From assembly GCA_020724025.1 (NCBI GenBank), contig DYHU01000160.1, forward strand, positions 1-8,371: 8,371 nt of DNA, read 5' to 3'. Within the stretch, counting starts at the first letter, position 1. The number at the start of each line of letters is the position of its first letter. The stretch is from Syntrophorhabdus sp. GTDB taxonomy: Bacteria > Desulfobacterota > BSN033 > UBA1163. The notes under the pieces were generated by a model. The model had not been told where the DNA came from. It made no database searches and worked only from the letters and a program-made list of their open reading frames with translations. A program made the position numbers and the translations under genes. Of this stretch, positions 1 through 8,371 are shown in pieces.

Positions 1-28
1 AATCCGCAATCCGAAATCCGCAATTTGT
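1..28. repeat. 7-bp tandem repeat (AATCCGM units)
   Basis: Three perfect 7-bp units are visible in order: AATCCGC (1-7), AATCCGA (8-14) and AATCCGC (15-21), followed by a decayed unit AATTTGT. The array may continue to the left, outside the window. It ends directly at the stop codon of the thioredoxin-like gene (29-31). A nearly identical array in the same orientation lies at 8256-8290. No coding role is apparent, and the function is unknown. Confidence 0.8.
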
Positions 29-298
29 TTATTCAAGCGCCCATTTCTTCAACCGCTCATAATCCGCCGACCCACAGATCCATTTGTCGGTCTTTTTGTT
101 AAAAAAGAATGGAACGCCGCCACAATAGCCTTTGTCATATTCTCTCATCAGTTTGGCATTGGCCTCATTATGCCAGACCTCAAGCTTCGCCACCTGAACC
201 CCCACCTCATCCTCCAATCTCTCCACGAGAGATTCCACCTGATGGCAGTGGGGTCACTCCGCACCCGTGAATTCCAACAAATAGGATTCCTCTGCCAT
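29..298 (-). CDS. Thioredoxin-like selenoprotein candidate (UGA read as selenocysteine)
   Basis: A standard gene caller would start this ORF at the GTG at 238 and lose the active site. Reading upstream in the same frame, codon 15 is TGA (256-254) and the frame stays open to an ATG at 298. That ATG has a strong Shine-Dalgarno GGGAGG 7 nt upstream, while the GTG has none. The 89-residue product begins MAEESYLLEFTGAE, then U15, then PHC18HQ. This is a thioredoxin-fold beta strand followed by a UxxC redox motif where relatives have CxxC. A GGVP stretch with P63 fits the cis-proline loop of the fold, and C59 and C75 are extra cysteines. There is no signal peptide, so the protein is probably cytoplasmic. 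It should be a thiol/selenol oxidoreductase, but the partner is unknown. A SECIS-like stem-loop follows the UGA within the coding sequence. It lies 146 bp downstream of the GH57 gene on the same strand. The alternative is a recent nonsense mutation, which the preserved motif and hairpin make less likely. No selA/B/C/D gene is in the window. Confidence 0.8.
200..253 (-). promoter_or_regulatory. SECIS-like stem-loop downstream of the in-frame UGA
   Basis: On the minus strand, starting right after the UGA (256-254), three nested helices can be drawn. CCCCAC (253-248) pairs with GTGGGG (205-200). CATC (244-241) pairs with GATG (211-208). AATCTCTC (234-227) pairs perfectly with GAGAGATT (223-216), closing a GTG loop (226-224). 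The apical loop starts 27 nt after the UGA and its first base is G, with U next. Bacterial SECIS elements are expected to have an apical loop about 16-37 nt from the UGA with a G among the first loop bases, to be bound by SelB. About 18 base pairs inside a coding region at exactly this place is strong support. SelB binding itself is inferred. Confidence 0.7.
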
Positions 299-305
299 GT
301 CATTT

Positions 306-311
306 CCTCCC
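306..311 (-). promoter_or_regulatory. Ribosome binding site that fixes the selenoprotein start
   Basis: GGGAGG on the minus strand ends 7 nt before the ATG at 298. It decides the choice of this start over the downstream GTG at 238, which lacks any purine-rich leader. A second ATG at 303 is out of frame with the thioredoxin-like protein. Confidence 0.75.
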
Positions 312-444
312 TTCCTATCTAATTTATCACGAGATCTCTAAAAACCAAAAGTTGAAATGCTATATCGAACCTGATCCAGTATCTCCTCATGCCAGACCAA
401 TTCAAACAGGATATAAAGGACCTTTTAGAACTGTTCGATAACTG

Positions 445-2961
445 TTAAGGTCGAACCCCTATCTTCGAAAACTTCTCCATATTAAAATCCAGTTTCTCGG
501 CAAGAGTGATCAGGAGGGGGGAAAAGGGTTTCTGAACGCCATCCCCCCACCAGGACCCTTCAAGATTCTCCAAGCATTCATCCAGTATTCCATCCATCAG
601 ATCCTGAGCCTCCCCTCGGTCGAGATCGAAACCCCACTTCTTCGCCGAATCGAGGAGGGTGATCGTCTCCTGAATCATCTCTTCCTGAGCCGACAGATCA
701 GACCCTTTTGTTTTTTGGAGGAGCCTCATCTTCTCCTTGAGCATCTCATTGATGAGGAGGATGGATTCTCCTTTGTTTAGATGATATCCGTATCGCTTTG
801 CCGCATCAACAATCCTGTCAATCTCTCCCCTTTCGACTGTAGCTTTAAAATCCCTCCTCAGCTCTTTGAACTCATTTAATAATCGATTGCTGAGCGTCAC
901 TTCTGCGGCCACACGAATTTCGTAGGGTATCTCCAAACCCTCTCTGGCCAGAGCTTCAACGATCTGTTTCGTCCTATCGAAAAGATCAGCATAAATCTGA
1001 CAGTGTTCATCCAATTCTTTCTGAATGAGTCTTCTGAAGATCTCCTGCCTTTCTTCTTTAAAAAGATCTCGAATGGTGAAAACCCGATCTCCGAGGAGGG
1101 AGGTGAGGGTTTGAACCAACTCTTCTTCGCTTTTTTCGAAGCTCTTAAGACTTCTTTCTCTCAATAAGTCGAAGTCGAGTGTCTCTCTATATTCCGAGAT
1201 CCAACTCCGGAAGGCATCCTTATTCGAGGAAATCAATCCCCACAGGAATTCCTCTGATCCCGGAATAATGTCAGACATGACCCTCACCTGTCCCAGGACT
1301 AAAAGCTTGCCATCCTTTTTCATCTTTTCATAATTTATCCTCTCCACACGAAAGGAGAATATCCTCCTCTCCTTCTCCCCGCCGTCAAAAAGGGAGGAGA
1401 TGGCATAGTGGTTGACCACCTGTTCAGGGGTGATACGCTTCGGCTTCACAAGGCTCCGATAGATCTGGAGGCCATCTCCCATTTCAGGGAGGTTGCTTCG
1501 GGCCTGAGAGAGAGACTGGAGGAATCTATTTTCGATGTCCTGATCTGAAAATTCCTCTGCTAACTGGATCGCCCTCGCGGCATGCTCGAGGATGAGGACC
1601 GTCTCCAGACCTGCCAGATCGGCAAAGAACCATCCGCAACTCGTAAACATCCGCAGGGCGTGCCTCTCCATCTCCAGCAACTTGAGTCCTTTTATCCTTC
1701 CTTTCTCATCAAGACCCGAACGGCCATACTGTTCAAAGAACTGGTGAATGCTTTCAGGAGACCGGTTCATGATCACATCGAAATAACCATTTCTCGCCTC
1801 CCAGGGGTTATGAAAGATCTTCTCCCCTTCTTTTTCAAACAGGATGCCGAGCTCATCCCTCAGGAGATTGAGGGCCTCCCTTAAAGGTTTTCTCCATCTC
1901 TGATTCCATCCGGGCTTTCCGCCGGTACTGCAACCACAATCCTCCTTCCATCTCCCCACACCGTGGCCACAGCTCCATGCGCTCCCTTCCCCCTTGGGCC
2001 CTTCATCGATCTCCACTTCATACACAGGAGGAAAACGTTTCAGGAAGGCACCGTAATTGAGAACCTCAAACCCCTGGGCGGAGAATCCTTTACTTAAGGC
2101 ATAGGCCAAAGCCATCTCGCCGAATTTTTTGTGATGTCCATAGGTCTCGCCATCGGTTGAAACATGGATTAACTGAAGTCCTTTCTTCGACGGCTGATAG
2201 GCCTGGGCCAACCGTTGACAGAAACGATTCCCATCTTTCAGAAGTTCTCCGAAGGCGATCTCCTTAGAGATCACCCCATCATAGAAGAAGATGTCGATAT
2301 ACTGATCCGCCATCTTATTCCCGGAACGATCCCTGAGGAAACAGCGATAAGGCTGAGTCGTATCCACTCTTCCTTGAGAGACATCCGTCCACTTCTTGCT
2401 CGCGAAGGGTCTCGCCCTCAATGCCTGGAAAGGGCTCAGGATGAGATAGCGCATTCCGTATTTGATCAGCACCCGAAGTGTGGCGTAATTGACCGCCGTC
2501 TCCGGAAGCCACATCGCTTCAGGCTTCCGATGAAAGTGTCTTTCAAAATCGGCAATGCCCCACCGCACCTCTGTCTCTTTATCCCTCTCATTGGCCAGGG
2601 GCATGATGAGATGGTCATAGACCTGTGCGATCGCATTCCCGTGGCCAAAACGCCTGAGGCTTTCCCGGTCGGCTTCGAGGATTTTCTGATAAATCAAAGG
2701 TTTCTTTTTCTCTATCCAGGAAAGGAGCGTGGGGCCAAAATTGAAACTGAGGAAGGAGTAATTGTTGATGATATCGAGGATCTTTCCTTTGCCATCGACG
2801 ATCCGGGCAAAGGCGTTGGGCCGGTAACATTCAAAGGCAATCCGTTCATTCCAGTCATGAAAGGGCTGGGCGCTTTCCTCGAACTCAATGGCCTCCAGCC
2901 ATGGATTCTCCCTCGGCGGCTGATAGAAATGTCCGTGAATGGCGACGAATGCGTCTTTCAT
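445..2961 (-). CDS. Glycoside hydrolase family 57 protein with DUF3536-type C-terminal region
   Basis: This 838-residue protein starts at an ATG preceded by a weak AGGG 8 nt upstream. The N-terminal third carries the ordered GH57 signatures. The HGHFYQPP segment (9-16) matches the family's His/Gln-Pro first motif. GHGNAIAQVYDH (106-117) is the second region. WLPETAV (151-157) contains the expected catalytic nucleophile E154. STDGETYGHH (268-277) contains the expected acid/base D270. A cysteine-rich segment (C331, C342, C344) follows the barrel. The rest, roughly 400-838, is helical and charged and resembles the DUF3536 region found in long bacterial GH57 proteins. There is no signal peptide or membrane segment, so it should act in the cytoplasm. 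GH57 enzymes cleave or transfer alpha-glucans (amylase, branching enzyme, glucanotransferase, pullulanase types), but this subgroup's substrate cannot be read from the sequence. It follows sdhB by 221 bp and has its own promoter candidate, so it need not belong to the TCA transcript. Confidence 0.9.
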   Translation of the reverse strand: MKDAFVAIHGHFYQPPRENPWLEAIEFEESAQPFHDWNERIAFECYRPNAFARIVDGKGKILDIINNYSFLSFNFGPTLLSWIEKKKPLIYQKILEADRESLRRFGHGNAIAQVYDHLIMPLANERDKETEVRWGIADFERHFHRKPEAMWLPETAVNYATLRVLIKYGMRYLILSPFQALRARPFASKKWTDVSQGRVDTTQPYRCFLRDRSGNKMADQYIDIFFYDGVISKEIAFGELLKDGNRFCQRLAQAYQPSKKGLQLIHVSTDGETYGHHKKFGEMALAYALSKGFSAQGFEVLNYGAFLKRFPPVYEVEIDEGPKGEGSAWSCGHGVGRWKEDCGCSTGGKPGWNQRWRKPLREALNLLRDELGILFEKEGEKIFHNPWEARNGYFDVIMNRSPESIHQFFEQYGRSGLDEKGRIKGLKLLEMERHALRMFTSCGWFFADLAGLETVLILEHAARAIQLAEEFSDQDIENRFLQSLSQARSNLPEMGDGLQIYRSLVKPKRITPEQVVNHYAISSLFDGGEKERRIFSFRVERINYEKMKKDGKLLVLGQVRVMSDIIPGSEEFLWGLISSNKDAFRSWISEYRETLDFDLLRERSLKSFEKSEEELVQTLTSLLGDRVFTIRDLFKEERQEIFRRLIQKELDEHCQIYADLFDRTKQIVEALAREGLEIPYEIRVAAEVTLSNRLLNEFKELRRDFKATVERGEIDRIVDAAKRYGYHLNKGESILLINEMLKEKMRLLQKTKGSDLSAQEEMIQETITLLDSAKKWGFDLDRGEAQDLMDGILDECLENLEGSWWGDGVQKPFSPLLITLAEKLDFNMEKFSKIGVRP

Positions 2962-2996
2962 CTTAGGGACCCTATATGACCATTTGGATTGAATGC

Positions 2997-3025
2997 ATTA
3001 TCTTACATAATGGTCCCAATTTCAA
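2997..3025 (-). promoter_or_regulatory. Sigma70-like promoter for the GH57 gene
   Basis: On the minus strand, TTGAAA (3025-3020) and GATAAT (3002-2997) are separated by exactly 17 nt. They match the TTGACA and TATAAT consensus at five of six bases each. The expected start lies about 30 nt upstream of the GH57 ATG at 2961. The -35 box sits next to an A/T run. This is a sequence-only prediction. Confidence 0.5.
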
Positions 3026-3072
3026 AAAAAATTTTTCATGAATGGACATTTTTCAGCAAGCCTGTTGGAGCG

Positions 3073-3096
3073 GGCTGGGGGTCAGGCTGGGGGTCA
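3073..3096. repeat. 12-bp perfect tandem duplication
   Basis: The unit GGCTGGGGGTCA occurs twice head to tail (3073-3084 and 3085-3096) and is followed by GACTTGAAAATTGACTTG. The gap between sdhB and the GH57 gene contains nothing else recognisable besides the GH57 promoter. A GGGGTCAG followed by an A/T-rich TTGA segment resembles, from memory, sequences flanking IS200/REP-associated transposase genes. No transposase is present, so this could be a decayed end or an unrelated slippage duplication. Confidence 0.65.
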
Positions 3097-3182
3097 GACT
3101 TGAAAATTGACTTGTTAGTTGATTTTCTATGATGGGAATCTCTTTTAGGTAGAGGATCGGAACAAGTTCTTTAGGGGAAACT

Positions 3183-3893
3183 CTATTTTTGATGTTTGGC
3201 TTCGTAGATGCGTTTTTTAATCTGGCCGATCTGTTTGGTAACCGGAATCTCCTTGGGACAGATCTCTGTGCACTTCCATAAGGTCTGGCAGCCCCATGCC
3301 CCCTCCTTTTGATCCAACAGAGCCATCCTCTCCTCTGAACCTTCATCCCTCGAATCGAAAAGGTAACGAAAGGCCCGGACGAGGGCCGCTGGCCCGACAT
3401 AATTCTCCGTCTCTTTATTCTGGTTAATCGGGCAAGAGGCTGTGCAGCAAGCGCAGAGGATACAGCGGATCGCCTCTTCAAACTGTCGGTGTTCTTCCGG
3501 CAACTGCTTTCGCTCCTGATCAGGCGGAGGGGTTTGAGTGATCAGATAGGGTTTAATCGACTGATACTTTTCGAAAAAAGGACCGAGGTCCACCACCAGA
3601 TCCTTCACCACTTTGAAGACAGGAAGAGGTTCGATCAGGATCTCCTCTTTAAAACTCCGGACCAGCTTCTGACAGGCCAGTCCGCAGATGCCGTTGATCC
3701 TCATTCCGTCCGATCCGCACACCCCATGGCCACAGGACATCCGGAAGGATAGGGTCGGATCCTGTTCCCAGCGAATTCGGTTGAGGCAGTCAAGAAGCTG
3801 GTCCATGGGATCGGCCTCTACTTCGTAATTCTGATAGTAGGGTTTTTCATCCTTCTCCGGATCGAAACGAAAAATCCTTAGCTTGACGAGCAT
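3183..3893 (-). CDS. sdhB: Succinate dehydrogenase/fumarate reductase iron-sulfur subunit
   Basis: This 236-residue protein carries electrons between the SdhA flavin and a quinone or other partner. The N-terminal ferredoxin domain holds the [2Fe-2S] ligands C54, C59, D62 and C74 in the motif SCGHGVCGSDG...GLAC. Aspartate at the third position is as in E. coli SdhB. The C-terminal helical domain has C144, C147, C150 plus C212 for [4Fe-4S], and C154, C202, C208 for [3Fe-4S]. The GPAALVRAFRYLFDSRD segment (167-183) is characteristic of the family. After C154-P the sequence is INQNKETENY, so the tryptophan that contacts ubiquinone in the E. coli enzyme is absent. The protein ends shortly after the last cluster and has no CCG heterodisulfide-reductase-like extension. 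It lies 131 bp after sdhA. No membrane-anchor gene is adjacent. The ATG is preceded only by a weak GTGAGAG that falls in a hairpin loop. Whether the complex works as dehydrogenase or fumarate reductase cannot be told from the sequence. Confidence 0.95.
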   Translation of the reverse strand: MLVKLRIFRFDPEKDEKPYYQNYEVEADPMDQLLDCLNRIRWEQDPTLSFRMSCGHGVCGSDGMRINGICGLACQKLVRSFKEEILIEPLPVFKVVKDLVVDLGPFFEKYQSIKPYLITQTPPPDQERKQLPEEHRQFEEAIRCILCACCTASCPINQNKETENYVGPAALVRAFRYLFDSRDEGSEERMALLDQKEGAWGCQTLWKCTEICPKEIPVTKQIGQIKKRIYEAKHQK

Positions 3894-3911
3894 TGAAGTC
3901 TCTCACTTCAA
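3893..3911 (-). promoter_or_regulatory. Hairpin overlapping the sdhB ribosome binding site
   Basis: On the minus strand TTGAAGT (3911-3905) and ACTTCAA (3899-3893) are perfect complements around a GAGAG loop (3904-3900). The last base of the stem is the A of the sdhB ATG. The only Shine-Dalgarno-like purines sit in the loop. This could tune sdhB translation, or it may be chance. There is no direct evidence of function. Confidence 0.4.
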
Positions 3912-3914
3912 GGG

Positions 3915-4016
3915 TATCAGACTATCAGGTCACCAGGGTGTGATTATCAAGATATCAGAATATCAGGTCGAAGCATTTCAATTCTTCCTGATAACCTGAT
4001 CTCCTGATTGCCTGAT
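3915..4016. repeat. 8-bp-period repeat array in two opposed arms
   Basis: The right arm has CCTGAT at 3987, 3995, 4003 and 4011, a perfect 8-bp period. The left arm has the reverse-complement core TATCAG at 3915, 3923, 3953 and 3961, with diverged units between them (CACCAGGG at 3931, TATCAAGA at 3945). The arms are separated by about 18 bp of unrelated sequence, so the array can fold into a long imperfect hairpin. It fills nearly all of the space between the sdhA stop (4025) and the sdhB start. It would be transcribed if sdhAB form one operon. Confidence 0.8.
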
Positions 4017-4024
4017 CACCCTTT

Positions 4025-5749
4025 CTAATAGATCCTTGCCTCCGGTTGAAACTTCGTGATCTTGACCGGCTTATACCTTACTTCCGGACCTTTCGGGGTC
4101 TCAAAGACAAGGGTATGTTTTAAAAAGTACCGATCCGCACGCACAGGAAAGTCTTCCCGGTAGTGGGCTCCCCTGCTCTCACGCCTCTGAAGGGCGCTCA
4201 AGAGAATCACCTCCGAGAGGTCGAGCTGGTGACCTAGTTCGATGGCCTCCATCAATTCATAATTGAAAGCCTTCTTCTGATCATAAACCCCGATATCTTT
4301 ATACCGTTCTTTCAGGGACCGGATCTCTTCTATTCCCTTTTTTAAGCCCTCGTCGTTGCGGAAAACCGATCCGTATTCCATCATCACAGATTGCATCCTT
4401 TTACGGAGAGGATCGACTTTCTCTTTGCCTTTATGCTTCAGCAGGTCTTTTACTATCGATTCCATCCTTTTCATCGGTTCCGCAGAGATCGAACCATGTC
4501 CATACTGAACGATATCTCTCTTCATCGCCAGTCCGCTTCTTCTGCCAAAGACGAGCAGGTCGAGCAGGGAGTTGCAGCCCAGCCGGTTGGCGCCATGAAC
4601 CGAAATACAGGCACACTCCCCTGCCGCATACAATCCGGGGGCGAGAGATCCTTTCTCATCTCTCAGAACCCTTCCATCCACATCCGTAGGGATACCTCCC
4701 ATGATGTAATGACAGGTGGGTTGAACAGGAATGGGATCATAGACGGGATCGATGCCCAGGTAGATCCTCACAAAGGAAGCGATCTCCCAGAGCCGCTCCT
4801 CAATCTTCTCCTCTCCTAAATGGGTGAGGTCGAGATGAACATAATCCTTTCCACCGATTCCTCTTCTTTCCCGAATTTCAGTGAGAATGGCCCTTGAAAC
4901 GACATCCCTTGCGGCCAGGTCTTTCACCGTGGGAGCATACCGCTCCATAAATCGTTCGCCAAGTCTGTTTCTTAAGGTTCCGCCTTCGCCCCTTGTTGCC
5001 TCGCTCACCAGGATGCCCAGAGGATAAAGCCCTGTGGGATGAAACTGGACGAACTCCATATCCTCAAGCGGGATGCCTGACCGAAAGGCAAGGCTCATCC
5101 CATCTCCGGTCGATGCAAAACCATTGGAAGTCGTCTTATAGATTCTTCCGCATCCTCCGGTTGCCAGGAGAACGGCTTTGGCCTGAAGGAGATGGAGCCC
5201 ACCCGACGGAAGATCATAAGTCACCACCCCCACGCATTTTTTTTCATCGAAGATGAGCGAGAGGAGATAATACTCAGGATAAAATTTTACCTTTTGGCGC
5301 AAACATTGGTCGTAGAGTGTGTCAAGAACAACTCTTCCTGTTCGGTCTGCCGCATAGCAGGCCCTCTTTACAGGCTTTTTCCCATAATCCCGGGTATGGC
5401 CTCCGAAGTTTCGCTGTCCAATCTTCCCTTCCGGAGTGCGACTGAAGGGAACGCCCATATGCTCCAGTTCGTAAATGGCCCGGGGCGCATCCCTGACCAT
5501 GATCTCGATGGCATCCTGATCACCAAGGTAATCGCTCCCTTTAACCGTATCGAAGAGATGCCACTCCCAGCGGTCCTCCTCCTCATTGCCAAGAGAAGCG
5601 GTAATCCCGCCCTGAGCCGCGCCCGAATGGGAACGGTTGGGAAAGACCTTGCTCACCACAGCGACATCGGCCTGCCCCACACACTCCACGGCCGCGCGAA
5701 GTCCTGCCAGGCCCGCTCCGATGATGACGATATCATGGAAGGAGTTCAT
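4025..5749 (-). CDS. sdhA: Succinate dehydrogenase/fumarate reductase flavoprotein subunit
   Basis: This 574-residue protein holds FAD and interconverts succinate and fumarate. Numbering is from the ATG at 5749; an in-frame TTG at 5758 would add three residues but has no better leader. Visible features are the dinucleotide-binding IIGAGLAGL (G11, G13, G16), the [10 protein letters not shown] motif with H41 as the expected covalent FAD attachment, and FHPTG with H237. They also include the catalytic arginine R286 in RDVVSRA, H347 in [10 protein letters not shown], and R389 in [13 protein letters not shown]. All key residues are present, and the length is close to E. coli SdhA (588). No Shine-Dalgarno is visible before either start, because the upstream gap is taken up by CTAAAGT-type repeats. 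It sits between aconitase and sdhB on the same strand, as expected for a TCA-cycle operon. Fumarate reductase activity is equally possible, and sequence alone does not separate the two. Confidence 0.96.
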
Positions 5750-5756
5750 AATAACC

Positions 5757-5815
5757 AAAGTGATCTAAAGGGTTGAGTGAACTAAAGTGACTAAAGTGTC
5801 AAGTGAATGAAAGCT
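5757..5815. repeat. CTAAAGTG-type degenerate direct repeats, left arm
   Basis: Units such as TGATCTAAAG, TGAACTAAAG, TGACTAAAG and TGAATGAAAG, alternating with shorter GTGTCAAG-like spacers, run from the sdhA start outward on the plus strand. The same motif appears in opposite orientation at 5918-5990, so this is one arm of a symmetric element around the double hairpin at 5852-5905. Confidence 0.65.
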
Positions 5816-5849
5816 AACTTTTTAATGCATCACTTATCCGGGGAACAAT

Positions 5850-5907
5850 GGGTAGGGTCCCGATTGGATCGGGGCCCTGTAAAGGGCGACTAAAGTCGCC
5901 CCTACCC
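5850..5907. repeat. REP/BIME-like double hairpin with GTAG feet
   Basis: Hairpin 1 pairs 5855-5864 with 5868-5877 (GGGTCCCGAT and ATCGGGGCCC, one G-T pair, TGG loop). Hairpin 2 pairs GGGCGAC (5884-5890) with GTCGCCC (5895-5901) around TAAA. The tetranucleotide GTAG stands at the outer foot of each unit: on the plus strand at 5852-5855 and on the minus strand at 5905-5902. The outer GGGTAGGG (5850-5857) and CCCTACCC (5900-5907) are also complementary. Opposed palindromes with GTAG/GTGG feet are the hallmark of REP units mobilised by RAYT (Y1 transposase-like) proteins. No RAYT gene is in the window. The element could also act as an mRNA stabiliser or partial terminator between acn and sdhA. 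Confidence 0.6.
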
Positions 5908-5917
5908 CGTTTGAGTG

Positions 5918-5990
5918 AGGCATTACTTAACTTTAGGCATCTTAGTCATTCGTAACTTTAGTCACTTGAAACTTTAGGCACTTTTACGGG
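5918..5990. repeat. CTAAAGT-type degenerate repeats, right arm, running into the acn 3' end
   Basis: On the minus strand the units TGCCTAAAGTTTCAAG, TGACTAAAGTTACGAA, TGACTAAGA and TGCCTAAAGT follow one another with an approximate 16-bp period. Their orientation is opposite to that of the left arm at 5757-5815. The first unit overlaps the last codons of aconitase: AGT GCC TAA supplies its final Ser, Ala and stop (5982-5974). Confidence 0.65.
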
Positions 5991-7902
5991 TATGATTGAG
6001 CAATCCTCCGGCGAGGAGGATTTCGATCTCCCACTCGTTGAGCCCATGGAGGACTTCAAACGCCCTTCCCTGCGTCACATTTTGAATGGTCAATGATCCG
6101 TTCGCCTGAAGGCGATCACGTATCTTCTCGATCCTGAGTTGATCTCCCTGTTCAATCCTCTCAAACTCTTTCGCATCCTGAAAGATCAGGGGAAGGATTC
6201 CAAAGTTGATCAGATTGCTCCGGTGGATACGGGCATACGACTTTGCAATAATAGCTCGGATGCCAACGAACATGGGAGCCAGGGCCGCATGCTCCCGGCT
6301 CGACCCCTGCCCATAATTCTCGCCTCCGACCACAAACCCACCGCCCGACTCTTTCGCTCTTCTGACAAAATTGCTATCCACCCTCTCAAAGAGATATTCC
6401 GAGATGGCCGGGATATTGGACCGGAGGGGAAGAACTTTTGCTCCGGCTGGTATGATATGGTCTGTGGTGATATGATCTCCCAACTTCAAAAGAACTTTTC
6501 CCTCCATCACATCCTCTAAAGGACCCCGCGTGGGAAGGGGTTTGATATTCGGTCCCCGCTCGATGATCACGTTTCCCGGATCCGGCGAGGGCGGAAGGAT
6601 CATGCTGTCATCGATGAAGAATCCCTTCGGCATGGGAATTCGGGCCGGCTTAGGCCCCAATTCTCTTGGGTCGGTGATGACTCCTGTTAATGCGCAGGCT
6701 GAAGCCACATAGGGACTTGCAAGGTAGACCTGATCTTCGAGTGTCCCGCTTCTACCGGGGAAATTACGATTCATCGTCCGGATCGAGATCGCATCAGAGG
6801 GAGGAGCCTGGCCCATTCCGATGCAGGGGCCGCAGGCCGCCTCCAGAATACGGGCGCCTGAGCTGATAAGGTCAGCCATCGCTCCATTCCGGGCGATCAT
6901 CTCAAAGACCTGCTTCGATCCAGGGGTGATCGTGAGGCTGACATCCGGGTGGATCTTCTTCCCTTTTAGAATCCTCGCCACACCCATCAGATCCATATAG
7001 GAAGAGTTGTTGCAACTCCCGATGCAGACCTGCTTCACCTCTCTTCCGGCTACCTCTCTTACCGGAACGACCCTGTCCGGACTGGAGGGCTGAGCGATCA
7101 GGGGTTCCAGTTTGCGGAGATCGATCTCAATGACCTGATCATATCCGGCATCGGAATCAGGCTCGAGAGGAGCCCACTCTCTCTCCCTCTTCTGAGCTCT
7201 TAGAAATTCGAGGGTCTGCTCATCGCTTGGAAAGAGAGTGGTGGTGGCTCCCAGCTCCGCTCCCAGATTGGCAATCGTCGCCCTTTCCGGGACGGAGAGC
7301 GTCTTCACACCGGGTCCTCCGAATTCAAATATCTTCCCCACGCCTCCTTTGACGGTCAAACGCCTGAGAAGCTCCAGGATGACATCCTTGGAGGAAACCC
7401 ATGGACGAAGTCGTCCTTTCAACCTCACCAGGACGATCTCCGGCATCTTGAGGTGGTAAGGCTCTCCTCCCATGGCAATGGCCACATCAAGGCCTCCTGC
7501 GCCGATGGCGATCATCCCCATGGCCCCTGCATTGGGCGTATGGCTGTCGGAGCCTAAAAGCGTCTCCCCGGGTTTTGCGAAGCGCTCCAGATGGACCTGG
7601 TGGCAGATGCCATTCCCAGGCCTTGAAAAGAGGATCCCGTACTTTGACGCAAAGGTCTGCAGAAACCGGTGATCATCCGCATTCTCAAAACCCGTCTGGA
7701 GCATATTGTGATCGACATAGCTGACAGAGAGTTTGGTCTTGACCCGCGGAATCCCCAGGGCTTCGAATTGAAGATGGGCCATCGTCCCAGTGGCGTCCTG
7801 TGTAAGGGTCTGGTCGATGGCGATGGCAACTTCGCCGTGGGCTTCAAGGGTTCCGCTCACCAGGTGAGACTCAAAAATCTTCTGGACAAGATTCTTTCCC
7901 AT
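5974..7902 (-). CDS. acn: Aconitate hydratase (short bacterial type)
   Basis: This 642-residue [4Fe-4S] enzyme interconverts citrate and isocitrate in the cytoplasm. The N-terminal domains contain DQTLTQDATGTMAHLQFEALG (start at 30) and GSDSHTPNAGAMGM (117-130, H121). The cluster cysteines are C297 in CIGSCNNSSYMDL, and C357 and C360 in EAACGPCIGMG. The C-terminal swivel domain carries DHITTDHIIPAG (476-487) and GGENYGQGSSREHAALAP (526-543) with S535 and R536 as expected substrate-binding residues. The length matches the roughly 640-aa aconitases of anaerobes and is much shorter than the roughly 900-aa AcnA or 860-aa AcnB. The 3-isopropylmalate dehydratase large subunit is excluded because the swivel domain is fused. 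The ATG has AAAGGGG 4 nt upstream. A promoter at 7983-8012 makes it the likely first gene of an acn-sdhA-sdhB transcript. Its last two codons and stop are formed by a repeat unit, so the very C-terminus may have been replaced. Confidence 0.96.
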   Translation of the reverse strand: MGKNLVQKIFESHLVSGTLEAHGEVAIAIDQTLTQDATGTMAHLQFEALGIPRVKTKLSVSYVDHNMLQTGFENADDHRFLQTFASKYGILFSRPGNGICHQVHLERFAKPGETLLGSDSHTPNAGAMGMIAIGAGGLDVAIAMGGEPYHLKMPEIVLVRLKGRLRPWVSSKDVILELLRRLTVKGGVGKIFEFGGPGVKTLSVPERATIANLGAELGATTTLFPSDEQTLEFLRAQKREREWAPLEPDSDAGYDQVIEIDLRKLEPLIAQPSSPDRVVPVREVAGREVKQVCIGSCNNSSYMDLMGVARILKGKKIHPDVSLTITPGSKQVFEMIARNGAMADLISSGARILEAACGPCIGMGQAPPSDAISIRTMNRNFPGRSGTLEDQVYLASPYVASACALTGVITDPRELGPKPARIPMPKGFFIDDSMILPPSPDPGNVIIERGPNIKPLPTRGPLEDVMEGKVLLKLGDHITTDHIIPAGAKVLPLRSNIPAISEYLFERVDSNFVRRAKESGGGFVVGGENYGQGSSREHAALAPMFVGIRAIIAKSYARIHRSNLINFGILPLIFQDAKEFERIEQGDQLRIEKIRDRLQANGSLTIQNVTQGRAFEVLHGLNEWEIEILLAGGLLNHTRKSA

Positions 7903-7951
7903 GGATCCCCTTTTGCATATCTATGTAATCGTTTACTAATCGGCGTAATCA

Positions 7952-7978
7952 GAGATTTCGGACTTTCTCGGAAATCTC
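7952..7978. promoter_or_regulatory. Inverted repeat at the acn transcription start (operator or 5' UTR hairpin)
   Basis: GAGATTTC (7952-7959) and GAAATCTC (7971-7978) are perfect complements with an 11-bp centre. The element begins about 4 bp downstream of the predicted -10 box, so it overlaps the expected transcription start of acn. That is a typical place for a repressor operator, but a 5' UTR hairpin is equally possible. Three TAATC copies (7926, 7937, 7946) lie between it and the ribosome binding site. The regulator is unknown. Confidence 0.5.
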
Positions 7979-7982
7979 AAAA

Positions 7983-8012
7983 ATGATAATGGATGCTTCT
8001 TCCATTTGTCAA
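7983..8012 (-). promoter_or_regulatory. Sigma70-like promoter for acn
   Basis: On the minus strand a consensus TTGACA (8012-8007) is followed after 18 nt by TATCAT (7988-7983), which matches TATAAT at five of six positions. Transcription would start near 7976, giving a leader of roughly 75 nt before the acn ATG. It is the only convincing promoter upstream of the acn-sdhA-sdhB group. Confidence 0.6.
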
Positions 8013-8063
8013 CGAAAATCCCCTCATTATTCCAAATATATCAAATCCTTAAGGTTGAAATGA

Positions 8064-8092
8064 TTGTCATCCCGTTGTTTTTCTGATATAGT
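8064..8092 (+). promoter_or_regulatory. Divergent sigma70-like promoter, plus strand
   Basis: TTGTCA (8064-8069) and TATAGT (8087-8092) are separated by 17 nt, with five of six consensus matches in each box. The start would be near 8098. This promoter faces away from the acn promoter, with the two -35 boxes about 50 bp apart. The transcript would reach an intrinsic terminator after about 80 nt. Confidence 0.55.
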
Positions 8093-8097
8093 GGGGC

Positions 8098-8180
8098 AAA
8101 TTCCGGTGGAGGGATTAAATATTGAAAAATATTGGGAATGAACTCAAGCCTATTCTCAAAACGAATGGGCTTTTTGTTTT
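8098..8180 (+). ncRNA. Candidate small RNA or attenuated leader, about 80 nt
   Basis: The span runs from the predicted start of the plus-strand promoter to the end of an intrinsic terminator. Inside it, ATTCC (8100-8104) can pair with GGAAT (8135-8139). That helix encloses AATATT (8118-8123), GAAA loop, AATATT (8128-8133). A purine-rich GGTGGAGGGATTA strand (8105-8117) is left unpaired. It matches no RNA family I recognise. It could be an independent small RNA or the leader of the plus-strand gene starting at 8347 with conditional termination. The 35-codon TTG ORF that overlaps it (8122-8229) runs through the terminator and is not convincing. Confidence 0.4.
8147..8180 (+). terminator. Intrinsic (rho-independent) terminator
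   Basis: AGCCTATTC (8147-8155) pairs with GAATGGGCT (8163-8171) over 9 bp including one T-G pair, with a 7-nt loop TCAAAAC. It is followed at once by TTTTGTTTT (8172-8180). A stem followed by a U-tract exists only in the plus direction; the minus strand has no T-run after the stem. It ends the transcript from the promoter at 8064-8092. Confidence 0.75.
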
Positions 8181-8255
8181 ATGTCCTTCACGCCTCGTGC
8201 CCTCCAGAAAATCAAAATGGTTAGGTTGAATAAAATGAGTTTCAGGTATTTTTAT

Positions 8256-8290
8256 ATTCCGAAATCCGCAATCCGAATTCCGCATTTGGA
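8256..8290. repeat. 7-bp tandem repeat, second copy
   Basis: Units ATTCCGA (8256), AATCCGC (8263), AATCCGA (8270) and ATTCCGC (8277) are followed by a decayed ATTTGGA (8284). The stretch from 8263 aligns with positions 1-27 with only a few differences and in the same orientation. It lies between the plus-strand terminator and the partial gene at the right edge. Confidence 0.8.
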
Positions 8291-8346
8291 ATGCTCCTGA
8301 GCAATTAAAAGGTGAGGGCGGATGAGGGTTCTGAAAGGAAAAATAA

Positions 8347-8371
8347 GTGAAAGAATTCAACTACGTCCCCT
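8347..8371 (+). CDS. 5' end of a plus-strand gene, cut by the window edge
   Basis: A GTG at 8347 is preceded by AAGGA ending 7 nt upstream, a well-placed ribosome binding site. The frame stays open to the end and reads MKEFNYVP. Only eight residues are visible. This beginning resembles the N-terminus of FAD-binding subunits of molybdenum hydroxylases (CoxM / xanthine dehydrogenase subunit M type, which often begin with MK, an aromatic residue, Y and a P before a LEEAL helix). Eight residues are far too few to assign a function. The plus-strand orientation makes it divergent from acn. Confidence 0.4.

Follow-up and report, generated by a model that had tools for sequence, protein, structure and literature searches.

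A thioredoxin-fold gene with an in-frame UGA in Syntrophorhabdus: a probable selenoprotein with a genomic link to pyruvate dehydrogenase in its relatives

Near one end of contig DYHU01000160.1 of Syntrophorhabdus sp., an 8,371-nucleotide stretch that was analysed at its full length (the window), a short reading frame carries TGA at its fifteenth codon, where thioredoxin-like relatives have the first cysteine of a CxxC motif. The locus raises two questions: is this UGA a stop or a codon for selenocysteine (Sec), and, if Sec is inserted, with which partner would so small a redox protein work? A preliminary description, made from the DNA letters and a program-made list of open reading frames, had placed a missed selenoprotein at positions 29 to 298; these coordinates are correct, and the strand, which it left unstated, is minus. 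Read from 298 to 29 with TGA as Sec, the gene encodes 89 residues, MAEESYLLEFTGAE-U-PHCHQ..., and our re-reading confirms the TGA at 256-254 as codon 15, giving U-P-H-C. The start also stands as described, with GGGAGG (311-306) located 7 nt ahead of the ATG at 298, and the 69-residue default call from GTG 238 is present as the same ORF in the program-made list. As had been suggested, that call removes the active site: judged by the predicted structure, the truncated form would lack the first strand and both active-site residues. The features of the gene are the following.

29..298, minus strand: candidate Sec-thioredoxin gene, 89 codons plus stop TAA (31-29), with the TGA read through
254..256, minus strand: in-frame TGA, codon 15, putatively read as selenocysteine, U15 of U-P-H-C (TGA in 13/13 Sec genes versus TGC/TGT in 22/22 Cys genes)
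306..311, minus strand: Shine-Dalgarno-like GGGAGG; GGAGG-like sites are also seen in relatives
29..238, minus strand: 69-residue ORF from GTG 238, the truncated form expected from ordinary gene calling (program ORF list)
216..234, minus strand: SECIS-like hairpin, 8-bp stem AAUCUCUC/GAGAGAUU, loop GUG, the loop starting 27 nt past the UGA

A contig scan of genomes gave 26 loci; TGA stands at codon 15 in all 11 whose records are titled Thermodesulfobacteriota, Deltaproteobacteria or Syntrophaceae, and TGC or TGT in all 15 that come from DPANN archaea (Aenigmatarchaeota, Woesearchaeota, Micrarchaeota, Parvarchaeota). Whole-genome searches of the order to which genome G001 belongs located the gene in 12 of 17 genomes, each time with TGA (12/12); across the class of that order it is present in 13 of 23 genomes, the thirteenth (G038) having a Cys codon. 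A draw of 395 genomes from the phylum gave 17 matches, of which 15 are clear: eight with TGA, all in the order of G001, and seven with a Cys codon. The two weak partial matches (G186, G306) were left out of the relative counts. The resulting DNA-level set comprises 13 Sec genes (12 relatives and the window) and 22 Cys genes, and codon 15 is TGA, never another stop, in 13/13 of the Sec genes. In all 12 relatives in the order of G001 an in-frame ATG lies 14-16 codons 5' of the TGA and is preceded by a GGAGG-like site; L040 and L046 have a second in-frame ATG 5' of the TGA. Since the same TGA is found in 12 relatives, a sequencing error for TGC or TGT, one of the outcomes that the preliminary description had allowed for, is very unlikely.

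In the protein database we examined 192 distinct relatives among those listed, from 120 of 299 and 120 of 287 matches. Among those listed, 117 are 65-74 residues long, that is, they start past the TGA, and P0135 also starts past it but has a C-terminal extension; in 118 of the 192 the active site is thus missing because gene calling started past the UGA. The 74 full-length relatives among those listed carry Cys at the Sec column in 73 cases and Trp in one (P0071), and the expectation that homologs would have Cys at this column is borne out both here and in the 22/22 other loci at the DNA level. P0071 has EWPDC instead of ECxxC, and its first redox residue is missing. A tree of 148 rows and 90 columns, whose bootstrap had not settled, was used only for one unstarred fork (support 87/81), which sets apart a group of 55 nested in a Cys family; the group holds the 13 Sec genes, 40 truncated proteins (taken from 110 of 69 residues) and the full-length Cys proteins P0003 and P0004. 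The most economical reading of this poorly resolved tree would be a single switch from Cys to Sec and a later reversal. As Cys forms inside the Sec clade, P0003 and P0004 are possible Sec-to-Cys reversals.

Default gene calling takes the UGA as a real stop, in which case the 69-residue ORF or nothing would be made and the codons upstream would be a remnant or a leader. The stretch ahead of the UGA, which is conserved in frame, argues against this. Codons 4-14 show a mean dN of 0.043 and a mean dS of 1.15 (dN/dS about 0.04; 24 of 78 pairs computable), codons 30-89 a mean dN of 0.047 and a mean dS of 1.71 (32 of 78 pairs computable), and all seven invariant residues of codons 4-14 vary in their synonymous codons. 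The comparison shows that the codons ahead of the TGA evolve as coding sequence, with purifying selection apparent on both sides of the UGA; in codons 4-14 this is as predicted by translation through the UGA.

Beyond the UGA, all 13 Sec genes have a SECIS-like hairpin whose loop, GUG (GUU in one), starts 27 nt past the UGA and sits on a stem of 6-8 contiguous base pairs, while at the hairpin's place none of the 22 Cys genes exceeds 5 bp (stem of at least 6 bp in 0/22). The bacterial SECIS (bSECIS) model, as given in PMC13188914, has a loop of 3-9 nt with G in the first two loop positions, an upper stem of 4-16 bp, a distance of 16-37 nt from the UGA and a minimum free energy of at most -7.5 kcal/mol. 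The window hairpin lies within these limits, with its GUG loop, 8 bp, 27 nt and -8.7 kcal/mol when folded alone, as the centroid. Codon choice in this region is unusual: codon 24 is CTC in 13/13 Sec genes, and elsewhere in the same genes CTC makes up 3 of 74 Leu codons. For each gene, the chance that randomly chosen synonymous codons form such a stem is 0.01-0.05. The mean dS of codons 22-29 is 0.46 (77 of 78 pairs), and the freezing of synonymous third bases is confined to the hairpin. One stem pair is C-G in ten genes, U-A in two and U-G in one; the next pair outwards is A-U in six, G-C in one and G-U in one, and is unpaired in five. Pairing reaches 93.3% in the true register versus 36-63% in slid registers. 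Two of five covariation measures are weak, being equalled by 65 and 63 of 500 shuffles. The 54-nt region does not fold more stably than its dinucleotide-shuffled versions (z -0.13), shuffling synonymous codons across the whole region gives p 0.33 for the window, and Rfam at gathering score has no match in the window. As the folding energy is ordinary, the hairpin argument rests on the conservation of the hairpin, for which the closely related Sec genes are not independent. The frozen third bases, the use of TGA and no other stop in 13/13, and a truncated product stripped of its active site all speak against a real stop, which we regard as hardly credible.

We looked for the selenocysteine machinery in the genomes of the relatives. 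Those with a Sec gene have selA in 12, selB in 11, tRNA-Sec in 10 and selD (cut-off E<=1e-30) in 10 of the 12 genomes, and all four in 7/12; below cut-off were selB in G008, tRNA-Sec in G003 and G009, where the best tRNA matches are tRNA-Ser, and selD in G002 and G011. All nine tRNA-Sec genes that were read carry a UCA anticodon and G73. Among the archaeal Cys genomes, none of the 15 has selB or tRNA-Sec over cut-off. The seven bacterial Cys genomes have selB in 7, selA in 5, tRNA-Sec in 6 and selD in 5, so the machinery alone does not predict the Sec form. The selD genes of the 12 Sec genomes themselves have one in-frame TGA in 12/12 matches, and the best hairpin at the 12 selD loci read has 7-10 bp and G as the first loop base and lies 20-21 nt past the TGA (at L070 it is tied with another at 27 nt). 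At the level of sequence, this TGA with its hairpin offers a positive control, within the relatives' genomes, for reading UGA as Sec. The selD TGA (L060-L071) occurs in two sequence contexts, KKAG-U-A and RTCG-U-A, both of which are present in G001 and G028.

The same evidence bears on the idea that a selC*-type tRNA-Cys, served by its own SelB*, inserts cysteine at the UGA, giving an ordinary CxxC protein. A system of this kind, a second SelB with a tRNA-Sec-like tRNA, is described for some Deltaproteobacteria in PMC7609411. Cys is the residue in other relatives, and such a system is found in the same order, where G030 and G032 have a second selB beside a tRNA-Sec-like gene with anticodon GCA and U73. 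These two genomes, however, are without the Sec-thioredoxin gene, and the 12 genomes that have it yielded, at the cut-offs used, neither a second selB (E<=1e-60) nor a second tRNA-Sec-like match (E<=1e-9); the UCA anticodon and G73 of their tRNA-Sec genes and the presence of selA in 12/12 likewise point to Sec. Cysteine decoding at codon 15 is, on this evidence, very improbable. The tRNA-Sec-like genes of G030 (L072, 3098-3189) and G032 (L073, 2060-2151), with 56 bits to RF01852, are called tRNA-Cys(GCA) by ARAGORN and resemble the selC*/selB* system of PMC7609411. With Sec as the preferred reading of the UGA, we infer from the comparative data that insertion at codon 15 is very likely. The original proposal of a missed thioredoxin-like UxxC selenoprotein accordingly gains support, of a comparative kind, from the conserved TGA, from Cys in other relatives and from selB and tRNA-Sec in relatives' genomes.

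The protein is predicted to have a thioredoxin fold (AlphaFold and fold search), with the redox motif placed after the first strand and a cis-Pro-like Pro in the predicted structure. In profile searches the protein (P0002) misses the PF00085 gathering cut-off (21.5 versus 23.5 bits), and some close full-length relatives carry a precomputed PF00085 assignment. No NCBIfam model is over cut-off, and NF040730 (SaoT), NF047660 (HUIPC motif) and NF045500 (GOS_C) have no match to P0002 at E<=0.001. A sequence search of solved structures returned nothing better than E 0.06, and PHROGs gave no match for the protein. C59, C75 and W42-H43 are invariant in the alignment. In each of the 51 aligned proteins, C59 and C75 lie on either side of the Pro63 strand region, and they might form a second redox or metal site. 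The gene very probably encodes a thioredoxin-fold selenoprotein with thioredoxin-like chemistry. At codon 15, SelB with Sec-tRNA-Sec would decode the UGA as selenocysteine under the guidance of the hairpin that lies 27 nt further on. The fold and motif imply exchange chemistry at U15-C18, in which U15-P-H-C18 would act like a thioredoxin CxxC, Sec serving as the attacking selenolate and Cys18 as the resolving thiol.

The gene neighbourhood of the relatives suggests a partner. A gene for pyruvate dehydrogenase E1-alpha lies within 2.5 kb of the thioredoxin gene in 30 of 34 relatives (12/12 Sec, 6/7 bacterial Cys and 12/15 archaeal Cys). At 27 loci its start is no more than 1.3 kb downstream on the same strand, and in L015 it is 2.4 kb downstream; in L012 and L014 E1-alpha lies upstream on the other strand. 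There is no E1-alpha nearby in L021, L023, L024 and L078, and three small archaeal genomes (G021, G023, G024) have no E1-alpha at E<=1e-20. All 12 Sec relatives have a UbiA-type prenyltransferase upstream and E1-alpha downstream, L010 with a 203-residue ORF between UbiA and the gene; E1-beta is present in 11/12 and E2 in 10/12, L001 and L008 ending too early for E2. The E1-alpha of L006 matches TIGR03181, pyruvate dehydrogenase, over cut-off. In four archaeal loci (L017, L020, L021, L025) a member of a lipoyl synthase cluster is directly 3' of the gene, and the L020 member scores over cut-off as lipA. In the phylum draw, 68 of 395 genomes have E1-alpha (E<=1e-70), and these include all 15 that hold a clear relative, a co-occurrence with a hypergeometric probability of 9e-13 when kinship is ignored; 53 of the 68 are without the gene. 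Within the order of G001, where G006's own E1-alpha was the query, identity to it is 78% or more in 12/12 genomes with the gene, and the best E1-alpha match in the five genomes without the gene reaches only E 1.9e-53.

The window itself has 28 bases 3' of the gene and ends short of any E1-alpha position, and the link was counted in relatives. Where 12/12 Sec relatives have the UbiA prenyltransferase, the window gene has a GH57/DUF3536 gene upstream, followed by further neighbours.

445-2961, minus strand: GH57/DUF3536 protein, upstream neighbour
3183-3893, minus strand: SdhB, succinate dehydrogenase/fumarate reductase iron-sulfur subunit, upstream neighbour
4025-5758, minus strand: SdhA, succinate dehydrogenase/fumarate reductase flavoprotein subunit, upstream neighbour
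5974-7902, minus strand: aconitase, upstream neighbour

Copies of a repeat, ATTTCGGATTGCGGATT, are found at both window ends (1-24, 8263-8279; 3 matches versus 0.01 expected by chance), and a sequence resembling this repeat seems to follow the gene in some relatives.

The neighbourhood could also be read in a less specific way: the protein would be a selenoprotein but a general-purpose thioredoxin, adjacent to pyruvate dehydrogenase through shared gene-order ancestry or co-expression. The 12 Sec loci have one inherited arrangement, the window's upstream side differs from that of the relatives, and the 4/34 loci with no E1-alpha nearby, together with its absence at the above threshold from G021, G023 and G024, agree with such a role. 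The link nevertheless turns up repeatedly in bacteria and in DPANN archaea, amid differing flanking genes, lipoyl synthase directly follows the gene in the four archaeal loci, and the five genomes of the order that are without this E1-alpha do not have the gene either; we therefore consider a general-purpose role unlikely, if still a serious competitor. Genomic context makes the pyruvate dehydrogenase complex the most likely partner, and we would call this partnership probable. The protein might take part in thiol-disulfide exchange with lipoyl groups or with a redox-sensitive subunit cysteine; lipoyl chemistry in particular is a tentative suggestion. Taken as a whole, a selenoprotein with thioredoxin-like chemistry that has pyruvate dehydrogenase as its partner is a reasonably likely description of this gene. 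More speculatively, the unnamed bacterial and DPANN thioredoxin family could serve pyruvate dehydrogenase as a dedicated regulator or redox subunit, exchanging electrons with its lipoyl groups, and could have become a selenoenzyme in one bacterial order, coupling selenium to pyruvate oxidation. The recurrent bacterial and archaeal link assigns an otherwise generic small thioredoxin a concrete partner that can be tested, and it invites the question whether thiol or selenol groups control pyruvate oxidation in these organisms.

AhpD and Ohr/OsmC have folds that differ from that of a thioredoxin-family protein. These small thiol proteins draw electrons from lipoylated enzymes (PMC8945050) and offer a precedent for lipoyl-dependent electron transfer. 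A literature search, incomplete and with subscription papers mostly outside it, found no description that connects pyruvate dehydrogenase or lipoyl groups with a thioredoxin or a selenoprotein, and the words pyruvate dehydrogenase and lipoyl are absent from the main text of PMC13188914. Table 1 of that paper, in its accessible form, has no entry that can be equated with this Sec-thioredoxin subfamily; members may have been filed under its broad 'Thioredoxin' entry. The table names the SaoT and HUIPC-motif selenoproteins thioredoxin-like, and SaoT (NF040730), the HUIPC-motif family (NF047660) and GOS_C (NF045500) have UxxC in common with the window protein. A further comparison is with the bacterial Sec-thioredoxin listed there as 'Thioredoxin (Trx), PF00085, UxxC' (representative WP_010956703.1), which shares the thioredoxin fold, UxxC and a UGA with a bacterial SECIS. 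From this entry, as described in the table, the window family is set apart by several features: the window protein is short, at 89 residues, scores below the PF00085 cut-off, and has C59, C75 and W42-H43 and the link to pyruvate dehydrogenase. UxxC Sec-thioredoxins were thus already known, and it is the pyruvate dehydrogenase link that is new here.
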